A stretch of 64,000 nucleotides of DNA from Zhihengliuella flava (GTDB lineage Bacteria > Actinomycetota > Actinomycetes > Actinomycetales > Micrococcaceae): the NCBI RefSeq assembly GCF_015751895.1, contig NZ_JADOTZ010000001.1, positions 2,232,001 to 2,296,000 of the forward strand, read 5' to 3'. Each line of letters starts with the position of its first letter. The first letter of the stretch is position 1. The position numbers and the translations under genes were made by a program. Under the pieces are notes generated by a model. That model did not search any database. It saw only the letters and a list, made by a program, of their open reading frames with translations, and was not told the DNA's origin. Shown one piece after another: positions 1-64,000 of this stretch.

Positions 1-842
1 GGACGGGCGTCATTACGCGGACGGGGGAGGACCCGTTCGGGACGTACCTCCACGGCCAGCTGAGCAAGTTCGGGGTGGACGACCAATTCGTGAGCGCGGT
101 ACCCGGGCTGCAGACGCCGGCGACCTTCTGCGCGATCCTCCCGCAGGAGCAGCAGTTCCCGCTGTACTTCTACGGCCGGTTCCCCACCGCCCCGGACCTG
201 CAGATTCGGGCCGACGAGCTCGACGTCGAGGCGATCGCCGCGGCGCGCGTCTTCTGGTCCACGGTGACCGGGCTCTGCCAAGAGCCCAGCGCGTCGGCGC
301 ATCTCGCGGCCCATCAGGCCCGTCCCCGGACCGAGCTCGCAGAGGGGCAGTACACCGTGCTCGACCTGGATTACCGGCCCATGTTCTGGGAGTCGGTGGA
401 TGAGGCCCGCGCCCGCGTCGCCCAGGTGCTTCCCCACGTCACCGTCGCCATCGGCAATGACGAGGAATGTGCCGTGGCGGTCGGCGACGGAACCCCGGAC
501 GAGCAGGCGGACCGCCTCCTCGACGCCGGCGTCGAGATCGCCGTCGTCAAGCTGGGGCCCGAAGGGGTTATGGCCAAGACCCGGACCGAACGCGTGGTCT
601 CCGCGCCAGTTCCCGTCGAGACCCTCAACGGGCTGGGTGCTGGCGACTCCTTCGGCGGAGCGTTCGTCCACGGCCTGCTGGCCGGGTGGCCGTTGGCCCA
701 AACCCTCGATTTCGCCAACGCCGCTGGCGCCCTCGTGGCCTCCCGCCTCTCCTGTGCCGATGCCATGCCCACCACCGACGAGGTCCGCGCGCTCCTGAGC
801 GAGCGCGGCCGCCTCGTCCCCAACACGGAGGCTTCCGTATGA
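1..842 (+). CDS. iolC: 5-dehydro-2-deoxygluconokinase IolC (5' truncated)
   Basis: The reading frame is open from base 3 and its start lies outside the window; 279 residues are visible. It is a PfkB/ribokinase-family sugar kinase. The family signature LNGLGAGDSFGGAF near the C-terminus carries the GAGD anion hole and catalytic Asp. The family phosphorylates 2-deoxy-5-keto-D-gluconate, an intermediate of cytoplasmic myo-inositol breakdown. The specific assignment rests on context: it is followed, with an ATGA overlap, by the aldolase-like gene and then iolD, iolE, iolG and iolA. Upstream regulation cannot be seen here. Confidence 0.9.
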   Translation, partial: TGVITRTGEDPFGTYLHGQLSKFGVDDQFVSAVPGLQTPATFCAILPQEQQFPLYFYGRFPTAPDLQIRADELDVEAIAAARVFWSTVTGLCQEPSASAHLAAHQARPRTELAEGQYTVLDLDYRPMFWESVDEARARVAQVLPHVTVAIGNDEECAVAVGDGTPDEQADRLLDAGVEIAVVKLGPEGVMAKTRTERVVSAPVPVETLNGLGAGDSFGGAFVHGLLAGWPLAQTLDFANAAGALVASRLSCADAMPTTDEVRALLSERGRLVPNTEASV

Positions 843-1777
843 CCGCCCTATCTCTGGATCTCGACGATCCCCGGCGCTATGAATTCCTGACCAGGCTTCG
901 GCTCGAGGACCCGACGTCCGTGGCCCGGGCCGCGCAGGCTCGCCGCCGCCACGCGGGACCGCGGCTCGGCGAACAGAACTTCATCGTCGCCGCCGACCAC
1001 ACGGCCCGCGGCGCGATGGGGGCCCAGGGCAATCCCTCGGCGATGAATGACCGCCGTGTCCTGCTCGACCGTCTCCAAGTAGCGCTCGCCCATCCGGCGG
1101 TCGACGGCGTCCTCGCCAGCCCCGACATCCTCGATGACCTACTGCTGCTCGGCGCGCTCGAGGGCAAGTTGGTCTTCGGGTCGATGAATCGTGGAGGCCT
1201 GGCCGGCTACGTCAACGAGTTCGATGATCGCTTCACCGGACACACGGCGCAGGCGCTGGCGGATCTCGGAGCCGACGGCGGCAAGATGCTCACGCGTATT
1301 GCCTACGACGACGCCGCCACCGCCTCGCTGCTCGAGGCCACGGCGCACGCCATTGACGAGCTCACCTCGCGCGGGCTCATCGCTATGGTGGAACCCTTCC
1401 TGTCCCAGCGGGTCGAAGGGCGCGCGCGCAACGACTTGACCCCGGAGGCGGTGATCAAGTCCGTGGCCATCGCGGCTGGCCTCGGAGCCAGCAGCGCCTA
1501 TAAGTGGATGAAGCTGCCCGTCGTCGCCGACATGGAGCGCGTCATGGCCTCCACCACGATGCCTACGGTCCTCTTGGGTGGGGACCCGACGGAGAAGCCG
1601 GACGAGGTCTTCGCCTCGTGGGAGCGAGCCCTCGCCCTGCCCGGTGTTCAAGGCCTCACGGTGGGACGCACGCTGTTGTACCCCGCCGACGGCGACGTCG
1701 ACGGCGCCGTCGCGGCAGCAGCTGGGCTGCTGCGCCGCAGCGCGCCGCAGGAGCAGGAAACGGAGATTCACGCATGA
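839..1777 (+). CDS. Cgl0159-family (beta/alpha)8 protein, probable DKGP aldolase
   Basis: The protein has 312 residues and starts at the ATG overlapping the iolC stop. It has the look of a class I aldolase-type TIM barrel of the Cgl0159/deoxyribose-phosphate-aldolase-like group found in actinobacterial iol operons. The segments NFIVAADHTARGAMG near the N-terminus and SAYKWMKLPVV, with a candidate Schiff-base lysine, in the second half fit this. Position between iolC and iolD suggests it cleaves 2-deoxy-5-keto-gluconate-6-phosphate to malonic semialdehyde and DHAP, the IolJ step. That role is inferred from context, not from a diagnostic motif. The stop overlaps the next ATG, so translation is probably coupled. 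Confidence 0.82.
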   Translation: MTALSLDLDDPRRYEFLTRLRLEDPTSVARAAQARRRHAGPRLGEQNFIVAADHTARGAMGAQGNPSAMNDRRVLLDRLQVALAHPAVDGVLASPDILDDLLLLGALEGKLVFGSMNRGGLAGYVNEFDDRFTGHTAQALADLGADGGKMLTRIAYDDAATASLLEATAHAIDELTSRGLIAMVEPFLSQRVEGRARNDLTPEAVIKSVAIAAGLGASSAYKWMKLPVVADMERVMASTTMPTVLLGGDPTEKPDEVFASWERALALPGVQGLTVGRTLLYPADGDVDGAVAAAAGLLRRSAPQEQETEIHA

Positions 1778-3735
1778 GCACCCGCACCATGACGGTGGCC
1801 CAGGCCGTCGTCGAATTCCTCGGCCGCCAATACACGGTGGATACCGTTGGTGGGCAGAGCTACCGGGAGCGCTTGATCCCCGGGATGTTCGGCATCTTCG
1901 GTCACGGCAACGTCGCTGGCGTGGGTCAGGCGCTGAAGCAGTATCAGGCAGCGGATCCCACCCTGATGCCGTACTACCAAGGCCGCAACGAGCAGGCGCA
2001 GTCCCACCAGGCGGTCGGCTACGCCCGCCACACCCGCCGCCGGCAAACCTACGCGGTGACGACGTCGATTGGCCCGGGCTCGTCCAATCTCCTGACGGGT
2101 GCCGCCTTGGCCACGTCGAACCGCTTGCCGGTGCTGCTGTTGCCCTCCGACACGTTTGCGACCCGCGCCGCTGACCCCGTGCTGCAGCAGCTCGAACACC
2201 CGCACGGGTATGACATCACCGTCAACGATGCCTTCCGCCCGCTGTCCAAGTACTTTGACCGGGTCACGCGCCCCGAACAGCTGTTCTCCGCGCTGACCCA
2301 CGGATTGCGAGTCCTGACCGATCCGGCGGAGACCGGCGCGGTGACGATCTCCTTGCCGCAGGACGTGCAGGCCGAGACGATGGAGGTGCCGGAGGAATTC
2401 TTGGCCGAACGCGACTGGCGCATTCGCCGGCCCGCGCCCGAAGCTCAGGACATCGCCGAGGCAGCCCGGCGCCTTCGTGCCGCCCGGAATCCGCTGATCA
2501 TTGCCGGCGGTGGCGTGCTGTACGGCTTCGCCACCGAGCAACTCCGCGCCTTCGCCGAAGCCACCGGGATCCCCGTGGGCTGGACGCAGGCCGGCGTCGG
2601 CAGCCTGGCCTGGGACCACCCGCAGGCGGTGGGCGCCATTGGCTCCACCGGGACGACGGCGGCTAATGCGTTGGCCGCAGAGGCGGACCTGATCGTCGGG
2701 ATCGGCACCCGCTATGAGGACTTCACTACGGCCTCCCGCACCGCGTTCCAGAACCCTGCGGTGGAGTTCATCAACCTCAACGTTGCTGCCATCGACGCCT
2801 ACAAGCACGGAACGTCCCTGCCGATCGTCGCCGATGCCCGCAAGGGGCTCGAGGCGCTGCAGGAGGCCGTCGGAGGGGCCCGGGTCTCCGCTACGGTGAC
2901 TCAGCAGGTGGCGGAGGAAAAGGCCCGCTGGGACGCCACGGTGGACGCTGCATTCGCCGAGCGGTACAGCCCGCTGGTGAGCCAGAACGCCATTATCGGC
3001 GCGGCGAATCGCGCGATGGATCCCCGCGATGTGGTGGTGTGCGCGGCTGGCTCGCTACCCGGCGACTTGCACAAGATGTGGCGTGTGGCGGACCCGTACG
3101 GTTACCACGTCGAGTACGCCTACTCCTGCATGGGCTATGAGATCGCGGGCGGGCTGGGCGTCAAGCGCGCCGCGGTCGCCGAGGCGGACGGCCAGGACGG
3201 GCGCGACGTCGTCGTCATGGTGGGCGACGGCTCCTACCTCATGATGCACACCGAGCTCGTCACCGCGGTGGCCGAAGGCCTCAAGCTGATCGTGGTCCTG
3301 ATTCAGAACCATGGGTACGCGTCGATCGGCGCGCTGTCCGAATCCTTGGGGTCTCAGCGCTTCGGGACGAAGTACCGCACGTTGGACGCCGCACGCCACA
3401 CGTTCGACGACGGGGCCACGCTGCCCGTGGACCTAGCCACGAACGCGGAGTCCCTGGGCGCCACGGTCTACCGGATCGAGCCGGGGGAGACCGTCATCGA
3501 GGAGCTGGAAGCCGCGATTCAGCGGGCGAAAGCCGCCCCGGAGGGCAGCGGCCCGATCGTGATCCACGTGGAGTCGGACCCGTTGATCGATGCCCCGAGC
3601 TCCGAATCTTGGTGGGATGTGCCCGTCAGCGCGGTCTCCGCTTTGGAGTCCACCCAGCAGGCTTTCCAGACCTACACCGACCACAAGTCCCGGCAGCGCC
3701 CCCTCCTGGGTGGGCGGGCCCCGGGCGAAGCCTAA
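1774..3735 (+). CDS. iolD: 3D-(3,5/4)-trihydroxycyclohexane-1,2-dione hydrolase IolD
   Basis: A 653-residue thiamine-diphosphate enzyme, the usual IolD length. It opens the ring of trihydroxycyclohexanedione to 5-deoxy-glucuronate in the cytoplasm. It has the acetolactate-synthase layout: an N-terminal TPP-binding domain with the glutamate-containing stretch YYQGRNEQAQSHQAVGYA, a central domain starting around NPLIIAGGGVLYG, and a C-terminal domain with the TPP/Mg motif beginning MVGDGSYLMM and ending in the QNHGYAS asparagine. The ATG at 1774 overlaps the preceding stop and gives the standard N-terminus. A long open frame upstream of this ATG runs inside the previous gene and is not used. 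Confidence 0.95.
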   Translation: MSTRTMTVAQAVVEFLGRQYTVDTVGGQSYRERLIPGMFGIFGHGNVAGVGQALKQYQAADPTLMPYYQGRNEQAQSHQAVGYARHTRRRQTYAVTTSIGPGSSNLLTGAALATSNRLPVLLLPSDTFATRAADPVLQQLEHPHGYDITVNDAFRPLSKYFDRVTRPEQLFSALTHGLRVLTDPAETGAVTISLPQDVQAETMEVPEEFLAERDWRIRRPAPEAQDIAEAARRLRAARNPLIIAGGGVLYGFATEQLRAFAEATGIPVGWTQAGVGSLAWDHPQAVGAIGSTGTTAANALAAEADLIVGIGTRYEDFTTASRTAFQNPAVEFINLNVAAIDAYKHGTSLPIVADARKGLEALQEAVGGARVSATVTQQVAEEKARWDATVDAAFAERYSPLVSQNAIIGAANRAMDPRDVVVCAAGSLPGDLHKMWRVADPYGYHVEYAYSCMGYEIAGGLGVKRAAVAEADGQDGRDVVVMVGDGSYLMMHTELVTAVAEGLKLIVVLIQNHGYASIGALSESLGSQRFGTKYRTLDAARHTFDDGATLPVDLATNAESLGATVYRIEPGETVIEELEAAIQRAKAAPEGSGPIVIHVESDPLIDAPSSESWWDVPVSAVSALESTQQAFQTYTDHKSRQRPLLGGRAPGEA

Positions 3736-3747
3736 GGAGAACCGACG

Positions 3748-4659
3748 ATGGAAAACAATGCTGTCACGATCGGCACCGCGCCGGACTCGTGGGGGGTGTG
3801 GTTTGCCGATGACCCCCGGCAGACGCCGTGGGAACGCTTCCTCGACGAGGTCGCTGAGTCCGGCTATCAGTGGATTGAGCTGGGCCCGTATGGCTACCTG
3901 CCCACGGACCCCTTGCGCCTCGCCGACGAGCTGAACGCGCGCAACCTGAAGGTCTCCGCCGGCACCGTTTTCACCGCGTATCACCGCGGTCAGGATCAGT
4001 GGGAGGCCGCGTGGGAACCGGCCCGGCGGGTGGCCGAGCTGACCGCCGCCATGGGTGGCGAGCACATTGTGGTGATTCCGGCCATGTGGCGCGACGACGT
4101 CACGGGGCAGGCGGTGGAGCCGGGTGAACTGACCGCCGAGCAATGGACCTCCCTCACGGAGGGCCACAACGATCTGGGGCGCAAGCTCCGCGAAGAGTTC
4201 GGCCTGCAACAGCAGTTCCACTCCCACGCGGACTCCCATGTGGAGAAACAAGCGGACATCGAGCGGTTCCTGCAGCACACGGACCCGAACCTCGTCACCC
4301 TGTGCCTCGACACGGGTCACGCCGAGTACGGGGGAGCGAGCAGCATCGACCTCATCCGCCGCTACCCGGAGCGCATTGGCTACCTGCACCTCAAGCAGAT
4401 CAATCCGGACATCCTTGCCACGGTGCGCGCGGAGAACATGACGTGGGCTGGCGCCAACACGGCCGGCGTGATGACCGAACCACCCAGCGGACTACCGGAC
4501 CTGCGTGAGGTCATCGAGGCGTGCGAGGGCCTCGGCCGCCGGCTCTTCGGCATCGTCGAGCAGGACATGTACCCGGTGCCGAGCTTCGATGTGCCGATGC
4601 CCATTGCTCAGCGCACCCGGAATTACCTGCTCTCCTGCGGATCCCGCACGCACGTTTAG
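3748..4659 (+). CDS. iolE: myo-inosose-2 dehydratase IolE
   Basis: A 303-residue protein of the xylose-isomerase-like TIM-barrel superfamily. It dehydrates scyllo-inosose to the trihydroxycyclohexanedione used by IolD. Family segments visible are TAPDSWGVWF at the N-terminus, FHSHADSHVE, LCLDTGHAEYGG and YLHLKQ, which contribute acidic and His metal ligands. A good ribosome-binding site (AAGGAG at about 3733) precedes the ATG and overlaps the iolD stop. It sits 12 bases after iolD in the same operon. Confidence 0.94.
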   Translation: MENNAVTIGTAPDSWGVWFADDPRQTPWERFLDEVAESGYQWIELGPYGYLPTDPLRLADELNARNLKVSAGTVFTAYHRGQDQWEAAWEPARRVAELTAAMGGEHIVVIPAMWRDDVTGQAVEPGELTAEQWTSLTEGHNDLGRKLREEFGLQQQFHSHADSHVEKQADIERFLQHTDPNLVTLCLDTGHAEYGGASSIDLIRRYPERIGYLHLKQINPDILATVRAENMTWAGANTAGVMTEPPSGLPDLREVIEACEGLGRRLFGIVEQDMYPVPSFDVPMPIAQRTRNYLLSCGSRTHV

Positions 4660-4703
4660 TTGATTGGCGCCGCACGCCGGTGCCGCCGAATGAAAGGCAC
4701 GCT

Positions 4704-5717
4704 ATGACCAACAATCTGCGAGTCGCCGTCGTGGGTGCTGGCCGCATGGGAGCGGACCACATCGACCGGCTCCATACCCGCATCGTCGGTGCCACCGTGA
4801 GCGCCGTCGTCGATATCGACGCCGAGCGGGCGAGCGCTGCAGCCGCCCGAGTCCCGGCCGCGCAGACCTTCGCCACTGCCGCGGAGGCCTACGCCTCCGG
4901 CACCGTGGACGCTGTCCTGCTCGCCACTCCCGGGTTTCTCCACGAGGAGGCCCTGTTCGAGGCACTGGAGCGGGACATCCCGATCTTCTGCGAGAAGCCG
5001 CTCACCCCCGACGCCGAGTCCGCGTGGCGCGTCATCGAGGCCGAGCAGGCACTGGGGCACCAGCGCATCCAGGTCGGCTTCATGCGCCGATTCGACGCGG
5101 ACTACGCCCAGCTGGGCAGCATCATTTCCGGAGGGACGCTCGGCGATCTCCTCATGCTGCATTGCCGCCACCGCAACCCATCCACGCCGGACGGGTTCAC
5201 GAACGAGATGCTGATCAACGATTCCGTGGTGCATGAGTTCGACGCCGTGAGGTACCTCACCGGCGAGGAGATCACCTCGGTCCAGGTGCGCCTGGGCAAA
5301 GCCAGCCGCCGGGCGCGTAACGGTCAGCACGATCCGCAGCAGGTCCTCATGGAGACCGCCTCCGGAGTGCTGGTGGACGTGGAAATCTTCGTCAATGCCC
5401 AGTTTGGGTATGAGGTTTCCACTCAGGCGAGCCTCGAGGAGGGGATCGTGGACATCGGCGCGGACCACGGGCCGGTGACCCGCACGGCCGGACGCGTCGG
5501 TGGAGCGGTCACCCCGGGGTTCGAGGACCGGTTTGGGGCCGCGTACGACCACGAGATCCAGTCGTGGGTGGATGCCGCGCTGCGAGGCGAGATCGGTGGA
5601 CCCACCGCGTGGGACGGGTACGCCACGGCCGCGTGCTGCGAGGCCGGTGTGCGCGCCCAATCGACCGGAGAGAAAGTGACCGTGACCCTGAAGGAGAAGC
5701 CGGAGCTGTACCGATGA
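4704..5717 (+). CDS. iolG: Inositol 2-dehydrogenase IolG (first copy)
   Basis: A 337-residue Gfo/Idh/MocA oxidoreductase. It oxidises myo-inositol to scyllo-inosose with NAD, the first pathway step. The Rossmann motif VVGAGRMGADH starts at residue 9, the conserved Glu-Lys-Pro is at 97-99, and the catalytic Asp/His pair appears as D173 and H177 in NDSVVHEFDAV, the spacing expected for inositol dehydrogenases. The ATG at 4704 was chosen because the Rossmann strand begins right after it and a GAAAGG site lies upstream. The TGA overlaps the next ATG. A second, divergent homologue lies at 10122. Confidence 0.92.
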   Translation: MTNNLRVAVVGAGRMGADHIDRLHTRIVGATVSAVVDIDAERASAAAARVPAAQTFATAAEAYASGTVDAVLLATPGFLHEEALFEALERDIPIFCEKPLTPDAESAWRVIEAEQALGHQRIQVGFMRRFDADYAQLGSIISGGTLGDLLMLHCRHRNPSTPDGFTNEMLINDSVVHEFDAVRYLTGEEITSVQVRLGKASRRARNGQHDPQQVLMETASGVLVDVEIFVNAQFGYEVSTQASLEEGIVDIGADHGPVTRTAGRVGGAVTPGFEDRFGAAYDHEIQSWVDAALRGEIGGPTAWDGYATAACCEAGVRAQSTGEKVTVTLKEKPELYR

Positions 5718-6589
5718 AAATCGCCCTCGACCCCACCCCGTTTCACCATTCGCACTCCCTGCTCGAATTCCCGGCTTTGGCCGCCGAGCTGGGCTACGAG
5801 TACCTCCAACTGACCCCACACCCGGACATGATCCCGTTCTATATCCACCCGAAGGCGGACCAGGACCTGATCCGGAAGTTCCGGGCCGCGTGCGATGCCG
5901 CGGGGGTTCAGGTGGCGAGCATCCTGCCCGTGCTGCGCTGGTCCGCTCCCGACGAGCAACTGCGGGAGGCGGCCGTCCGCTATTGGAAGCGGGCGTTGCA
6001 GATCGGCGTCGAGCTGGGCGTGCACCAGTTCGGCACCGAATTCTCGGGGCGCCCGGAACACCCGGAGCTCTCCGAGGCGAGCTTCTACAAATCCATGGAA
6101 GAGCTGCTGCCGATCATCGAACGGGAGCACCTCCACGTGGCGATCGACCCGCACCCGGACGACTTCGTCGAAGAGGGGCTTGCCGCCCTGCGCGTCATCC
6201 GTGGCCTCAACTCGCCCAACGTGGGCATGGTCTACGTGGCTCCACACACGTTCCACATGAACGATGCCCCGCTGGACATCCTGCAGGCCGCGGGGGACAA
6301 GGTGCGGATTGTGCACGTGGCGGACACCATGAACCATCACGCCTCCCATGGGCTGCGCTACATCACCAACCCGCCCGGTAACCCGGTCCGCGTGCATCAG
6401 CACCTGAAGGTCGGGGACGGGGACGTGAACTTTGACGAGCTCTTCGGCGGGCTCGCCGCGACGGGCTTCCTGGACCGCGAAGACAGCGTGATCTGCTCCT
6501 CGGTGTTTGCGGAGAATGAGAACGCCCGAGAGGTCTCCCGCTACCAACTGACCACCATCAAGGACTTGGTGCGGCGCGCCAGCGCCTAG
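5714..6589 (+). CDS. Sugar phosphate isomerase/epimerase, IolH-like TIM barrel
   Basis: A 291-residue xylose-isomerase-like TIM-barrel protein that starts at an ATG overlapping the iolG stop. Segments such as VHQFGTEFSGRPEHPE, VAIDPHPDDFVE, NVGMVYVAPHTFHM and IVHVADTMNHH supply the acidic and His residues typical of the metal-binding centre. It lies between iolG and iolA, where several actinobacterial inositol clusters carry IolH. The exact reaction is not settled by sequence: candidates are isomerisation or epimerisation of inososes or dehydration of alternative inositol isomers. The fold call is firm and the substrate is inferred. Confidence 0.82.
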   Translation: MKIALDPTPFHHSHSLLEFPALAAELGYEYLQLTPHPDMIPFYIHPKADQDLIRKFRAACDAAGVQVASILPVLRWSAPDEQLREAAVRYWKRALQIGVELGVHQFGTEFSGRPEHPELSEASFYKSMEELLPIIEREHLHVAIDPHPDDFVEEGLAALRVIRGLNSPNVGMVYVAPHTFHMNDAPLDILQAAGDKVRIVHVADTMNHHASHGLRYITNPPGNPVRVHQHLKVGDGDVNFDELFGGLAATGFLDREDSVICSSVFAENENAREVSRYQLTTIKDLVRRASA

Positions 6590-6616
6590 CGCCCCCACAA
6601 CGTGAGGAACGAACGC

Positions 6617-8122
6617 ATGACTACCAGCATCAATCACTACATCAACGGCGCGGAGACCGCCGGCGAAGGCACCGAAACTCAGCCCGTCTACAACCCGGCG
6701 ACCGGCCAGGTGACTGGGCAGCTTCAGCTGGCCAACGAGGCGGACCTGAATGCGGCCGTGGCTGCGGCCCGCACCGCGGCCGACTCGTGGGCCGAGGTCT
6801 CCATCGCCAAGCGCACCGCCGTTCTCTTCAAGTTCCGCGAACTGCTGGCGGCCAACACGGAGGAACTGGCCAAGATCGTCACCAGCGAGCACGGCAAGGT
6901 GCTCTCCGATGCGGCGGGCGAGATTGGCCGCGGACTCGAGGTCGTCGAGTACGCGTGCGGGATCTCCCAGTCCCTCAAGGGGGACTTCTCCGATCAGGTG
7001 GCCACCGGCATTGACGTGCACTCCTTCCGCCAGCCGGTGGGCGTCGTCGCCGGCATCACGCCCTTCAACTTCCCCGTCATGGTGCCATTGTGGATGGCGC
7101 CGGTGGCCATCGCGGCCGGCAACGCCTTTATCCTGAAGCCGAGCGAGCGGGACCCCTCCGCTTCGCTGTTCATGGCGCGCCTCTGGAAGGAAGCGGGCCT
7201 GCCGGACGGCGTCTTCAACGTGGTCCACGGCGGCAAGGACGCCGTGGACGGCCTGCTGGCGCACCCCGACGTGGACGCCATCTCCTTCGTCGGTTCCACC
7301 CCGATCGCCAAGTACGTCCACGAGACGGCGACGGCGCACGGCAAGCGCGTCCAGGCCTTGGGGGGCGCCAAGAACCATGCCGTGGTCATGCCGGACGCCG
7401 ACATGGACGTCGCCGCAGACCACCTGACCGCGGCCGCCTTCGGCTCCGCCGGCCAGCGCTGCATGGCCATCTCTGTGGCCGTCGCCGTGGGCGAGGCCGG
7501 TGACCTCGTGATCGACAAGCTGGTCCAGCGGGCCCGCGAGGTCAAGGTCGCGAATGGCACCGACCCATCCGCCGATATGGGGCCCGTGATCACGCCGGCG
7601 TCGAAGTCCCGCATTCAGCAGATCGTGGGCGAGGCCGAGTCCGACGGCGCTGCCGTGCTCGTCGACGGCCGTGACCTGGTGGTGCAGGACCACGAGGAGG
7701 GCTTCTTTGTGGGCCCCACGCTGCTGGATCAGGTTCAGTCTGAGATGAGCGCTTACACGGAGGAGATCTTCGGCCCCGTCCTGGTCGTGGTCCGCGTCGA
7801 GACGCTGGAAGACGCGATTCACTTGGTGAATTCGAACCCCTACGGCAACGGTACGGCGATCTTCACCTCCTCCGGATATGCGGCCCGGACCTTCACGCGC
7901 CGCATCCAGGTGGGCATGGTGGGCATCAACGTCCCGCTCCCGGTGCCGGTGGCATGGCACTCCTTCGGCGGCTGGAAGGATTCGCTGTTCGGCGAGCACC
8001 ACATCTACGGGCCCGACGGCATCCGCTTCTACACTCGAAGCAAGGCGGTCACCACCCGGTGGCCGGAGGTGTCCGAGGCCTCCGGGGCGTCCTTCGCGTT
8101 CCCATCCAGCCAGACGCACTAA
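6617..8122 (+). CDS. iolA: CoA-acylating methylmalonate/malonate semialdehyde dehydrogenase IolA
   Basis: A 501-residue aldehyde dehydrogenase of the MmsA/IolA type. It converts malonic semialdehyde to acetyl-CoA and CO2, ending the inositol pathway. Seen in the sequence are the TPFNFPVMVP motif (oxyanion-hole Asn151), the ISFVGSTPIAKYVHE NAD-binding loop and the catalytic cysteine C282 in SAGQRCMAISV. The ATG at 6617 is preferred over the GTG at 6602 because GAGGAAC lies just upstream of it and the length then matches the family. It is last in the plus-strand operon and is followed by two strong hairpins. Confidence 0.94.
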   Translation: MTTSINHYINGAETAGEGTETQPVYNPATGQVTGQLQLANEADLNAAVAAARTAADSWAEVSIAKRTAVLFKFRELLAANTEELAKIVTSEHGKVLSDAAGEIGRGLEVVEYACGISQSLKGDFSDQVATGIDVHSFRQPVGVVAGITPFNFPVMVPLWMAPVAIAAGNAFILKPSERDPSASLFMARLWKEAGLPDGVFNVVHGGKDAVDGLLAHPDVDAISFVGSTPIAKYVHETATAHGKRVQALGGAKNHAVVMPDADMDVAADHLTAAAFGSAGQRCMAISVAVAVGEAGDLVIDKLVQRAREVKVANGTDPSADMGPVITPASKSRIQQIVGEAESDGAAVLVDGRDLVVQDHEEGFFVGPTLLDQVQSEMSAYTEEIFGPVLVVVRVETLEDAIHLVNSNPYGNGTAIFTSSGYAARTFTRRIQVGMVGINVPLPVPVAWHSFGGWKDSLFGEHHIYGPDGIRFYTRSKAVTTRWPEVSEASGASFAFPSSQTH

Positions 8123-8132
8123 GTTCCGCTGC

Positions 8133-8175
8133 GGGCCGGCGCCCGGATCCCTCCGCTGGATCCGGGCGCCGGCCC
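8133..8175. terminator. Perfect 18-bp hairpin after iolA
   Basis: An 18-base arm at 8133-8150 pairs perfectly with 8158-8175 around a 7-base loop. It lies 10 bases after the iolA stop in a tail-to-tail junction. There is no T-tract, so it may be a U-less or bidirectional terminator or a transcript-end stabiliser. Confidence 0.7.
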
Positions 8176-8199
8176 GTGTGCCTCGACCGCATCGCAACG

Positions 8200-8246
8200 A
8201 CGACGTCGGCCCGCTCACCCGTGAAGGGCGAGCGGGCCGACGTCGT
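8200..8246. terminator. Second 17-bp hairpin in the iolA/iolB junction
   Basis: The 17-base arm at 8200-8216 pairs perfectly with 8230-8246. The loop can pair further (CCC with GGG). It is 13 bases past the iolB stop when read on the minus strand, so it probably ends iolR-iolB transcripts and backs up the iolA hairpin. Confidence 0.7.
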
Positions 8247-8259
8247 TGGTGGCGGGGGA

Positions 8260-9165
8260 CTAGGCGGTGAAGGGAAGCCGCGGATCGATGTCCTGGGCTT
8301 CCCACGTCTGCCGCACCCAGCCGTGGTGGGGGTCATCGGAGATGAGCCACTCGCGGACCGGCCCGGGGCCAGCCATGACGTTGAGGTAGTACAGGTCGTA
8401 GCCCGGGGTCGCCATGGCGGGGCCGTGCCACCCGTAGGGTACGAGGACGACGTCGCCCGAGCGGACCTCGGTGGCCACGTCGATGGGGCGCTCGTCCGAG
8501 GCGTAGACGCGCTGATAGCCGTGCGCGTCCGCGGTGCCGCCCGCCTGGACTGCCTCGGGGGCGTCGGTGCTGACGCGGGTTTCGAAGTAGTAGATCTCCT
8601 CCAGCTGCGTCTCTCCGTCCTTCTCCTCATCGTGCTTGTGCGGAGGGTAGGAGGACCAGTTGCTGGAGGGGGTGATGACCTCGCAGACAATGAAGCGGTC
8701 GGCCTCCAGCGTGGCGGGGGTGCCAAAGTTCTGCACCTGGCGGGAGGACTGTCCGGCGCCGCGGAGTTCCACCGGAATCTCTGCTTGGCGCAGGTGCCGG
8801 ACCGGGTACTCGGCCTTCGCCGGGGCGGAGGCCACAGCGAGCCGGCCGCCGTCGTGCGCCGTGATCGTCACGGAGCGATCGATGCCCGTATACAAGACGT
8901 CGGCCGGGCCGTGGAACACGGACCGGCGCCCAGCGAGGACGTACTCAGTGCCGTTCACGCTGACGGTGTAATCGCCGCTGAGCGGAACGATGATGCGCTC
9001 CTCCGCGGCGGCCTCGAGCGTGACGGACTCGCCGGCGCCGACATCGCCGACCCGGAGGCCGGTGTGCTGCCAGCCGGCCACGTGCGTCGTGGAGTCGTGC
9101 GCGCCGAGCGAGCAAAACCAAGGGCCTTGTGCGGCAGTTCCGGTGGGGTAGATCCATTCGGTCAC
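8260..9165 (-). CDS. iolB: 5-deoxy-glucuronate isomerase IolB
   Basis: A 301-residue double-cupin protein that isomerises 5-deoxy-glucuronate to 2-deoxy-5-keto-gluconate, between IolD and IolC in the pathway. The metal-binding cupin is seen around SYPPHKHDEEKDGETQLEEI, with His and Glu ligands, and the C-terminal GDVVLVPYGWHGP stretch. Translation starts at a GTG preceded by AAAGAG. It lies 25 bases downstream of iolR on the minus strand, so regulator and isomerase probably share a transcript, while the other catabolic genes converge on it from the left. Confidence 0.94.
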   Translation of the reverse strand: MTEWIYPTGTAAQGPWFCSLGAHDSTTHVAGWQHTGLRVGDVGAGESVTLEAAAEERIIVPLSGDYTVSVNGTEYVLAGRRSVFHGPADVLYTGIDRSVTITAHDGGRLAVASAPAKAEYPVRHLRQAEIPVELRGAGQSSRQVQNFGTPATLEADRFIVCEVITPSSNWSSYPPHKHDEEKDGETQLEEIYYFETRVSTDAPEAVQAGGTADAHGYQRVYASDERPIDVATEVRSGDVVLVPYGWHGPAMATPGYDLYYLNVMAGPGPVREWLISDDPHHGWVRQTWEAQDIDPRLPFTA

Positions 9166-9190
9166 AGTGTGTGCCTCTTTCCGATGGGGG

Positions 9191-9925
9191 TCAGTTTTGC
9201 ATCAAGGTCATCTCGAAGGTGTACAGGGCCGCCGAGTACACGTGATGGCCGGTCTCGACGGCGCGGCCCAGGTCATCCGTGGCGGTGCGCTGCATGGTGA
9301 CGAGCGCCTCGCGCGGCGTGATGTTCAGCAGGTCGGCCTGCTCTTTCGATGCCAGATCGGCACCGATTCGCTGATGCGCCAAGTGGAAGGTGATGCCGAG
9401 GCCGCGCAGAACGTCGTAAAGCCCCCGCTCCGCGAGGTCGGCCTCGGTGATGGCGCCCAAGGACTGCGGGACCCAGTTCTCCATAATGGCCAGCGGCTGA
9501 TCATCCACGGCCCGGAGCCGGACCATGTGATACGCCTCGGTGCCCGGCTCGAGTCCCAGCTGTTCAGCGATGTCCTCGTCCACGGGCTGCGAGGAAAACT
9601 CGAGAATGCGGGTCGAGGGGCGGGCGCCGGATTTCACCAAGTCGTCATGCAGGCTGGACAGTTGCAGCGGGCGGCGGACGCTCGGGGACACCACCTGCGT
9701 GCCGACGCCGCGCTTGCGCACGAGGAGCCCGGCGCGGACGAGCTCATCCATGGCCTTCCGCATTGTGGGGCGGGAGAGTCCTAATTGCCGGGCCAGCTCG
9801 ATCTCGTTCTCGAGTTTGGTGCCCGGCGTGAGTTCGCCGGAAGCCACAGCGGCCTCGAATCCCTGAACCACCTGGTGGTAGAGGGGGACGGGTGAGTCCT
9901 TGGAGATTTTTAGGTTCAGTGCCAC
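9191..9925 (-). CDS. iolR: GntR/HutC-family regulator, probable inositol repressor
   Basis: A 244-residue transcription factor. Residues about 10-70 form the GntR winged helix (SPVPLYHQVVQGFEAAVASG, ENEIELARQLGLSRPTMRKAMDELV), followed by a UbiC-like effector domain of the HutC subfamily. The GTG at 9925 was chosen because AGGAAG sits about 8 bases upstream and the family N-terminus begins there; further upstream the frame runs through the operator region. It is placed between iolB and a divergent inositol dehydrogenase, with palindromes in its own promoter, so autoregulation and inducer-relieved repression of iol genes are likely. The gene name is based on context. Confidence 0.85.
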   Translation of the reverse strand: MALNLKISKDSPVPLYHQVVQGFEAAVASGELTPGTKLENEIELARQLGLSRPTMRKAMDELVRAGLLVRKRGVGTQVVSPSVRRPLQLSSLHDDLVKSGARPSTRILEFSSQPVDEDIAEQLGLEPGTEAYHMVRLRAVDDQPLAIMENWVPQSLGAITEADLAERGLYDVLRGLGITFHLAHQRIGADLASKEQADLLNITPREALVTMQRTATDDLGRAVETGHHVYSAALYTFEMTLMQN

Positions 9926-9954
9926 AATTCCGCTTCCTGGTCGACCGAGAGCAT

Positions 9955-9968
9955 ATGTGTCCTGACAT
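9955..9968. promoter_or_regulatory. Operator-like site, iolR-proximal
   Basis: Read on the minus strand this is ATGTCAGGACACAT. It shares the core ATGTCAGRACA with the palindrome at 10026-10043, lying in opposite orientation 30 bases upstream of the iolR GTG. Probably an IolR binding site for autoregulation; this is inference from motif sharing. Confidence 0.6.
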
Positions 9969-10025
9969 TCTATCAAGTGCGGCATGTGAAGTCCATCACT
10001 CGGCCGCCGTCGGCTCACTGATGTA

Positions 10026-10043
10026 AGTATGTCAGAACATACT
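10026..10043. promoter_or_regulatory. Operator-like palindrome upstream of second iolG
   Basis: AGTATGT-CAGA-ACATACT is an 18-base perfect dyad with a 4-base centre. A TTGACA hexamer follows at 10045-10050 and could be a -35 element, though no convincing -10 was seen. It shares ATGTCAGAACA with the site at 9955-9968. GntR-type half-site spacing and position make IolR the likely ligand. Confidence 0.65.
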
Positions 10044-10121
10044 CTTGACAAAGGTGATCTACCTCATCACAGTTGACTCGTCAGAGCTTCGGCCCGAGCA
10101 GGGACTTCAGGAGAGGACTAC

Positions 10122-11231
10122 ATGACGACTGTGAAACTCGGGCTGGTGGGAGTTGGCCGCATCGGCCAGATGCACGCCCAGAATGTGTTGGCCGTGAAAG
10201 AGCGCTTCGCGGCCCGCGGGGTGGACGTCCGCCTGACGGTGGCGGATGTTGCCGTGGACTTTGCCCGGCAGGTGGGCACCGAACTCGGCGTCGGCGTCGC
10301 CGCGAGCGTCGATGAGCTCTTGGCGGAGGGCCTCGACGGCCTGCTCATCGCCACGGGAACGGCGACGCACCCGGACCTCATCCGTGCCGGACTGGCCGCC
10401 GGGCTGCCGGTGTTTTGTGAGAAGCCCGTGGCGTCCGACGTCGCCTCGGCCCTGCCGCTCGTGCGGGAGATTGAGGCCAGTGGTGGCGTGGTGCAGATGG
10501 GGCACCAGCGGCGCTTCGATGCCGGCTACCTCGAGGCGAAACGCCGCTACGCGTCCGGTGAGCTCGGCTGGATCCATGGCCTGCGCGCGATCACGGGGGA
10601 CATGTTCCCGCCGTCGGTGGACTTCCTCGCCACCTCCGGAGGGCTGTTCCGTGACTGCTCGGTCCACGACTTCGACGTCCTGCGGTGGCTGACCGGTCAG
10701 GAGATCGTGGAGGTGGTGGCCCGGGGGTCCAACCGGGGAGACCCGGCGATTGGCGCGGTGGGAGACGTGGACACGGCGCTGGCCATGGTCACGCTCTCCG
10801 ATGGGACGGTCGGCACGGTTTCCGCTACCCGCTACAACGGCGCCGGTCACGACGTCCGGCTTGAGATTCAAGGATCGCGGGATTCGCTGATGGTGGGACT
10901 CGATGAGGCGACGGCGCTGCGCTCGGCCGAGGTCGGGGTCCGCTTCCCGGAGGGCGCGCCGCACACCACGTTCGCCCAGCGCTTCCACGCGGCCTATGTG
11001 GAAGAACTGGCCGCGTTTGTGGAACTCATCCTCGGCGAACGGCCCAACCCCTGCACGCCCTACGACGCCGTGGCCGCCTCGTTGGTCGCCGACGCGGCCC
11101 AGCTGTCCCTGCGTGACGGGGCAGCCGTCGTCGTGCCGGACTTGCGGCGCGTGCTCGACGGCGTGGCGGAGCCGCCGGCCGCCGTCGAACTCGTCGCCGA
11201 GTCGGTGGCCCGGGACGGCGCGCGAGGCTAG
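10122..11231 (+). CDS. iolG: Inositol 2-dehydrogenase-type oxidoreductase (second copy)
   Basis: A 369-residue Gfo/Idh/MocA oxidoreductase. The Rossmann motif GLVGVGRIGQMHA starts at residue 7, Glu-Lys-Pro is at 100-102, and the Asp/His pair is D178 and H182 in FRDCSVHDFDVL. It is transcribed divergently from iolR, with the shared operator region between. It may accept another inositol stereoisomer (scyllo- or D-chiro-inositol) or be redundant with the copy at 4704; sequence alone does not decide. An AGGAGAG site precedes the ATG. The stop codon overlaps that of the convergent metal exporter by 4 bases. Confidence 0.87.
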   Translation: MTTVKLGLVGVGRIGQMHAQNVLAVKERFAARGVDVRLTVADVAVDFARQVGTELGVGVAASVDELLAEGLDGLLIATGTATHPDLIRAGLAAGLPVFCEKPVASDVASALPLVREIEASGGVVQMGHQRRFDAGYLEAKRRYASGELGWIHGLRAITGDMFPPSVDFLATSGGLFRDCSVHDFDVLRWLTGQEIVEVVARGSNRGDPAIGAVGDVDTALAMVTLSDGTVGTVSATRYNGAGHDVRLEIQGSRDSLMVGLDEATALRSAEVGVRFPEGAPHTTFAQRFHAAYVEELAAFVELILGERPNPCTPYDAVAASLVADAAQLSLRDGAAVVVPDLRRVLDGVAEPPAAVELVAESVARDGARG

Positions 11232-12358
11232 GCCACGGACGTGCCGAACGCCAGGCCCAAGAGGTAGGTGACCGCGGCCGCGCCCCAGCCGATGGCCAAC
11301 TGGCGCAGCGCGCGTTTGCCCGGGGACGCACCGGAGAGTAGGCCCACCACCCCGCCGGTGCCCAGCAACGCCAAACCCACGAGCCCCACGGACAGCGCCA
11401 CGGCGGCCGTGCCCGTCAGGCCCAACAGGTAGGGGAGGATGGGGATGATGGCGCCGGAGGCGAAGAAGAGGAAGCTAGAAGACGCGGCACCGACGGCCGA
11501 ACCAATCGTGTCCTCCTCACTGGTCGCTGGCCCGCGCTCGTCTTCAGCCTGAAAGGAGAGGGACGGGTCGCAATCGCACGTGAAGTAGCCGAGGCGCTCT
11601 CCGGCACGGTGCTCCGCCGCCTCGTGGGTCATGCCGCGAGCCTTGTAGACCAACACCAGCTCGTTGTGATTCAAGTCCAGGTGCGGGGCGGCCGTGAGCG
11701 TGACCTGCGTGGGGCGGGAGGCCAGCATGAGTTCACGCTGGGAGCGGACGGACACGAACTCGCCGGCGGCCATGGACAGGGCCCCGGCCAGCAGGCCGGC
11801 GATGCCGGAGAAGAGGACCACCTGGGTGCTGACCCCGGTGGCGCCGATGCCCATGACGAGGGCGAGGTTGGAGACGAGTCCGTCGTTGGCGCCGAAGACG
11901 GCGGCCCGGAAATTTCCGGAGAGTCGCTTGCGGCCGGCGGTGGCGAGCGCTCGGACAACCTCCTCATGCACCTGCTCGTCCGCGGCCATTTGCCGCGTGG
12001 CGTCCTGGTCCGTGATGTACGGCGAGTTTCCCTCGGCCCGTTGGGCAAGCGCCAGAACGAAGACAGAGCCAAAGTGGCGGGCCATGAAGCGCAGCAGCGT
12101 GCGGCGCAGTGAGGGGCGCGTGCCGGACTCCGCGTGCGGTCCCAGCAGATTTCGCCAGTGGGCCTCGTGACGTTCCTCGGCCTCAGCCAACCCCAAGAGA
12201 ATTAGGCGTTCCTCGCCGGAACGCTTTTGGGCCAAGGTGCGGTACACGGCCCCTTCGGCCCGCTCGTCGGCGAGGTAGCGCCTCCACCGCCGAATCTCCC
12301 GCGGAGTGGGCGAACGGTCATCGGTACCGGGGTCTCCAGTGGAGGTCTGATCACTCAT
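11228..12358 (-). CDS. Ferritin-like/VIT1 fusion membrane protein (MbfA-type iron/manganese exporter)
   Basis: 376 residues. The N-terminal half is a ferritin/rubrerythrin-like helical domain with metal-ligand patterns in DERAEGAVYRTLAQKR, LAEAEERHEAHW and ADEQVHEEVV. The C-terminal half is a VIT1/CCC1 transporter with FGANDGLVSNLALVMG followed by about five membrane helices and a cytosolic loop containing CDCD. This architecture matches MbfA-like exporters that remove Fe(II) or Mn(II) and protect from peroxide. The ATG at 12358 gives a sensible N-terminus, although the upstream purine stretch is weak. No iron box was seen upstream. Confidence 0.85.
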   Translation of the reverse strand: MSDQTSTGDPGTDDRSPTPREIRRWRRYLADERAEGAVYRTLAQKRSGEERLILLGLAEAEERHEAHWRNLLGPHAESGTRPSLRRTLLRFMARHFGSVFVLALAQRAEGNSPYITDQDATRQMAADEQVHEEVVRALATAGRKRLSGNFRAAVFGANDGLVSNLALVMGIGATGVSTQVVLFSGIAGLLAGALSMAAGEFVSVRSQRELMLASRPTQVTLTAAPHLDLNHNELVLVYKARGMTHEAAEHRAGERLGYFTCDCDPSLSFQAEDERGPATSEEDTIGSAVGAASSSFLFFASGAIIPILPYLLGLTGTAAVALSVGLVGLALLGTGGVVGLLSGASPGKRALRQLAIGWGAAAVTYLLGLAFGTSVA

Positions 12359-12466
12359 CACCGCCCAGTATATTCGCCCAGAATTACGCCGCTCGGATGA
12401 TGCTCTAGCGCGCAGGTCAGGCCTACTGTTTGAGGTACGCACAACGCGCGATTGCAGGAGGAGATC

Positions 12467-13282
12467 ATGAGCGGCACCGGGAACACCAACGATCCTCGGG
12501 ATCCATATGGCCAGCAGCCAGGGCACCAGCACGACGCCGGCAGCCAGCCCTCGCCGTACGGCCCGTCCCAGCCAGAACAGCAGGGCGCGCCGTCCTACGG
12601 CCAGCCCGCGAGTCCGGGGCAGCAGGGGCCCTACGCACAGCCGGGTCCCTACGGGCAGCCGAACGCCTACGGCCAGCAGTACCCGTACAACCAGCAGGCG
12701 CCGTTCGGGCAGCAGCCGCGCAAGGCCAGCCCGCTGACCATCTGGGCCATGGTGCTGGGCATCGTGGCGGTCGTGATGTCCCTGATTCCCTTCGTCCACT
12801 ACGCAGCCTTCGCGGTGGGCGGTGCCGCGATCATCGTGTCCATTCTGGCGCTGGTCAAGAAGGTGCACCGCAAGGGCTTCGCCATCACGGGCCTCGTCAC
12901 GGGCATCATCTCGGTGATCGCCGCCATCCTCTGGTCCGTGTTGATCTCCGCCGTGTTTACGTGGGTGGGTGACGCGGCCGGGGAGTCGGCGAACTACACC
13001 TTCGAGGCGGGCTCCGATGAGCCGGCCGAGGTGGTCATGATCACCGAACTGAATGACATGGACCTGAATGAGCAGCAGTTGCCCGGCGGGGAGGTCATCA
13101 GCGAATCGGTGACGGCCAGCACGATCCTGGGCTCGATCGTCGTGAGCAACGTCGACGGCTCCACGGGCGAGGTCGCCTGCCGCATCTTGGACGAGTCCGG
13201 GACCGTGATCTCGGAAAACTCGGCCTCGGGCAATGACGCCGAGGCGATCTGCAGCACCGCCGAAGGGTCCTTCGGCGGCTAG
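12467..13282 (+). CDS. DUF4190 membrane protein with Gln/Pro/Tyr-rich N-terminal tail
   Basis: 271 residues. The first ~85 are low complexity, with tandem GPYGQP/YGQQ-like units rich in Gly, Pro, Gln and Tyr. Then come two membrane helices with the DUF4190 pattern (PLTIWAMVLGIVAVVMSLIPF and GFAITGLVTGIISVIAAI). The remainder is an extracytoplasmic acidic domain with two Cys residues late in the chain (VACRILD, AICST), possibly a disulphide. The start at 12467 has a strong AGGAGGAGATC site. Function is unknown; such tails often scaffold envelope proteins. Confidence 0.8.
   Translation: MSGTGNTNDPRDPYGQQPGHQHDAGSQPSPYGPSQPEQQGAPSYGQPASPGQQGPYAQPGPYGQPNAYGQQYPYNQQAPFGQQPRKASPLTIWAMVLGIVAVVMSLIPFVHYAAFAVGGAAIIVSILALVKKVHRKGFAITGLVTGIISVIAAILWSVLISAVFTWVGDAAGESANYTFEAGSDEPAEVVMITELNDMDLNEQQLPGGEVISESVTASTILGSIVVSNVDGSTGEVACRILDESGTVISENSASGNDAEAICSTAEGSFGG
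13257..13278 (+). terminator. Hairpin over the 3' end of the DUF4190 gene
   Basis: A 10-base arm at 13257-13266 pairs perfectly with 13269-13278, overlapping the last codons and ending just before the TAG. It is followed by mixed sequence without a clean T-run. Likely terminator or mRNA 3' protector. Confidence 0.5.
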
Positions 13283-13383
13283 TCAGTCCGCTATCAGGAG
13301 ATTCTTGGTCAGGGCCTAGTGCACGCGCGCGGTGAGTCGTCTAGGGTTCGTAGAGTAGTGACCCACGGACCGGAGGAGGACCC

Positions 13384-13602
13384 ATGAGCGGTACTGAGAA
13401 GAAGCACGATCAGCAGAACCCCCACGGCGGCCAGACCGCTTCCCCGTTCGGAGACACGCCCTACGACGATGCGGAGCGCGGCGACGCCGCGGAGGAACGC
13501 CCCACTGATCAGCCCACCGACCAAGTGCCGGAGGGCGAGGACGCGGCGTCCCCCTTCGGCGATGAGCCGTACGACGCCGATGAGGACAAGGACGCCCAGT
13601 AA
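13384..13602 (+). CDS. Small acidic protein with duplicated SPFGDxPYD motif
   Basis: 72 residues, strongly acidic and hydrophilic, with no membrane segment or signal peptide. The motif SPFGDTPYD (about 21-29) recurs as SPFGDEPYD (about 56-64), separated by a Glu/Asp/Thr/Gln-rich spacer; the protein looks disordered. A strong GGAGGA site lies before the ATG, supporting real translation. No family is recognised. It faces the phosphatase gene tail-to-tail. Confidence 0.7.
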   Translation: MSGTEKKHDQQNPHGGQTASPFGDTPYDDAERGDAAEERPTDQPTDQVPEGEDAASPFGDEPYDADEDKDAQ

Positions 13603-13620
13603 GTCACTGGTGCGACGGCG

Positions 13621-13658
13621 GCGGCGGGTTACCGGGCTTTGCCCCGGTGGCCCGCCGC
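13621..13658. terminator. Bidirectional hairpin at 13.6 kb convergent junction
   Basis: 13621-13628 pairs with 13651-13658 and, after two G-T wobbles, 13631-13636 pairs with 13643-13648, a ~16-pair stem around 6 bases. It overlaps the 3' end of the minus-strand phosphatase gene and lies just after the small acidic gene, so it can serve both. Confidence 0.6.
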
Positions 13659-14537
13659 TCTGCGTTGGGCCATAAGGCGTTCGACGACGTCGCGCGCCGT
13701 CGTCGCGTCGACCCCGGGGCCGTGCGCCACGTACGTCGGAGCCTCATGCACGGAGCGCTGCAGCCGCGGTGCCGCACCAGCGGCAGCCGCCGGGCCGTCG
13801 TCGTACCGGTAACCCGTGTACGTTCCGCCCGCTTGGCGCACGAGGTAGGCGCCAGCGGCGACGTCCCAGGGATTGGTGTCAAAACCGAGGGCGATGTTCG
13901 TCCAGCCGGCCGCGACGTGGGCGAGTTCGAGCGCGCCGGAGACGGGGCGGCGTACGGTCGAATACGTGCTGATGAGCTCCGCGAAGCCGTCCAGCGCAGC
14001 ACTCCCGTCGGTCGCGAGGTCCTCGGCGGACGGAAAATCCGTCATGACCGAGGCACGCTTCTCGGCGATGGTGCGATCCAGCGCGGGCAGCGGCTCGCCG
14101 TTGAGAAAGGCCCCAGCGGCCTCCGCGGCGAACAGGGTGTCCGCTACCGGGTCATAGACCACTCCCGCGACGACCTCGCCGTCCACCGCGGCGGCAAGTG
14201 AGACGCAGAAGAAGGCCACCCCGTGGGCAAAGTTGCTGGTGCCGTCGATGGGATCAATGATCCACTCCACCCGGCCCGCACCGTGCGCGCCGCCCTCCTC
14301 GGCGTGGAAGCGGCTGTCAGGGACGGCGTCGCCGAGCGCCGCCGTCAGCCGTTCCTCACTCGCGCGGTCATACTCCGTGACGAGGTCATGATGGTTGCGC
14401 TTGGTTTCGGTCCGAGCCCCGGACCGAAAGCCGGAGCGCAAGAGATCTCCCACCGAGCGCGCCGCGGCTTCGGCGACGCGGCGCAAGTGGGCGGATTCAT
14501 CGGCGGACACGGGCGGGGGCGGCGTCGACTCAAGCAC
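13629..14537 (-). CDS. Inositol monophosphatase family protein
   Basis: 302 residues. It has the Mg-dependent phosphatase signatures of the IMPase/FBPase superfamily: E80 in HAEEGG, DPIDGT at 95-100, and WDVAAG with D225. The family dephosphorylates inositol-1-phosphate, fructose-1,6-bisphosphate, histidinol phosphate or PAP. The C-terminal third is somewhat divergent, so the substrate is open despite the nearby inositol genes, with which it shares no operon. The start is a GTG with only a weak GGTGGG upstream. Confidence 0.85.
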   Translation of the reverse strand: MLESTPPPPVSADESAHLRRVAEAAARSVGDLLRSGFRSGARTETKRNHHDLVTEYDRASEERLTAALGDAVPDSRFHAEEGGAHGAGRVEWIIDPIDGTSNFAHGVAFFCVSLAAAVDGEVVAGVVYDPVADTLFAAEAAGAFLNGEPLPALDRTIAEKRASVMTDFPSAEDLATDGSAALDGFAELISTYSTVRRPVSGALELAHVAAGWTNIALGFDTNPWDVAAGAYLVRQAGGTYTGYRYDDGPAAAAGAAPRLQRSVHEAPTYVAHGPGVDATTARDVVERLMAQRRAAGHRGKAR

Positions 14538-14662
14538 CCCACCAGCCTAGTCCGGCCGCCGGGATGCGGCGGTCAACGAGCAGGTGAACGGCAGCCAAAC
14601 GTCGTCGGCCGGTCATCGCGCCCAAGTCGTTGACAGGCCACAGCCCGTGTCAGACTGGCTTC

Positions 14663-15757
14663 ATGTCCGCAGCATTGAACGACGGCGGCGCCGGCCGCGC
14701 CCCGGACTCCGCCGAGCCAGCCCACGTGGGTCAACGGCTCGAAGACTCGTGGCACGCGTTTCGCGAGCGGTACTCCCGCTCCCGCGGCCACCTACCCACC
14801 GTCACCCCGTTCCGTGGATACGGGGTGAGTCAGACGTCCGCGGACGATGGCGGCACCGGCTGGGTGCGTGTGCTGGCTCGGGTGGTCTTGGCAAAACCGG
14901 GGGCCTTCTTCAACGGGCTGCGCCACTCTCAGGTGGTGGCGGACGGGATCCGAGGCTGGCGGAATTTTGTGTCCCCGCCGATTCCGTACGCCGAGGTGGA
15001 GGCGACCATCGCCGGGCAGGTGTTCCATCTCGACGCGGATCGCGGCGGCGTGATCGACGCCCGGATCGCGGTTAATCTGGCGCCGGGGTGGCACGAGGTC
15101 GTGCTCCGCAGTGAAGATTCCGAGCCCGCGGTGGTGCCGGTGCAGGTCATCGATGCCTCCGCCGATTTCGGCGTCATCTGCGACATTGACGACACGGTGG
15201 TGGTCACGGCCTTGCCGCGGCCCCTCTTGGCGGCCTGGAATTCTTTTGTGCTGTCCGAGCACGCCCGCGTGGCCACTCCCGGCATGGCCGTGATGATGGA
15301 GCGGCTGGTGACTCAGCATCCCGGTGCCCCGGTGCTGTATGTCTCGACGGGTGCGTGGAACGCGGCGGCGACCCTGACGAGGTTCTTGCAGCGCAACATG
15401 TTCCCCAAGGGCTCGCTCCTCCTCACCGATTGGGGGCCCACGGAGAATCGGTGGTTCCGCTCCGGCATGCAGCACAAGGTGAATGAGCTGCGGCGGTTGG
15501 CCCGCGAATTCCCGACCGTGCGCTGGTTGCTGATCGGTGACGACGGCCAGCACGATCCGGAAATTTATGCCGAGTTCGCCAAGCGTCACCCGGAGCACGT
15601 CCGCGCCATCGCGATTCGTCAACTCACGCCGTCCGAGGCCGTTCTCGCTGGCGGCCGCTCGGACCACACGGTCAACGCCACCCCGGGCGTCCCCTGGGTG
15701 TACGGGCCGGACGGGCAGAGCATTAGCGTTCAGTTACGCGCCCTCGACGTCCTCTAG
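14663..15757 (+). CDS. App1-family (DUF2183) phosphatase
   Basis: 364 residues with a HAD-like DIDDT at 174-178 inside FGVICDIDDTVVVTA. Later motifs are LYVSTGAWN, GSLLLTDWGPTENRW, the lysine in MQHKVNEL and LLIGDDGQHDPEIY, all characteristic of the App1/DUF2183 phosphatidate-phosphatase-like family. Cytoplasmic, with no signal peptide. The ATG at 14663 lacks an obvious ribosome-binding site, and a TTGACA lies 28 bases upstream at 14630, so a leaderless or very short-leader message is possible. The TTG within that hexamer would also be in frame but is a less likely start. Confidence 0.82.
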   Translation: MSAALNDGGAGRAPDSAEPAHVGQRLEDSWHAFRERYSRSRGHLPTVTPFRGYGVSQTSADDGGTGWVRVLARVVLAKPGAFFNGLRHSQVVADGIRGWRNFVSPPIPYAEVEATIAGQVFHLDADRGGVIDARIAVNLAPGWHEVVLRSEDSEPAVVPVQVIDASADFGVICDIDDTVVVTALPRPLLAAWNSFVLSEHARVATPGMAVMMERLVTQHPGAPVLYVSTGAWNAAATLTRFLQRNMFPKGSLLLTDWGPTENRWFRSGMQHKVNELRRLAREFPTVRWLLIGDDGQHDPEIYAEFAKRHPEHVRAIAIRQLTPSEAVLAGGRSDHTVNATPGVPWVYGPDGQSISVQLRALDVL

Positions 15758-15863
15758 GCCGCCACGACGGCCAGGACCGCCGGCTCCGACGCGGCCGAGG
15801 CCCGCAGTAGGCTAGTGCCTCGGCAACGGCGGTCCCGGGCATCCGGGGGAGAGGAGCGGAACG

Positions 15864-16328
15864 ATGGCGGGCCAGACGGTTGAGGTCGAGGTGCCCATGC
15901 GCTGGGCGGACATGGACGCCTACGGGCATATCAACAACGTCAACATTGTGCGCATGATGGAAGAGGCGCGGATTGCGGCGTTCGGTGTCCCCGGCGGGAC
16001 GGGCCGGCCGGGTGCAGAGCCCGCCGTCGATTTGTTCTCCACCGTTCCGGCGGACACTCAAACCCTCGTCGTCGAACACCGCGTCCGCTACGTGAGGCCG
16101 CTGGACTATCGCAACGTTCCCGCCCGGGTCTCCGTGTGGGTGGCCTCCGCGAAGGCCGCGAGCTTTGAGCTGGCCTACGTGTTTCGCGATCCAGTCGATG
16201 GGCACGAGTGCGTGCGCGCGACGACGACGCTGGCGTTCTTCTCGACGACGGAGCAGCGCCTCCTGCGCGTACCGGCTGAGCACCGTGCAGCGCTCGCGGC
16301 CTATGCCGGGGAGCCGCTCTTTACGTGA
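15864..16328 (+). CDS. Acyl-CoA thioesterase, hot-dog fold
   Basis: 154 residues of the 4-hydroxybenzoyl-CoA/YbgC-like thioesterase group. The start MRWADMDAYGHINNVNIVRMMEEAR contains the catalytic Asp and the conserved GHxNN of the family. Cytoplasmic, no membrane segment. GAGAGGAGC precedes the ATG. The substrate is unknown; members hydrolyse acyl-CoAs in fatty-acid or aromatic metabolism. Confidence 0.87.
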   Translation: MAGQTVEVEVPMRWADMDAYGHINNVNIVRMMEEARIAAFGVPGGTGRPGAEPAVDLFSTVPADTQTLVVEHRVRYVRPLDYRNVPARVSVWVASAKAASFELAYVFRDPVDGHECVRATTTLAFFSTTEQRLLRVPAEHRAALAAYAGEPLFT

Positions 16329-16349
16329 CGGGCGCGTTTGCAAATTGAA

Positions 16350-16368
16350 CTTGCTTAGGGCAACCTAA
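16350..16368. promoter_or_regulatory. DtxR/IdeR-type iron box
   Basis: The 19-mer ending in TTAGGGCAACCTAA matches 14 of 19 positions of the consensus TTAGGTTAGGCTAACCTAA by hand alignment, with 12 of 14 in the right part. It lies 52 bases upstream of a siderophore-interacting protein gene, so iron-dependent repression is expected. Confidence 0.75.
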
Positions 16369-16420
16369 CCTGAGTGCGCTGAGCTGCGCGCAATCCGTTT
16401 GGAAAGGGAACCCACGCGTC

Positions 16421-17275
16421 ATGGCAGATGCTCGACCGGCCCGGGGCCGTAAGCCGCAAGTTGTCCTGGAGGTGCTGGCCACTCGCCGGCTCAATGATCA
16501 TTTTGTGCGGCTCACGCTCGGCGGCCAGGGGTTTGCGCAGTTTCAGAGCAAGCCTGCGACGGATCAATACGTGAAGATTCTCTTTGCCGATCCAGCGCTC
16601 GGCCTAGAACCGCCGTATGACATGGAAGAACTCGCCACGACCTTGCCGCCGGAGCAGATGCCGGTGCGACGCACTTACACGGTGCGCCGCGTGGATCACG
16701 AGGCTGGAACCTTGGACATCGACTTCGTCTATCACGGCGAGGAAGGTTTGGCGGGCCCGTGGGCGGCCCAGGCGCAGGTGGGGGACGTGGTGTGCTTCGC
16801 CGGGCCCGGCGGCTTGTACGAGCCCGACGCCGAGGCGGACTGGCACCTACTGGTGGGTGACGAGGCCGCGCTGCCGGCGATCGCCGCGGCACTCGAGGCG
16901 ATGGATGCGGACGCACGCGGCGAGGCTTACCTCGAGGTTGCCGGCCCCGCGGATCAGATCGATCTGGTGGCACCCTCCGGGATCAACGTGCACTGGCTGC
17001 ACCGCGGGGGCGACTTCACGCCGGAGACCACGGGTCTAGTGGACGCCGTCGTGGCCGGAGTCTGGCACGAGGGGCGCGTGCAGGTGTTCGCGCACGGCGA
17101 GCGTGAATCCATGAAGGCTCTGCGCGCTTACCTGTGCGACGAGCGCGGCGTGGCTCGCAAGGGCCTGTCCCTCTCCGCGTACTGGGCCTACGGCCGCGCC
17201 GAGGACGATTTCCAGGCGGAGAAGCGCCAACCGGTGGGTCAGATTTTCCCTGAGGACGCCCCCGCCACGTCCTGA
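16421..17275 (+). CDS. Siderophore-interacting protein (FAD-dependent ferric-siderophore reductase)
   Basis: 284 residues of the ViuB/SIP family. An N-terminal FAD-binding barrel contains RRTYTVRRVD, the flavin-binding RxYT motif, followed by DFVYHGEEGLAGPWA. The NAD(P)H-like C-terminal domain contains WHLLVGDEAALPAIAAAL and a characteristic C-terminal SAYWAYGRAEDDF. It releases iron from ferric siderophores in the cytoplasm. It is monocistronic behind the iron box at 16350. A paralogue at 38604 heads the siderophore uptake operon. Confidence 0.92.
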   Translation: MADARPARGRKPQVVLEVLATRRLNDHFVRLTLGGQGFAQFQSKPATDQYVKILFADPALGLEPPYDMEELATTLPPEQMPVRRTYTVRRVDHEAGTLDIDFVYHGEEGLAGPWAAQAQVGDVVCFAGPGGLYEPDAEADWHLLVGDEAALPAIAAALEAMDADARGEAYLEVAGPADQIDLVAPSGINVHWLHRGGDFTPETTGLVDAVVAGVWHEGRVQVFAHGERESMKALRAYLCDERGVARKGLSLSAYWAYGRAEDDFQAEKRQPVGQIFPEDAPATS

Positions 17276-17285
17276 TTCGGCCGCG

Positions 17286-18314
17286 CTATCCGGCGGCCTG
17301 GGCCGCGTCCGCGAACTCTTCGGCAAAGACCTCAGAATCGATGGTGGATTGCTGGCCCTCGGTGTAGCGGGCCCCGTGCACGGTGTGCCGGTTGACGATC
17401 GCGGAGCACGCAGCCACGGTCTCGGCGTCGAGCTCAAGGGCGTCCGCGCCGAGGTTCTCCAGCAGGTGGTCTCGGCGAGCTGTGCCCGGGATGGAGATGA
17501 CGTGTTCGCCGTGTGCGTGCACCCACGCCAGCGCCAGCTGGGCCAGCGTGGCGCCGACTCGATCCGCGATCGGCTGCAGCTGGGCCACCAAGGACGCGTT
17601 GGCCGGGAAATTCTCTGCGCTGAACCGCGGCATGAAGGACCGGATGTCCGCCTGCGGTAGCGTCCACGGTTCATGGAGCGTGCCCGTCAGCAGAGCGCGG
17701 GAGAGCGGGGAGAACGCCACGAACGTGGTGCCCAGCTCGCGGCACGCGTCCAGCATGCCGAGCTCCGGGTTGCGTGTGGCGAGGGAAAATTCGTTCTGCA
17801 CGGCCGCGATGTGATGCACGGCCTCGGCTCGCTTCAGGGTCTCCACGGAGACCTCAGAGAGGCCGATCGACCGGATCTTGCCCTCCTGCACCAGCTCCGC
17901 CAGCGCGCCGACGCTCTCCTCGACCGGCACGTTCGGGTCCAGCCGGTGGAGGTAGTAAAGGTCGACGGCGTCGGTGCCGAGACGCCGCAGCGACGCCTCG
18001 GCCTGCCGCTTGATGGAGGCGGGCTCCCCGTCCACGACCGTCCGTCCGTCCTCGGTGCGGCGCAGCCCGCACTTGCTGGCCAGGAAGATCTCGTCCCGCC
18101 GGCCGCCCAGAGCCTCGCCGACGAGTTCCTCGCTCACCCCGTGCCCGTACAAGGTGGCCGTGTCGAAGTGATCGACGCCAGCCTCGACTGCCTTCTGGAA
18201 AAGCCGTACCCCGTCGCGACGGTCCGGGAAGGAGGAATAGCCGTGGGTGACGTTCATGCAGCCGAGCCCGGTGGGTCGGACGGTTGCGTGGGCGAGAGCG
18301 CGTTGAGGGGTCAT
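17286..18314 (-). CDS. Aldo/keto reductase
   Basis: 342 residues. It has the AKR catalytic tetrad in order: Asp and Tyr in DHFDTATLYG, Lys in FLASKCG and His in LYYLHRLDP. NADPH-binding residues follow near IPGTARRDHLLEN. Closest in appearance to the AKR13/YhdN-like group that reduces carbonyls. The ATG at 18314 has a poor upstream site (GTAGGGG is very close), so the exact start is uncertain. It is convergent with the siderophore-interacting protein gene and downstream of the nuclease-helicase gene. Confidence 0.88.
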   Translation of the reverse strand: MTPQRALAHATVRPTGLGCMNVTHGYSSFPDRRDGVRLFQKAVEAGVDHFDTATLYGHGVSEELVGEALGGRRDEIFLASKCGLRRTEDGRTVVDGEPASIKRQAEASLRRLGTDAVDLYYLHRLDPNVPVEESVGALAELVQEGKIRSIGLSEVSVETLKRAEAVHHIAAVQNEFSLATRNPELGMLDACRELGTTFVAFSPLSRALLTGTLHEPWTLPQADIRSFMPRFSAENFPANASLVAQLQPIADRVGATLAQLALAWVHAHGEHVISIPGTARRDHLLENLGADALELDAETVAACSAIVNRHTVHGARYTEGQQSTIDSEVFAEEFADAAQAAG

Positions 18315-18360
18315 CCCCTACATGTAGCACGACGCCGCTGGGCCGCGCCGTCGTATTGCG

Positions 18361-21300
18361 TCACGTCTGAGGCGCGGGTCGTTGTGTAGGCGTTGGGCTG
18401 AGCTGCAGGAACGCACCGAGCGCGGCCATGCCCTCTGGGGTGGCCGGCAGGTAGTTGGTCAGCTGCGGCGAGCGGACGATGAACGCCTTCCACTTGCCGC
18501 GGGAGACCGCCACGTTGAGCCGATTCTGGTTGAGCAGGAACTCGAGCCCGCGCGCCGCGTCCGCCGGGGCCGAGCATGCGAGCGACACGATGGCGAGCGG
18601 GGCCTCCTGCCCCTGGAACTTGTCCACGGTGCCGACCGCGACGCCGTCGTACCCCGCCTCGTTTAGCGCCGCGCGCAGCACCTGCACTTGCGCGTTGTAC
18701 GCGGCGACGACGATCACGTCGGCCGGCTCCACCGGCCGGGCGCCGCCCTCGTCCTCCCACGTCAGGCCGAGGTGCTCGCGCACCAGGCGCACGACGGCGT
18801 CGGCCTCCTCGGGGGAGGACACCGTGTTGCCGCTGTGGGGCACCAGAACGGTCTCGACGCCAGGCGTCACCGAGTCGAGCCGGCGCTCGGCGGCCGCCGG
18901 GGCCGAGGCGAGCTGGCCGTCGTAGCTCAGCGTGGAGACCGCGGCGCACAGTTGCGGGTGCATGCGCCACGAGTCAGAGAGGAAATAGCCGAACTCCGGT
19001 GGCAGGGTGGCGTGCCCGGCGGAGAGCCAGCCAAGCGCCGAGTCGTCCACCGGCACCGGGTGCGTGCCCTGCGTGACCTGGGGCAGCTGTTGCGGATCCC
19101 CGAGCAGCAGCAGGTTTTTTGCGGCCACGCCAACGGCCAGCGTGTTGGCGAGCGAGAATTGGCCGGCCTCGTCGATCACCAGCAGATCCAGGCTGCAGCG
19201 TGGCACCGCTTGACCGGTCAGGGTCCACGCGGTGCCGCCGATGAGGCAACCGCCGGCCTCGCCGAGCAGTCGCGTGATGTCCTTTTTGCTGGTGTTCGCC
19301 CACGCGGGTTGTGCGTTGCTGCCCTTTTTCGGCTCCTTGGCCACGCGTTCCGGGTCCACGCCGGCACCGATGGCTTTGGTGAGCATCCCGTCCACCGTGA
19401 CGTGACCCTGGGAAACGACGCCGACCTTCCACCCCCGCTCTACGAGCGCGGCGATCACGTGCGAGCCCACGAACGTCTTGCCCGTGCCGGGTGGCCCCTG
19501 CACGGCCAGATAGGAGCGGTCTAGGCGTTCGACGGCGCCCAGCACGGCGCCGGTGAAGTCGTGACCCGTGGCGGTTTCGGCCGGCACGGGCAGGGCCGCC
19601 GGGCCGGTCAGGCGCGGGGGCGTGCGCTGGATCAGATCCAGCGCGGCGGTGCTCGGGAGCGAGGGCAGGTGAGCCGCGACGTCGTCGGCCACCTCGCCGA
19701 GCGCCTCCTCGAGCGACTTCGTGGCGATGGGCTGGCCCGGGGTGAGCGCCATCGGCAGTTCGTCGTGCGGGTCCGCGCCCTGCCGCGTGCGTTCTTGCGC
19801 GGTCAGCGTGACCGTGCCGTCGGCGTGCCGGACGGCCTCTGTGACCGTGAGGTTGAAGGCGCCTCCGCGTGCGCCGGCGTCGTACGGGCCCTTCGCCTCA
19901 TCGTGGAGTTCACGTGGAGCGGGGGCCGCATACATGGCGAACCAGGTGGTGCCGGACCGCAGGTCGGAGCCCTCGGCAGGGGTGCCGCGCAGGCTGAGGG
20001 TGCGGGCTAAGGTGCGCGCCCGCGGGGTCGGTTTCTCCCAGTCCGCGAGCACGCGCGCCGAGGAGATGATCACGACATCGCGGGTCTCCTGCCATTCGAT
20101 GGGATCCGATTCGAGCCGATCAAAGTGCGCCCACCAGTACTGCTTGCGTTCGCGCCGGTGAAAGCCCGTGGCCGCCGCAACCAAGGCGACGGCTTCCTCT
20201 CCGGGCTCCAGCGGACGGTCGGCCGGCACTGCCGTCAGGAACTCGGCAAGGCGCTGTTCGGACGCCGACGGCGGGGTGTCCTCCGGCTCCGGCGTATCAG
20301 TTCGGTCGGTGGACGGGGAGACGGCGGCGGAGCGTCCGGGGAACTGGGCGGCGAGTCCGAGCAGCCAGTCACGCAGGCGGAGCGTAGAAACGCAGTCGTA
20401 CTCGTTGTAATCGCTGATCGAGGCGAGAACCTCGGCTGCACGTTCGGCGTTGCCAGCGTCCCGCGCCGACACATATTCGGCGTAGGCCACCACGGAGGCG
20501 CCGGCGTCCGTGACGTCGCCGTCGCGGTGCGCGCTGCCCATGTAGAAGGGCTCGAGCTTCTTGATGGAGTAGGAGTTGGCGCTGATGCGCAGGGAACTGC
20601 GCACCGTTTCCAACAAATCCACCAGCAGTCCCTCGCGCAGCCAGCGGTCAATAACGTCCTCGCAGACCGCGTGCCGGGCCGCCAGGTGGCGCAGGGCCGT
20701 CTTCTCATAGGACGCGTAGTGGTAGACGCGCAGCTGCGGGAACCGGGCGCGCCGCTCCTCGATGTAGGTCACGAAGTCGATGAACGCGGCGCGTTCCTCG
20801 GCGCGGGAGTGCGCCCAGAACGGACGGAACACCGGCGCCGTCGGATTCGGCGGGTGGTCGCCTGGGTGAGTCTCTGGGTGCTCGACGACGCCGAACAGGT
20901 ACTCGAGTCCCCACGAGCCGGCGTGGGAAGAGCTCCCGCTCGGCTCCTGATACATGGGGTCGCCCTCAAAATCGAAGAAGACGTCCCCCGTGTCCGGGGC
21001 GGGCAAGCGGCTGATCATGTGGTCCGCGAGGAGGCGGTACCGCAGCGTGGCGTCCCCCGGCGCGGTGCCGTCGCCGTGATCGATGCCGCATTGCATGCGG
21101 GCCTGGTCCCGGAGCCGAGCGATCGCCCCAGGTAGCTCCGGTGTTCCGACGTCCTCCGAGGTGAGCTCGGCGAGGTCCGCCATGGTCGTGACGCCGCGCG
21201 CGTGCAGGCGCCGGCGCATGGGCAGGGACATCCGTGCCACCCGCAGCAGGTCATCCCGCGCCTCCACCTCCACCGCGCAATACTCGCAGCGTCCGCAGAC

Positions 21301-21978
21301 CAGCAGGTGTGGCTGGCCCCAATCCACGGGGTCAGCCTGGGCTCGGTGCTGGCGCGTGAGGTCGAGGAATCGGGACTGGCGTTCGCGAAACACCGCGATC
21401 AGCGGTTCGATGGCGTGCCGGGAGTGCTCACCATGGCCGAGGACGAGCACGGCCTCGTCGGCGGGGACGAACCCTTCGGCACGTAGCTGATCGCCGTAGG
21501 CCGCGATCTGCAGCAGCGCCGTCGTCTTCGCGTGCCGCGCCAGCTTGGTGTCCCACACGGCGTACCGGCCGTCGTCGTTCTTGATGAGGAAGTCGGCATA
21601 GCCGACGAACTGGCCGTCCCAGAACGTGCCCTGAAAGACGACGTCGGCGCCGCTGGTGAGGGCGGCCAGCGTTTCGGTGCGGCGGGCGTCGAGGACGTCC
21701 GGCGACGATTTACCTGGCGCGGGAAGTTCGAGGACGCCGCCCGCGCGTCCCGGCTCCCAGCGCCCGTACTGATCGATCAGCTGGGCTAGGACCCGGTGCT
21801 CGTGGTCGTCGCCCAAGGCGGCGGCGCGGGCCGCCATCTCATCCCTCGCCACGTCGGGCGCCGGGCGGCGCTTCAGCAGATCATCCAGCGTGACGAGCGT
21901 CGCGTATTCGCACGTGCTCGCGGTGACCAGATCACTGGCCGAATGGATGAGCACGTCGTTATCGATAGAGAGGAACAT
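18361..21978 (-). CDS. TM0106-type RecB nuclease / DEDD nuclease / SF1 helicase fusion
   Basis: 1205 residues in three modules. Residues ~1-240 are a Cas4/RecB-like nuclease: Cys23, the Asp and Lys in YADFLIKNDDGRYAVWDTKL, QIAAYGDQL, and the CGRCEYC cluster near 229 that with Cys23 could bind 4Fe-4S. Residues ~330-550 are an RNase H-like DEDD domain (FFDFEGDP near 336, YHYASYEKTALRHL, NEYDCVSTLRLRDWL). Residues ~810-1205 are an SF1 helicase: QGPPGTGKTF near 829, LLVIDEAGQF near 935, LLLLGDPQQLPQV, TVDKFQGQEAP and NRLNVAVSRGK. All key motifs look intact. Probably DNA repair or foreign-DNA processing; no partner genes are adjacent. GGGAG precedes the ATG. Confidence 0.88.
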   Translation of the reverse strand: MFLSIDNDVLIHSASDLVTASTCEYATLVTLDDLLKRRPAPDVARDEMAARAAALGDDHEHRVLAQLIDQYGRWEPGRAGGVLELPAPGKSSPDVLDARRTETLAALTSGADVVFQGTFWDGQFVGYADFLIKNDDGRYAVWDTKLARHAKTTALLQIAAYGDQLRAEGFVPADEAVLVLGHGEHSRHAIEPLIAVFRERQSRFLDLTRQHRAQADPVDWGQPHLLVCGRCEYCAVEVEARDDLLRVARMSLPMRRRLHARGVTTMADLAELTSEDVGTPELPGAIARLRDQARMQCGIDHGDGTAPGDATLRYRLLADHMISRLPAPDTGDVFFDFEGDPMYQEPSGSSSHAGSWGLEYLFGVVEHPETHPGDHPPNPTAPVFRPFWAHSRAEERAAFIDFVTYIEERRARFPQLRVYHYASYEKTALRHLAARHAVCEDVIDRWLREGLLVDLLETVRSSLRISANSYSIKKLEPFYMGSAHRDGDVTDAGASVVAYAEYVSARDAGNAERAAEVLASISDYNEYDCVSTLRLRDWLLGLAAQFPGRSAAVSPSTDRTDTPEPEDTPPSASEQRLAEFLTAVPADRPLEPGEEAVALVAAATGFHRRERKQYWWAHFDRLESDPIEWQETRDVVIISSARVLADWEKPTPRARTLARTLSLRGTPAEGSDLRSGTTWFAMYAAPAPRELHDEAKGPYDAGARGGAFNLTVTEAVRHADGTVTLTAQERTRQGADPHDELPMALTPGQPIATKSLEEALGEVADDVAAHLPSLPSTAALDLIQRTPPRLTGPAALPVPAETATGHDFTGAVLGAVERLDRSYLAVQGPPGTGKTFVGSHVIAALVERGWKVGVVSQGHVTVDGMLTKAIGAGVDPERVAKEPKKGSNAQPAWANTSKKDITRLLGEAGGCLIGGTAWTLTGQAVPRCSLDLLVIDEAGQFSLANTLAVGVAAKNLLLLGDPQQLPQVTQGTHPVPVDDSALGWLSAGHATLPPEFGYFLSDSWRMHPQLCAAVSTLSYDGQLASAPAAAERRLDSVTPGVETVLVPHSGNTVSSPEEADAVVRLVREHLGLTWEDEGGARPVEPADVIVVAAYNAQVQVLRAALNEAGYDGVAVGTVDKFQGQEAPLAIVSLACSAPADAARGLEFLLNQNRLNVAVSRGKWKAFIVRSPQLTNYLPATPEGMAALGAFLQLSPTPTQRPAPQT

Positions 21979-22072
21979 GGGACTCCCGCTGCTTTGAGGT
22001 CTGACACCAGACTCTACGCGCGGTCAGAGCCTCATCATCTAGCACCTGAACACTAGACGCCAGTTGTGACCC

Positions 22073-22102
22073 TTGACACGTGATGAACGGCACGCTTATC
22101 GT
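22073..22102 (+). promoter_or_regulatory. Promoter of the sugar-uptake island
   Basis: TTGACA at 22073-22078 is followed after 18 bases by TATCGT at 22097-22102. The predicted start near 22108 falls inside the large palindrome that follows, a classic arrangement for repression. Confidence 0.6.
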
Positions 22103-22105
22103 AGC

Positions 22106-22136
22106 TGCCAAGACGTTTTAGCAAAACGTCTTGGCA
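22106..22136. promoter_or_regulatory. 31-base palindrome, probable LacI-type operator
   Basis: A perfect 14-base arm TGCCAAGACGTTTT (22106-22119) and its complement (22123-22136) flank AGC. Each arm itself contains a near-dyad around ACGT (AAGACGTTTT and AAAACGTCTT), so two LacI-like operators overlap with centres 13 bases apart. It covers the predicted transcription start of the ABC importer operon; the LacI gene at 26828 is the likely partner. Confidence 0.72.
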
Positions 22137-22181
22137 CGAGCAGGCGCTCTTGTCACTTGCCCCGAGAGAAAGTCGTCTACG

Positions 22182-23459
22182 ATGTCCACGCGTCAAAGAA
22201 TCTTTAGGGTCTCCTCCATAGGTGGCCTCCTTGCAACCGCGGCTCTCGCCGTCACGGCCTGTGGCGCCGGTGGTCCGGCAGAATCTGGCGGATCCGGTGA
22301 CTCTGTCACCGTTCTTGTCGAGGCCGGTGGACGGGCAGAACTCACTGAGGTGGCGGAGGTGTGCCGGGAGACCACTGGCCTCGACGTCTCGTTCGTGGAG
22401 TTGCCATACAACGGACTCTTCAACAGACTTTCCAGTGAGTTCTCGTCCGGGAATGTCTCGTTTGATGTGGCCGCCCTCGACTCTGTTTGGCTGCCAAACT
22501 TCAAAGATGCCCTAGAGCCCATCGATGAGCTCTACACCGAAGACGTCAAACAGGACATCTTCCCGGCACTCGTCGAAGAGGCCCAAGTCGACGGGCACTT
22601 TATCGGTATGCCGGCGTGGACCAACACGGAGATTATTCTTTACCGTAAGGATTTGTTCGAAGATCCCGAAAACAAAGCTGACTTCGAGGCAGAGTATGGG
22701 TATGAACTTACTGCACCTGAAACTTGGGAGCAGTATGAAGATATCTCTGAGTTCTTCACTCGAGATGGGATGTATGGGACTGATGTCAAAGGCGCAGTCG
22801 AAACGGAGTGGCTTGCGCACGTCCTTCAAGCCGGATCGCCCATGGTGCTCGATGAAGACGGATCGGTCGTCATTGATAACGAAGCCCATCGTGAGGCTTT
22901 GGACTTTTACGTAGGGCTCGCGGAATCAGCGCCACCTGGCGCAGCACAGGTCGACTGGGCGGCGGCGCAGAATCTTTTCAATCAAGGCAAGACGGCGATG
23001 ACTCGATTCTGGGCGCATGCCTACCGTCAAATTCCGGACGATGCTCCGATTGCCGGCAAGGTCGGCACGGCCCCGATGGTTGCCGGCGAAGCAGGTATCG
23101 CTGGGGTCCCGGGCCCGTGGTATCTCTCAATTCCTCAAGCGACTGACAACAAAGACAATGCCAAGAAGTTCATTGAATGCGCCTATGAAAATAACAGTCT
23201 GGGGATTGAATCAAGCCTAGGTCTAGCCGCTCGAATCTCCGCGTTTGAGCAGTATCAGGATCAGCCTGGATATGAGAGCTTCGGACCCCTCATCGAGACT
23301 TTGAATGCTGAGTCTACGGCTACCCGGCCGGCGACAGACAAGTGGCAACAGATCGTAGACACGGTGCTTGTTCCTCTCCTGCAGAAAGCAGTTGACGGTG
23401 GAGATTCTGCCGCTCTCCTTGAGGACGCCAAGAAGCAAATTGAAGCCCTCTTGAACTAA
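22182..23459 (+). CDS. Sugar ABC transporter substrate-binding lipoprotein (family 1)
   Basis: 425 residues. It has a lipoprotein signal with Arg residues, a hydrophobic core and lipobox VTAC at residue ~27, then a MalE/UgpB-like fold. Typical patches are YNGLFNRLSSEFSSGNVSFDVAALDS, MPAWTNTEIILYRKDLF and GKTAMTRFWAHAY. Anchored outside the membrane, it delivers an oligosaccharide to the two permeases that follow. Base composition falls towards ~50% G+C within the gene, unlike flanking genes. The start at 22182 was chosen for the signal peptide. An ATPase gene is absent, as usual where MsiK is shared. The substrate is inferred to be DFA III or a related fructan dimer. Confidence 0.88.
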   Translation: MSTRQRIFRVSSIGGLLATAALAVTACGAGGPAESGGSGDSVTVLVEAGGRAELTEVAEVCRETTGLDVSFVELPYNGLFNRLSSEFSSGNVSFDVAALDSVWLPNFKDALEPIDELYTEDVKQDIFPALVEEAQVDGHFIGMPAWTNTEIILYRKDLFEDPENKADFEAEYGYELTAPETWEQYEDISEFFTRDGMYGTDVKGAVETEWLAHVLQAGSPMVLDEDGSVVIDNEAHREALDFYVGLAESAPPGAAQVDWAAAQNLFNQGKTAMTRFWAHAYRQIPDDAPIAGKVGTAPMVAGEAGIAGVPGPWYLSIPQATDNKDNAKKFIECAYENNSLGIESSLGLAARISAFEQYQDQPGYESFGPLIETLNAESTATRPATDKWQQIVDTVLVPLLQKAVDGGDSAALLEDAKKQIEALLN

Positions 23460-23464
23460 TCACT

Positions 23465-23498
23465 GGCGGCCGGCATGTCTTCGACTATGCCGGCCGCC
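23465..23498 (+). other. Intercistronic hairpin between binding protein and permease genes
   Basis: 12-base arms GGCGGCCGGCAT and ATGCCGGCCGCC pair perfectly around a 10-base loop, 6 bases after the binding-protein stop. There is no T-tract. It probably gives higher message levels for the binding protein than for the permeases by processing or partial termination. Confidence 0.65.
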
Positions 23499-23520
23499 CC
23501 AACTAGCGGAAGAGAATCCC

Positions 23521-24408
23521 TTGCGCATCACCGATCGCCGCTTTGCACTCTACTTAATGGCACCTGCAGCGTTGTTTCTTGCAGTGTTCGTGGCCTACCC
23601 ACTATTCAGCCTCGTTGCTGACAGCTTCTTTGAAATTTCCCCGGTTTTGGGAGGACCACGAGAGTTCGTGGGTCTCGATAATTACGTTCAAGCTTTCACA
23701 TCGCAAGCCTTTGTGGGAGCTGGATGGCGAACCCTGGCCTACACGCTACTTGTCGTTACCCTTGAATTCGCTCTTGGCCTAGGAATGGCTCTTCTCTTTA
23801 CGTTGCTTGGCCGCAAATCGCAGACGTGGCGGACAGTATTCTTGTACCCACTCATGATTGCACCGATTGTGGCTGGTCTGCTGTGGAAGTTTCTGATGAT
23901 TGACAATTTCGGTCTGTTAGGAGCTCTCCTGCACCAAGTGGGTCTTCTGCGGGATCCCAATCAAATCGGCTGGTTGTCGAATCCCGACATAGTGCTCTTC
24001 TCCGTTGCTATTCCCGACATTTGGCTCACAACGTCCTTCATGTGTTTGGTGCTGTTCGCCGGGCTACAGAATATTCCTGGCGAACTGATTGAGGCGGCAA
24101 GACTCGACGGCGCTCGAGCTCCGGCGATGTTGTTCAAGATCATCCTCCCGCTACTCAGGCCTGTGATCGCTGTTGCGTTGGTCGTTCGTGGAGTCGATGC
24201 CGCTCGCGCCTTTGACTCTATTCTAATTCAGACTAATGGCGGACCACAGTCTGCATCAGAAACCATGAGTCTGTTGATTTATAACACTATGATTCGCTTC
24301 GGTGAACCAGGTCTGGCAAGCGCCATGGGCACTATTTATCTTATTGCCATGCTTGGCATCGCATTCGTCGCCGTCGGTACGATCTGGCGGCCGGGAAAGG
24401 ACTCCTGA
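23521..24408 (+). CDS. Sugar ABC transporter permease (MalF type)
   Basis: 295 residues with six predicted membrane helices. The cytoplasmic EAA loop reads ELIEAARLDGARAPAMLFKI, the docking site for the ATPase. It starts at a TTG, chosen because GGAAGAG lies 6 bases upstream and no better start precedes the first helix (FALYLMAPAALFLAVFV). It pairs with the overlapping next permease. It belongs to the lower-GC island. Confidence 0.88.
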   Translation: MRITDRRFALYLMAPAALFLAVFVAYPLFSLVADSFFEISPVLGGPREFVGLDNYVQAFTSQAFVGAGWRTLAYTLLVVTLEFALGLGMALLFTLLGRKSQTWRTVFLYPLMIAPIVAGLLWKFLMIDNFGLLGALLHQVGLLRDPNQIGWLSNPDIVLFSVAIPDIWLTTSFMCLVLFAGLQNIPGELIEAARLDGARAPAMLFKIILPLLRPVIAVALVVRGVDAARAFDSILIQTNGGPQSASETMSLLIYNTMIRFGEPGLASAMGTIYLIAMLGIAFVAVGTIWRPGKDS

Positions 24409-25346
24409 TGACCACCGCACCAACTACTCAGCGGTCTGATCTGCGGGACTCGCGTGGCTCACGTCCTAACAGGCTAGGAAACATTCTCAAGCCGCGGCGA
24501 TATCAGGCTGAAGGCCTAGAAGCTAGCAAACGAAGTACGCGTGCATTGCTTTGGGCACTTCTGGCTGTCGCTATGGTCCTCTACGGATTTCCCTTCCTGT
24601 ACCTCCTACTCACTTCTTTCAAGACTCCACTCGACACGATCGCGGTGCCACCGACGATTCTGCCGGACACCTGGACACTGGAAAATTACATCAACGCACT
24701 CGGACGCGACGGAGTTTTAGCGTCGATCATTAACAGTACGCAAACCGCCGTCATCAGCACGATACTGTCGCTTGTGTTGGCTGTTCCCGCGGCTTATGGA
24801 ATCACGAGATACAAAACGCCTAGTGGGCGCGTATTCATCATGGCCGCTTTGGTGACTCGAATGGTTCCACCAGTCGCCATTGGAATTCCCTTGGCTTCGA
24901 TGATGTCCTCAGTCGGCCTAGCCGACACCCCAATTGCCCTGGCCATCGCGCACACGACAATTTCCCTGCCGTTATCTATCTGGCTAATGGCAAGTTTTTT
25001 TGAAGCAGTACCACAAGAGTTGGAAGAAGCGGCGACAGTTGACGGATGTTCGAGGCTGGGCGCGCTGTGGCGTGTCGTTATTCCAGTTGTATCGGGAGGT
25101 ATTGCCGTCACGGCAATTTTCGCCTTCTTGGCCTCCTGGAATGAGTTCCTCTTCGCACTCCTGATGACAGCGATACGTTCCCAGACAACGCCAGTAGTTA
25201 TTGCTAACTTCCAGACGCAATTTGGTCTTGACTGGGGATCCATGACCGCATTGGCGGCAGTATACTCTGTGCCGGTTATTATTCTCACCCTGCTCCTGCA
25301 GCGCAAAATTGTTGCAGGCATGACACTGGGTGCGGTCAAGGGCTAA
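24408..25346 (+). CDS. Sugar ABC transporter permease (MalG type)
   Basis: 312 residues. A hydrophilic N-terminus of ~45 residues precedes six membrane helices. The EAA loop is QELEEAATVDGCSRLGALWRV, and the chain ends with the short KG tail common in MalG homologues. The ATG overlaps the TGA of the previous permease by one base, so the two are translated as a pair and form the membrane channel. The imported sugar is inferred from the downstream GH91 and GH32 genes. Confidence 0.9.
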   Translation: MTTAPTTQRSDLRDSRGSRPNRLGNILKPRRYQAEGLEASKRSTRALLWALLAVAMVLYGFPFLYLLLTSFKTPLDTIAVPPTILPDTWTLENYINALGRDGVLASIINSTQTAVISTILSLVLAVPAAYGITRYKTPSGRVFIMAALVTRMVPPVAIGIPLASMMSSVGLADTPIALAIAHTTISLPLSIWLMASFFEAVPQELEEAATVDGCSRLGALWRVVIPVVSGGIAVTAIFAFLASWNEFLFALLMTAIRSQTTPVVIANFQTQFGLDWGSMTALAAVYSVPVIILTLLLQRKIVAGMTLGAVKG

Positions 25347-25373
25347 CGACAGCGAAATGAAAGGCGAATTATT

Positions 25374-26711
25374 ATGACCTATGAGAATCGCTACGATGTC
25401 AGCACGTGGCCAGTTGGTGATCCGCTCGAAGATATCGGTGAGGTCCTCAATAGCATCATCGCAGACGTCCATCAACGACAATCGGCGAGTACACCACCGT
25501 ACGGTGGTAAGCCGGGCGCCGTCATTTACATCCCGCCAGGGGACTATCGTCTTCGAACGCAAGTTCTTATCGACATCAGTTTCCTGCGCATCGAGGGATC
25601 AGGGCATGGTTTTACTTCGTCGAGCATTAGGTTCAATGTCCCTGAAGATCAATGGGAAGGGCTGCACGAACTTTGGCCTGGTGGAAGCCGTATCTTAGTT
25701 GATATTCCTAGGGAGCGAGGTGATGATACGGCCGGGGCTGCCTTTCGCGTCGAGCGTAGTGGTGACCCACGAATTAGCTCTGTGGAGTTTGTAGATTTTT
25801 GTCTTGACGGCCTGCATTTCCAAGAAGACGAATCAGATTTACCGGCGGAGAATACGTACTCAAATGGCAAGACGGGTATCTTAGTCGCCAGTCCTAATGA
25901 CTCTTTTCGGATCAGCGGGATGGGGTTCGTTTACTTAGAGAACGCACTGACTATTTATAAAGCAGACGCGTTGAGTGTTCAGGATAATTTTATCGCCGAG
26001 TGTGGTTCCTGCATTGAACTTAAGGGTTGGGGTCAGGCTTCCAAAATCAATGATAATTTCATCGGTGCCGGCTTCAAGGGCGAATCGATCTATGCGGAGA
26101 ATCACGGCGGACTTTTGATTGCGGGGAACAATGTCTTTCCACGTGGCTCCAGTAGCGTGCATCTCCATGGCGTGACCCGTTCCAGCGTGACAGGTAATCG
26201 TCTTCATTCTTTCTACCCTGGCATGCTTCGACTGAGCGGTAATAGTTCCGAGAATCTCATCGCGACGAATCACTTTCTTCGTGATCTTGAACCATGGACG
26301 CCCTTCCATGGTATTAATAATGGGCTCGATGACGATTACGGATTAATCAATATTGATGGGAGCGATAATTCTGTCGTCACCAATCACCTTTCACTCAATA
26401 TTGATGGACGAGATGTCACTCCGTCGGGTTCCGCGCCGGTTGTCATTCGCTTGCGAAACGGTGTGGGCAACTTCGTTTCCAATAATCATGTCGTTGCTAC
26501 ACATGTCGACTCCAGCCAGAGCGACTCGTGCTTCGAAGGGCAGGTTGACTCGCTCCTATCGAAGGGTCCCTCGGGAGGCCTCGAGGTGGTCACGGTCTCG
26601 ATTGAGGCCTCATCGGAGCGAAATACGGTTCTCGATTCCGGTCGTGAAACAGAGATTCTTGCCGACAGGTCGGTCAATGCCTTGAGGATTACACCTGAGG
26701 TCGGTGGATAG
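25374..26711 (+). CDS. GH91 right-handed beta-helix enzyme, probable DFA III hydrolase
   Basis: 445 residues with no signal peptide. The sequence recalls GH91 inulin fructotransferase and difructose anhydride III hydrolase from Arthrobacter: YDVSTWPVGDPLEDIG, PGAVIYIPPGDYRLRTQVLID, GMGFVYLENAL, ENHGGLLIAGNNVFPRG and FYPGMLRLSGN. The catalytic pair is expected as D204 and E215 in QDNFIAECGSCIEL. Compared with my recollection of secreted inulin fructotransferase there is an extra acidic loop near 149-160 (FQEDESDLPAEN), where the hydrolase has its lid. The intracellular location, importer and GH32 neighbour favour hydrolysis of imported DFA III to inulobiose. An inulin fructotransferase remains the alternative. 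GAAAGG precedes the ATG; G+C is low. Confidence 0.82.
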   Translation: MTYENRYDVSTWPVGDPLEDIGEVLNSIIADVHQRQSASTPPYGGKPGAVIYIPPGDYRLRTQVLIDISFLRIEGSGHGFTSSSIRFNVPEDQWEGLHELWPGGSRILVDIPRERGDDTAGAAFRVERSGDPRISSVEFVDFCLDGLHFQEDESDLPAENTYSNGKTGILVASPNDSFRISGMGFVYLENALTIYKADALSVQDNFIAECGSCIELKGWGQASKINDNFIGAGFKGESIYAENHGGLLIAGNNVFPRGSSSVHLHGVTRSSVTGNRLHSFYPGMLRLSGNSSENLIATNHFLRDLEPWTPFHGINNGLDDDYGLINIDGSDNSVVTNHLSLNIDGRDVTPSGSAPVVIRLRNGVGNFVSNNHVVATHVDSSQSDSCFEGQVDSLLSKGPSGGLEVVTVSIEASSERNTVLDSGRETEILADRSVNALRITPEVGG

Positions 26712-26827
26712 CAGCATGGCACGACGACAAGACTCGCTGCGGTCGTGTTGGTCTTCGCCGTCACCCACAGTGATCTCAGTGCCGGCGGTAGGATCTGCAT
26801 CGAGGTCACGGCAGCATGGGAGAAGCA

Positions 26828-27886
26828 ATGACGAGTAGACCGGTCGGAATTAAGGACGTAGCCGCGGCTGCCGGGGTCTCCGTGACGACCGTCTCGCACG
26901 TCTTGAATGACGTCGCGTACGCCCGCGTCAGCGCTAGTACGCGAGAGCGTGTCCAAGGGGTTGCCGAGCAGCTGGGCTACGGACCCAACAGGCTAGCCCG
27001 TGCGCTGCGGACTCAACGTTCCGGGATGATCGGCTTCATCAGTGAGGAGATTGCAACCACACCTCACGCTGGTCGAATCATCCTCGGTGCGGAAGAGGCG
27101 GCGCGGGCGCGGGGGTACCGCCTCATGATCATCAATTCCACGAGCACCGGGTCGTCGGAGTCCAACGACAACCTCATAGAAGATCTGCAAGACCGGCAGG
27201 TGGACGGCATTCTTTACGCCACGATGTACCACCGCAGGTTGGCGGCTCCTAGGGCCTTGGCCACTATGCCAGCGGTGCTCGTCGATTCCGAAGATGTGAC
27301 CCGAACTGTTCCATCGGTCATACCCGATGAGGTAGCCGGCGCTCGGTCGGCCGTGCGCACCCTCATTGATGCCGGTCACACGCGCATCGGCATGCTCAAC
27401 AACACGGACGACGTCCCCGCTACGCATTCGCGGCTAACTGCATACAAAGAAACGTTGGCAGAGTCGGGTCTAGAAATTGACGATGATTTGATTCAGTCGG
27501 ACGTATCTGAAGTTTCCGGTGGCTATCAGGCTGCACTTGGTTTACTTTCCTCGACAGTGCGGCCGACCGCTATTTTTTGCTATAACGATCGCATGGCCAT
27601 GGGTGCCTACCGTGCAGCTTCAGAGCTCGGATTGCGTATACCCGCCGACGTTTCAATCGTGGGGTTCGATAATCAACAGCTGATTGCTGAGAACCTTTAT
27701 CCTGCGCTGACGACCGTTGCCTTGCCTCACTACGAAATGGGAGCGTGGGCGACGGAAACATTGATTAACGCGATTGAAGGCAAGGTAGATCTAAACAGGT
27801 TTGTCGAACATCCTACCGTTTTGCCTTGCCCACTCACGTTGCGCGATTCCGTGGCGGAGATGTCAGCAGTAGACCCTACTGCCTAA
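26828..27886 (+). CDS. LacI-family transcriptional regulator
   Basis: 352 residues. The N-terminal helix-turn-helix and hinge read IKDVAAAAGVSVTTVSHVLN and LGYGPNRLARALRTQR; then follows a periplasmic-binding-protein-like sensor domain with GFISEEI, GILYATMY, SIVGFDNQQL and LTTVALPHYEMG. It most likely represses the surrounding sugar-uptake genes through the palindrome at 22106 and is relieved by a sugar. The ATG at 26828 is preferred, with GGGAGAA just upstream; an in-frame ATG at 26816 would add four residues. It separates the GH91 gene from the GH32 gene. Confidence 0.88.
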   Translation: MTSRPVGIKDVAAAAGVSVTTVSHVLNDVAYARVSASTRERVQGVAEQLGYGPNRLARALRTQRSGMIGFISEEIATTPHAGRIILGAEEAARARGYRLMIINSTSTGSSESNDNLIEDLQDRQVDGILYATMYHRRLAAPRALATMPAVLVDSEDVTRTVPSVIPDEVAGARSAVRTLIDAGHTRIGMLNNTDDVPATHSRLTAYKETLAESGLEIDDDLIQSDVSEVSGGYQAALGLLSSTVRPTAIFCYNDRMAMGAYRAASELGLRIPADVSIVGFDNQQLIAENLYPALTTVALPHYEMGAWATETLINAIEGKVDLNRFVEHPTVLPCPLTLRDSVAEMSAVDPTA

Positions 27887-27916
27887 TCCGTCGCCACGTT
27901 AGACGATAATTTTTTG

Positions 27917-27938
27917 ATTACCGATCATCGTCGGTAAT
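27917..27938. promoter_or_regulatory. 22-base dyad upstream of the GH32 gene
   Basis: ATTACCGA and TCGGTAAT flank a 6-base centre, ending 22 bases before the chosen ATG and just after a T-rich stretch. It could be an operator or a 5' leader hairpin. It does not resemble the 22106 palindrome. Confidence 0.5.
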
Positions 27939-27960
27939 GGATCTTTCAAGGAAATACTCT

Positions 27961-29502
27961 ATGCAGCGAACCCCCAGCCCCTCCTGCGCTTTATCAGCCC
28001 GCAATGCCGTTGATTCGTACCGGCCAGTGTTGCACTACACGGCACGCGATACTTGGCTTAACGATCCTAATGGTTTGGTTTGGTATCAAGGGATTTATCA
28101 TCTGTTTTATCAGAACAATCCTTTCGGCAATGTTTGGGGAAATATGTCCTGGGGTCACGCCACATCGACTGACCTTTTGCACTGGACGGAACAACCGGTG
28201 GCGATTGCCTGCGATGATGAAGAAGACATTTTCTCCGGCAGTATTGTGGTCGATACAGAGAACACGTCTGGTTTCGGTACGTCGACATCTCCCGCGCTCG
28301 TTGCCATCTATACCAGTGCCTACAAGGACGGTTCCCTCCATGAGGGAACGCAAGCGCAATCGCTGGCTTATTCAACCGACGCCGGCATGTCGTGGACAAA
28401 GTACGCGCACAATCCTGTGCTCGGTCGCGAATCCGCGCACTTCAGAGATCCGAAGGTGTTTCTGTATAACGCGCCGGGAGATTCCTACTGGGTGATGGTC
28501 GCAGTCGAGGCTCAGCATCAACAAGTAGTGCTCTACCGTTCGTCGGACCTCAAAGCGTGGACGTATTTGAGCAGCTTCGGCCCGGCCAATGCGGGGGGAG
28601 GGGAGTGGGAGTGTCCAGATTTATTCCCTCTGCCCGTTGCCGGCCAGGAAGACCAGACGAAGTGGGTCCTGATCGTCAATATCAATCCGGGTGCTGTGGC
28701 TGGTGGATCTGGAGGCCAGTACTTCATCGGTGACTTCGATGGAGTCACGTTTCACCCCGATGCGGACTCGATTGCCCCAAGGGATGAGGTTGGCGGTGTG
28801 GACCTCGAACGCTGCCTGTGGCTCGACTGGGGACGCGACTACTACGCGGGAGTCTCCTTTAGCAACGTCCCGAACGGCCGCTGCATCATGATCGGGTGGA
28901 TGAACAACTGGGATTACGCGAATTCCCTGCCTACCACGCCGTGGCGCTCGGGTATGTCGTTGGCCCGGAGGGTCACGTTAGAATCGCACGGAGAAGTTGC
29001 TCGACTCGTACAGCATCCAATTCTGCCGGTGCCACTGCCCGCGCCTGACTTAGAAGTGGTTGACTTCGAGTTGGCCAGCGCAGAAGTGACCCTTCCTCTC
29101 GTCGACGCCACGGCCGCTCAGCTGATTGAGGCTGAAATCATGCCGGGAACATCGCAAACCATCAGGTTGGAGCTTCTGCCTAGCCTGCACGGACGGGCCC
29201 CCGCCGTCCTGAGCTATAACGTTGCAACGAGTGAGCTGTGTCTCGATAGGCGCGAAGGTGGCGACACATCGTTCAACGAGACCTTTGGATCCATCGAAGT
29301 GGCTCCTGTGCCGTTGGAGGACGGAGTCTTGCGACTCCGCATCGTGATTGATCACTGCTCGGTAGAAGTATTCGCCCAAAATGGACGGGTGGTCTTGAGT
29401 GACCTGATCTTCCCTGTGGCTGAGGCGGACCGTTGTGCCGTGCTTTCCGTTGAGGGTGGTCGAGCAATCGCGCGGAGGCTTGCCGTGCTGACCCTGCGCT
29501 GA
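27961..29502 (+). CDS. Intracellular GH32 beta-fructosidase
   Basis: 513 residues. GH32 catalytic elements in order are the nucleophile D35 in WLNDPNG, the stabiliser D163 in FRDP and the acid/base E217 in GEWECPD; a C-terminal beta-sandwich follows (FGSIEVAPVPLEDG, CSVEVFAQNGRVVLSDLIFP). No signal peptide, so it acts on imported substrate, probably splitting inulobiose, sucrose or short fructans to fructose. The start at 27961 has AAGGAAA upstream; the ATG at 27937 lies in the dyad and has no such site. It is downstream of the LacI gene and probably in the same regulon. Confidence 0.88.
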   Translation: MQRTPSPSCALSARNAVDSYRPVLHYTARDTWLNDPNGLVWYQGIYHLFYQNNPFGNVWGNMSWGHATSTDLLHWTEQPVAIACDDEEDIFSGSIVVDTENTSGFGTSTSPALVAIYTSAYKDGSLHEGTQAQSLAYSTDAGMSWTKYAHNPVLGRESAHFRDPKVFLYNAPGDSYWVMVAVEAQHQQVVLYRSSDLKAWTYLSSFGPANAGGGEWECPDLFPLPVAGQEDQTKWVLIVNINPGAVAGGSGGQYFIGDFDGVTFHPDADSIAPRDEVGGVDLERCLWLDWGRDYYAGVSFSNVPNGRCIMIGWMNNWDYANSLPTTPWRSGMSLARRVTLESHGEVARLVQHPILPVPLPAPDLEVVDFELASAEVTLPLVDATAAQLIEAEIMPGTSQTIRLELLPSLHGRAPAVLSYNVATSELCLDRREGGDTSFNETFGSIEVAPVPLEDGVLRLRIVIDHCSVEVFAQNGRVVLSDLIFPVAEADRCAVLSVEGGRAIARRLAVLTLR

Positions 29503-29532
29503 CTGCAGGCAGTTCCTGTGAGCGAATCCGCG

Positions 29533-29835
29533 TTACTTCTTGCGGCCGCCGAAGATCATCGAGGCTAGCGCCGTCACCCCGGTGACCGCGAAGACCGCTG
29601 GCCAAGCGCCGATCTTTTTAGCCAGAGGATGGGAGGCGCCGAAGGCGGCGAGGTAGGTGCCGGTGAGCGCGACGGCGCGCGCGGTCCCGGCGTCGCGCTG
29701 CCACACGGTGAAGGCGGCTGCGCCACACGCGGCGAGGACGGTGCCGCCGGCGGCGCGGTCTCCCGTCTCACTGGCGACCTTGTAGCCCATGAGGAGGCCG
29801 GCTTTGGCGCATGCGGTGGAAACGAGACGGGACAT
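29533..29835 (-). CDS. Small hypothetical membrane protein
   Basis: 100 residues, with about three hydrophobic segments (TVLAACGAAAFTVWQ, AVALTGTYLAAFG, WPAVFAVTGVTALASMIFG) and a basic GGRKK end. No family is recognised with confidence; it resembles small actinobacterial envelope proteins of unknown role. AGGAG lies 7 bases before the ATG. The structured element at 29920-30057 lies upstream on the same strand, so this gene may be downstream of an attenuated leader. It converges on the GH32 gene. Confidence 0.72.
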   Translation of the reverse strand: MSRLVSTACAKAGLLMGYKVASETGDRAAGGTVLAACGAAAFTVWQRDAGTARAVALTGTYLAAFGASHPLAKKIGAWPAVFAVTGVTALASMIFGGRKK

Positions 29836-29863
29836 CGTGGACTCCTGATCGTGATGACGTGGG

Positions 29864-29882
29864 GGACCGGTTGGGCCGGTCC
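29864..29882 (-). other. Leader hairpin before the 100-residue membrane-protein gene
   Basis: GGACCGG and CCGGTCC pair around a 5-base loop, 28 bases upstream of the ATG on the minus strand, between the U-run of the structured element and the ribosome-binding site. Confidence 0.5.
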
Positions 29883-29919
29883 TCGTGCAGTAGTTCCAGC
29901 ATAGGCGTCAGCCACCCAC

Positions 29920-30057
29920 AAAAAAGGCTGGCGGTTTGAGGGCCCGTCTCCACTGCACCGGCCCGCCGCAGTGGGGCCGGTGCAGTGGGGCGATCGCGGG
30001 TTACCAAGCCGGACCGCCGGGAGGTCTCAAACCGCCAGCTTCACCACTTACCAAGCA
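29920..30057 (-). ncRNA. Predicted ~138-nt structured RNA ending in an intrinsic terminator-like U6
   Basis: Read on the minus strand, a perfect 14-bp stem joins 30026-30039 to 29927-29940 and is followed one base later by six U residues (29920-29925). Inside is a perfect 15-bp hairpin (29950-29964 with 29974-29988, 9-base loop). A promoter fits just upstream: TTTACT (30087-30092), 17 bases, TAGGCT (30064-30069), start near 30057. The iron box covers the -10. It is either a free small RNA or a terminated leader of the small membrane-protein gene. No known family is recognised. Alternatively it could be a nested inverted-repeat DNA element. Confidence 0.55.
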
Positions 30058-30075
30058 GAAATTAGCCTAACCTTA
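30057..30075. promoter_or_regulatory. DtxR/IdeR-type iron box over the RNA promoter
   Basis: Read on the minus strand the site begins TAAGGTTAGGCTAA, matching the consensus at 14 of 19 positions with an uninterrupted 12-base core AGGTTAGGCTAA. It overlaps the predicted -10 and start of the structured RNA, as expected for iron-dependent repression. The nearest plus-strand gene is about 300 bases away. Confidence 0.65.
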
Positions 30076-30370
30076 CTTCAATACGAAGTAAAGCCCTTTC
30101 GTAATTCGTGACTCTCCGCTACGCTGGCAGGCAACAGCGCATCGCTCGGCGGCTCGCCAGGCTCTGCAGCGGTACGCTGCGTGGAACTACAACGCCGGCC
30201 GGTGGCACGCGGGAGATGGACCCGGGTGTCGCCGGCCGGCGTCGTTCCGTGCGTCACCGCGCCTCGTTGCTGACACGCAGTGCAGCCGGACGCCGGGTGT
30301 CACGGGCCGAATCGGAGAGCGCAAAAGCGTTAGGCTGACGGTACACAGCACGCGCGGCGGAAGGATCACG
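30076..30370. other. Non-coding stretch upstream of the MBL gene
   Basis: No supported gene here. It holds a long imperfect hairpin at 30192-30242 (11 perfect outer pairs, inner pairs with one mismatch and one wobble) and a short TTAGGCTGAC similar to an iron-box half at 30330. The ribosome-binding site GGAAGGA serves the MBL-fold gene. Confidence 0.5.
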
Positions 30371-31222
30371 ATGACGCAGGAGCCCACGGACACTGGCTGG
30401 GAGCGAGCAGGGGAGCGGACCTACGTCCTGACCCTTGAGGCGTTCAAGATCAACATCGGGCTGGTGGTCGGTGATGACCGCGCGGTCGTGATCGACACGG
30501 GGGCCGGGCCGCGTGAGGCCGCGCAGATTCTGAACGCTGTGCGCGAGGTGACGGACGTTCCCCTGATCGTGGTCAACACCCATTCGCACGGCGATCACAC
30601 CTTTGGCAACGCCTACTTCGCTGCCCACGGCGTCGAGGAATTCTGGGCCCACACGGCCACGGCAGAAGCCGTGGCTGCGGACCCGGACGCTCAGCGCCGC
30701 ATGGTCGCCCGCACCGAACCAGAGATGGGAGCCCGGGAGGGCGAGCACACCGCGGTCCACACACCCACCCATACCGTGGGCGCCGAGCCCGTGGACCTTG
30801 ACCTCGGCGGACACTCCGTCACGCTGTTCTACCTCGGCCGCGGCCACACGGCCGGGGACCTATTGGTGGGATCTGGATCCGTCCTGTTCGCCGGAGACCT
30901 CGTGGAGGAGGGGGCGCACCCAGAATTTGAGGACTCCTTCCCGTACGACTGGCGCAAGACCCTCGGCAAGATCATCGCGATTGATGAGCTCTACACCTCG
31001 ATCGTTCCCGGCCACGGCCGCATCGTCGACGCCGACTACGTTCGTTCGCAGCTGGGCAACCTGCGCCGGGCTATCCGCATGTGCAGCACGGCCATCCACG
31101 AGGCGTCGGTGGACTACACGAAGGCCGTACCGGTGTTGCCCTACGGGCCCGTCCAATCCCGGTACCTGATCACTCGGTTGAAGGAAACGGAAACCGCCTC
31201 GGACACCGTTCTGCCGCACTAG
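30371..31222 (+). CDS. MBL-fold metallo-hydrolase
   Basis: 283 residues. The zinc-binding motif HSHGDH is at 71-76; further ligands are His in YLGRGHTAGD, Asp in LFAGDLVEEG and His in IVPGHGRIV. Cytoplasmic, no signal peptide. The group includes glyoxalase II-like hydrolases, quinone-cyclase-like and lactamase-like enzymes, and the substrate cannot be told. GGAAGGA lies before the ATG. The MFS gene begins 3 bases after its stop, so both are probably cotranscribed. Confidence 0.87.
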   Translation: MTQEPTDTGWERAGERTYVLTLEAFKINIGLVVGDDRAVVIDTGAGPREAAQILNAVREVTDVPLIVVNTHSHGDHTFGNAYFAAHGVEEFWAHTATAEAVAADPDAQRRMVARTEPEMGAREGEHTAVHTPTHTVGAEPVDLDLGGHSVTLFYLGRGHTAGDLLVGSGSVLFAGDLVEEGAHPEFEDSFPYDWRKTLGKIIAIDELYTSIVPGHGRIVDADYVRSQLGNLRRAIRMCSTAIHEASVDYTKAVPVLPYGPVQSRYLITRLKETETASDTVLPH

Positions 31223-31225
31223 GCG

Positions 31226-32437
31226 GTGGCGAGCCGGGAGTTTGGGCTCCGCGACCTCGGGCTGAAGGTCTACGGGCCGTCGCTGCTGTACGCCGTCGGG
31301 CTCGGCGCGATCATGCCCGTGATCGCGCTCAGCGCCCGCGACGTCGGCGCGAGCGTCGCTGGAGCCGCGCTCGTCGTCACGCTCGTGGGCGTCGGGTCCC
31401 TGATCATGAACGTGCCCGCCGCCCTGCTGACGGCCCGGTTCGGCGAGCGCCCCTCCATGATCGCCGCGGCCGGAGCCGCCGCGCTCGGCATGGGCGCCGC
31501 CATCGCGGCCCGGGACGCCGTCGTCCTCTCGGTGGGCATTCTGGTGGTGGGCATGGCCGGCTCCGTCTTCAACTTGGCCCGGCAGAGTTACTTGGCCGAG
31601 GCCGTCCCCGGGCATTTCCGGGCGCGGGCCATGTCCACGCTGGGCGGGACGCTGCGTATCGGCGCGTTCGTCGGGCCGTTTATCGCCGCGGGCGCGATGG
31701 CTCCGCTGGGTCTGGCGGGGGCCTACTGGGTGGGCCTGGGCGCCATGGTGGCCGCCGCCGTCGTCGGATTCTGGGTTCCCGAACTGCCTCGGCCGGGCGC
31801 GGCGGCCCGCTCGGACCGGACGACGTCGGCACCCGGTGGGGGTGCTCCGGCCTCCGGCACCAGCATGGGTGCGATCGTTGCCGCGTACTGGCGGACCTAC
31901 CTCACCGTTGGCTCCGGCGTCTTTCTGCTGGCGTGCGTGCGCGCCACCCGCAACGTGGTGCTGCCCCTGTGGTCCGAGCATGTGGGACTGGACCCCGCGC
32001 TCGCGGCCCTCGTCTACGGGGTCTCCGGTGCCGTGGACGTGCTGGTGTTCTACCCGGCCGGCAAGGTGATGGACCGGTTTGGCCGGGTCTATTCCGCGGT
32101 CCCGTGTCTGTTGCTCTTGGGCGTCTCGATGGCGTTGATCCCCCTCGTCTCCGACGTGTGGGGGCTGCTCTGGGTGGGCGCACTGATGGGGTTCGGCAAC
32201 GGGTTGGGGACGGGCATCGTCATGACCTTGGGCGCCGACTACGCGCCCGCGCACGCCCGGCCGCAGTTCCTGGGATTCTGGAGGGTCCTGACCGACTCCG
32301 GCATGATGGTCGGCCCGGTCATCGTCTCCGGGGTGACCACCGTGGCCAGCCTCGCCACCGGGGTCATGGTGATCGCCGTGGTGGCGCTCGTGGGCACCGG
32401 CGTGTTTGCGTATTACCTGCCGCGCACGCGGCCCTGA
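31226..32437 (+). CDS. MFS transporter
   Basis: 403 residues with about 12 membrane helices. The loop between helices 2 and 3 reads LLTARFGERPSMI, the MFS motif A region, repeated as GKVMDRFGRVY in the second half. It is probably a drug or metabolite exporter, with no substrate evidence. It starts at a GTG three bases after the MBL gene stop, implying coupling. Its 3' end overlaps the convergent PAP2 gene by 25 bases. Confidence 0.85.
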   Translation: MASREFGLRDLGLKVYGPSLLYAVGLGAIMPVIALSARDVGASVAGAALVVTLVGVGSLIMNVPAALLTARFGERPSMIAAAGAAALGMGAAIAARDAVVLSVGILVVGMAGSVFNLARQSYLAEAVPGHFRARAMSTLGGTLRIGAFVGPFIAAGAMAPLGLAGAYWVGLGAMVAAAVVGFWVPELPRPGAAARSDRTTSAPGGGAPASGTSMGAIVAAYWRTYLTVGSGVFLLACVRATRNVVLPLWSEHVGLDPALAALVYGVSGAVDVLVFYPAGKVMDRFGRVYSAVPCLLLLGVSMALIPLVSDVWGLLWVGALMGFGNGLGTGIVMTLGADYAPAHARPQFLGFWRVLTDSGMMVGPVIVSGVTTVASLATGVMVIAVVALVGTGVFAYYLPRTRP

Positions 32438-33318
32438 AACGCGAAGACGCGCTCCAACACCGCGAACGTGGTGAGGGCAGCACCACCGATCGCGAGCACG
32501 CCGCCCGTCAGGAAGCCCAGCAGCAGCTGATAGTTCTCACCCGTATCCACGGGAGGCAGCAGGGCCCACAGCACGGCGGCGCACAGCAGGCCTGCGAGGC
32601 CGGGCACCCACATGAACCAAGCGAATCCCCGCGAAGCGGCCCAAAAATCGCGGCGGGAGAATCGGTTCTCCTCCGGTGCCACGACGGCCAGGACCCACCC
32701 GGTGAGGAGAGCGAAGAACAACACGACCAAGTACGCGCCGAAGATGTCAGCCGGCCGATGCCACCCGAGGACCAGCGTCGCCGCGCCAGCCGCCGCCGTG
32801 TAGAGGCCGCCGAGCAGGGCCACCAGCGGCCGCCACCGTGGGGTCACGGTGCAGAAAACGGCCGCCATCGACGCAGCGGCCAGCGTGGTGTGCCCGGAGG
32901 GGAAAGAATTGACGGTCGCCTCGGAGATGCCCAGGTTGGGCCGCTCCAGCACCTGATGCTTGAGTAGTTGGGTGGCTAGCACGGCGGACCCGAGGCTGGC
33001 GAGCGTGATGAGCGGAGCCAGCACGGAGCGGTGGACGACGGCGGAGATGATCAGCGCTGCCGCGGCCATCACGGCGGAGACGTGCGGCAGTTTGCCGAGG
33101 AACGCGAGCGCGGGCTCGCGCGCCTGATCCCGCTGGGCGAGGAAATCGCGGGCCCCAATCAGGGCGTTGTCGTCGATGTGCTGCCCCGGATCGGTCAGCA
33201 CAAAAAACCAATACACCGCGGCGAGCGCCGCGGCGGAAGCTAGCAACCCGAGCATCCAGCCGACGGGCCAGGCGACGCGGGCGCCAGAGTAGGTGCCGGA
33301 TTCGTGAGTCATCGACAT
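32413..33318 (-). CDS. PAP2-family membrane phosphatase
   Basis: 301 residues with six or more membrane helices. The phosphatase motifs are KHQVLERPN, PSGHT and GWHRPADIFGA, carrying the catalytic His residues. It may dephosphorylate phosphatidate or undecaprenyl pyrophosphate at the outer membrane face. The ATG at 33318 or the one at 33312 could start translation; neither has a good ribosome-binding site. An open frame continues upstream into menC antisense and is not considered coding. Confidence 0.85.
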   Translation of the reverse strand: MSMTHESGTYSGARVAWPVGWMLGLLASAAALAAVYWFFVLTDPGQHIDDNALIGARDFLAQRDQAREPALAFLGKLPHVSAVMAAAALIISAVVHRSVLAPLITLASLGSAVLATQLLKHQVLERPNLGISEATVNSFPSGHTTLAAASMAAVFCTVTPRWRPLVALLGGLYTAAAGAATLVLGWHRPADIFGAYLVVLFFALLTGWVLAVVAPEENRFSRRDFWAASRGFAWFMWVPGLAGLLCAAVLWALLPPVDTGENYQLLLGFLTGGVLAIGGAALTTFAVLERVFAFQGRVRGR

Positions 33319-33372
33319 TAGCTTGACACGGCCGCGCGCAGAATACCGGTATCTCTCGCTAGAGTGTGGGGC

Positions 33373-34371
33373 ATGCCTCAGCCCCGTCAGCTCCCCCCGC
33401 TGGAGGAGGTCCTCGCCTCCGCGCACGTGGTGTCCATCCCCTTGCGCGTGCGCTTCCGCGGCGTCACTCATCGGGAGGCCGTCATCTTCACGGCCCCGGC
33501 CGAATCCGCCGAATTTTCCCCCTTCCTCGAGTACGGCGACGCGGAGGCCGCGGCGTGGCTCGCGTGCGCGCTCGAGGTCGGCTGGGAGGGCTACCCCACG
33601 CCCGTGCGGGAGTCGGTGCCGGTTAACGCGACGGTCCCCGCCGTCGCGCCCGAACAGGTTGAGGCCGTGCTCGGCCGGTACGACGCCGCCCACACCGTCA
33701 AGATCAAGGTGGCCGAGGCCGGTCAAACCCTGCACGACGACGTCGCCCGGGTCGAGCAAGTGCGCCGCCTGCTGCCGGACGCACACCTGCGCATCGATGC
33801 CAACGGGGGGTGGGACCACGAGCAGGCGCTCGCGGGACTCGAGGCGCTCGCCGGCTACGGGTTGCAATACGCTGAGCAGCCCGTGGCCGGAGTAGAACCT
33901 TTGGCCGCCTTGCGGGACGAGGTGCGCCGCCGCGAATTGCCCGTGCTCATCGCGGCGGACGAGGCTGTGCGCAAGGAGACCGATCCGCTGGCGGTGGCCC
34001 GCCTTGGCGCCGCCGATCTGCTGGTGATCAAGGCGCAACCGCTCGGGGGTGTCCGGCGCGCGCTCGGGATCGTTGCCGAGGCCGGGTTGCCCGCCGTGGT
34101 GAGCTCGGCGCTGGATACCTCGATTGGGACGCGCGCCGGTGCGGCGCTCGCCGCCGCCCTGCCGGAGCTGGACTATGCGTGCGGGCTCGGCACGGTCTCG
34201 CTCTTCGACGGGGACGTCACGCCCGCGTCATTCACGGCGCGCAACGGCGCTCTCCAGCTGCGCCGGGTGAGCGCGGATCCGGACCTGATGAGGCGTTTTG
34301 CGGCCCCAGAACCCCGTCAGCGGTGGTGGTTGGCGAGGTTACGCCGCTGCTATGAACGCTTGGTGAACTAA
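33373..34371 (+). CDS. menC: o-Succinylbenzoate synthase MenC
   Basis: 332 residues of the enolase superfamily. Visible catalytic elements are the lysine pair in VKIKV (110 and 112), metal ligands D142 in DANGGW, E168 in AEQPV and D196 in ADEAV, and K220 in VIKAQPLGG. It dehydrates SHCHC to o-succinylbenzoate in menaquinone synthesis. A TTGACA at 33323 lies 50 bases upstream. Other menaquinone genes in the window are menD (36723), menF (46066) and menG (47539). Confidence 0.93.
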   Translation: MPQPRQLPPLEEVLASAHVVSIPLRVRFRGVTHREAVIFTAPAESAEFSPFLEYGDAEAAAWLACALEVGWEGYPTPVRESVPVNATVPAVAPEQVEAVLGRYDAAHTVKIKVAEAGQTLHDDVARVEQVRRLLPDAHLRIDANGGWDHEQALAGLEALAGYGLQYAEQPVAGVEPLAALRDEVRRRELPVLIAADEAVRKETDPLAVARLGAADLLVIKAQPLGGVRRALGIVAEAGLPAVVSSALDTSIGTRAGAALAAALPELDYACGLGTVSLFDGDVTPASFTARNGALQLRRVSADPDLMRRFAAPEPRQRWWLARLRRCYERLVN

Positions 34372-34470
34372 TTGGTTCCCGGGGTTCATGTCGGCGCGAG
34401 GAAAAATTAGGGTTCGCTTGAAAGCTTGAGTGACGCACTCGTGTCCATACCAAGTCGAAAGAGACGGACG

Positions 34471-36594
34471 ATGTCACCCTTGCCCCAGAACCTGCTTAAC
34501 CTGCTGCCGATGGCCGGACATACGCGCGGAAATCGCGACGCGATGACGTGCCACTTCAAGTGCGGCGACGCCTGCGCACAGGCTGTGTGCAACACCAGCT
34601 CCAACTCCTACTTCCGGGATATCGCGAACTCCGCGCTCTCTCGCCGCGCGGCGCTCGGCCTCGGCGGCGTGGCCGCGGCCGTCGTCGTCGTGGGCCCCCA
34701 GATTGCGCACGCCCCGTCCGCGTCCGCTGACTTCGGCGGGTTCGGCAAGGGCGGCGGCAAGTTGCCCTTCAACGCGATCGACCCGGTGGAGCGCACGGTG
34801 GACACGGTCTCCGTCCCGGACGGCTACGACTGGGCGCCGATCATCCGCTGGGGTGACCCGCTGTTCAACGACTCGCCCGAGTTCGACGCCCAGCACCAGA
34901 CGGCTGCCGCTCAGGAAAAGCAGTTCGGCTACAACAACGATTACCTCAACATCATCGCGGACGGCGGCAACGGCCGCACCGGCGTGCTGGTCTGCAATCA
35001 CGAGTACACCAACGAATACATGATGTTTGACCCACAGTGGCAGGCCGAGAACGAGGACGAGGCGCGCCGCATCGCCTGGGCCGCGCACGGATTCTCCGTG
35101 GTGGAACTGACCCGCAAGAAGGCGGGGCAGAAATGGGAGTACGTCCGCGGCGGCCAGCGCAACCGCCGCATCACCGCCACCACGCCGTTCCGGCTCGACG
35201 GCCCGGCGGCCGGCTCCGAGCTGGTCAAAACGGTCGCGGACCCGGAAGGAATGACGGTTCTGGGAACCAACAACAACTGCGCCGGCGGCACCACCCCGTG
35301 GGGCACCATCGTCTCCGGCGAAGAGAACTTCAACCAGTACTTCCAGGGGCGCGGTACCGCCGAGGAAGCCCGCTACGGGATTGGCACCGGTGCGCCGAGC
35401 CGCGGCTGGGAGAAGCTCGACCCGCGCTTCTCGGCCCAGAACGAGGGATATGAGAACGAGGTGAACCGGTTCGGCTACATCGTGGAGATCGACCCGCAGG
35501 ACCCCACCTCCACCCCGGTCAAGCACACCGCGATCGGCCGCTTCAAGCATGAGGGCGCGAACATCAACATCGCCGCCGACGGCCGCGTGGTGGTCTACTC
35601 GGGAGATGACGAGCGCTTCGACTACGTCTATAAGTTCATCTCCAAGGGCAAGTACCGCGAGGGCGACAAGGCGCACAACATGACGCTGCTCTCCGAGGGC
35701 GACTTGTACGTGGCCCGCTTCTCCGAAACCTCCGCGGCGGAGATTGACGGGTCCGGGACCGTGCCCGCCGATGGCGCCTTCGATGGCGGCGGCGAGTGGC
35801 TGCCGCTGGTGAAGAACGGCACCTCCCGGGTCGACGGCATGAGCGTTGCCGAGGTGTTGGTGTACACGCGCCTCGCCGCTGACCAGGTGGGAGCCACCAA
35901 GATGGACCGGCCGGAGGACGTGGAGCCGAGCCCGCTCACCGGAAAGCTTTACATCGCCCTCACCAACAACTCCAACCGCGGTGCCTCCGGTTATGCGGGC
36001 GCTGACGAGGCCAACCCGGTCAACGGCAACCGCGACGGCCACGTGATCGAGCTGACGGAATCCGGAAGCGACGCCGCGGCGCTGACCTTCAACTGGAACA
36101 TCCTGTTGGTGGCCGGTGACCCTGCCGTGAGCAGTTCCACCTACTTTTCCGGGTACCCGGCGGAGAAGGTTTCACCGATTTCCTGCCCGGACAACCTGGC
36201 CTTCGACTCCCGCGGCAACCTGTGGATCTCGACCGATGGCGCTCCAGGGAAGATCGGTTACTGCGACGCGATCCACAAGGTTACCCTCACCGGTGACGAG
36301 CGCGGCCGTGTGGAGCAGTTCCTCGCCGTCCCAGCCGGCGCCGAGGCCTGCGGTCCGGTGATCCACGACCGGGAGAACTCGGTGTTCGTGGCCGTGCAGC
36401 ACCCGGGCGAGGGCGGCACCTACGATCAGCCCTACTCCCTGTTCCCGGATTTCAAGGACTCCCGCGAGTCCGCCGGTCTCGGCGAGTTCTATGGCCCCCG
36501 CCCGTCCGTCGTGCAGGTGTTTAGCACCCGCGGCAACAACGGTGTGGGCTTTAAGAAGCGCGCCGAGAAGGCCAAGTCGCTGCCGCGCACGTAG
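34471..36594 (+). CDS. phoX: PhoX-family alkaline phosphatase (Tat-exported, DUF839)
   Basis: 707 residues. A twin-arginine signal (ALSRRAALGLGGVAAAVVVV, Arg58-Arg59) follows a 50-residue N-region with several Cys residues, as in other PhoX proteins. The mature part is a beta-propeller of the DUF839 type with VLVCNHEYTNEYMMF, NNCAGGTTPWGT, SGEENFNQYF, MDRPEDVEPSPLTGKLY and NLAFDSRGNLWISTDG, which carry Ca/Fe ligands. Exported folded to scavenge phosphate from organic esters. The start at 34471 has AAAGAG upstream. It sits between menC and menD without obvious functional link. Confidence 0.88.
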   Translation: MSPLPQNLLNLLPMAGHTRGNRDAMTCHFKCGDACAQAVCNTSSNSYFRDIANSALSRRAALGLGGVAAAVVVVGPQIAHAPSASADFGGFGKGGGKLPFNAIDPVERTVDTVSVPDGYDWAPIIRWGDPLFNDSPEFDAQHQTAAAQEKQFGYNNDYLNIIADGGNGRTGVLVCNHEYTNEYMMFDPQWQAENEDEARRIAWAAHGFSVVELTRKKAGQKWEYVRGGQRNRRITATTPFRLDGPAAGSELVKTVADPEGMTVLGTNNNCAGGTTPWGTIVSGEENFNQYFQGRGTAEEARYGIGTGAPSRGWEKLDPRFSAQNEGYENEVNRFGYIVEIDPQDPTSTPVKHTAIGRFKHEGANINIAADGRVVVYSGDDERFDYVYKFISKGKYREGDKAHNMTLLSEGDLYVARFSETSAAEIDGSGTVPADGAFDGGGEWLPLVKNGTSRVDGMSVAEVLVYTRLAADQVGATKMDRPEDVEPSPLTGKLYIALTNNSNRGASGYAGADEANPVNGNRDGHVIELTESGSDAAALTFNWNILLVAGDPAVSSSTYFSGYPAEKVSPISCPDNLAFDSRGNLWISTDGAPGKIGYCDAIHKVTLTGDERGRVEQFLAVPAGAEACGPVIHDRENSVFVAVQHPGEGGTYDQPYSLFPDFKDSRESAGLGEFYGPRPSVVQVFSTRGNNGVGFKKRAEKAKSLPRT

Positions 36595-36617
36595 TCGGCC
36601 GCGTGGCGCCCTGACGG

Positions 36618-36659
36618 GGCTGACGTGGAGCGTTCCGCAGAGAACACACCACGTCAGCC
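36618..36659 (+). terminator. Hairpin after phoX
   Basis: GGCTGACGTGG (36618-36628) pairs perfectly with CCACGTCAGCC (36649-36659) around a 20-base loop, 23 bases after the phoX stop. There is no T-tract; a terminator role is tentative. Confidence 0.45.
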
Positions 36660-36722
36660 TCGTGCGTGTGGGCCACGGTGGCCTACAGCCGGGCGCGCGC
36701 GGTGGGTCCTAGGATGGAACCC

Positions 36723-38441
36723 ATGGATTCGCTTGCAGCCGCGCGTTGCGCCTTGGCCGAACTCGAGGCCGCCGGGCTGCGGCACCTCGTGATCTCTCCC
36801 GGTTCCCGCAGCGCTCCGTTGGCCTATGCCGCCGCGGAGGCGGAGGCCGCGCGGCGGCTCACCGTGCACGTGCGGATTGACGAACGCGATGCTGGCTTTA
36901 CCGCGCTCGGCCTGGCGCTCTCCACGGGGCAGCCCGTGGCGGTGGCGATGACCTCCGGGACCGCCGTCGGCGAGGTGCTGCCCGCGGTGATGGAAGCCAA
37001 CCATGCCGGCGTCCCGCTCGTGGTGCTCTCCGCCGATCGGCCCGCCGAGTTGCACGGCACCGGGGCCAACCAGACCACGCGGCAGGCCGGGCTCTTTGGC
37101 GAGCATGTCCGCCGCGCACTCACGGTCGCCGCGGGTGAAGACCCCGCGGAGCAGGCCCGCGCGGTGATCGACGCCGCCCTAGGAATCGCTCCGTCCGGGG
37201 CGCCGGAGGCCGCCCGCGGCCCCGTCCAGCTCAACCTCGAGTTCCGGGATCCGCTGACCCCGCCTCCCGGCGAGCCTCTCCCGGCCTGGGCGTCGCGGCC
37301 GCGACGGGACTTTCCAGGCAGGGGCGACGCCGAACCCACGCTGACCGAGCCGGCAACGCAGCGCGCACGCCGCACCGTGGTGCTGGCCGGCCACGGAGCG
37401 GGAGCCGTCGCCGAGAGATTCGCCGCCGTTCACGGCCTCCCGTTGCTGGCGGAGCCGAGCTCCAACGCCCGGTTCGGGCCACAGGCGATCGGCCCGTACC
37501 GCCTGCTCTTGACGCACTTCACGGGGCCACACGCGCTGGCCGGCGGCATCGAGCGGGTGGTGGTCTTTGGTCGCCCGACGCTCTCGCGGCCCGTGGCTCG
37601 GCTGCTGGCGGACGAGTCACTCCCGGCCGCGCTGTATGTGCCGGCTGCCCAGCCGTGGTTCGAGCCCGGCCGGCGCCGGGAAACTCTCGTCGAGGGACTC
37701 GACGAGCTCTCGGCGTTCGCCGGCGTCGCTCCCGCCGGGTGGCTGCGCGCCTGGCACCAAGCGGCGGCCGCGGCCGACCGTGCGGTCGGTGCGGTCCTCG
37801 GAGAGGAGGCCACACCAGAGGCGGTGACAGGGCCCGCGCTGGCCCGGGCCGTTTGGGCCGCGCACGGCGGCCCCCTGGTCCTCGGCTCGTCCACTCCGGT
37901 GCGGGATGCGGACCTGGCGGCGGACCCGCTCGCCGCCACGTCCGTGCGCCCCGTGATGGCGAATCGGGGCCTGGCCGGGATCGATGGGACCGTAGCGACC
38001 GCCCTCGGCGTCGCCGCCGGGCGGGGGGAGCCCACCACGCTCTTGCTGGGCGATGTCACCTTCCTGCACGACGCCGGGGGCCTGTTTGTCGGTGCCGGAG
38101 AGCCGGAGCCGGATCTCGATGTGGTGGTCCTCAACGATGCCGGGGGGTCGATCTTCTCCACGCTGGAACACGGTGCGGTGCACACCGGCGGCGGCTACGG
38201 CGGCGCCGTCGAACGCCTCTTTTCCACGCCCCACACGGTCCAGCTGGCGTCCCTCGCCGAGGCGTATGGAGCGGCGTACGTGCCCGTCCGGACGACGGCG
38301 GAACTCGCGGCGGCGCTGAGCTCGCCCCCGCGGAAGCGGCGGGTCATCGACGTCACCGTCAGCCGCGCCCAGGTCGGCGCGCGGGGGCCGGCGCTCGCCC
38401 GGGCGGTGGGCGTGGCGCTGGGGCGCGACGCCGTCGGCTGA
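36723..38441 (+). CDS. menD: SEPHCHC synthase MenD
   Basis: 572 residues of a ThDP enzyme that joins 2-oxoglutarate to isochorismate. MenD signatures are LVISPGSRSAPL, VRIDERDAGF, TSGTAVGEVLPAVMEA and VVLSADRPAELHGTGANQTT, plus a C-terminal ThDP-binding region with LLLGDVTFLHDAGG. The ATG at 36723 is preferred over that at 36714 because AGGATGG lies at the proper distance. Transcribed in the same direction as menC and phoX. Confidence 0.93.
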   Translation: MDSLAAARCALAELEAAGLRHLVISPGSRSAPLAYAAAEAEAARRLTVHVRIDERDAGFTALGLALSTGQPVAVAMTSGTAVGEVLPAVMEANHAGVPLVVLSADRPAELHGTGANQTTRQAGLFGEHVRRALTVAAGEDPAEQARAVIDAALGIAPSGAPEAARGPVQLNLEFRDPLTPPPGEPLPAWASRPRRDFPGRGDAEPTLTEPATQRARRTVVLAGHGAGAVAERFAAVHGLPLLAEPSSNARFGPQAIGPYRLLLTHFTGPHALAGGIERVVVFGRPTLSRPVARLLADESLPAALYVPAAQPWFEPGRRRETLVEGLDELSAFAGVAPAGWLRAWHQAAAAADRAVGAVLGEEATPEAVTGPALARAVWAAHGGPLVLGSSTPVRDADLAADPLAATSVRPVMANRGLAGIDGTVATALGVAAGRGEPTTLLLGDVTFLHDAGGLFVGAGEPEPDLDVVVLNDAGGSIFSTLEHGAVHTGGGYGGAVERLFSTPHTVQLASLAEAYGAAYVPVRTTAELAAALSSPPRKRRVIDVTVSRAQVGARGPALARAVGVALGRDAVG

Positions 38442-38521
38442 CGCGCCCACTGAGCGACGTCGCTCACTGGCTCCAATTGCGCAACATTTGGTGTCCCTAA
38501 TTGCCCTTGCTAAGGTTCTGC

Positions 38522-38540
38522 TAAGCAAAGGCTTGCCTAA
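38522..38540. promoter_or_regulatory. DtxR/IdeR-type iron box
   Basis: TAAGCAAAGGCTTGCCTAA matches 13 of 19 consensus positions, strongest in the right half (GCCTAA). It lies 63 bases upstream of the siderophore uptake operon, so repression under iron-replete conditions is expected. Confidence 0.68.
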
Positions 38541-38603
38541 CCGCGTATGGTCATGCGCGGTGGCAGGCAGGACCACCAGCGCAGGCGAGAGTGACGAGGA
38601 CCC

Positions 38604-39500
38604 ATGCCAACGATGACGGCCCACCGGGCTCGCGGCGTCGGTGACTCGTCCCCCGCACCTCGTCCCGCCCCGGCGGCCTCGCCGAATCGCCTGTTCGAGG
38701 TGCGCGTGGACGCCGTCGAGCGGCTGGCCCCGCAGATGCTCCGGCTGCATCTGGTAGGCGCCTCACTGGAGCGCCTCGTGGATCGCGAGTTGGACCAGCG
38801 CATCAAGATCCTCCTTCCGGCCTCCCCGGGGCAGGGCTATCCGGCCGAGTTCATCGATGGGCTCAGCGAGCGCCAGTGGCGCCGCGCGTGGCGGGCACTA
38901 GACCCGCAGCAGCGGCCCGTGCTGCGCACCTACACGGTGGCGCACGCGCGTCCCGCGCAGCAGCGCGCGGCCGTCGACGTCTTCCTGCACTCCCCAGCGG
39001 GCCCGGCGAGCCACTTCGCGGCCCACGCCCACCCCGGCGACCGCCTCCTGATGTCCGCGCCCGATGCGCGCGATGACGGCGGCCACCACGGCATCCAGTT
39101 CCGTCCCGGGCTGGCGAATCGGTTCTGGATCGCCGGGGACGAGGCAGCGTTCCCCGCGATCGCCGGGGTGCTGCGGAGCCTGACCGCGGACCAGCAAGCC
39201 CAAGTGGTTCTTGAATGCGCGGACCCGCGAGACGCCGGGTGGATTCTCGCCGACCTCGGCGCGGCCGCGGTTGACGTGCGCATCGTGACGCCCGCTGGCA
39301 GCGATCCGACCAGCCCCGCAGGGCTCGAAGCGGCGGCCGATTCCTTTCTGCGCTCCGGCCAGGCGCCAGAGGGGCTCTACGTCTGGATGGCCGCGGAGAC
39401 CTCCCGGCTCGCCGGGCTCAAACGTCGCTTCGCGCGCGCTGGCCTCAGCGCGGACAACGTCCACGGACAGGGCTACTGGACGCGCCGCTCAGCCCGGTAG
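38604..39500 (+). CDS. Siderophore-interacting protein (ferric-siderophore reductase), second copy
   Basis: 298 residues of the SIP/ViuB family. FAD-binding VLRTYTVAHAR in the barrel domain is followed by FWIAGDEAAFPAIAGVL in the nucleotide domain; it ends in VHGQGYWTRRSAR. It reduces and releases iron from imported siderophores. It heads a same-strand run with a binding protein, two permeases and an ATPase. GAGGAC precedes the ATG. It differs from the 16421 paralogue by insertions in the second half. Confidence 0.9.
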   Translation: MPTMTAHRARGVGDSSPAPRPAPAASPNRLFEVRVDAVERLAPQMLRLHLVGASLERLVDRELDQRIKILLPASPGQGYPAEFIDGLSERQWRRAWRALDPQQRPVLRTYTVAHARPAQQRAAVDVFLHSPAGPASHFAAHAHPGDRLLMSAPDARDDGGHHGIQFRPGLANRFWIAGDEAAFPAIAGVLRSLTADQQAQVVLECADPRDAGWILADLGAAAVDVRIVTPAGSDPTSPAGLEAAADSFLRSGQAPEGLYVWMAAETSRLAGLKRRFARAGLSADNVHGQGYWTRRSAR

Positions 39501-39556
39501 CGCCCCCGCACAACTCGCTCAGAACCATCACAACGCACCACCATGGAGGAACACGT

Positions 39557-40495
39557 ATGTCCCTGAACCCGATTACGCGCCGCGTCGGCGCCCTGACGGC
39601 CATCGCCGCCGTCGGACTCAGCCTGGCGGCCTGCGGCACGGACTCCGCACCCGCCGAGGAGACCGCGGCATCCTCGGCGTCGGCCGAGACCCACGACGTC
39701 GTCCACGCCCGGGGCACCACGGCCGTGCCAGCGGATCCGCAGCGCGTCGTCGTGCTGGAACCCGTCCAGCTGGACACGGCCGTCGCCCTGGGCAAGGAGC
39801 CGGTGGGCACCACGGTGGTCAATGAAACGACGGGTGTGCCCGCCTACCTGGGCGAGGACGCCGCGGACATCGAGCAGGTCGGCACCGTCATGGAGCCCAG
39901 CTTGGAGAAGATCGCCGCGCTGGAGCCGGACCTCATCATCGGCACCGAATCTCGGCACTCCGCGCTCTACGACCAGCTGAACGACGTCGCCCCCACCGTG
40001 TTCATGGCCACGCAGGCTGACCCCTGGCAGGAGAACGTGGCCCTCGTGGCCGAGGCCCTGGGCGATGCCGAAGGGGCGTCCGACCTGTTGGCTGACTACG
40101 AGGCTCGCTGCCAGGAGATCGCGGACACCTACGACACCGCCGGCACCACGGCCCAGCTCATTCGCCCCCGGGACACGCGCTTGACCCTCTACGGGCCCAT
40201 CTCCTTCGCGGGCAGCACCCTGGAATGCACGGGCCTGACCATCCCCGAGCACGAGTGGGAGGATATCTCGCTGGACATCTCCCCGGAGAACGTCTTGGAC
40301 GCCGAGGCGGACCTCGTCCTCGTCACCACGGACGACGTCGATGACCCGTCCACGATGCCGGAGGGTATCACCGCGAACCCTGAGGTCTTTGACAACACGT
40401 ACTTGGTGGATTTCTCCTACTGGATTGCTGGTGTGGGTCCGCACGGTGGCATGGCCGTGCTCGATGACCTCGAAGAAATCCTCGCCGATCAGTAA
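39557..40495 (+). CDS. Ferric-siderophore ABC transporter binding lipoprotein
   Basis: 312 residues. Lipoprotein signal with lipobox LAAC (Cys26), then a FecB/FhuD-like helical-backbone binding protein: PQRVVVLEPVQLDTAVALG, IEQVGTVMEPSLEKIAALEPDLIIG, LVDFSYWIAGVGPHGG. Anchored outside the membrane, it hands ferric siderophore to the FecCD permeases downstream. A strong GGAGGAAC precedes the ATG. Confidence 0.92.
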   Translation: MSLNPITRRVGALTAIAAVGLSLAACGTDSAPAEETAASSASAETHDVVHARGTTAVPADPQRVVVLEPVQLDTAVALGKEPVGTTVVNETTGVPAYLGEDAADIEQVGTVMEPSLEKIAALEPDLIIGTESRHSALYDQLNDVAPTVFMATQADPWQENVALVAEALGDAEGASDLLADYEARCQEIADTYDTAGTTAQLIRPRDTRLTLYGPISFAGSTLECTGLTIPEHEWEDISLDISPENVLDAEADLVLVTTDDVDDPSTMPEGITANPEVFDNTYLVDFSYWIAGVGPHGGMAVLDDLEEILADQ

Positions 40496-40531
40496 CGCTG
40501 TGCCGGCCGTTTTTCACCCAGACCCTCGCGC

Positions 40532-41563
40532 ATGACAGAGGCCGTCGCCCCCAGCCGGCGCACCCCATCCCGCACCGTGCGGGTGGGGTTCGCCGGCGTT
40601 CTGGCGTTGGCGCTCGTGGCGTCCGTGTTCGCGTCCCTCGCCGTCGGCTCCAACCCGCTGCCGCTGTCTGAGGTGTGGGCGGCACTCACCGGCCAGGGCA
40701 CGGCAGAGGGCCACTACGTGATCTGGGAACAACGCATCCCACGGACTCTGGCAGGCTTGCTCGCCGGCGTCGCGCTGGGTGTCGCCGGCGCGCTGGTCCA
40801 GGCCTTCACGCGCAATCCTTTGGCTGATCCCGGGATCTTGGGCGTCAACGCCGGCGCCGCGCTCTTCGTGACGCTAGGCATCGCGTTCTGGGGCGCGACG
40901 ACGGCGTCCACCTACGGCTGGTTGGCCTGCGTGGGGGCGCTCGTCGTCACGGCCGCCGTGTACTTGATCGGTTCGTCGCGGACCGGCCCGGCCAGCCCCG
41001 TCCAGCTCACCGTGGTGGGCGTGGCCGTGGGTGCGGTGCTCAGCGGGATCACCACGGCGATTGTCCTCACCCATCCGGAAACGTTTGACAAGACGCGCGG
41101 CTGGAACGCGGGAAGCCTCCTCGAGCGAGGCCTCGACGTCTCGCTGCCGCTGCTGCCATTGCTCGCCATCGGCCTCGTGTGCGCCGCCTGCGCGGTGCCG
41201 GGGCTGAACTCTACGGTGCTTGGCTCCGACGTCGCACGCTCACAGGGGGTCAACGTGGCGCGGCTGCAGATTCTTGTCCTGCTCGCCGTGACCTTCTTGG
41301 CCGGCGCGGCGACCGCCCTGGCCGGGCCCATCACCTTCGTTGGCCTCATGATTCCGCACCTGGTCCGGTGGAGTCTGGGCACGGACCAGCGCGTCATCTT
41401 CCTCGGCTCCGTCTTGGCCGCTCCCGTGTTGATGCTCGCTGCGGACGTGCTGGGGCGCGTCATCATCATGCCGAGCGAAATGCCCGTCGGCATCGTCACG
41501 GCCTTTGTCGGCGCCCCAGTGCTTATCGCGCTCGTGCGGCGCAGTCAGGCGAGTGCCCTATGA
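40532..41563 (+). CDS. FecCD-family siderophore permease
   Basis: 343 residues with about ten membrane helices of the BtuC/FecCD type. Typical segments are RIPRTLAGLLAGVALGVAGALVQAFTRNPLADPGILGVNAGAA and GPITFVGLMIPHLVRW (only key parts given). It forms the channel with the next gene. The ribosome-binding site is weak at the chosen ATG. Its stop overlaps the next ATG. Confidence 0.92.
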   Translation: MTEAVAPSRRTPSRTVRVGFAGVLALALVASVFASLAVGSNPLPLSEVWAALTGQGTAEGHYVIWEQRIPRTLAGLLAGVALGVAGALVQAFTRNPLADPGILGVNAGAALFVTLGIAFWGATTASTYGWLACVGALVVTAAVYLIGSSRTGPASPVQLTVVGVAVGAVLSGITTAIVLTHPETFDKTRGWNAGSLLERGLDVSLPLLPLLAIGLVCAACAVPGLNSTVLGSDVARSQGVNVARLQILVLLAVTFLAGAATALAGPITFVGLMIPHLVRWSLGTDQRVIFLGSVLAAPVLMLAADVLGRVIIMPSEMPVGIVTAFVGAPVLIALVRRSQASAL

Positions 41564-42609
41564 GCCGGGTGTCCTTCGTGGCCGACCGGTGGCACGTGCG
41601 CCTCGGGGCTGCATCCCTCATTTGGTCCCGCCGGACGGCAGCGATCACGGCCATCATGGTGGCCGCCGCCGTCGTCATCGGGCTCGTGTCCCTAGCCCTG
41701 GGCGACTACACGCTGACCTTGCCGCAGGTCATCGCTGCCCTCGGCGACGCCGACGCGGGGTTGGCCCGCACGGTCGTCGTGGAGTGGAGGCTGCCGCGGG
41801 CGGTGGCAGCGGCCGTATTCGGGGCGGCTCTGGCCGTCTCCGGCGCCATTTTCCAGACCATGACGCGTAACCCGCTGGCCAGCCCGGACATCATCGGCCT
41901 GTCCCATGGGTCCATGACGGGCATGCTGATCGCATTGGTGTTCTTCGGCGGGCACTGGGCCGTTCATATGACGGGCGCACTGGCTGGCGGCATCGGCGCG
42001 GCGATCGTCATCTATCTCTTGTCCTACCGTGCGGGACTGCAGGGCTTCCGGTTCATCATCGTGGGTATCGGTATTTCCGCGATGCTCGCGGCCGCCAATA
42101 CGTGGTTCCTGCTGGAAGCGGACTTGGAGACGGCCATGACGGCCTCCGCCTGGGGCGCCGGCACCCTCAATCGGATCCAGCCGGACGTGCTGGCTCCGGT
42201 GCTCATCGTCATCGCGGTCCTGCTGGTGGCTCTGCTGGCCGCTGTTCCCGTCTTGCGGCAGATGGACCTCGGTGACGACGTCGCCGCGGTGACGGGCGTG
42301 CGCCTGAACCGTGCGCGATTGCTGCTCATCGTCGCCGCGGTGGCCCTGGTGGCGGCCGTGACCGTGGTGGCTGGCCCGATCTCCTTCGTCGCGCTGGCCG
42401 CACCGCAAATCGCCCGCCGCTTGTGCGCGAGCCCGACCATCTCGCTCACGGCGGCCGGAGCCGTCGGCGCCCTCATGCTGCTGGTCTCCGATGTCATTGC
42501 CCAGCATGTGGTGCCGTTGACGATCCCCGTCGGCGTCGTCACGGTGGTGATCGGCGGCGCCTATCTGATCTGGTTGTTGTCCCGAGAAGTTCGGAGGAAT
42601 CTGTCATGA
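41560..42609 (+). CDS. FecCD-family siderophore permease, second subunit
   Basis: 349 residues with about ten membrane helices. Family motifs are WRLPRAVAAAVFGAALAVSG, MTRNPLASPDIIGLSHG and GPISFVALAAPQIARRL. The ATGA overlap with the preceding permease and the overlap with the ATPase start show tight translational coupling of the import complex. Confidence 0.92.
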   Translation: MSRVSFVADRWHVRLGAASLIWSRRTAAITAIMVAAAVVIGLVSLALGDYTLTLPQVIAALGDADAGLARTVVVEWRLPRAVAAAVFGAALAVSGAIFQTMTRNPLASPDIIGLSHGSMTGMLIALVFFGGHWAVHMTGALAGGIGAAIVIYLLSYRAGLQGFRFIIVGIGISAMLAAANTWFLLEADLETAMTASAWGAGTLNRIQPDVLAPVLIVIAVLLVALLAAVPVLRQMDLGDDVAAVTGVRLNRARLLLIVAAVALVAAVTVVAGPISFVALAAPQIARRLCASPTISLTAAGAVGALMLLVSDVIAQHVVPLTIPVGVVTVVIGGAYLIWLLSREVRRNLS

Positions 42610-43403
42610 CGTCGCGGAGCTTGCAGGCGGACCACGTCACGTTGGGCTATGACGGCCGCACGATTACCGAAGGACTGACCTTCGATGTGGCGCCGGGGAG
42701 CTTCACGGTGATCATCGGCCCCAATGCGTGTGGCAAGTCCACGCTATTGAAATCCCTGGCGGGGCTGCTGCCACCACGAGCCGGGCGGATCCTCCTCAAC
42801 GGGCAAGACTTGGCGCGTTGGTCGACCAAACAGGCGGCGCGGGAACTCGGCTTGCTGCCCCAAACGGCGGTCTCCCCAGATGGCATTACCGTCGCAGAGC
42901 TGGTCTCCCGCGGACGGTATGCGCATCAGCGCCTCTTCCGGCAGTGGGCGGCCGAGGACGAGCAGGCGGTGGCGGAGGCCATGGGTTTGACGGGCGTCGC
43001 CGAGCTAGCGGCGCGGCGCGTCGACGACCTGTCCGGAGGGCAGCGGCAGCGCGTCTGGATTGCCATGGTTCTCGCCCAAGAGGCCCCGACCGTCCTGTTG
43101 GACGAGCCGACCACCTATCTCGACGTCTCCCACCAGCTCGACGTGCTCAACGTTCTCCACGAACTGAACCTGCGCGGACGCACCGTCGTGGCGGTGTTGC
43201 ACGACTTGAATCAGGCGGCCCGCTACGCGAGCCACCTGGTGGTCATGCGGCAGGGGAGCATCGTGGCCCAAGGCGCGCCCGCGGAGGTGCTGACCTCGGA
43301 GCTCGTTCACGACGTCTTCTCGCTGCCCAATCGCGTCATCGCGGACCCGGTCACCGGGACGCCGTTGGTGATTCCCTTAGACCGCCGCGCCGCAGCGCAC
43401 TAG
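42606..43403 (+). CDS. Siderophore ABC transporter ATPase (FepC type)
   Basis: 265 residues. Walker A GPNACGKST, signature LSGGQRQRVWIAM, Walker B TVLLDEPTTYLDV and H-loop VAVLHDLNQ are all intact. It powers ferric-siderophore import with the two permeases. The start overlaps the permease stop. It ends 3 bases from the convergent amino-acid ATPase gene. Confidence 0.93.
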   Translation: MTSRSLQADHVTLGYDGRTITEGLTFDVAPGSFTVIIGPNACGKSTLLKSLAGLLPPRAGRILLNGQDLARWSTKQAARELGLLPQTAVSPDGITVAELVSRGRYAHQRLFRQWAAEDEQAVAEAMGLTGVAELAARRVDDLSGGQRQRVWIAMVLAQEAPTVLLDEPTTYLDVSHQLDVLNVLHELNLRGRTVVAVLHDLNQAARYASHLVVMRQGSIVAQGAPAEVLTSELVHDVFSLPNRVIADPVTGTPLVIPLDRRAAAH

Positions 43404-43406
43404 GAG

Positions 43407-44186
43407 CTAACCGAGGTCCACGTGGGTGGGGTCGAGGACGCGCTTGAGGAAGTCCTGCATGCGCGGAGTCTGCGGGTCACCAATCACTTGGGCGGCTGGG
43501 CCCTCTTCGACGACCACGCCGCCATCCATGAACACCACGCGATCCGCGACGTCGCGGGCGAACGCCATCTCATGGGTGACCACCAGCATGGTCATGCCAT
43601 CCTTGGCGAGATTGCGCATGATCGCGAGGACTTCACCGACCGTTTCCGGGTCCAACGCGCTCGTCGGCTCGTCGAAGAGCATGAGCTGCGGGTCCATGGA
43701 CAGGGCGCGGGCAATCGCCACACGCTGCTGCTGACCGCCGGAGAGCTGATCCGGGTAGCGGTCCGCAAACTCGCCGAGTCCCACCTTGGTGAGGTTCTGC
43801 TGCGCCACACGCTGGGCCTCGTCCTTGGAGCGCTTGAGGACCTTCAGCTGCGCGACCGTGCAGTTCTCCAGCACGGTCAGGTGCGGGAAGAGGTTGAACT
43901 GCTGGAAGACCATTCCCACGTGCCGGCGCATCTCGTCGATGTCGAGGTCCGGGTCCGTCACGTCGTAGCCGCCGACGTCGATCGTGCCGCCGTTGGGTTG
44001 TTCGAGGAGGTTGACGCACCGCAGCAGCGTCGATTTGCCGGAGCCGGATGGGCCGATCAGGCACACCACCTCGCCCGGGTTGACACTGAGGCTGATGTCC
44101 TTGAGGACCTCGTTGGAGCCGTAGGACTTGCGCAGCCCGGAGATGGTGACGCCGGCTGCGGTGAAGCTGGGGGTCGAATCAGACAT
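43407..44186 (-). CDS. Polar amino-acid ABC transporter ATPase (GlnQ type)
   Basis: 259 residues. Walker [11 protein letters not shown]-loop [10 protein letters not shown], signature [15 protein letters not shown], Walker [15 protein letters not shown] and H-loop VTHEM are intact. The [16 protein letters not shown] stretch is typical of GlnQ/HisP-like proteins. The start at 44186 has AGGAGA 7 bases upstream. It is third in a minus-strand binding protein, permease, ATPase operon. Confidence 0.92.
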
Positions 44187-44196
44187 GGGGCGTCTC

Positions 44197-44991
44197 CTAG
44201 CGCTTCGCCCGCGCGGAACGGGACTCGAACTTGCGGGCCAGCTGGCTGAGCGGCAGCGTGATGATGAGGTACATCGCGCCCGCCAGAACCAGAGGCGTGA
44301 TGCCCGCGCTGAACTGCATGATGCCGTCGCGGCCGAACTTGGTGAGCTCGTAATCGGCGAGCGTGAGGCCGAGGACAAAGATCAGCGAGGTGTCCTTGGT
44401 GACCAGAATGAATTCGTTGGTCAGCGGGGGCATGACGATCTTGAAGGCCTGCGGGATGACGATGGTCACCATGGCCCGCCAGCCGGGCATGCCCAAGGAG
44501 CGCGCGGCCTCGTACTGGCCCTTGGGCACGGCTTGAAGCCCAGCGCGGAGGGTCTCCGCGATGTAGGCGGCGGAGATCATGCCGAGGGAAACCATGACCA
44601 CGACCCACGTAGGCCAGACGACGCCGGGAAAGGCCGTAGGCACGCCCACACCGAAGGCAAGGAAGACCAAGAGGCCGGGGATGCCGCGGAAGAACTCGAT
44701 GTAACCGGTGGCGATCCACCGGTAGGGCGCGAAGCTGGCCATCTTCATCAGCGCGAGCACGAGGCCGAGCACCAGCCCGAACGCGAAGGAGATCACGGTG
44801 TAGAAGATGGTGTTCTTCAGCCCGACCGTGATGATCTCGGGGAAGATGCCGTCCAGCTTCTCGAAGGCGAAGAACGCCGAGCGGACGGTGGGCCAGTCGA
44901 TGACGAGCGCGAGGGCGATGACCGCGCCAGCAAATATTCCGGCCTGGATGCCCTTACTGGTGCGCGCCCGTTGGCGAGCGGTCATGGCCAT
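44197..44991 (-). CDS. Polar amino-acid ABC transporter permease
   Basis: 264 residues with about five membrane helices of the HisM/GlnP type. The EAA-like loop reads [21 protein letters not shown], and the family stretch [15 protein letters not shown] precedes it. A single permease gene suggests a homodimer. GAAAGG lies before the ATG. The substrate (glutamate, glutamine, cystine or similar) is not determined. Confidence 0.92.
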
Positions 44992-45013
44992 GGGTGAAGC
45001 CTTTCACTCGAGG

Positions 45014-45048
45014 CGGCGGGGCCGGCGCTTGTGGCACCGGCCCCGCCG
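45014..45048 (-). other. Intercistronic hairpin between binding-protein and permease genes
   Basis: CGGCGGGGCCGG (45014-45025) pairs perfectly with CCGGCCCCGCCG (45037-45048), loop 11 bases, downstream of the binding-protein stop. There is no U-run. Likely processing or partial-termination site favouring the binding protein, as at 23465. Confidence 0.65.
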
Positions 45049-45097
45049 AGGATGTCTCGTTGATCCGTTGGGTGTCTCTCGGGAGGGAGAGCGCCCG

Positions 45098-45892
45098 TTA
45101 GTTGCTGGCGCCGAACCACTTCTCTTCGAGCTCGTCCAGCTTGTCGGACTCGTCCAGACGCTCCAGGGTCCCGTTGACGGCCTCGGCCATCGCCGAGTTG
45201 CCCTTCTTGATGGAGATGCCGAGCTGCTCGCCCGTCTCGTAGTCCTCGACTCGCTCGAACCCCTCCTCATCGGCGATGCCGTAACCGAGGACGGACACGT
45301 TGCCCAGGGCTGCGTCGACGGTGCCGGCCTTGAGCGCCTCGAGCTGGAGGCCGGCGTCCTCGAAGCCCACGGCGGTGAGCCCCTGCTCCTGGGCGTAGGT
45401 CTCGCCCGTGGTGCCGGTCTGCACGGCGACGCGCTTGCCCGCAGCGGACTCGAGGTCCTCGATCTCTCCATCGGCCGGGGCGACCAGCGTCAGGTCGTCG
45501 TCCATGTAGGGGGTCGAGAAGTCCATGTTGCCCTTGCGCTCCTCGGTGATGGAGATCGAGGAGATGGAGATGTCGCACTTGTTCAACGCGAGGCCGGACT
45601 GGATGCCTTCGAACCCGTCGTCGAGGACGTTGAGCTCGACGTCGAGGTCGGCGGCGATCTCGCTGGCAATGTCCATGTCGAAGCCGACGATCTCGCCGTT
45701 CTCATCCCGGAACTCGAAGGGCTCGTAGGGCAGATCGGAGCAGACCGTGAGCTTGCCCTCGTTCATCAGGGTGAGTCCGGTGTCGGCATCAGAGGACTGA
45801 GCCGCGGAGTCACCGGAGGAGCAGGCGGTCAACGCCAGGCCTGCCGCGGCGGTGACGGCTAGGCCCGTGAGGGCGCGAGTGGAGATCTTCAT
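45098..45892 (-). CDS. Amino-acid ABC transporter substrate-binding lipoprotein
   Basis: 264 residues. Lipobox LTAC after a hydrophobic core (GLAVTAAAGLA), then an SBP_bac_3 fold: KLTVCSDLPYEPFEFRDENG, IVGFDMDIASEIA, IQSGLALNKCDISISSISIT, GKRVAVQTGTTGETYA. It is first in the minus-strand operon. The start at 45892 was chosen to give a normal signal peptide; an upstream ATG at 45922 would add ten residues. The 170-base gap upstream to menF holds the promoter but no clear operator was seen. Confidence 0.92.
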   Translation of the reverse strand: MKISTRALTGLAVTAAAGLALTACSSGDSAAQSSDADTGLTLMNEGKLTVCSDLPYEPFEFRDENGEIVGFDMDIASEIAADLDVELNVLDDGFEGIQSGLALNKCDISISSISITEERKGNMDFSTPYMDDDLTLVAPADGEIEDLESAAGKRVAVQTGTTGETYAQEQGLTAVGFEDAGLQLEALKAGTVDAALGNVSVLGYGIADEEGFERVEDYETGEQLGISIKKGNSAMAEAVNGTLERLDESDKLDELEEKWFGASN

Positions 45893-46065
45893 CAGTGCGG
45901 TGTCTTTCGTCGTAGCTGGCAATGAATGTTTATGCCGTATGACGCAATTCTAAACGTTGTGGCGTTACAGAAAGGTGTCCAAGCTTGACAGGGGAGTCTA
46001 CTCGATGTAGCAGACCGCACTACATGGTGCAGCGATCTGCACAACGGGCCGTTCTTGCCCGAGTT

Positions 46066-47403
46066 CTAGAGGTTGAGCGCCTCGCGCATCGGGCGCATCT
46101 TGGCCCACGATTCGGCCAGTTCGGCCGCCGGATCGGACGCCGCCACAATCCCGCAGCCCGCATAGAGGCGAATGCATGATGTGGATTCGATCACACCCCC
46201 GCGCAGGGCGATGCCGAACTCGCCATTGCCCTCTGCGTCCACCCAGCCCACCGGGCCGGCATAGCGCCCGCGGTCCATGCCCTCGAGGCGTCGGATGAGC
46301 CCCGCGGCGGCCTCCGTGGGGGTGCCACACACCGCCGCCGTGGGGTGGAGCACCTCGGCGAGGTCCAAGGCCGACGGCGTGCGGCCGTCGTCGTACGGGG
46401 TGAGGTGCGCCTGCACATCGGAGGCGAGGTGCCACACGTTCGGCAGCTGCAGCACGAACGGCTCGGCGGGCGCGATCATCTCGCTCACGAGGGGGCCAAG
46501 CTCGGCGGTGAGCGAGTCGATGGCGAGTTGGTGCTCGTGCCGCTGCTTTTCATCCCCAGCCAAGACGCGGTGGGGGTAGTGCGGATCGTCCGCTGGCGCC
46601 GTCGAGCGGTCCAGCGTTCCCGCGAGCACCCGGGCCTGCGCCGTGGCGCCGTCGACCCGCACCAGCATCTCTGGGGTGGCGCCAATGAGGCCATCGACGC
46701 TGTAGGTCCAACAGTCGCTGTAGCGCAAGGCCAGCTCCCGCAACACCTGCGCGACGGCGACCGGCCCGTCCAGCTCGGCGACGGCGTCGCGGGCCAGCAC
46801 CAGTTTGGTCAACTCGCCGGCGTCGATGGCCGCGACGCCAGCGGCGACGCAGGCCGTGAACGCGTCCTCACTGACGTGCCCGGCCGCGAGGGTTCCGCCG
46901 CGGTGCAGCTCGGCCTCGTCGTCCACCTCGTCGAGCGCGAGTGCGAGTTCCTCCTCCGCCTGTTCTAGCGTGAGCTCCTCGGACGGATCGTCGCTAATGA
47001 TCGTGAGCCAGCTGGAATCGGCGGAGCGCCCCACCACGAGGCGGGGGACGATCAAGGTCGACGCGGCGGCGCTGGTGGCATCGAACGCGAAGGTAGCGAA
47101 GGCCACGACGCCCGCGCCGGGCGCGGTGGGTTCCTGGCCCGGGGCGGCTGTGGCCCGTCGGGAAACGTCCGCCCACCAGGCACGCGCGGTAGCGAACCGG
47201 TCGGTTCCGCGCGCATCGCACCGGGCCACCGCCCCGAAGCCCACCTTGCCGTCCCCGCGGCGGCCCCACACTAGGGCGTCGGAACGGACCACGTAGTCCA
47301 GCAGGCCGGATTCAGCCATCGGCCCGCGCTCGAAGGTTGCACTGTGCAGGGTCGGGGCGCGCACCTCGTGGTCGGGCAGCGCAGCGGCGGGGGCTTCGGT
47401 CAT
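46066..47403 (-). CDS. menF: Isochorismate synthase MenF
   Basis: 445 residues of the chorismate-binding family. C-terminal signatures are LHPTAAVCGTPTEAA, GRYAGPVGWVDAEGNGEFGIALRG (shortened), RLYAGCGIVAASDP and ELAESWAKMRPM; GELTKLVLARD lies mid-chain. It makes isochorismate for MenD. Being divergent from menG, it may share its promoter region at 47404-47538. A salicylate-type siderophore role is a possible alternative, but no partner enzyme is seen. Confidence 0.88.
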   Translation of the reverse strand: MTEAPAAALPDHEVRAPTLHSATFERGPMAESGLLDYVVRSDALVWGRRGDGKVGFGAVARCDARGTDRFATARAWWADVSRRATAAPGQEPTAPGAGVVAFATFAFDATSAAASTLIVPRLVVGRSADSSWLTIISDDPSEELTLEQAEEELALALDEVDDEAELHRGGTLAAGHVSEDAFTACVAAGVAAIDAGELTKLVLARDAVAELDGPVAVAQVLRELALRYSDCWTYSVDGLIGATPEMLVRVDGATAQARVLAGTLDRSTAPADDPHYPHRVLAGDEKQRHEHQLAIDSLTAELGPLVSEMIAPAEPFVLQLPNVWHLASDVQAHLTPYDDGRTPSALDLAEVLHPTAAVCGTPTEAAAGLIRRLEGMDRGRYAGPVGWVDAEGNGEFGIALRGGVIESTSCIRLYAGCGIVAASDPAAELAESWAKMRPMREALNL

Positions 47404-47538
47404 GATGCCCCTAGCCTACTCCCGGCGCGGTGATGCGCTCGCCCGCTGGTTCTTCGAGGGGTTCCCTCGGGCCGCGTCGCGGCGGCGTGCCTCGGCGGAA
47501 GTTTCACGGTTGACGCAGCATTTGCGACAATGTAGCGC

Positions 47539-48363
47539 GTGAGCAGAGCAACGCTGCAGAAGCGCCCCGAAGAAGTCCAAGCCATGTTCGACGACGTGGC
47601 CCCGCGCTACGACATCGTCAACGACATCCTGTCCTTGGGGCAGGATCGCCGCTGGCGCAAGGTGGTGGTGGACGCCGTGGGCGCGCAACCGGGTGAGAGC
47701 GTCTTGGACCTCGCGGCCGGCACCGGCACCTCGTCGGAGCCCTATGCCGACGCAGGCATTCACGTGGTGGCGTGCGATTTCTCGGCGGGCATGCTGGAGG
47801 TCGGGCGGCGGCGTCGTCCTGACATCGAGTTCGTCGAAGGCGACGCCACGAACTTGCCGTTCGAGGACGCCACGTTTGACGCCGTCACGATCAGCTTCGG
47901 CCTGCGCAACGTCTCCGACCCGCACCGGGCGCTGCGGGAGATGGCCCGCGTGACCAAACCTGGGGGCCGGCTGGTGGTGTGCGAGTTTTCTCACCCCAGC
48001 AATTCCGTCTTCCGCACCGTGTACACCGAGTACCTGATGAAGGCGCTGCCACCGATAGCGCGCAAAGTGTCCTCCAATCCGGAGTCCTACGTGTACCTCG
48101 CCGAGTCCATCCGGGCCTGGCCCGCCCAGAACGAGCTCGCGGGCTGGATCAATACCGCGAACTGGCAGGACTGCCGTTACCGCAACCTGACCGGCGGCAT
48201 CGTCGCCGTTCACCACGCCGTCAAGCCGCACGACGGCGCCGGCTCGACCACCGAGGAGCTCACCGACGCGGCCTCGCCCAACGCGCTGCCGGAGAGCGGG
48301 CCGCAGCGGGCGCGCGCCGCCTCGGAGTACCTCCGCCGCCACGCCTCCCGCCGGCCCCACTAA
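47539..48363 (+). CDS. menG: Demethylmenaquinone methyltransferase MenG (UbiE)
   Basis: 274 residues of a SAM-dependent methyltransferase. UbiE family signatures are [25 protein letters not shown], motif [15 protein letters not shown], and [24 protein letters not shown] (shortened in parts). It performs the last menaquinone step. It starts at a GTG with no ribosome-binding site; a GACAAT hexamer 8 bases upstream with TTTCAC before it suggests a leaderless message. Confidence 0.92.
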
Positions 48364-48485
48364 TCCGCCGTGGACACAGCGCGTCTTGTCGCGGGCTCGG
48401 CGACGACTAGAGTGGGATCCGTCGTCGCGCCCCGAGCCGTGCACGGCGCCACCGCCACCCGCATTCACCCCGAGGCAGCAGATAC

Positions 48486-49583
48486 GTGACTGAATCGCAG
48501 AGCAACTGGACCACCGCTGGCCATGACGTGCCAGCTGATGTGGACCTGAACCCGGAGACGGCCGCGCTGGCCGCCACGATCAAGCTGCCCGCAGGGTTCC
48601 GGGCCGTGGCCGAGGACCCTGAATTCGGCCCCGCGATCTCCGACGGCATGGCTCGCGTGGAGAAACTGTTGCGTGACGCCGTCGCCAACTCGGATCCGCT
48701 CATTGACGCCACCAGCCGGCACTTGGTGGAGGCCGGCGGCAAGCGCATCCGTCCGCTGCTGGTGATTCTCGCCTCCTTGCTGGGCGAGGGCGTCAACGAG
48801 GACGTGGTCAAGGCTGCTGCGGTGTGCGAACTCACGCATTTGGCCACCCTGTACCACGATGACGTGATGGACTCGGCGCCGTACCGCCGGGGCACCCCGA
48901 CCGCGCATGAGGTGTGGGGTAATTCGGTGGCGATTCTGGCCGGAGACCTGATCTTTGCCCGCGCCTCGATCACCGGTAGCGAGCTGGGACCCGAGGCCGT
49001 GAAGATTCAGTCGCGCACGTTCGAACGGCTCTGCCTGGGGCAATTGCACGAGACGATTGGCCCGCGTCAGGGTGAGGACGCCCGCGCGCACTACCTGCAG
49101 GTCATCGCGGACAAGACGGCTTCCCTGCTGTCCACGGCGGGCCGCTTCGGTTCCATGTTTGGCCGCGCCCCGGAGACGGTGGAGATCATGGCCGAGTACG
49201 GCGAGCGGGTGGGTGTGGCCTTCCAGCTGGCGGATGACGTGATTGACCTGACGGGCGGTCAGGCGAGCTCCGGTAAGACGCCGGGTACGGACCTGCGTGA
49301 GGGCGTGCCGACGCTGCCCGTCTTGCTGCTGCGTGAGGCCGCCGCCCAGCACGACGCCGCCGCGATCGCGGCGCTGGAGCTCGTCGACGGGGACCTGACC
49401 AGTGACGAAGCGTTGGCCGCCGCCGTCGCCGCTGTTGCGGAGCACCCCGCCATGCAGCAGGCGTGGGACGTGGCCCGCGAGTGGGCCAATAGCGCCGTCC
49501 AGGCGCTGGAGCCGCTGCCGGCTGGCACGCTCAAGGAGTCGCTCACGGCGTTTGCGGACGCCGTCGTCACCCGGGAGGTCTAA
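48486..49583 (+). CDS. Polyprenyl diphosphate synthase (menaquinone side chain)
   Basis: 365 residues of a trans-prenyltransferase. GGKRIRP precedes the first Asp-rich motif DDVMD at 125-129, and the second is DDVIDLTG near 245. Adjacent to menG, it probably makes the octaprenyl or nonaprenyl chain for menaquinone; the chain length cannot be read reliably. It starts at a GTG with GAGG about 12 bases before. Confidence 0.9.
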   Translation: MTESQSNWTTAGHDVPADVDLNPETAALAATIKLPAGFRAVAEDPEFGPAISDGMARVEKLLRDAVANSDPLIDATSRHLVEAGGKRIRPLLVILASLLGEGVNEDVVKAAAVCELTHLATLYHDDVMDSAPYRRGTPTAHEVWGNSVAILAGDLIFARASITGSELGPEAVKIQSRTFERLCLGQLHETIGPRQGEDARAHYLQVIADKTASLLSTAGRFGSMFGRAPETVEIMAEYGERVGVAFQLADDVIDLTGGQASSGKTPGTDLREGVPTLPVLLLREAAAQHDAAAIAALELVDGDLTSDEALAAAVAAVAEHPAMQQAWDVAREWANSAVQALEPLPAGTLKESLTAFADAVVTREV

Positions 49584-49982
49584 ATGGACCTCGACCTGCC
49601 GGCCGGATGTGGCAACGCCCCGCGGGTGGGGATCGTGGCCGACGTCGTGGCTGCGTGGGCGAGCAACGACGGCGCATCCCTCGGCGCCGCTCTGGATCCG
49701 GAGGCCACGTGGTCCGTGGCCGGGTGTGATGCGGCGGCCCGCGCGGGGCTGGCGACGGTCCTCTCCGAGATCATTCCCGCCGCGGCGGCTCCGGGTGAGG
49801 CCGTGCAACTGGACTTTTCAGACATCATGACCCACGGCCGGCTGGCCAGTTGCCTCGGTACGCTCACGCTGTCCTCCGGGGTGGCGCTGGAGTTCTCTCA
49901 CCACGTCCGCTTCCGTAGTGCGGGCAAGACGGCGCCGGTGGTTTCCGTCCGCACGTTCCTGCATCCCGTGGGCGCTCGCTAG
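49584..49982 (+). CDS. Hypothetical protein, NTF2/SnoaL-like
   Basis: 132 residues. The stretch VVAAWASNDGASLGAALDPEATWSVAG and a beta-rich second half ending in FSHHVRFRSAGKTAPVVSVRTF resemble NTF2/SnoaL-like small domains. The ATG abuts the TAA of the prenyl synthase, so the two are cotranscribed. Function unknown. The 3' end overlaps the convergent HIT gene by 4 bases. Confidence 0.7.
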   Translation: MDLDLPAGCGNAPRVGIVADVVAAWASNDGASLGAALDPEATWSVAGCDAAARAGLATVLSEIIPAAAAPGEAVQLDFSDIMTHGRLASCLGTLTLSSGVALEFSHHVRFRSAGKTAPVVSVRTFLHPVGAR

Positions 49983-50473
49983 CCCGAAAAACCAAGCTGT
50001 TCCAGAGCCCGGGAGAGTTCGCGCGCCTTGCGTGCGCGCTCTGCTACCGGCACCCGGTGGCGGACCTGCCGGTAGAGCATGTCATCGCCATAGCGCGGGA
50101 AAACGTGCTGGTGGTAGTGCCATACGTGCTGATTCCCGGAGGGCTCGTTGTGTTGGCGCGTGGACGTGCCCTCGGGCTGCCAAGCCAGCTTCATCGCCAA
50201 CGCGGCTGCGCGCGTCGCACGGATCGTTGCCGCGGCGACGTCGTCCGGGAGGTCGTAGAGGGACTCGAAGTGACCCGTGGGAATGACCATGGCGTGCCCT
50301 CCGTACGGGCCGAAGCCGTCGCAAGCCATGATGATGGCGGCGGCGTCACCTCGCCACACGAGGTCCGTCAGCGCGCACAGGTTGGTGGGGGAGTCGATGC
50401 TGCCGGAAAGCAGCTCGCAAAACGGGCACTGGTAGTCGGCCGGCGCGTGGGAGGGCCAGAACCGTTCCATCAT
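49979..50473 (-). CDS. HIT-family nucleotide hydrolase/transferase
   Basis: 164 residues. A zinc-type CPFC at 16-19 near the N-terminus, GGHAMVIPTGHFES in the middle, and the histidine triad HYHQH at 119-123. HIT proteins hydrolyse nucleoside phosphoramidates or dinucleoside polyphosphates. The start at 50473 lies 14 bases after the upstream gene's stop. A longer open frame runs into that gene antiparallel in codon use and was ignored. Confidence 0.87.
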   Translation of the reverse strand: MMERFWPSHAPADYQCPFCELLSGSIDSPTNLCALTDLVWRGDAAAIIMACDGFGPYGGHAMVIPTGHFESLYDLPDDVAAATIRATRAAALAMKLAWQPEGTSTRQHNEPSGNQHVWHYHQHVFPRYGDDMLYRQVRHRVPVAERARKARELSRALEQLGFSG

Positions 50474-50486
50474 CACCCGCGTCGAT

Positions 50487-50921
50487 TCAGTCCTCGAGCT
50501 CGGGCTCGAGCTCCTCGAAGACCCAGTCGAACATGTCCAGAACGTACTCGCTGAAGGTGCCTTCCTCGCTGCGCCACGTCCCCCGGCGGTTGTTGCGGCG
50601 GTAGACAATCGGGTCCGGGACATCGAGCTGATCCTCGCGCAGCCCCCAGGTGTAGCGCTCGTCCTCGTCCTCCATGAAGAGCAGGTAGCCGTCCTCGTAC
50701 TCCAGCTCTTCCGGGTCCCAGAAGAAGTAGTAGGCCTCCATGAGGTCTTCGCAGCCTCCAACGGAGAGGTAAAACTCCCGCAATACCTGCGGGATCTCTA
50801 CCTCGGCGTCGTCCAAGGCTTCGTTCAGTTCCGCCGACGTCAGGCCGTCCTCCGCCACCCACTCGTCATCAAGGTATTTGGGGACCAGGGCACGGAACTT
50901 GTCCACGAACATCTCAGCCAT
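50487..50921 (-). CDS. SUKH/SMI1-KNR4-like acidic protein
   Basis: 144 residues, strongly acidic. The pattern IPQVLREFYLSVGGCEDLMEAYYFFW followed by YLLFMEDEDERYTWGL and a WRSEEGTFSEYVLDMFDW end (key parts only) resembles the SMI1/KNR4 (SUKH) fold. Many SUKH proteins are immunity proteins to secreted toxins and others are orphan regulators. The type VII secretion locus begins about 3 kb away, but no toxin gene is adjacent. It is probably cotranscribed with the HIT gene. Confidence 0.65.
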   Translation of the reverse strand: MAEMFVDKFRALVPKYLDDEWVAEDGLTSAELNEALDDAEVEIPQVLREFYLSVGGCEDLMEAYYFFWDPEELEYEDGYLLFMEDEDERYTWGLREDQLDVPDPIVYRRNNRRGTWRSEEGTFSEYVLDMFDWVFEELEPELED

Positions 50922-51174
50922 ACCCCGATCTTATCCGTAATCTAGGGCCCGTGGCACGGCGGCGAGAAGGTGGTGGCGACGGCGTGGCGCGGCGTCGTGA
51001 AATCGCGCCCACAAGCGCGTCATATCGGCCCAAAAGGGGCCGAACATTACGTGCCGGCACCAGGGGCCAGCGGTGAATTCTACCGGTCAGGGCAGAGATC
51101 GGCGCAGAATTGTGACGCTTCTTAATCGGAAAACATTGTGTGGGCGCTCACGTGCGGGACTAGCGTTTAAGGTT
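50922..51174. promoter_or_regulatory. Intergenic promoter region before metP
   Basis: 253 bases without a gene. It contains a 7-bp hairpin TCGGCCC/GGGCCGA (51025-51043) with an AAAAG loop. AT-richer sequence near 51110-51172 probably holds the metP promoter; no clear hexamers or riboswitch were recognised. Confidence 0.4.
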
Positions 51175-52776
51175 ATGAGCACTGCACCTAGCCACCGCGG
51201 CCAGAAGGTCGCGCGCGAGACATTCTCCTCGCGCAAGCTGTTTATCCTCTCCGCCATCGGATCGGCGGTCGGATTGGGTAATATTTGGCGTTTCCCCTAC
51301 GTTGCCTATGAGAACGGCGGGGGCGCCTTCCTCATTCCGTATCTGGCGGCCCTGTTGTCCGCCGGTATCCCTCTGTTGTTCCTCGACTACGCGATTGGTC
51401 ACAAGTTCCGCGGTTCGGCCCCCTTGGCGTTCCGCCGCATGAGCCGCCCGGCCGAGTTCCTCGGCTGGTGGCAGGTCCTCATGTGCTTCGTGATCGCCGT
51501 CTACTACGCCGTCATCATCGGCTGGGCCGGCATGTACGCGTGGTACTCCACCACGACGGCGTGGGGCGACGATGCGACGTCGTTCTTCACCGGAACGTTC
51601 CTCGAGGTCGGCGAGGCCGGCGTCTCGATGGACTTCGTGCCGCAGGTGTTGTGGCCGCTGATCGCAGTCTGGGTGGTGACCATCGTCATCCTGGTGGCCG
51701 GCGTGCGGAAGGGCATCGGCCGCGCCAATGCCGTCTTCATGCCGCTGTTGATCATCATGTTTGCCCTGCTGGTGGTGTCCTCGCTGTTCCTGCCGGGCGC
51801 CTCCGAGGGCCTGAACGCGTTCTTCACCCCGAACTGGGAGGCTCTGGGGGATCCCACCGTGTGGGCTGCCGCGTATGGTCACATCTTCTTCTCGCTCTCC
51901 ATCGCGTTCGGCATCATGGTCACCTACTCGTCCTACCTGAAGCGCAAGACGGACCTGACCGGCTCCGGCATGGTGGTGGCATTCTCCAACTCGGCGTTTG
52001 AGATCCTCGCCGGCATTGGCGTCTTCGCGGCGATCGGCTTCATGGCCGTTGCCGCGGGAACCTCCGTGGAGGATTCCGCCGCTGGCGGTGTGGGTCTGGC
52101 CTTCATGGCCTTCCCGACCATCATTTCCGAGGCGCCGTTTGGCGCCATCTTGGGCGTGCTGTTCTTCGGTTCGCTCGTGTTCGCGGGCCTGACCTCGTTG
52201 ACCTCCATCGTGGAAGTCATTATCTCGGCGGTAAAGGACAAGATGGGCTGGGGTCGCCGCGCTGCGGCGCTGGCGGTGACGCTGCCGCTGGCCGTCGTGT
52301 CCATTCTGCTGTTTGGTACGACCACCGGCCTGCACGTGCTGGACATCGCGGACGCCTTCGTGAACCAGTTCGGCATCCTCTTCGGCGCGTTCGTGACCGT
52401 GGTGATCGTGGCCTGGTTCGCCCGCAAGCTGCCGGTGCTCTCCGACCACCTGAACCTCTACGGATCGATCAAGATGCGCAAGGTCTGGATCGGCCTGGTC
52501 GGCATTGTGGCCCCGATTGTATTGGGCTACATCTCCTACCAGCAGTTCGACGCGTTCCTGTCCGAGCCGTATGGCGGCTACCCGGAGTGGATGCTGAACA
52601 CCTTCGGTTGGGGCATGGCGGCCGGCTTGGTGATCGTCGCGATCCTCCTGACGCTCATTCCATGGTCCAAGCGGTCCATGCTGCATGACGATTCCGAGTA
52701 CGAGGCCATCAAGGCGCATGAGGATCAGCTCACCGGTCAGATCCCGGTGGCCGATTCGGCACAGAAGGAGAACTGA
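51175..52776 (+). CDS. metP: Sodium-dependent methionine/alanine transporter, NSS family
   Basis: 533 residues with about 12 membrane helices. The helix 1 motif SAIGSAVGLGNIWRFPYVAY and FLDYAIGHKFRGSAP are diagnostic of neurotransmitter:sodium symporters. Followed at once by the small MetS subunit, as in Corynebacterium MetPS, which imports methionine and alanine. The ATG at 51175 is used because the preceding open frame lacks family sequence; the upstream AAGG is very close. Confidence 0.87.
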   Translation: MSTAPSHRGQKVARETFSSRKLFILSAIGSAVGLGNIWRFPYVAYENGGGAFLIPYLAALLSAGIPLLFLDYAIGHKFRGSAPLAFRRMSRPAEFLGWWQVLMCFVIAVYYAVIIGWAGMYAWYSTTTAWGDDATSFFTGTFLEVGEAGVSMDFVPQVLWPLIAVWVVTIVILVAGVRKGIGRANAVFMPLLIIMFALLVVSSLFLPGASEGLNAFFTPNWEALGDPTVWAAAYGHIFFSLSIAFGIMVTYSSYLKRKTDLTGSGMVVAFSNSAFEILAGIGVFAAIGFMAVAAGTSVEDSAAGGVGLAFMAFPTIISEAPFGAILGVLFFGSLVFAGLTSLTSIVEVIISAVKDKMGWGRRAAALAVTLPLAVVSILLFGTTTGLHVLDIADAFVNQFGILFGAFVTVVIVAWFARKLPVLSDHLNLYGSIKMRKVWIGLVGIVAPIVLGYISYQQFDAFLSEPYGGYPEWMLNTFGWGMAAGLVIVAILLTLIPWSKRSMLHDDSEYEAIKAHEDQLTGQIPVADSAQKEN

Positions 52777-52777
52777 G

Positions 52778-52918
52778 ATGACTGCAACCGCGATTATCGT
52801 CATGATCATCGCCCTCGTGGTGGTGTGGGGTGGCCTCGTGGCCGCACTGGTTAACCTGTCCAAGCACCCGGAGGAAGAGGACGATCTGCCCGTAGCGGTC
52901 GCCCCCGAAAACTCGTGA
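52778..52918 (+). CDS. metS: MetS, small subunit of NSS methionine/alanine transporter
   Basis: Only 46 residues. One membrane helix (AIIVMIIALVVVWGGLVAAL) is followed by an acidic tail SKHPEEEDDLP, the MetS pattern. AAGGAGAAC precedes the ATG, which begins one base after the metP TGA. Needed for full activity of the large subunit in the characterised system. Confidence 0.85.
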   Translation: MTATAIIVMIIALVVVWGGLVAALVNLSKHPEEEDDLPVAVAPENS

Positions 52919-52923
52919 GCCCG

Positions 52924-52945
52924 GCCCGGGCGGCACCGCCCGGGC
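52924..52945 (+). terminator. GC-rich hairpin after metS
   Basis: GCCCGGGCGG pairs with CCGCCCGGGC around two bases, 5 bases past the metS stop. Confidence 0.5.
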
Positions 52946-52971
52946 ACGTCGGGTCACCTGCAGGGTAGACG

Positions 52972-53013
52972 ACGGCGCGGTTCCCCGTGATGCGTCACGG
53001 GGAACCGCGCCGT
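52972..53013. terminator. Strong terminator between metS and rarD
   Basis: A 19-bp perfect stem (52972-52990 with 52995-53013), loop TGCG, followed by a T-rich tail on the plus strand. It sits in the convergent gap and ends metPS transcripts, perhaps rarD as well. Confidence 0.8.
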
Positions 53014-53056
53014 TGTCGTTTCTTGAAGCCCGGCCCACGAGGCCAACATCGGCCCC

Positions 53057-53971
53057 CTAGGTGCGGCTCCGTGGGCGTCGGCGGAAGAGATCCACGGTGA
53101 GGATGCCGATGGCCACCCAGACGAGCGCGAAGCCGGCCCACCGCTCCGGCGGCATTGGTTCATGGAAGACCAGCAGGGCGATGAGAAATTGGGCGGTCGG
53201 CGCGATGTACTGCAGGCTTCCGACGACGGAGAGGGGCAGGCGCGTTGCGGCGGCGCCGAAGAACAACAGCGGCGTCGCGGTGATGACGCCGAGGCCCAGC
53301 AGCAGCCAGAAGTGGCCAGGACCGAGGCTGAACGCCGTCGCCTGTCCGGTCGAGCCCAGGACGGCCAAGGTGATGAGAGCGGGGACCACGAGGACGGCGG
53401 TTTCCACGGTCAGCGACGCCACCGCCGTCGTGCCCCGACCGACGCGGTTCTTGGCGTAGCCGTACAGTGCGAACGTGGTGGCCAGCAGGAGCGATACCCA
53501 CGGCACGGAGCCGTAGGCGATGGCCATGATGAGCACCGCCGCGATGGCGGCGCCGATGGCGGCGAACTGGAGGCGAGAGAGTTTCTCGCCCAGGATCAGG
53601 ACGCCGAGGGCGATGGAGAGCAGCGGGTTGATGTAGTACCCCAGCGAGGCTTCGAGCGCATGACCGCTCAGCACGGCGAACGCGAACGTCAGCCAGTTGA
53701 CGCCGATGAGCAGGGACGCAGCGGCCAACCACGCCAGCGCCCGGGGGCGGCGTACCAACGCGCCGAGCACGCGCCACTGCTTCAACAGGGTCACCAACAG
53801 CAGGCACACCACGAGGGACCACACGATGCGGTGGGCTAAGATCTCCACGGCGCCGGCGGCCGCCACGAGAGCGAAGTACAGGGGCAGCACGCCCCACAGC
53901 CCGTAGGCGGTGACCCCATACCAGAGGCCTTGGGTTCGCTCGTGGGGCGCGGACTGCATCGATGAACTCAC
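53057..53971 (-). CDS. rarD: RarD-type EamA transporter
   Basis: 304 residues with about ten membrane helices in two EamA repeats. RarD-like sequence: GVTAYGLWGVLPLYFALVAAAGAVEILAHR (key part), GYYINPLLSIALGVLILGEKLS. Drug/metabolite transporter superfamily; substrate unknown. It begins at a GTG, with a possible ATG four codons later. It lies beside but outside the secretion operon on the same strand. Confidence 0.87.
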   Translation of the reverse strand: MSSSMQSAPHERTQGLWYGVTAYGLWGVLPLYFALVAAAGAVEILAHRIVWSLVVCLLLVTLLKQWRVLGALVRRPRALAWLAAASLLIGVNWLTFAFAVLSGHALEASLGYYINPLLSIALGVLILGEKLSRLQFAAIGAAIAAVLIMAIAYGSVPWVSLLLATTFALYGYAKNRVGRGTTAVASLTVETAVLVVPALITLAVLGSTGQATAFSLGPGHFWLLLGLGVITATPLLFFGAAATRLPLSVVGSLQYIAPTAQFLIALLVFHEPMPPERWAGFALVWVAIGILTVDLFRRRPRSRT

Positions 53972-53987
53972 CAGCGCATCATACGCC

Positions 53988-56900
53988 CTAGTCAGCGTCG
54001 GCCGTGCCGGGGTTTCGGTAGGTCTGTACCGTCTGGAGCGGCTTGCCCGTCTGGACCAGTTGGCCGCGCCCCGGGGGCAAGGACCGTGCGCGCACGCTGT
54101 TGACCAGCGCGCCCTCGGACCGGTCTCCGGACATGATCAGCGCTGCGGTTCCGGAGTCCTTCAGAGTCGAGAAGAAGGACTCGTACATCCCCCGGCTGGC
54201 GCCGCGCACCTTGCGCGTGATGATCACGTTGAAGTTGAGCTCCGCAGCCATGGGCAGGTAGTTCACCAAGCGGCTCATGGGGGAGTTGTTGCCCGCCGTC
54301 AGCACGTCGTAATCGTCGGCGAGGACCACGAGCCGGGCCGTGCCCGGCCGTTCCTTCTCCGTCCCACCCGTGGACCGCAGCTCCAGTTCCTTCACCAGCG
54401 CCGCGGTCAGCTGCTCGCCGACCGCTGCGCTGCCCGCGTATCCGCCCAAGTAGTCGTCTGGCACGACGTCGTCGAGATCCTTGCGGGGGTCGTACACGGC
54501 GAAGAGGAGCTCGTCGGGGCTGTGCTGGTCCACAAACGTGCTGATGAGGTTCCGCAGGACGTTGGACTTTCCGCAGCCCTCGTCTCCCATCACGATCAGA
54601 TGGCGGTCCTTGGCCGTCATGTCCAGCACGTGATGCCCCAGATCGACCTCCCGCAGACCGATCGGGAAATGCCCCTGTACCGCGGAGGCCGGGGCGTCGC
54701 GCTGGGAGATTTCGGCCGGCAGGACGCGTACCTTCATGGCCGTCTCGCTGGTGGCCGCCGCCACCGCCTCCACGAGGTCCCGGAGGCCGTCCGAGAGCGT
54801 CTCCGGATTGTCCTCGCCGTCGATGCGCGGCAGGGCCACGTGGCCAATGAGCTTTTTGTCCGAGAGTCCGCGCCCCGGCACATCCGCGTTGACGCCAGCG
54901 GCCACCTTGCGGTCAATCGTTGAATCGCCCGGATCGGAGAGGGCCAACTCCACCTTGTTGCCAAAAAAGCCCTGCTGTGCCATGCGGATTTCCCCGCTGC
55001 GGTTCAGGGTGGTGACCACGTGGATGCCGTACCCGCCACCGCGCATGATGAGCGTGGTGACGGCATCTTGGATGTCCTCAAAGTCGTCGCTGATTTGCGC
55101 GTACCCATCGATGAACAGGAAAACGTCCGCGCTGGGCAACTCGGGCAGGTCCCCGGCGGCGTGCAAGCGCCGCATGGTGGTCAGCGAGTCGATCTGGCGC
55201 AGTTCGAACAACTGCTCGCGGTGCAGCAGCATGCCGAGGAGTTCCTCCACGGTGCGCCGCACGACCTCGCGGTTGGTGCGGATCGCGATGCCGCCCACGT
55301 GCGGAAGCCCGCCGAGGGGAAGCAGGGACGACCCCAGCAGGTCGAGGCCGTAGATGCCGACCTCGCTGGGCCGGTGGGTAAGCGAGAGCGAAGTGATGAT
55401 GGTGCGCAACAGGGTGGACCGCCCGGACTGTGGCCCGCCGATCACCATGAGGTTGCCGCCGCCGGAGGCGAAATCGATCTCCCAGACGCCCTGCCACTGC
55501 TTGGCCGGGTCATCGAGGAGGCCGATCGGCACGCGCAACCGGCCGCCTTGTTCCAGACGGAGCCCGTGCTCGCTGGGGTGAATCTGGCCCACGCTCGCGT
55601 CCAGCGTGATGGCGGCCGGAAGCGGCGGCAACCAGATTTCCTGCACGGAACGGGGGAACGTCCGCAGCGTGTCCATGAGGGTGGACATCACCGTGGGGCC
55701 CGTCGTTCGCTTCGGGGCGGACTTCTTCGCCGGCGCGCCGCCGTCGTCCTGGCCCTGGTGGGCCGCCGCGGCGTCCGCGGCGTAGAAGCGCAGCGGGACG
55801 ACGTCGGCGCTGACGTGAGCGACGGGGGCGTCGTCGCCACGCCGCTCGTCCTCCACCGGACCGGAGACGTAGCCGGACTTGAAACGGGTATAGACGGTGG
55901 TATCCACCTTCAAGTAGCCGTAACCGGGCACCGGGGGCAGGTGGAAGGCGTCGCCGGTGTCCAACACCGTGCGGGATTCTGCCTCGGAGAGGGTGCGCAG
56001 GCCGATGCGGTAGGACAGGTAGGTTTCGAGGCCCTTGAGTTTTCCCCCCTCGACGCGCTGGGAGGAGAGGAGCAAATGCACGCCGATGGAGCGGCCGATG
56101 CGCCCGATGGAGAGGAAGAGGTCGATGAAGTCCGGGCGCGCGGTCAGGAGCTCGCCGAACTCATCGATGATGATGACCAGATGCGGCAGCGGGTCCATGT
56201 GCTCCCCGCGGGCCAGCTTCTCCGCGCGGTGGACCTGATAGTCGGTGATGTTGGCGATGTTCCCCGCGGCCTTGAGGACTTCCTGGCGCCGGAGGATCTC
56301 CCCGTTGAGGGAGGCGTAGACGCGCTCGACGAGGGAGAGATCGTCGGAGAGATTGGTGATGATGCCCGTCACTTGGGGCGCGCCTTCGAACGGCGCAAAC
56401 GTGGCACCACCCTTGAAGTCCACGAGGACCATCGAGAGCAGGTCGGGTGAGTGCGTAGCGAGTAGGCCAAAGACCATCGAACGCAGCATCTCGGACTTGC
56501 CGGAACCCGTGGCCCCCACACAGAGACCATGCGGGCCCATGCCGAACTGGGCCGCTTCCTTGAGGTCGAGGGTAGTGGGCTTGCCGCGATCGTCGGGGCC
56601 TAGCGGAACGCGCAGGAAATCGGCCTCCGAGCGAGGTTTCCACGTGCGTTCGATGTCCGCTCGGCTGAGCGCGGGAGTCAGGCCCAGCATCTCCAGGAAG
56701 GACTCGCCGGACTCGTTGCCGCCGCCGTGCTCCAGCGAATCAGCGGCGAGCCGCAAGGGCGCCATTTCGCGGGACACCGCGGACGCTGTGGCCACCGTCA
56801 GCGGATCGAGCACACCGTTGCGGGTCACCGGCGCTGCCGGGTCTTGACGGTAGTCCTCCAGCAGGAACCCGTCCTCGGTCTCCGTGATGCGCAGGGAGAC

Positions 56901-57983
56901 CTCGGAGGGCTCGTCGCCGCGGGTCGCCACCAGATGTATGACCGAGAGCCCCAGCGAGGCGGCGTCGAGGTAACGGTCAACCAGCGGAAAGTCCTCAGCG
57001 GCGGTCCCGTACACATCGTTGATGATGACCAGCCGTGACATGACGGACAGCGCTCCGCCGTCCGACTTGCGGGCCTCGGCGGCGATTTTCGTGCGGTGCT
57101 GGATGTCTGCGGCCATGAGATCGGCGAGGTCATCGAGGCTGCCGGCGATCCGCCGCGCCGGCCCCGTCTCGGTGGCCTGCTGCTGGTCTGCCACGTGAGG
57201 CAGCCACTGTGCCCAGACGAAGTCCTCCTCCGCCTCGCGCGGGATGGCGAGGCCGAGCCCCACGTCCTCGGGGGAGTGGAGCGCGGCGGCGGAGACCACC
57301 ACGTTTCGGGACACGGCGAGGGCAAACTCCCGCGAGCCGACGACGGAGACGTTGCCGACGGCGTTCAGGGGCACCGTTAAAGGCATGGACGGGCTCGTCG
57401 CGTAGCGGCGGCGGAGGATTTCCGCCTCGGCCGCCATGAAAGCATCCTCGAGCTGACCAGGCGAGCCGGCGTCGGCGACGGTCACGCTTCGTACCGGGCG
57501 CTCGCCCGTGCCGAGCCGGACGTGGAGGAAGTCCTCGCTGCTGCGCCGACGCTCCCACAGCCGGAGCGGGTTACGGACCACGTCGAACAGGGCGTCGGGA
57601 TCTGGGCTGGCCACGCGGGCCGTCGCGAGAGCGTCCTGTTCGTCGGCGCGCAGCTTCACCCGCGTGCGCTCGAGGTAGCGCAGGTACTGATCCCGGGCTT
57701 GCCGGCGCTGCTTCTGTTGCTTGCCGCGCTGCGAAAACATCATGACGATGCCCATCACCACGGTCAGCACCATCATCATGGCTCCCACGGCGGCGAAGGG
57801 GGAATTACGGAACATCATCATGACCGTCATCGACACCGCGCCGCCGAGCATGGGCACGATCGCCATGAGGTTCATGCCGCCGGCCTCGCCCTCGACGGGC
57901 GGTGGCGCATCGATGGAAAAGGGGCGGAACTCGCGCAGCGGCGGCGTCGTGCGCGCCGGGCGGTGGATGATGCGCTGGCTCAC
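53988..57983 (-). CDS. eccC: Type VII secretion FtsK/SpoIIIE ATPase EccC
   Basis: 1331 residues. Two membrane helices (about 38-90, around AIVPMLGGAVSMTVMMMF) precede a DUF region and three FtsK-like ATPase domains. P-loops: GATGSGKSE near 492, GGPQSGRST near 851 (Arg instead of Lys), GDEGCGKSN near 1136. Walker B of domain 1 is LVIIIDEFGELL. It is the motor and substrate receptor for Esx proteins. It starts at a GTG overlapping the MinD-like gene's stop (GTGA). All three domains are in one chain, as in mycobacterial-type EccC without the EccCa/EccCb split. Confidence 0.92.
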   Translation of the reverse strand: MSQRIIHRPARTTPPLREFRPFSIDAPPPVEGEAGGMNLMAIVPMLGGAVSMTVMMMFRNSPFAAVGAMMMVLTVVMGIVMMFSQRGKQQKQRRQARDQYLRYLERTRVKLRADEQDALATARVASPDPDALFDVVRNPLRLWERRRSSEDFLHVRLGTGERPVRSVTVADAGSPGQLEDAFMAAEAEILRRRYATSPSMPLTVPLNAVGNVSVVGSREFALAVSRNVVVSAAALHSPEDVGLGLAIPREAEEDFVWAQWLPHVADQQQATETGPARRIAGSLDDLADLMAADIQHRTKIAAEARKSDGGALSVMSRLVIINDVYGTAAEDFPLVDRYLDAASLGLSVIHLVATRGDEPSEVSLRITETEDGFLLEDYRQDPAAPVTRNGVLDPLTVATASAVSREMAPLRLAADSLEHGGGNESGESFLEMLGLTPALSRADIERTWKPRSEADFLRVPLGPDDRGKPTTLDLKEAAQFGMGPHGLCVGATGSGKSEMLRSMVFGLLATHSPDLLSMVLVDFKGGATFAPFEGAPQVTGIITNLSDDLSLVERVYASLNGEILRRQEVLKAAGNIANITDYQVHRAEKLARGEHMDPLPHLVIIIDEFGELLTARPDFIDLFLSIGRIGRSIGVHLLLSSQRVEGGKLKGLETYLSYRIGLRTLSEAESRTVLDTGDAFHLPPVPGYGYLKVDTTVYTRFKSGYVSGPVEDERRGDDAPVAHVSADVVPLRFYAADAAAAHQGQDDGGAPAKKSAPKRTTGPTVMSTLMDTLRTFPRSVQEIWLPPLPAAITLDASVGQIHPSEHGLRLEQGGRLRVPIGLLDDPAKQWQGVWEIDFASGGGNLMVIGGPQSGRSTLLRTIITSLSLTHRPSEVGIYGLDLLGSSLLPLGGLPHVGGIAIRTNREVVRRTVEELLGMLLHREQLFELRQIDSLTTMRRLHAAGDLPELPSADVFLFIDGYAQISDDFEDIQDAVTTLIMRGGGYGIHVVTTLNRSGEIRMAQQGFFGNKVELALSDPGDSTIDRKVAAGVNADVPGRGLSDKKLIGHVALPRIDGEDNPETLSDGLRDLVEAVAAATSETAMKVRVLPAEISQRDAPASAVQGHFPIGLREVDLGHHVLDMTAKDRHLIVMGDEGCGKSNVLRNLISTFVDQHSPDELLFAVYDPRKDLDDVVPDDYLGGYAGSAAVGEQLTAALVKELELRSTGGTEKERPGTARLVVLADDYDVLTAGNNSPMSRLVNYLPMAAELNFNVIITRKVRGASRGMYESFFSTLKDSGTAALIMSGDRSEGALVNSVRARSLPPGRGQLVQTGKPLQTVQTYRNPGTADAD

Positions 57984-59074
57984 GGGCGGCGCCCCGCCTT
58001 CAGCGAGGTCTGCGCCGCGTTGGCGTTGGTGACGAGCCGTCCAGCCAGCTGGGCCAGTGCCATGCGGCGCTCAGCACCCAAGAGATTCAAGCTCAGCCGC
58101 GCGCCCGCGGCCAAGTGGGCGTCGTAGTCGAGGGCGTGGGCCTCGTACCCCAGCGCGTGGAGCCGCTGCGCTTGGGCCGCCGCGGTGACGGGCGCCTTGC
58201 GGTCCAACTGCGTCACCAGCACGACGACGCGGCCTGCCGCGACGAGCTGACGCAGGTACGGGCCGGACAACTGGGCGAGCGCGTCTTCGACCCCGCTCAT
58301 CGTCGCGGGGACGACCCAGAGGACGGCATGCGCGTCGGCCAAGGCGGAGGCGGTGGTGGATTGATTGATGCCGGCGGGGCAGTCCAACAACGTCAGGGGG
58401 AAGTACCGGGAGACGTTGGCACACGTTTCCCGGACCAGCGACCCGGCGGGAGGCGGCCCGGCAGCGGCCGGAGCGCTCGCCGTCGCGAGGAGGTTGTCCG
58501 TGATGGGAACCAACATCGCGTGGAGCTCGGCGGCCGTGGGCAGGCGTCCGCCCGTGGTGTCCGGCACCAGCTGGGCGAAGGAGCGTCCCGCTGCCGGATC
58601 CGCCCCCAACCGCAAGCCCAAGCTGCCGTGACCCAGCGAGAGGTCGAGCGCCGCCGTCGTATCCTGCCGCACGGCGGCAAAGACGCGGGCGAGCGCCGCC
58701 GTCGCCGTCGTGGTACCGGCGCCGCCGCGGGTGGAAAAGACGGCGATGCGGCGTCCGGTGGTGACCGCGGCCTGGGCCTCGTGGGCCGCGGCGGCGAGGT
58801 CCCCCGCGGAGGTGTCCGAGCCGAACATGGAGCGCAGCAAGCGGCCGAAACCACCGGAGGCACCGGAGACGTTCGACAGGCGGAGCAGCTCGTACGCCAG
58901 CGGCGCGCCAGCGCCGGGGTCCACGCGGGGAGCCGAAGCCGCGTTGCGCGAGGCCGGGGACTCCCGCCGAGCCTGCTGCCGCTGCGCGCGACGCGACGTC
59001 TGCGGGGCCCAGGGGTCAACGATCTGGCCGTACGGGGCGGAGTCGTCCTCGGGCCGCGGAGTGCTAGTCGGCAT
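57980..59074 (-). CDS. MinD/ParA-like ATPase of the secretion locus
   Basis: 364 residues. An Arg/Gln-rich N-terminal 55 residues precede a SIMIBI-type domain. The expected P-loop is STRGGAGTTT (114-123): the signature Lys is Arg116 and the Walker Lys is replaced by Thr121, so nucleotide hydrolysis may be lost. LTLLDCPAGINQS resembles the switch II region. Such proteins occur in actinobacterial ESX loci (EspI-like) and may regulate or localise the machine. The ATG at 59074 was preferred to the GTG one codon earlier. The stop overlaps the eccC start. Confidence 0.8.
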   Translation of the reverse strand: MPTSTPRPEDDSAPYGQIVDPWAPQTSRRAQRQQARRESPASRNAASAPRVDPGAGAPLAYELLRLSNVSGASGGFGRLLRSMFGSDTSAGDLAAAAHEAQAAVTTGRRIAVFSTRGGAGTTTATAALARVFAAVRQDTTAALDLSLGHGSLGLRLGADPAAGRSFAQLVPDTTGGRLPTAAELHAMLVPITDNLLATASAPAAAGPPPAGSLVRETCANVSRYFPLTLLDCPAGINQSTTASALADAHAVLWVVPATMSGVEDALAQLSGPYLRQLVAAGRVVVLVTQLDRKAPVTAAAQAQRLHALGYEAHALDYDAHLAAGARLSLNLLGAERRMALAQLAGRLVTNANAAQTSLKAGRRP

Positions 59075-59124
59075 CACGAATCACTTTCGTCAAGGTCAAG
59101 GCATCCTGAACAACAACATAAGGG

Positions 59125-60480
59125 TCAGAAAGAGGACAGGAGGAGCGAAAACACGCCGCAGTAGCCGACGATCAGTGGGATCGACGCCACGATGGCGAGG
59201 GACTCGATCCGGCCCGCGATCTGCCGAAGCCGCGCCTGCACGTGATCCGCCAAACGCACCACCAGGCCCAAGCCGGCGCCGAGGGCGGCGGCCAGCAGGC
59301 CCACTGCGACGATCCAGGCCAAGGAACCGGCCAATTGCGTGAGCGTCAGCGAGAGGGACACCACGCCGAGGCCCGCCGCCGCATAGAGCGCGTAGCGCTC
59401 CACCGCCAAGGGGAAGGACCGGGCGCGCAGGGTGATCGCCAGCGCCAAGCAGGCCGTGAGCGGCAACGTCCACTGTGGTTGGTCCGTCTCCGGGATCAAC
59501 CACAGCCCCACCCCCGCGGACAGAGCGGTGGCGACGGTACCGAAGCGCAAGGCGGCGTGGGCGCTGTGGACGGCCGCCACGGCGTCGTACCGCATGATCG
59601 CGGCCCCCTCCGCCCGTGCGTCGTCGAGCTTGGCCAACCCCGAGGCGTTGAGCGCAATCGAGGGCAGGAGGCCGAGGATGACCGCAGAGCCGAGCGTGCC
59701 GATGCCAGCGATGGCCGCGGCCGGATCGACGTCGTCCGCCGTTGCCCACTGTGCCAACGGGTAGGCGCCGGCCCAGAGGGCCGTCAAAGCGCCGGCGATG
59801 CCCGCCGTGGTGAGCACCGCGGACGGGCGCCTCGCCACGCCAGCCAGTGCAGCGATGAGGGCGACGACGACGGCGGCGGTGAGCAGCGCGAATCCGTAGC
59901 CCGGCAGCCACTCCCACTGGGCGAGCCCGAGGACGGCCAGTGCTGCGCCCGTGACCTGCAACGTGGCGGCGATGGGACGGGAGGCCGCAACCAGTGAGGC
60001 GCCGGCCGCCAGCAGTCCGCCGCCGCAGGCGAGCAGGATCCACCAGGCGGACTGCGGTGCGTAGTGGCCGGTGAGGAGCCAGAGGCCCAGCACCGCGGCG
60101 GCCCCGGCCGCGACGCCGGAGCCGATGATGACGTGGCGGGTCTGCCACGTGCCCCGAACGGACTCAGCCTCCGCGACGACGGCATCGGTGACGTCGTAGA
60201 CCACGGCAGGTGGTGGCGCCTCGTGATTGTTCAGCAGACTCAGCGTGGCGCCGTCCACGATGCCCGCCTCGGCGAGTGTGGTGTTGGTGGGTAGGGGCTC
60301 GCCGGTATCCGTGAGCAACACCTTCGATGCGACGCGCTCGCCGGGAGTGTCTCCGAGTAGCCGCAAAATCTGCGGCATCAGCGTGCCGACCTCCGCCGTC
60401 GACGGCAGCAGCAGGTCGAGGCGGCGGCGGTCACCGGCCAGCGTGACGCGGGTGTACGGGTGGGTCACTGTCTCGCTCAC
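59125..60480 (-). CDS. eccD: Type VII secretion membrane protein EccD
   Basis: 451 residues. The N-terminal ~90 are a ubiquitin-like YukD domain (HPYTRVTLAGDRRRLDLLLP, GIVDGATLSLLN), followed by about 11 membrane helices from residue ~125. EccD forms the channel vestibule in the inner membrane. It starts at a GTG overlapping the TGA of the upstream small gene; the MinD-like gene follows 50 bases later. Confidence 0.9.
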   Translation of the reverse strand: MSETVTHPYTRVTLAGDRRRLDLLLPSTAEVGTLMPQILRLLGDTPGERVASKVLLTDTGEPLPTNTTLAEAGIVDGATLSLLNNHEAPPPAVVYDVTDAVVAEAESVRGTWQTRHVIIGSGVAAGAAAVLGLWLLTGHYAPQSAWWILLACGGGLLAAGASLVAASRPIAATLQVTGAALAVLGLAQWEWLPGYGFALLTAAVVVALIAALAGVARRPSAVLTTAGIAGALTALWAGAYPLAQWATADDVDPAAAIAGIGTLGSAVILGLLPSIALNASGLAKLDDARAEGAAIMRYDAVAAVHSAHAALRFGTVATALSAGVGLWLIPETDQPQWTLPLTACLALAITLRARSFPLAVERYALYAAAGLGVVSLSLTLTQLAGSLAWIVAVGLLAAALGAGLGLVVRLADHVQARLRQIAGRIESLAIVASIPLIVGYCGVFSLLLSSF

Positions 60481-60764
60481 GCGAAGACCTCCCCGGGGGC
60501 GCGCTGGTCCACGACGACGAGAACGGCGCTGGAGCGCAGTTCTTCCTGTTCGGCGGCGCGCTGTTCAAAAATATTCTTCACGAAGGAGACTCCCACGCAG
60601 ACGGCCGCGATGAGGGCGGCGACGACGATGCTGATCAGAAACTGTTTGAGCGGTGAGGCCCAGCGGCGCTCGGTGGGGTTGGTGCCGTAGAGCAGGCCAT
60701 CGGTCAGGCGAGCGCGGCGCACGGTCACCGATTCGATGAGCTGTGCGTCGAACTCTGATGACAT
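60477..60764 (-). CDS. Short single-TM protein at head of the ESX operon
   Basis: 95 residues. A cytosolic basic N-terminus with LTDGLLYGTNPTERRWASPL, one helix (FLISIVVAALIAAVCVGVSF), then a short charged extracytoplasmic tail. Topology recalls the N-terminal anchor of EccB without its large outer domain; the relation is uncertain. AGGGGA precedes the ATG. It is first in the minus-strand operon with eccD, the MinD-like gene and eccC; the stop overlaps the eccD start. Confidence 0.75.
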   Translation of the reverse strand: MSSEFDAQLIESVTVRRARLTDGLLYGTNPTERRWASPLKQFLISIVVAALIAAVCVGVSFVKNIFEQRAAEQEELRSSAVLVVVDQRAPGEVFA

Positions 60765-60787
60765 CGTGGTCCCCTCTGGATTGATTT

Positions 60788-60818
60788 GGGAGGCAGCGGC
60801 CCCATGCCGCTGCCTCCC
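60788..60818. other. Perfect 13-bp hairpin in the divergent ESX promoter region
   Basis: GGGAGGCAGCGGC pairs with GCCGCTGCCTCCC around CCCAT, beginning 24 bases upstream of the short-TM gene ATG. In the minus-strand leader it would form just before the ribosome-binding site. No U-run, so a stability or translation-control role is more likely than termination. Confidence 0.55.
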
Positions 60819-60988
60819 ATCATGGCAGGTTGCGGCGCGAAGTGCCGCAGATTTCGCCTCCGATGGGGAGTTCTACCCATCGGGCGGCCTTGACCGGAGA
60901 CCCGTTGCGCCGTTGGATGGATATATGCCCGTTGAGTGGGCAGCGGCGGCCGACGGCCGGCCGAAGACCAAGCGAAAGGAATCACGCC

Positions 60989-61345
60989 ATGAGCGGTGAG
61001 TTCAAGGGCAAGATGAGCATTGGCGCCGTCTCTGACGCCTCGAAGCAGTCGGAAAACTCGGGTCTCGAGCTGGTGAAGCTCGTCGAGGAGATGCTCGACG
61101 GCGTGGAGGAATTGCAAAACACCTTCAAGGGGTCGGCCGCCAACGAGTTCGTCGCCGTGATTAACGAGGGCACGCGCGTGCAGGGCGAATTGATCGCCGC
61201 ACTGGCCTCCATCTCCTCCGGTCAGGCGGACGCGGCGAAGGCCTACTTGGACATGGATTCCGAGATGGAGGGCGAGGGCCGCGATGCCAAGTCGGTGGCC
61301 GCAGCAGCCTCCGGCAACACCGGCTTCAACCTCGGCGGCCGCTAA
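60989..61345 (+). CDS. Esx/WXG100-like secreted protein
   Basis: 118 residues, helical and Ala/Glu-rich, without signal peptide. Two amphipathic helices flank a turn at TFKGSAANEFV, where an FxG takes the place of WxG. The tail KSVAAAASGNTGFNLGGR is flexible. AAAGGA before the ATG. It pairs with the next gene and diverges from the eccD/eccC operon, so it is a likely substrate exported as a heterodimer. Confidence 0.78.
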   Translation: MSGEFKGKMSIGAVSDASKQSENSGLELVKLVEEMLDGVEELQNTFKGSAANEFVAVINEGTRVQGELIAALASISSGQADAAKAYLDMDSEMEGEGRDAKSVAAAASGNTGFNLGGR

Positions 61346-61386
61346 GCCGTTTCCCCACGAGAACACAGGACCTAAAGGAGAACACC

Positions 61387-61698
61387 ATGGGTAAGGGCAA
61401 TAGCGACGTCATTCAGTTCGATGTCAACTCGGCGAGCCAGATGGAGGGCACGGTCCTTCGCATCGCGGGCCGGATCGAGCAGATCATTGGCGACCGCGAA
61501 CAGCAGGCCAAGTTCGTCGCCGACAACTGGGAAGATGCCAACAACCGTGAGGGCTATGACGCCAAGGAAGCGGCCTGGGTGAGTGCCGGGCAGGACACCC
61601 TGGCCCTGGTCCAGCGCGTGCGGCGCCTTCTAGAACAGAATCAGGTCACCGCCGGCAATACGGGGCGCAAAGTCGGGAACATCATCGACTCCATTTGA
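61387..61698 (+). CDS. Second Esx/WXG100-like protein
   Basis: 103 residues, two helices with a central turn NWEDANNREGYDAKEAAW in which WED replaces WxG. No signal peptide. AAAGGAGAAC gives a strong ribosome-binding site. 41 bases downstream of the first Esx gene, it is the likely partner in a secreted heterodimer. Confidence 0.78.
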   Translation: MGKGNSDVIQFDVNSASQMEGTVLRIAGRIEQIIGDREQQAKFVADNWEDANNREGYDAKEAAWVSAGQDTLALVQRVRRLLEQNQVTAGNTGRKVGNIIDSI

Positions 61699-61898
61699 TC
61701 CGAGGCAGCAGTGCCCGGGTGTCCACGCGGCATCCGGGCCGGGGTGTGGACGCGGGCGCACACCGGAACGGGGACGGCGCCGCGCGGCCTGGCCGAGGAA
61801 CGTGCCGAGGTGATGGACGGCGTCGTACAGGCAATTAGACTAGTGTGCTGTGCGCTAAATCCTCCGCGCCCACGCGAACTCTTCCGGAAGGAATCCCC

Positions 61899-63368
61899 GT
61901 GCCCCATTCTGCCGAGGTCGACACCGGCGCGGCTGCTGCCGCGCCGAACCGCCCGCTGCGCGTTGCCATCATCGGCGCAGGCCCCGCCGGCGTCTATGCC
62001 GCGGACATCCTGACCAAAGCCGAACGCGACTTCGAGGTATCGATCGACTTGTTCGACGCCTACCCGGCACCGTACGGGCTGATTCGCTACGGCGTGGCGC
62101 CCGATCATCCGCGCATCAAAGGCATCGTCAAGGCCCTGCACAAGGTCCTTGATCGCGGCGACATCAGGTTCCTCGGCAACGTCACCTACGGCCGGGACCT
62201 CCTCCTGTCGGACATCCGAGCCATGTACGACGCCGTGATCTTCGCCACGGGCGCCATCAAGGATGCCGCCATGAACATCCCGGGGATTGAGCTCGACGGC
62301 TCCCACGGCGCCGCCGACTTCGTCTCCTGGTACGACGGCCACCCGGACGTGCCGCGCGAGTGGCCGCTGGACGCCAAGGAAGTGGCCGTGCTGGGCAATG
62401 GCAACGTGGCCCTCGACGTGGCCCGCGTCCTCTCTAAGCACGCCGACGACCTGCTGACCACGGAAATTCCCGACAATGTCTATGCCGGTTTGAAGAGCTC
62501 TCCCGTCACGGACGTGCACGTGTTCGGCCGCCGTGGGCCGGCGCAGGTGAAGTTCACGCCCTTGGAATTGCGCGAGCTCTCCCACAGCCGCGACGTCGAC
62601 ATCGTGCTCTACCCGGAAGACTTTGAGTTCGACGAAGCCTCCGACGAGGCCATCAAGACCAACAACCAGGTCAAGACCATGGTCAACACGCTGGCCAACT
62701 GGATGGTGGAGCAGGACGAGCGTGAGGAAGACCCGAACTTCACGCCGGCCTCCCGCCGCCTGCACCTGCACTTCCTGCACTCCCCGGTAGAGATCACCGG
62801 CGAGGACGGCCGGGTCACGGGGATGACCTTCGAACGCCAAGAGCTGGATGGCACGGGCAACGTGCGCGGCACCGGCGAACTCGTCGAGTATCCGCTGCAG
62901 GCCGTGTACCGGGCCATTGGCTACTTTGGCTCCGAGCTGGCCGAGCTGGAATTTGATGCCCAGCGCGGCGTCCTGGTCAACGACGGCGGCCGCGTGCTGG
63001 ACGCTGACGGCGCCGCGGTGCCGGGCATCTACACCACCGGATGGATCAAGCGCGGCCCCGTGGGCCTCATCGGCCACACCAAGGGAGATGCGCTGGAGAC
63101 CATCGGCAACCTGCTGGAGGACCGCACCGAGTTGCCTCCGGCGACGGAGCCGTCCGAGTCCGCGATCCTTGATTTCCTCGAGGCTCGTGGCGTCGAATAC
63201 ACCACGTGGAATGGGTGGCTGAACCTCGACGCGCATGAGCGCGGTCTCGGCGAGGCCGCCGGCGAGCTCACCACGGAAGCCGGGGCCATCACCCGCGAAC
63301 GCATCAAGGTGGTTGAGCGCGAGGATATGGTGCGCATCTCTCGCGGCACAGAAGCTGGCGCCGAGTGA
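61899..63368 (+). CDS. fprA: Ferredoxin/adrenodoxin-NADP+ reductase FprA
   Basis: 489 residues. FAD motif IIGAGPAGVYAADIL near residue 25, DLFDAYPAPYGLIRYGVAPD, NADP motif VLGNGNVALDVARVL, and the C-terminal GWIKRGPVGLIGHTK of the adrenodoxin-reductase family. It moves electrons between NADPH and ferredoxin. It starts at a GTG with GGAAGGAA upstream. The stop overlaps the next gene's GTG. Confidence 0.93.
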   Translation: MPHSAEVDTGAAAAAPNRPLRVAIIGAGPAGVYAADILTKAERDFEVSIDLFDAYPAPYGLIRYGVAPDHPRIKGIVKALHKVLDRGDIRFLGNVTYGRDLLLSDIRAMYDAVIFATGAIKDAAMNIPGIELDGSHGAADFVSWYDGHPDVPREWPLDAKEVAVLGNGNVALDVARVLSKHADDLLTTEIPDNVYAGLKSSPVTDVHVFGRRGPAQVKFTPLELRELSHSRDVDIVLYPEDFEFDEASDEAIKTNNQVKTMVNTLANWMVEQDEREEDPNFTPASRRLHLHFLHSPVEITGEDGRVTGMTFERQELDGTGNVRGTGELVEYPLQAVYRAIGYFGSELAELEFDAQRGVLVNDGGRVLDADGAAVPGIYTTGWIKRGPVGLIGHTKGDALETIGNLLEDRTELPPATEPSESAILDFLEARGVEYTTWNGWLNLDAHERGLGEAAGELTTEAGAITRERIKVVEREDMVRISRGTEAGAE

Positions 63369-64000
63369 GCGCGCCCGCACGCCGGCCGCTTTTTGAGGTC
63401 GTCGTCAACGTCTTGCGCGGCGGTCTGATCGGCGCCGTGGAGACCATGCCGGGCGTCAGCGGCGGCACGGTCGCGCTCGTGGTGATGGTCTACGAGCGCC
63501 TCATTGCCTCGGCCTCGGCCGCCATCTCTGGGGCCTTCTTGATGCTGACCGGCCTCTTTCGCGGCGCGGAGGTGCGCTCCCGGGGCGTGGCGAAGTGGCG
63601 CGAGGTCGAATGGCTGCTCATCATCCCGCTGGTGATCGGCATGGGGGCGGCCATTCTCACCATGTCCCGGGTTATGGAAAACCTCGTCGAAAACCACCCC
63701 GTGCAGATGCGGGCGGCCTTCTTTGGCATGGTGCTCGTCTCCTTGCTGATCCCCATCCGCCTCGCGGGGGCCTGGCGCGTGCGCGACGCGGCGTACGCCA
63801 TCGTGGCGGCCGCGGCGACCGCCTTCGCGGTGTCTCTGCCGTCATCTCCGCTGGCGGTCACGCCGGTCACCATCATGGTGTGTGCGGCGATCGCCGTGTG
63901 TGCCTTGGCTCTGCCGGGGCTCTCCGGGTCGTTTCTCCTGCTCACGCTGGGCCTCTATGAGCCGACGTTGGGCGCGGTCAACAATCTTGACTTCGGCTAC
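63365..64000 (+). CDS. DUF368 membrane protein (3' truncated)
   Basis: At least 212 residues, open to the end of the window. Starts at a GTG overlapping the fprA stop (GTGA). The DUF368 signature appears twice as inverted-repeat helical hairpins: GAVETMPGVSGGTVALVV at the N-terminus and ALPGLSGSFLLLTLGLYE near the window end. About six membrane helices are visible. Members of this family have been linked to polyprenyl-phosphate recycling across the membrane. Coupling with fprA is unexplained. Confidence 0.85.
   Translation, partial: MSAPARRPLFEVVVNVLRGGLIGAVETMPGVSGGTVALVVMVYERLIASASAAISGAFLMLTGLFRGAEVRSRGVAKWREVEWLLIIPLVIGMGAAILTMSRVMENLVENHPVQMRAAFFGMVLVSLLIPIRLAGAWRVRDAAYAIVAAAATAFAVSLPSSPLAVTPVTIMVCAAIAVCALALPGLSGSFLLLTLGLYEPTLGAVNNLDFGY

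Follow-up and report, generated by a model that had tools for sequence, protein, structure and literature searches.

The minus strand of the window (the whole 64,000-nucleotide stretch of Zhihengliuella flava DNA analysed here) very probably carries, at 30092-29920, the gene of an iron-controlled small RNA with a DtxR box, which we have not found described. The complete reading is likely, at a somewhat lower level of confidence: a stand-alone, iron-repressed, trans-acting sRNA that would spare iron by base pairing. An iron-repressor-type box lies on the element's own promoter-like pair, as the sequence places it. The promoter-like pair, the box, the predicted folds and their conservation can be read directly from the DNA, as follows.

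30092-30087, minus strand: -35 hexamer TTTACT (TTTACA in four relatives)
30075-30057, minus strand: predicted DtxR/IdeR-type operator TAAGGTTAGGCTAATTTCT, over the -10
30069-30064, minus strand: -10 hexamer TAGGCT, same letters in 5/5 element-bearing genomes
30056-30041, minus strand: 5' leader GCUUGGUAAGUGGUGA, unpaired and conserved, proposed seed
30039-30026, minus strand: 5' arm GCTGGCGGTTTGAG of closing stem P1, 14 bp with the 3' arm
30018-29989, minus strand: predicted hairpin P2, 30018-30012 pairing with 29995-29989
29988-29950, minus strand: predicted hairpin P3, 15 bp, arms CCACTGCACCGGCCC (29988-29974) and GGGCCGGTGCAGTGG (29964-29950)
29940-29927, minus strand: 3' arm CTCAAACCGCCAGC of P1, 14 bp with the 5' arm
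29925-29920, minus strand: six U's after one C, the U-run at the element's 3' end

The two hexamers are 17 nt apart in all five element-bearing genomes, and the predicted transcript start falls at about 30057-30056. In the predicted fold P1 encloses a short 3-bp helix, P2 and P3, so that P1, P2 and P3 make a three-way junction; P1 with the six U's is likely an intrinsic terminator. The first-pass annotation had described a 14-bp stem enclosing a 15-bp hairpin and followed by six U's, a promoter-like pair with 17-nt spacing, and a DtxR-type box whose uninterrupted 12-base core covers the -10; each lies exactly where it was placed. P2 is an addition to that description, and its loop (30008-30002) is a second copy of the leader's CUUGGUA, a motif present there in all three long-form sequences (G000, G001 and G002). 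By sequence criteria these long forms are non-coding, structured RNAs with a terminator-like end.

The segment 29921-30055 folds at -80.4 kcal/mol, against a mean of -56.35 (sd 4.17) for 200 shuffles, none of which folds as low (z -5.77). The window has a single perfect 14-bp inverted repeat, this one, whose arms are separated by 3-130 nt and which has a run of five or more T's no more than 3 nt beyond it; 60 simulated windows have none. The arrangement of stem plus promoter is unlikely to have arisen by chance.

The box TAAGGTTAGGCTAATTTCT matches 12 uninterrupted positions of the DtxR consensus, AGGTTAGGCTAA, and takes the form GTAAGG(C/T)TAGGCTAA in all five element-bearing genomes. Taken alone it is weaker evidence, because the full 19-bp consensus has no match in the window at up to 3 mismatches and the 13-base core is no commoner than chance (10 matches at up to 3 mismatches, 6.3 expected; 11 of 100 shuffles reach 10). 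Over the whole genome the box pattern, at up to 2 mismatches, gives 15 rows that reduce to 10 distinct sites; the reversed pattern gives 11 rows. Matches on both strands occur at five of the 10 sites, namely the sRNA element and four sites that precede iron-type genes:

window 16355-16373: two-strand box before a siderophore-interacting-protein gene (16421)
locus L103: two-strand box before a siderophore-interacting-protein gene
locus L107: two-strand box before a PLP-dependent decarboxylase gene, with a probable siderophore role
locus L109: two-strand box before a Peripla_BP_2 protein gene, FecCD next

The other five sites (L104, L105, L106, L108 and L110) match on one strand and are GC-richer, and beside four of them no recognisable iron gene was found. 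At L106 (about 1501) the weak box-like site is followed, about 75 nt on, by an aminotransferase class V gene, presumably the cysteine desulfurase gene sufS.

A matrix trained on the four two-strand boxes listed above ranks the 16355 box, one of the four, first in the window. The sRNA box comes second and the following box third, both outside the training set:

window 38522-38540: DtxR-type box before a second siderophore-interacting-protein gene (38604)

The sRNA box scores 17.6 in the source genome and 12.1-13.4 in the relatives. Since the same kind of box precedes siderophore-type genes in this genome, control of the element by iron may be inferred. The element sits between two presumed members of the iron regulon (boxes 16355-16373 and 38522-38540).

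From these features we infer transcription, repressor binding, pairing, targets and the direction of the effect. The element would be a gene of its own, making an sRNA some 137 nt long (about 30057-29920, minus strand). Iron-loaded DtxR/IdeR would cover the -10 and repress it, and iron shortage would release it. The RNA would consist of the unpaired leader GCUUGGUAAGUGGUGA and the three-way junction of P1, P2 and P3, ending at P1 and the U-run. Its leader, probably together with the P2 loop, would pair with mRNAs around their ribosome-binding sites and so lower the production of enzymes that contain or depend on iron and that the cell can do without, an iron-sparing response. We see the leader as the part that acts, because promoter, box and leader are conserved while the sequence downstream diverges.

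Candidate targets were sought in the three long-form genomes with the 16-mer complement of the leader at up to 3 mismatches, the reversed pattern serving as control. There are 8, 12 and 9 matches per genome, one of them a self-match in each, hence 26 non-self sites; the control gives 15, 12 and 21, hence 48. As the sites show no overall enrichment (26 non-self against 48 reversed), only their placement argues for targets. Near a likely start (about -50 to +20) lie 9 of the 26 sites and 3 of the 48 control sites (L175, L176 and L243), all 74 having been inspected and the starts placed, once the matches were known, with a rough script and by visual reading. Fisher's test gives p 0.003, or 0.013 with orthologues collapsed by eye (6/20 vs 2/40); with unclear cases counted on both sides the figures are 10/26 and 6/48 (p 0.012). 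The near-start sites belong to six genes:

cysH, in G001 and G002 (Pfam PAPS/APS reductase)
phoX, in G001 and G002 (Pfam PhoX)
an FAD-oxidoreductase gene (Pfam), in G001 and G002, the gene before it being a Fer2 (2Fe-2S) reductase (Pfam)
ilvD, in G000 (Pfam IlvD)
dapF, in G002 (Pfam DapF)
a small frame of unknown function, in G000 (L158)

Four of the six are linked to iron: cysH, phoX, ilvD and the FAD-oxidoreductase gene that follows the 2Fe-2S reductase. Both PhoX and IlvD require iron, and CysH carries CC and CxxC motifs, a pattern that we take as the mark of Fe-S APS reductases. The Fer2 reductase and FAD oxidoreductase genes are presumably genes of glycine-betaine breakdown. These four are suggestive as predicted targets. 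The candidate pairing site occurs in two genomes each for cysH and for the FAD-oxidoreductase gene; no ACCAAG was found in the cysH start region of G000, G021 or G072, the last two being carriers from a second genus described below. The ilvD of G001 and G002 matches the leader complement worse than that of G000. The phoX 5'UTR has ACCAAG in four of five species of the genus and ACCGAG in the fifth. G003 and G004, in which no sRNA was found, are among the four, so that either a copy was lost or is hidden there or the site has another reason. The phoX upstream region in the window (34360-34474) holds GTTCAT/GGTGAAC-like repeats, which we assume to be Pho-box-like.

Two further sites, in sdhA (codon 33) and in the ilvB leader peptide, were found in all three genomes with an 11-mer. 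Neither was counted: the sdhA site is part of a conserved coding stretch, and the 11-mer is unenriched (8, 8 and 11 matches, self included, the reversed pattern giving 19, 26 and 32). A conserved short peptide, MQNIITVLRVTKRVA, is encoded before ilvB at L116, L121 and L126 and is followed by a terminator-like stretch; this region looks like a branched-chain amino-acid attenuator. Ranking start regions by duplex energy (110, 47 and 53 of them) puts cysH and the small frame of L158 first, which is no independent test because these loci had been chosen by the pattern.

The same figures allow a non-pairing role to be weighed. An iron-controlled RNA that acts as a protein sponge or decoy, its leader being the protein site, would suit both the CUUGGUA common to leader and P2 loop and the lack of overall enrichment of leader-complement sites. 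We consider it unlikely, as a larger share of candidate than of control sites falls near a start; we know of no protein partner of this RNA.

The pairing sRNA thus preferred has two neighbours in the window:

29835-29533, minus strand: downstream 100-aa gene, no Pfam match
30371-31222, plus strand: divergent upstream gene of a metallo-beta-lactamase-fold hydrolase (Pfam PF00753)

The element is present in two of the four other species of the genus examined (G001 and G002), flanked by the same two gene types; these relatives appear to be Zhihengliuella. A 283-aa frame resembling the hydrolase occurs at loci L003 and L004. Nucleotide identity is 74% over most of the query for G002 and 81% over the query's first 111 bases for G001. 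Promoter, box and leader are kept in both, and the leader GCUUGGUAAGUGGUGA is invariant across the three genomes. The G002 element sequence is also found in contig MLDA01000020, deposited as Kocuria polaris MS50-16.

A search of genome contigs with the 100-aa protein gave 453 loci, the best 80 of which were all scanned for the leader; the gap between the flanking genes was compared in two of these 80 (L010 and L011). In Zhihengliuella salsuginis (L011) both flanking genes are there and no RNA was found between them, in a gap of 190 bp (about 2810-3000) that measures 488 in the G002 contig and 535 in the window. This locus is a natural site without the sRNA. The G003 locus is identical to it, and the sRNA was found neither in G003 nor in G004. 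A scan of genome contigs with box plus P1 arm returned no match, because the relatives differ in one base of the box and one of the arm.

The 100-aa gene begins 85 nt downstream of the element on the same strand, and with the terminator-like P1 and U-run this would suit a DtxR-controlled 5' leader or attenuator of that gene, with read-through or stop at P1. Three observations make such an arrangement improbable. First, CCTATGCTGG lies between terminator and gene in the window, L003, L004 and L010, and the TATGCT between them may be the gene's own -10. Second, L011, where CCTATGCTGG also stands before the 100-aa gene, has both without the RNA. Third, the RNA is placed elsewhere in the second genus.

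This second genus (g18) emerged from a covariance model of the three long forms, which matches 7 of 395 family genomes at E<=1, among them two genomes of g18 (E 8.4e-5 and 7.1e-4). The element is present in two of its three genomes. These short forms keep TTTACA-17-TAGGCT, GTAAGGCTAGGCTAA and GCTTGGT (GCUUGGU in RNA), and their bodies are single hairpins, unrelated in sequence to the long forms, in a different genomic place and with no clear U-run. Compared by eye, the hairpins of the two genomes show compensating differences at two paired places. Upstream of both is an acyl-CoA-dehydrogenase-like gene (assigned by Pfam for L093 and by reading for L094). The exact pattern of box plus leader recovers the same five carriers among the 395 genomes, and the reversed pattern recovers none. 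With promoter, box and GCTTGGT leader recurring in five genomes of two genera, the iron-controlled sRNA first proposed by the first-pass annotation gains support.

Among the covariance matches, G125 (E 0.005) was dropped as chance, its box and leader positions being unmatched, and so was G229 (E 0.84); a weak additional match occurs in G021 (E 0.359). By blastn over the family, eight of the 395 genomes give matches, five of which were dropped as 30-55-nt GC-rich matches to the P3 side with no box or leader.

Could the element be a chance terminator-like palindrome beside the DtxR box of another unit, or a mobile repeat? Its patchy distribution (3/5 genomes in the genus, 2/3 in the second) would fit, and we nevertheless hold this very improbable: promoter, box and leader are kept across two genera, the 60 simulated windows hold no such repeat, and the element is single-copy, with no match in plasmids and phages (blastn, E<=0.01) or, by exact pattern, in viral contigs. 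A scattered repeat, which would have spoken against the original proposal, is unlikely on the same grounds.

Compensatory changes, sought in Micrococcaceae relatives as that proposal suggested, are positive and lend modest support. In the three long forms 93.3% of cells are paired in the shared structure, against 34-53% for slid pairings, and one pair each has changed on both sides in P1, in the 3-4-bp helix beside it and in P2. No pair of P3 has done so in the three-sequence alignment; its sequence diverges strongly among relatives, and each still folds a hairpin there. In a shuffle test of these three rows only, the compensatory-pair count is reached by 93 of 500 and the covariation score by 39 of 500. 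That the leader is instead the 5'UTR of a short mRNA for a small peptide is hardly credible: a frame from a GTG in the leader remains free of stops over 45 codons in G002 and over 78 or more in G001, but it stops after 6 codons in G000, runs through the terminator in G001 with residues diverging from those of G002, crosses variable positions that include compensating pairs, and meets an unrelated hairpin at that point in the second genus.

Returning to the pairing sRNA, the five carriers together bring to mind a wider, tentative view, from which we lean marginally away. They might represent an undescribed, iron-sparing Micrococcaceae sRNA family that passes on just its iron-controlled promoter and its 5' GCUUGGU seed, with the body freely exchanged. 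One genus would have the three-way junction, in which the seed occurs a second time, and the other a single, unrelated terminator hairpin. Such a family would supply the iron-sparing RNA of a group in which our searches met none. Targets would include cysH in sulfate reduction, PhoX as an iron-dependent phosphatase, ilvD in the synthesis of branched-chain amino acids, and an oxidative pathway beside a 2Fe-2S reductase. If true, a shared promoter and leader with different bodies would make a good case for the study of sRNA gene evolution.

As the first-pass annotation had recognised no described family, so Rfam gives none at its cut-off in the window. Below threshold, 29900-30110 has 25 matches, with RyhB absent and microRNA models at the top, far under their cut-offs. 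No such RNA was found described for Arthrobacter, Micrococcaceae or Zhihengliuella in the titles and abstract openings of a partial full-text collection. Fur-controlled iron-sparing sRNAs are well known; of DtxR/IdeR-controlled ones, MrsI is the only example that we found. If our reading is true, the element would be a second one, opening the actinobacterial mechanism to simple genetics in relatives that we take to be non-pathogenic.

MrsI (ncRv11846) of Mycobacterium tuberculosis, in the excerpt of PMC8628891 used here, is about 100 nt long, has an IdeR box in its promoter, is expressed after iron starvation and acts through a six-nucleotide seed to repress the mRNAs of iron proteins. Our element, which we compare with MrsI by description only, likewise is actinobacterial and has a DtxR-family box in its promoter; the neighbours of MrsI given there, blaI-Rv1847, are unlike those of the Zhihengliuella element. 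According to the part of PMC9410917 consulted, RyhB is repressed with iron and spares it by pairing with mRNAs of iron-containing proteins, IsrR of staphylococci pairs through several single-stranded stretches, two of which lie in loops, and M. tuberculosis has no Hfq. The likeness to IsrR, as seen in that part, and to FsrA of Bacillus is that of Gram-positive iron-sparing sRNAs; these are under Fur control and have C-rich pairing stretches, whereas the Zhihengliuella element repeats CUUGGUA. With enterobacterial RyhB, which is Fur-controlled and Hfq-assisted, it would share regulatory logic. As a functional kind, the element would work like MrsI and RyhB, the likeness being one of logic.
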